In this document: positions 1-6,089 of the stretch, in pieces
Position numbering within the stretch: position 1 is the stretch's first letter
How the letters are laid out: every line of letters starts with the position of its first letter
NCBI GenBank assembly: GCA_028698765.1
Contig: JAQVVW010000100.1
Coordinates: 1 to 6,089 of the forward strand
Source: Methanoculleus sp.
Lineage (GTDB): Archaea > Halobacteriota > Methanomicrobia > Methanomicrobiales > Methanoculleaceae
Reading direction: 5' to 3'
DNA length: 6,089 nt
Translations under genes and position numbers: made by a program
The notes under the pieces: generated by a model
Databases searched by the model: none
The model's input: only the letters and a program-made list of their open reading frames with translations
What the model was told of the DNA's origin: nothing

Positions 1-485
1 TGCGGCTCATCTACGACGTCGCGCACAACGTCGCGAAGTTCGAGCGCCACGACGTCGGCGGGGTCTCGACGGAGGTCTGCGTCCATCGCAAAGGCGCGAC
101 GCGGGCGTTCGGCCCGGGCGTCCCCGGTATCCCCCGCGAGTATGCCGCGGTCGGGCAGCCGGTGATCATCCCGGGGAGCATGGGGACGTCATCCTACCTT
201 CTCCACGGCACGACGGCCGCGATGGAGAAGACGTGGGGGAGCACCTGCCACGGCGCGGGGAGGGTGCTCAGCCGGTCGAAGGCCAAGAAAGAGATCCGCG
301 GCAAGGAACTCCGTGAACGCCTCGCAGGAGCCGGCATCCTGGTGCGCGCACACAGCGACTCCGTCCTTGCCGAAGAGGCCCCTGATGTCTACAAGCCGAG
401 CGGGGAGGTTGTCCGCGTCGTGCACGAAGCGGGCCTCTCGGATATCGTCGCCCGGCTCGACCCGCTCGGGGTGATCAAGGGGTGA
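1..485 (+). CDS. rtcB: RNA-splicing ligase RtcB, C-terminal part (5' end outside window)
   Basis: RtcB is a GTP- and Mn-dependent ligase that joins 2',3'-cyclic phosphate and 5'-OH RNA ends; in archaea it seals tRNA exon halves in the cytoplasm. The window holds the last 160 residues of a protein usually about 480 long, read from base 3. Seen in order: YDVAHN near the start (its His matches a known metal ligand), HRKGATRAF at fragment residues 28-36, GSMGT at 58-62, CHGAGR at 82-87 with the His that takes up GMP in the family, and EEAPDVYKP at 124-132. The end, PLGVIKG, is the usual RtcB C-terminus, so the gene is intact at its 3' end. The TGA stop (483-485) overlaps the GTG of the next gene as GTGA, implying translational coupling. 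The ATG at 180 and those near it are internal residues, not starts. No archease gene is visible beside it. Confidence 0.96.
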
Positions 486-1060
486 CCGGCAGGACGGGGC
501 TGCTCTGGGACACCTCCCTGATGTTTTCGCGGCTCATCGAGGACTGCGGCGCCGCTTGCGAATCGGTCAACCCGAACATGTTCGCCTCTCCCTTCTGGCG
601 CGGGAGGTTTGGTGCGCTCATTGTACCGACGGGGTTTGCGAACCCGGCCTACTCGAACCTTCTCCCCGCTCTCCGGGCGGCAGAGGGCCGTATCCGGCGG
701 TTCGTCGAGAACGGCGGGAGGCTGCTGGTCTTCGGCGCGGGATGCTCGCGCACGGACGCCTACGACTGGCTCCCGTTCCCGGTGACCTACTCGTTTGCCT
801 ATGGGCCGCGTGCCGTCCGGTTTGCCGGAGAGGGACCCTTCAACTCCCTTTTTTCGGGGTACGACCTCGACGCCGTCGAGTGCGACGGCTCGTTCCCGTC
901 ACACGGCGGCGAGACGCTTGCCGCCACCCCCGATGGCGAACCGCTCCTCGTCGGGAAGCCGCTCGGCGACGGAATGATCCTGGTCACCAGCATCCATGAG
1001 TACCCGTCGCGCGAATTCCTGAAGGAATTCTCCTGCGGAGATAGGGAAACATTATTTTAG
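482..1060 (+). CDS. Class I glutamine amidotransferase-like protein of unknown role, resembles biotin-ligase N-terminal (BPL_N) domain
   Basis: A 192-residue protein starting at GTG 482, which overlaps the rtcB stop as GTGA; no better start is visible. I do not recognise a named function. The layout suggests a class I GATase-like alpha/beta domain: a first strand and helix ([18 protein letters not shown], residues 6-23), a second strand ending [20 protein letters not shown] (45-64), then a helix and strand with [18 protein letters not shown] (71-88), and near the end [14 protein letters not shown] (162-175). This order resembles the BPL_N domain at the front of eukaryotic biotin ligases (vPGG..lpY, FV..GG...G.CAG, GkG...l...HpE). 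The nucleophile position is uncertain: aligned on FCAG, the Cys becomes Gly85, though Cys88 is close; His172 and Glu173 could stand for the His/Glu pair. It may be a non-catalytic member. No signal peptide or membrane segment is seen. Coupling to rtcB argues for shared transcription; closeness to birA may be chance. Confidence 0.8.
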
Positions 1061-1062
1061 AT
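1046..1062 (+). promoter_or_regulatory. Possible TATA-type promoter before the DUF2111-like gene
   Basis: An AT-rich stretch (aaacattattttagat) stands out in GC-rich DNA at the very end of the upstream gene. It could serve as an archaeal TATA box for the gene at 1071. A transcript start about 25 bases downstream of the core would fall at about 1080, next to the ATG at 1071 and the second in-frame ATG at 1080, so the message might be almost leaderless. No clear ribosome binding site lies just before 1071, which fits. The reading rests on base composition and spacing only. Confidence 0.35.
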
Positions 1063-1070
1063 AAAACCTG

Positions 1071-1514
1071 ATGAACAGTATGGATACGGCCATGAATCAA
1101 TACATCGTCTCTGCGTCTTCGAGCGCGCGCGATCTCATCCCGATCGTGGTATGTATTCACGATCTGCTCGGTCGGCTGCCCGTTACGGCACGATCCCGCG
1201 AACACCCCGGGGTCAGGGTCGAGGGCGGAGAGGTGATCGATGAGGCCTATACCGGCCCGATCCTCGAGGAAGTTCTGGCGGAGAACGCCACATTGAGGGT
1301 CAGGCCACCGAGCGGCCCGTACAAAGGCATCCCGGTGGTGGTGGCGCCGGTAAGGGACGAAGAGGGCAGCGCAATCTGCGCAATCGGCATCGTCGATCAG
1401 ACCGGCATCTTTGATCTGGCGGGCTTCATGGAGCAGAGCACGGTGATCCGGAGGCAGGTCTGCGGTGAGGACCCGTGTCCGCTCCCGACCGAGTCGCCTG
1501 CAGCGAAAAGGTAA
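1071..1514 (+). CDS. Small PAS/GAF-like sensor protein, DUF2111-like
   Basis: A 147-residue soluble protein that I take, from memory of the family, to be of the DUF2111 type found in methanogenic archaea; function unknown. Residues 18-40 form a probable helix (SARDLIPIVVCIHDLLGRLPVTA). A strand-rich core follows: GVRVEGGEVID (47-57), YTGPILEEVL (60-69), IPVVVAPVRDEEGSAICAIGIVDQTGIFDLAGF (87-119). The pattern of a strand, an acidic turn (RDEEGS), then a strand ending IGIVDQT looks like the last strands of PAS/GAF-type ligand-sensing folds. No DNA-binding, kinase or membrane segment is present, so it would act as a lone sensor or a partner protein. ATGs at 1080 and 1092 are alternative starts. 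The tail has CGEDPC (131-136), a CX4C pair that could bind metal or be chance. The TAA stop shares one base with an ATG of the birA frame (TAATG), so the two genes are probably cotranscribed. Confidence 0.72.
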   Translation: MNSMDTAMNQYIVSASSSARDLIPIVVCIHDLLGRLPVTARSREHPGVRVEGGEVIDEAYTGPILEEVLAENATLRVRPPSGPYKGIPVVVAPVRDEEGSAICAIGIVDQTGIFDLAGFMEQSTVIRRQVCGEDPCPLPTESPAAKR

Positions 1515-1519
1515 TGGAC

Positions 1520-2500
1520 ATGAAGGATACGGCAATCAACGTCTTGAAGATTCTCGAAGAATCGCCCGGCCCGCTATCGGGGGAACGGATCGCAGAGCAA
1601 CTGGGAATCACCCGATCGGCTGTCTGGAAGCAGATACGCGAACTCCGCAGGCTGGGGTATGGGATATCGTCGTCCCGGGCGGAAGGCTACCGCCTTGAGG
1701 AGAAGAGCGACCGGCTCCTTCCCTACGAGATCAACAAGAAGCTGCGCACCCGGGTCATCGGACGGCAGATCCGTCATTTCGATAGCACCGCCTCTACGGG
1801 CTGGATTGCGAAGAAACTTGCCGCCGAGACCGATCCTGAAAAACTCCACGGCATGGTGATCATCGCCGAGGAGCAGACCGGCGGGGTAGGAAGGCTCGGA
1901 CGCGCCTGGGTCTCGCCTGCCGGCGGCATCTGGCTCACCATTCTCCTGAAACCGAAGATCCCGCTCGACCACCTCTTCATGATCACCATGGCCGGATCGG
2001 TCGCGATTGCCCGCGCCATCCGCAAGGAGTACGGCATCGGTGCGCTCATCAAGTGGCCCAACGACATCTTCATCGGGGACAAGAAGGTCGGCGGTCTGCT
2101 CCTGGAACTTGCTGCCGAGGCGGATACCGTGCACTACGCCCTACTCGGGATCGGGATCGACGCGAACATATCGCTCACCGAACTCTCGTCTCCCCTGAAG
2201 GATATCCTGACCTCGCTCGAGGCGGTGGTCGGCCACGAGGTCGACCGCGTGGCGCTGCTTGCCCGGGTTCTCCGGGAGTTCGAACTGCGCTATCAGCAGC
2301 TCGAGGACGGCGAATACGACTCTATCATCCGCGAGTGGAAGAGTCTCTCCATGACGATCGACCAACGGGTGGTCATCAAGACGATCAACAAGACCTTCGC
2401 GGGAGAGGCGATCGATATCGACGCCCACGGCGCCCTGCTCATCCGGAAGGACAACGGAAAGGTTGAGCGGGTCATCGCCGGGGACTGTTTCCAGTTCTAA
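1520..2500 (+). CDS. birA: Bifunctional biotin-[acetyl-CoA/pyruvate carboxylase] ligase and biotin repressor BirA
   Basis: Activates biotin with ATP to biotinyl-AMP and attaches it to a lysine of the biotin carrier domain, here presumably PycB; the N-terminal domain should bind DNA as a biotin-operon repressor. Of 326 residues, 1-60 form the winged helix (SGERIAEQLGITRSAVWKQIRELRRLGY, 20-47). The ligase core has FDST (87-90), the nucleotide/biotin loop GGVGRLGRAW (121-130), KWPND (178-182) with the conserved Lys, KVGGLLLE (189-196), and GIGIDAN (210-216), where the family more often has Asn-Val-Asn. Residues 280-326 fit the BPL C-terminal beta domain. The frame is open from GTG 1475, but AGGT at 1509-1512 is well spaced (7 bases) for ATG 1520, and the resulting N-terminus MKD matches E. 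coli BirA; ATG 1514 is the alternative. It follows the DUF2111-like gene without a gap. A BirA-type operator lies 192 bases past its stop. Confidence 0.96.
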   Translation: MKDTAINVLKILEESPGPLSGERIAEQLGITRSAVWKQIRELRRLGYGISSSRAEGYRLEEKSDRLLPYEINKKLRTRVIGRQIRHFDSTASTGWIAKKLAAETDPEKLHGMVIIAEEQTGGVGRLGRAWVSPAGGIWLTILLKPKIPLDHLFMITMAGSVAIARAIRKEYGIGALIKWPNDIFIGDKKVGGLLLELAAEADTVHYALLGIGIDANISLTELSSPLKDILTSLEAVVGHEVDRVALLARVLREFELRYQQLEDGEYDSIIREWKSLSMTIDQRVVIKTINKTFAGEAIDIDAHGALLIRKDNGKVERVIAGDCFQF

Positions 2501-2512
2501 CCACCCATACAC

Positions 2513-2517
2513 TTTTT
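2513..2517 (+). terminator. Oligo-T tract after birA, possible archaeal terminator
   Basis: Five T residues (actttttagg) occur 13 bases past the birA stop. Archaeal RNA polymerase can stop at such tracts without a hairpin. At five T it is near the lower limit, so partial read-through into bioY is possible. Confidence 0.4.
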
Positions 2518-2530
2518 AGGTCATCGGGCT

Positions 2531-2550
2531 CCGGGGGAGGCTTCCCCCGG
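2531..2550. repeat. GC-rich hairpin after birA
   Basis: CCGGGGGA and TCCCCCGG form a perfect 8-bp stem with a 4-base loop (ggct). No T-run follows (taacgg), so it is not a classic intrinsic terminator. It lies 14 bases past the oligo-T tract and could protect a 3' end or do nothing. Confidence 0.6.
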
Positions 2551-2620
2551 TAACGGAACTGCCCCGGGAGTCTTTCTCGAATACAGTCTCCAGGGTCATC
2601 CGTCCACCTTACTACCCTCT

Positions 2621-2674
2621 CCCGGCGTTCTCCGGAGGCTATGCGATAGGAGTCGCCGGGGTTACCCGGCGTTC
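2621..2674. repeat. Repeat pair able to form competing hairpins between birA and bioY
   Basis: The 10-mer cccggcgttc occurs twice (2621-2630 and 2665-2674). Between the copies, cgccggg (2654-2660) can pair with either one: a 7-bp stem with a 4-base loop using the right copy (2654-2671), or a 7-bp stem with a 26-base loop using the left copy. An 8-bp palindrome, ctccggag, lies at 2630-2637. If this stretch is transcribed it has two exclusive folds. The bioY promoter proposed here lies downstream, so only read-through from birA or an unseen upstream promoter would produce such an RNA. Confidence 0.5.
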
Positions 2675-2687
2675 GCGCATCAACAGA

Positions 2688-2696
2688 CATTTATGT
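2688..2696 (+). promoter_or_regulatory. Probable TATA box for the bioY operon
   Basis: The stretch catttatgt is the best TATA-like element at a workable distance: a start about 26 bases past its centre falls at about 2719, just before the ATG at 2723, giving a nearly leaderless message. It overlaps the left half of the BirA-type operator, so bound BirA should block TBP. A second AT-rich element (aaaataaa, 2706-2713) lies in the operator spacer but would place the transcript start after the ATG. Confidence 0.45.
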
Positions 2697-2724
2697 CAAC
2701 CACCCAAAATAAACTGGTTGACAT
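2693..2724. promoter_or_regulatory. BirA-type operator at the bioY start
   Basis: ATGTCAACC (2693-2701) and GGTTGACAT (2716-2724) form a perfect 9-bp inverted repeat with a 14-base spacer. The known BirA signal in bacteria and archaea is TTGT-AACC, a spacer of about 14-16 bases, then GGTT-ACAA; the arm identity, order and spacing fit, with outer bases AT in place of TT. Its place, directly at the first gene of a biotin importer and just after a birA that carries a DNA-binding domain, is the expected one. It covers the likely TATA box, the transcript start and the start codon, so repression by blocking initiation is the natural reading. Confidence 0.85.
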
Positions 2725-3223
2725 GATTCGCCGGGCCAAGATTCTCGCCTACAGCGGTACCTTCATCGCGCTGATCGCCGCCGGGAGCTGGATATCCATA
2801 CCGCTCCCTCCGGTTCCGCTCACGCTTCAGACCCTTTTCGTCCTGTTATCCGGGATCGTCATGAAGCGCTACGCGGTGATCCCCGTCGCTCTTTACGTCC
2901 TCCTCGGGGCGGCGGGCCTCCCGGTCTACCACAACGGCACGGCGGGCCTCGGGGTGCTTCTCGGCCCCACAGGCGGGTTCCTGGTCGGCTTCATCCCCGC
3001 CGCCCTCGTCGCCGGGCTCGCCTACGAACACGAGTCGCCGAAATGGCGTATAGGAGGCCTTATCGCAGCCTGTGCAATCTACCTCTCGGCCGGCGCCGTA
3101 TGGCTTTCATATTCGGCCTCGCTCTCGCTCTACCAGGCTATCCTGCTCGCCGTCGCCCCGTTTATCATCGGCGATGCCGTAAAGGTCGCGGCCGCCTACG
3201 CCATAGGAAAACGGGTGACATGA
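2723..3223 (+). CDS. bioY: Biotin-specific S component of ECF transporter, BioY
   Basis: Integral membrane substrate-binding subunit that captures biotin and is driven by the ECF module encoded next. It has 166 residues, normal for the family, with about six membrane helices. Family hallmarks: SWISIPLPPVPLTLQTLFVLLSG (22-44), GAAGLPVYHNGTAGLGVLLGPTGGFLVGF (62-90) and FIIGDAVKVAAA (147-158), whose Asp151 and Lys154 match the conserved acidic/basic pair near the biotin site. The frame also has an ATG at 2693, adding MSTTQNKLVD; I prefer 2723 because the ten extra codons lie wholly inside the operator palindrome and the TATA-like box at 2690 would then be too close. Neither ATG has a strong ribosome binding site, which suits a leaderless message. 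The stop overlaps the next ATG as ATGA. It is probably repressed by BirA through the operator at its start. Confidence 0.95.
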   Translation: MIRRAKILAYSGTFIALIAAGSWISIPLPPVPLTLQTLFVLLSGIVMKRYAVIPVALYVLLGAAGLPVYHNGTAGLGVLLGPTGGFLVGFIPAALVAGLAYEHESPKWRIGGLIAACAIYLSAGAVWLSYSASLSLYQAILLAVAPFIIGDAVKVAAAYAIGKRVT

Positions 3224-3891
3224 TCCAGATCACCAATCTCCGCCACCGGCTGCTCGACGTCCACGACCTCGCGGTGGACGCGCGTCATATCGCCATCATC
3301 GGGCCGAACGGGAGCGGCAAGACGACGCTTCTTTCGGTCTGCTCCGGTATCGAGGAGCCCGAAGCGGGGACAGTCCGGCTCCTCGGCCGTCCCCCGTCCG
3401 CCATGAAGGTCGGCTGGGTGGGGGAGTTCCCCGACCGGACGCTCCTCTTCTCCCGGGTTTACGACGAGATCGCGTCGACACCCCGGTTCCGCCACCACCC
3501 CTGCCCCGAGACGGACGGGATGGTCCGGGCGGCCGCGGAGGTGGTCGGCATCCCGCACCTCCTCGGCAAAAAGGTCGCAGATCTCTCCGGGGGGGAGAAG
3601 GCACTCGTCGCGCTGGCCGCCGCCTGTGCAGGCGACCCCGAGGTGCTCGTCCTGGACGAGGCCGACTCGCACCTGGACGGCGTGACGGCGGAGCGCGTCC
3701 GGCGCGTGGTGCAGGAGAGCGCCGCGGCCCATGTGCTCTGGTGCACGCAGTCGATGGACACCGCGGCCACCGCGGACTACGTCCTCTTCATGGAGAACGG
3801 CCGCGTCCGGCACCACGGCACGCCGGAGGAGGCCTTCTCCGCGCTTGAGGAGACGTGCTTTTACCCCACGATCTGGAGGGTCTGCCGGTGA
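3220..3891 (+). CDS. ecfA1: ECF transporter ATPase subunit, first copy (diverged Q-loop and H-switch)
   Basis: Cytoplasmic ABC ATPase (223 residues) that should pair with the next gene product to power biotin uptake. Walker A is GPNGSGKTT (28-36), signature LSGGE (122-126), Walker B VLVLDE (142-147) with catalytic Glu147 present, and D-loop SHLD (150-153). Two usual residues are replaced: the Q-loop, normally Q-N-P-D, reads VGEFPD with Glu69 in place of Gln, and the H-switch, normally T-H-D, reads CTQSMD with Gln177 in place of His. Its own nucleotide site therefore looks weakened, while the signature it lends to its partner is near normal. The start is ATG 3220, overlapping the bioY stop (ATGA); the frame is open upstream to 3043, but that part is out-of-frame bioY sequence and has no ABC features. 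Assignment to biotin comes from the neighbouring bioY. CbiO-type metal-uptake ATPases are related, but no Co/Ni genes are present. Confidence 0.93.
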   Translation: MIQITNLRHRLLDVHDLAVDARHIAIIGPNGSGKTTLLSVCSGIEEPEAGTVRLLGRPPSAMKVGWVGEFPDRTLLFSRVYDEIASTPRFRHHPCPETDGMVRAAAEVVGIPHLLGKKVADLSGGEKALVALAAACAGDPEVLVLDEADSHLDGVTAERVRRVVQESAAAHVLWCTQSMDTAATADYVLFMENGRVRHHGTPEEAFSALEETCFYPTIWRVCR

Positions 3892-4586
3892 GGGTCGCAC
3901 TTCTCGATCTCGTCTTTTCGCGGGGCTCGTTCGCCCTCCGGGGCAGCGGCACGTTCGACGAGGGCGTGCACCTGGTCAGCGGGCCGGTGGGAAGCGGGAA
4001 GTCGACGCTTGCTCTTCTGCTTGCCGGCCTGCTCCGGCCCGGGAGCGGGGCCGTCCGGCGGCACGACGTTCTGTCGACGCAACTTTTGCTGCAGTTCCCC
4101 GAGCACCACGTCACCTCCCCGACGGTTGCCGGGGAGGCCGCTTCCTGGGGGCTTGTGCCGGAGGACGCGCTCGCGCTGGCGGAGTTGTCGGGGCGCGCGG
4201 ACGACGACCCGTTCCACCTCTCCCGCGGCGAACTCAAACGGCTGACCCTTGCCTGCGCGCTCCTGAACGATCCGGATCTGCTGCTGCTGGACGAACCGTT
4301 CAGTTCTCTCGACTGCACCGCGAAGAAGAAGGCCTGTGGGATGCTCGAAGAGCGGGATTCCGGCATCACGATCGTCTTCTCGCACGAGCGCGCGGTTCTT
4401 CCCCGGGTGGACACGATCTGGGAGATGGAGGAAGGCGTTCTTGTGGCCCGCGGCAGCGTGCCCGACGCGATCCCCTCCTGGCGGCACGCTCCGCCGTATC
4501 TTCGGTATGCTCTGGAACAGGGCGCCCGCCCTATGAACATCAGGCTCTCCGACGCCCGGGAGGCGCTATGCAGGATCCGCGGCTGA
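3888..4586 (+). CDS. ecfA2: ECF transporter ATPase subunit, second copy (diverged signature motif)
   Basis: Second ABC ATPase (232 residues), presumed partner of the preceding one in an EcfA-EcfA' heterodimer at the inner face of the membrane. Walker A GPVGSGKST (32-40), Q-loop QFPEHH (69-74) with Gln69, Walker B LLLLDE (131-136) with Glu136, D-loop SSLD (139-142) and H-switch FSHERA (164-169) with His166 are all present. The signature is altered to LSRGE (111-115), Arg replacing the first Gly of LSGGQ. The start is GTG 3888, overlapping the previous stop (GTGA) and preceded at 7 bases by a strong GGAGGG (3875-3880); the open frame back to GTG 3855 adds a segment that is only out-of-frame sequence of the previous gene. 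Its 3' end overlaps ecfT by 19 bases. Identity with the partner looks low, so a recent tandem copy is unlikely. Confidence 0.93.
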   Translation: MRVALLDLVFSRGSFALRGSGTFDEGVHLVSGPVGSGKSTLALLLAGLLRPGSGAVRRHDVLSTQLLLQFPEHHVTSPTVAGEAASWGLVPEDALALAELSGRADDDPFHLSRGELKRLTLACALLNDPDLLLLDEPFSSLDCTAKKKACGMLEERDSGITIVFSHERAVLPRVDTIWEMEEGVLVARGSVPDAIPSWRHAPPYLRYALEQGARPMNIRLSDAREALCRIRG

Positions 4587-5221
4587 GGCTTCTTTCCGTC
4601 GCCGTCCTCTCGCTCGCAGCGTTCGCGAGCACCGCGGGAGCCGCCGCCGCACTCGTCTGGTGGCTGCTTTTTACACCACGCACAAAATCACTCCCCCGCC
4701 CGGGGGTGCTGCTCCCGCTCGTTGCGATAGTTGCCGCAACGGCACTCGTCTCGGCGTGGGGCGGCGGTGCAGGGCTCTCCTACTTCTTTCGGATGACCGT
4801 GATCCTCCTCCTCGCCGCGTGGGCGTATGCCGGGACGGAGGATGGTGAGGTGCTCACCGTAGCGGTCTGGGCGCTCGGGAACCGGGTGGGGTTCGAGGTC
4901 GGGCTCATCGCTGAGATGGGGATTGGCGGCCTCTCCGTGATCCGCCGGGAGGTCGAGCAGGTGCGGGTGGCGATGGCGCTGAAGGGTATCCGGCCGGGTC
5001 TCCGCTCGATCGTGCCGCTCGCCGTCACTCTCATCGTCATGGAGATCCGGCGGGCCGACGAGACCGCGCGGTTGCTTGTGGTACGGGGATACACGACCGG
5101 GGGAAAGATATGTCCCCGGTTCAGGACGGATCCTCTGGACGTTCCCGCTGGAATGGCGGCCATAATACCCGCCATTTTATCAGCTCTACCTCTTAGTGAC
5201 GTTTTTATATTAGTAGGATGA
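4568..5221 (+). CDS. ecfT: ECF transporter transmembrane subunit EcfT (CbiQ/BioN family)
   Basis: Membrane scaffold linking BioY to the two ATPases; 217 residues, on the short side for the family. Hydrophobic segments lie at about 8-36, 47-64, 72-88 and 195-215, with a further weak one at 146-160. A long charged cytoplasmic region between about 122 and 188 holds the coupling helices. The family's two Ala-Arg-Gly-type coupling motifs are recognisable but altered: AMALKG (135-140), with Lys for Arg, and VVRGYT (171-176), with Val for Ala. The start is ATG 4568, with GGGAGG (4558-4563) four bases before it; the frame is open far upstream to 3731, but that sequence is Arg- and Pro-rich out-of-frame translation of the ATPases. 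It is the last gene of the bioY operon. Its end carries the promoter of pycB. Role in biotin uptake is inferred from context. Confidence 0.88.
   Translation: MQDPRLRLLSVAVLSLAAFASTAGAAAALVWWLLFTPRTKSLPRPGVLLPLVAIVAATALVSAWGGGAGLSYFFRMTVILLLAAWAYAGTEDGEVLTVAVWALGNRVGFEVGLIAEMGIGGLSVIRREVEQVRVAMALKGIRPGLRSIVPLAVTLIVMEIRRADETARLLVVRGYTTGGKICPRFRTDPLDVPAGMAAIIPAILSALPLSDVFILVG
5152..5178. repeat. Inverted repeat with T-run in the 3' end of ecfT, upstream of the pycB promoter
   Basis: AATGGCGG (5152-5159) and CCGCCATT (5169-5176) form a perfect 8-bp stem with a 9-base loop, followed by two more T to make a four-T run. It lies inside the last codons of ecfT, about 25 bases before the pycB TATA box. 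It could be an operator, a weak terminator for the importer operon, or a by-product of the Ala-Ala-Ile-Ile-Pro-Ala coding sequence. Confidence 0.45.
5202..5212 (+). promoter_or_regulatory. TATA box of the pycB promoter
   Basis: The stretch tttttatatta in the last codons of ecfT is close to the methanogen TATA consensus (TTTATATA) and is the strongest such element in the window. A start about 25 bases downstream falls at about 5232, leaving a leader of roughly 40 bases before the ATG at 5275. The T5 within it could also help end transcripts from the importer operon. No BirA-type palindrome is seen near it. Confidence 0.65.
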
Positions 5222-5274
5222 ATTTTTGAGAGGCTTTATTGATATCTTCTCAGCCCTTCGAGGTGTACAAATCG

Positions 5275-6089
5275 ATGTGTGCTGCCAAATTAGGTTCACT
5301 CAATATCACCGACACCACGCTTAGGGACGCGCATCAGTCGCTCATCGCCACTCGCCTCCGGACTGAGGATATGCTCCCGCTTGCCCGGGCCATCGACGAA
5401 GCAGGCTTCTTCTCCGTCGAGGCCTGGGGCGGGGCAACCTTCGACACCTGCATAAGGTTCCTCAACGACGATCCCTGGGAACGTCTCCGGGTGCTGAAGG
5501 CGGAGCTACGGCGCACCCCTATCCAGATGCTCCTGCGCGGTCAGAACCTCGTGGGCTACCGGCATTACCCTGATGACGTGGTGGAGAAATTTGTAGAGGC
5601 GTCGGCGCGAAACGGGGTCGACATCTTCCGGGTCTTCGACGCATTAAACGATATCCGGAACATGAAGAAAGCGATGGCGGAGGTCAAGAACGTCGGGGCG
5701 CACCTGCAGGGTGCGATATCCTATACGACGAGCCCCGTCCATTCGGTCGCAACGTTCGTCGATATGGCAGAAGAGCTCTATTCGCTCGGCTGCGACTCGA
5801 TCTGCATCAAGGACATGGCCGGCCTGATCATGCCGCACGATGCCCGCGACCTCATCACGGGGATCAAGAAGAGGGCGGACGTCAGGGTCTGTCTCCACTC
5901 CCACTGCACGAGCGGCGTCGCGCCCCTGAGTTACCAGGCGGCCATCGACGCAGGCGTGGATATCCTGGATACGGCGATGTCGCCATTCGCCTTCGGCACC
6001 TCCCAGCCTCCGACGGAGAGCGTCGTAGCAAGCGTTGCCGGGACGGCGCGAGACACGGGTATCGATCTCCTTGCGCTCCGCAAAGTCAG
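5275..6089 (+). CDS. pycB: Pyruvate carboxylase subunit B (carboxyltransferase), N-terminal part, runs off window
   Basis: Moves CO2 from carboxybiotin to pyruvate to give oxaloacetate, the entry to the incomplete reductive citrate path in methanogens. The 271 codons present form the carboxyltransferase TIM barrel: DTTLRDAHQSLIATR (13-27) with metal ligand Asp13, EAWGGATFD (49-57), LLRGQNLVGYRHYPD (86-100), FRVFDALND (118-126), CIKDMAG (177-183) with Lys179, the lysine that is carboxylated and binds metal in the family, and HSHCTSG (208-214) with metal ligands His208 and His210. The biotin-carrying tail would lie beyond the window. The start is ATG 5275, nine bases after GAGGTG (5260-5265); TTG 5239 and GTG 5263 in the same frame are possible but weaker. 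Without the tail and neighbours, the alpha subunit of oxaloacetate decarboxylase cannot be excluded; the archaeal setting and nearby birA favour PycB. pycA is not in the window. Confidence 0.93.
   Translation, partial: MCAAKLGSLNITDTTLRDAHQSLIATRLRTEDMLPLARAIDEAGFFSVEAWGGATFDTCIRFLNDDPWERLRVLKAELRRTPIQMLLRGQNLVGYRHYPDDVVEKFVEASARNGVDIFRVFDALNDIRNMKKAMAEVKNVGAHLQGAISYTTSPVHSVATFVDMAEELYSLGCDSICIKDMAGLIMPHDARDLITGIKKRADVRVCLHSHCTSGVAPLSYQAAIDAGVDILDTAMSPFAFGTSQPPTESVVASVAGTARDTGIDLLALRKV

Follow-up and report, generated by a model that had tools for sequence, protein, structure and literature searches.

Predicted BirA operators at bioY and upstream of PEP carboxylase genes in Methanomicrobiales

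A palindrome that fits the BirA operator was found at the start of bioY in a stretch of Methanoculleus DNA, and the same operator lies upstream of ppcA, the gene for a biotin-free carboxylase, in relatives. Our reading, to which we give a probability of roughly 80% on the basis of comparative sequence analysis, is that biotin-charged BirA represses biotin uptake and, where ppcA exists, this biotin-free backup enzyme. Behind it stand observations on the site itself: it is conserved, it lies at defined genes in the genomes, and in several clades it has been lost together with the BirA helix. The occurrence of both carboxylases is a further one.

The predicted bioY operator and its conservation

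The window, i.e. the whole stretch of DNA analysed (6,089 nucleotides), contains in this order the end of rtcB, an unassigned ORF, a DUF2111 gene, birA, bioY, the genes of two ABC ATPases, a likely ecfT and pycB (Table 1). This gene order recurs in most of the archaeal relatives compared, some of the pieces being truncated by contig ends. The preliminary description had placed a DNA-binding BirA just upstream of bioY, and the family matches agree with it: the birA product is above the Pfam cut-offs for HTH_11 (53.8 bits, cut-off 25), BPL_LplA_LipB and BPL_C and above the NCBIfam cut-off for birA_ligase, and it can be aligned with BirA chains of known structure from S. aureus and E. coli; the best alignment covers residues 7-323, and that to 1bia residues 19-313. 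The likely ecfT product gave no family match in Pfam or NCBIfam. The pycB start was placed from distant homologues, which align from about residue 12-13 of a longer ORF. The DUF2111 gene (1071-1514) immediately precedes birA here and in many relatives, and the TTTTTATATTAG stretch at the end of ecfT (5202-5275) could be a separate pycB promoter.

Table 1. Features of the window, with positions counted from its first base
Feature	Position	Strand	Basis or remark
birA, bifunctional biotin-protein ligase, N-terminal winged helix	1514..2500	+	ATG at 1514 or 1520
Recognition-helix motif codons, T-R-S-A-V-W-K	1610..1630	+	From sequence
Putative T-rich, TATA-like stretch	2687..2694	+	Conserved T positions in 18 aligned sites; presumed function
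BirA-type operator	2693..2724		Arms 2693-2702 and 2715-2724
bioY, S component of biotin importer	2723..3223	+	Pfam BioY; start by alignment
ecfA, ABC ATPase of ECF type	3223..3891	+	Family matches (Pfam, NCBIfam); conserved neighbour
Second ecfA, ABC ATPase	3888..4586	+	Family matches (Pfam, NCBIfam); conserved neighbour
Likely ecfT, transmembrane component	4568..5221	+	Named by position; conserved neighbour
pycB, pyruvate carboxylase subunit B	5275..6087	+	Truncated by window end; PRK09282 above cut-off

The palindrome reads ATGTCAACC-N14-GGTTGACAT at 2693-2724. It is real and matches the BirA signal, as first proposed; it occurs only once in the window and is present in none of 200 dinucleotide shuffles of it. 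It had been described as a perfect 9+9 palindrome with arms 14 bases apart, of which the location and the BirA register (TGTCAACC-N14-GGTTGACA) stand, but the perfect arms are one base longer, that is, 10+10 bp around 12 (ATGTCAACCA on the left and TGGTTGACAT on the right). The BirA operator consensus, given in PMC545781, is an inverted repeat near TTGTnAACC-N14/15-GGTTnACAA, and the window site, with spacer N14, agrees with 16/16 of its core positions. Sites with a BirA-like score of at least 14/16 were found in 0 of 100 random windows, and a score of 13 was reached in 4 of the 100. Since a bare perfect 9-bp inverted repeat with a loop of 8-20 bases is unremarkable (at least one in 19 of 60 Markov-random windows, and another in the window itself, at 3351), we put the weight on the consensus match and on conservation, and it is these two, not the repeat alone, that set aside a chance palindrome.

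Two further statements on the position of the palindrome needed adjustment. It was said to cover the bioY ATG, and the A and T of the ATG at 2723, which the alignment indicates to be the conserved start codon, do lie within it, with the third base outside. Of 18 aligned proximal sites only three, those of the window, L001 and L003, have an in-frame ATG at 2693; 13 read TTG at that position and 2 read CCG or TCG. The palindrome was also said to cover a TATA-like box; in the 18 aligned proximal sites the conserved T-rich stretch is found just 5' of the left arm, and the spacer holds AAAATAA in 11. The promoter position at bioY is a presumed one.

A scan of genome contigs gave 55 loci with a BioY relative, among them a Methanoculleus-like set (L001-L024) with BioY identity of 73-89%, most titled Methanoculleus and some Methanomicrobiales or Euryarchaeota. 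In each of the 24 loci of this set one or more sites near bioY reached a score of 14, in L020 about 300 bases upstream, and so it was in L031 and L033-L039; L025-L030 and L032 showed no site scoring 13 or more near bioY. The conservation check that the preliminary description had proposed was run on the window plus 17 loci whose proximal N14 site is intact (n = 18), and it came out in favour of the operator: the arms hold 1.90 and 1.85 bits/base, values that are raised because the 18 loci were picked for having a proximal site, against 1.13 in the spacer and 0.19-0.28 between -60 and -21 in the flank. This conservation, the neighbouring birA and the joint loss with the helix described below support the reading of the palindrome as a BirA operator at bioY.

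The earlier account did not notice the frequent doubling of the operator or its presence before ppcA in relatives. A second operator occurs 39-41 bases upstream in seven loci (L005, L006, L007, L008, L014, L021 and L023), with the T-rich stretch between both copies, while loci with a single operator have either the distal or the proximal copy only, the window being of the proximal kind.

Some loci of the scan had particularities of their own. L025-L029 are five MAGs titled Methanomassiliicoccaceae or Methanomethylophilaceae whose birA-bioY-ecf-pycB cluster resembles that of Methanoculleus. In the tree their BirA groups with Methanoculleus relatives; transfer and binning error are both possible. 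Between divergent birA and bioY, three loci from spirochaetes show a BirA-like site of score 14 whose spacer is 13 (L041, 1777-1805; L045, 5996-6024; L047, 2994-3022). A variant operator, TGTTAACC-N14-GGTTAACA, was found between birA and bioY in L260, from a genome with two BirA homologues (G062), and GTTAACC sites similar to it are listed for several neighbouring genomes of the order.

Sites, ppcA and the BirA recognition helix across the order

The strict pattern was run on 93 of the 232 Methanomicrobiales genomes: 35 of the genus, with spacers of 13-16, and 58 others, with sites of spacer 14-15, which were chosen non-randomly from blocks already known to carry the operator or ppcA. This revealed 100 strict sites, 75 at birA-bioY, 23 at ppcA and 2 elsewhere. 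The genus contributed 39 (29 at bioY, 9 at ppcA, 1 elsewhere in G038) and the 58 further genomes 61 (46 at birA-bioY, 14 at ppcA and 1 in a G128 piece that codes a GTPase-like protein); two of the 46, in G163 and G168, lie 0.5-0.7 kb from birA and were assigned via that gene. There was no strict site in 15 of the 93 genomes, and the backward-pattern control gave 0 sites in the genus and 1 in the 58 others. None of the 100 strict sites was assigned to pycB, which follows the bioY operon and may be reached by read-through. A loose pattern, GTNAACC-N13..16-GGTTNAC, matched 165 of the 232 genomes and was left out of the site counts because its backward control matched too, in at least 29. The 71 loci fetched by pattern (bioY in 62, ppcA in 7, neither in 2, one of these from the loose pattern) are not a site count, being mostly one per genome and partly redundant.

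The ORF behind the second class of sites is an archaeal-type PEP carboxylase, ppcA (TIGR02751, PF14010), present in 13 of the 35 genus genomes and 56 of the 232 of the order. We scanned 330 bases upstream of 56 ppcA genes, leaving out G203 (a C-terminal fragment), counting the duplicate loci of G034 and G037 once and taking G022 as two genes. Sites scoring 14-16 precede 34 of the genes (13 of the 14 from Methanoculleus and 21 from other blocks). The other 22 stay at or below 11, and no gene falls in between; besides G037 and G131 they come from the G198-G209 block (9) and the G086-G097 block (11). Of 3,720 shuffled upstream regions none reached 14 and ten reached 13. The ppcA sites have a spacer of 14 or 15, are kept in several blocks of the order and end 44-93 bases before the M codon of MSTQHPD in 32 of 34, the distances in G085 and in one G022 copy being 160 and 281 bases. 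pycB is present in 221 of the 232 genomes, and these include 54 of the 56 that carry ppcA; judged by pycB, the biotin-dependent and the biotin-free carboxylase occur together in those 54. Among the nearest BirA relatives of the window, G001, G011 and G004 have ppcA with a site, and G036 is without ppcA. G004 is a cultured species, M. chikugoensis, and carries the operator at bioY as well as at ppcA. One Methanoculleus genome, G022, has two ppcA genes (L093, L102) with an operator upstream of each. M. sp. Afa-1 has a gene of the metallo-beta-lactamase fold directly ahead of ppcA and in the same orientation (L057, 1568-2350), and L060 has an ORF that resembles it (1544-2302).

We scored the recognition helix of BirA by the motif [TS]R.[AV][VI]WK and compared it with the bioY site in 107 loci; G015, G018, G033 and G112 (no bioY on the piece), G093, G105 and G205 (helix not covered) and the second paralogue G062b stand outside this table. 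Motif and site agree in 102 of the 107 loci, 72 having both and 30 neither; four have the motif without a site (G130, G133, G203, G207) and one, G017, has a weak site with a changed motif. The site is missing in these groups: the G086-G097 block, the G198-G209 block with G131, the L025-L029 MAGs, and G039, G044 and G049. In the G086-G097 block, which includes the Methanofollis locus L030, P replaces T or S in the helix and the W is changed, and in the G198-G209 block the R has become K, S or G in 9 of 11. A similar comparison with the ppcA site covers 48 of 55 genomes, leaving out G093, G105, G110, G111, G112, G188 and G205, and gave 27 with both, 18 with neither, G037 and G207 with the motif only and G017 with the site only. 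G037 keeps the motif, has no ppcA site, and its bioY site is weak and displaced. Clades with an altered recognition helix are thus mostly without the operator at both bioY and ppcA. In a BirA tree computed from residue 70 onward, the site needs 6 changes and so does the motif, compared with a mean of 29 when the site labels are shuffled. The association of helix and operator, drawn from sequences, is clear as a pattern; it is not significant by the phylogenetic test of independent pairs because only one pair lies on well supported branches.

Alternative readings of the palindrome

The arms might pair in the RNA as a hairpin at the start of bioY and control translation, as their perfect complementarity in the window would allow. 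This is the least credible of the readings considered. The copies at ppcA are a good way upstream of the start codon, and the hairpin was rejected when 8 of the 18 proximal sites were found to break a pair uncompensated and the window gave no Rfam match. It is also very improbable that the palindrome is bound by a regulator other than BirA which by coincidence acts on these genes. Some room for such a regulator is left by the four loci in which the BirA motif stands without a site and by the predicted nature of BirA binding, but the site adjoins birA, equals the published BirA consensus (PMC545781) and vanishes in clades with changed BirA helices.

A third reading is that BirA controls uptake through the bioY operator and that the copies at ppcA hardly affect ppcA. 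The numbers offer it something: birA-bioY accounts for three quarters of the strict sites, and ppcA is present in only 56 of 232 genomes of the order against 221 with BirA. However, the ppcA sites persist in several blocks with a spacer of 14 or 15, 32 of 34 of them at 44-93 bases, and they are missing where the BirA helix changed. We regard a circuit confined to the importer as unlikely, and we favour BirA control of both the importer and ppcA.

The proposed switch, known systems and biological meaning

Biotinyl-AMP is the corepressor of E. coli BirA. In Methanoculleus, under ample biotin, BirA charged with biotinyl-AMP would dimerise on the operator between the TATA-like stretch and the bioY start, and the occupied operator would keep the archaeal polymerase from starting, so that transcription of the importer genes would be blocked; when biotin is scarce, BirA would stay uncharged and import would be switched on. 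Pyruvate carboxylase requires biotin, and PEP carboxylase makes oxaloacetate without it. Since relatives carry the same operator upstream of ppcA, biotin would repress ppcA too: with ample biotin BirA would also shut off PEP carboxylase and pyruvate carboxylase would make the oxaloacetate, and once biotin runs short, repression of ppcA would be lifted and the biotin-free enzyme would take over. We infer BirA binding, its dependence on biotin and repression rather than activation from these sequences, the sign of the regulation being assumed. Because pycB lies downstream of the putatively repressed operon, read-through could blunt the switch.

That BirA sites exist in archaea is itself not a new prediction, having reportedly been made already, by its title, in Rodionov et al. 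2002. A search of open-access titles and abstract openings found no literature joining BirA and PEP carboxylase in archaea. Outside the order, none of 40 ppcA upstream regions from other lineages of the phylum (37 anchored) scores 14, the best being 13. Variant palindromes near ppcA were seen there in L310, L313, L316, L320 and L321 (G415, G379, G462, G449 and G314, respectively): TGTTAACC-N12-GGTTAACA in G379 and G415, one arm TGTCAACC in G462, and TGTAAAC-N17-GTTTACA in G314 and G449. Neither a palindrome of the variant form nor, by tblastn, a bioY was found in or near 17 birA neighbourhoods from such outside genomes (G379 excluded). The variant palindromes are a lead which hints that BirA may control ppcA beyond the order.

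The bacterial BirA regulon, in delta-proteobacteria and other lineages, has the same palindrome and a bifunctional DNA-binding BirA; an example from PMC545781 is aTGTcAACC-[N14]-GGTTgACAg in front of Desulfuromonas bioW. Its core is biotin synthesis, with fatty-acid genes added in Desulfovibrionales (PMC5343134), whereas in Methanomicrobiales the predicted targets are PEP carboxylase and the importer of biotin, and the operators at bioY often stand in tandem. The proposed logic also resembles that of cofactor-free isozymes repressed by the cofactor, in which the substitute is off while the cofactor is available, such as B12 with NrdDG or MetE, nickel with [Fe] hydrogenase and iron with flavodoxin; biotin, BirA and carboxylases are absent from the examples in the available parts of the two sources (PMC545781, PMC2211319). 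In Corynebacterium glutamicum, according to PMC3398298, PEP carboxylase serves anaplerosis in place of pyruvate carboxylase under biotin limitation and the bioYMN importer is likewise induced in low biotin, but BirA is monofunctional there and is not the regulator.

In the parts of the literature surveyed, BirA control in archaea is merely mentioned, and it now gains comparative support across an order, including the joint loss of operator and helix. It is likely that BirA of Methanomicrobiales, besides regulating biotin supply, acts as a metabolic switch that senses biotin and chooses between pyruvate carboxylase and PEP carboxylase as the source of oxaloacetate; the same may hold for other methanogens whose operators have drifted. 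If so, biotin would be one more cofactor that represses the substitute enzyme able to work without it. The switch would explain why these archaea retain both carboxylases that make oxaloacetate, and the ppcA link gives a testable reason for the pair that connects vitamin supply to carbon fixation.
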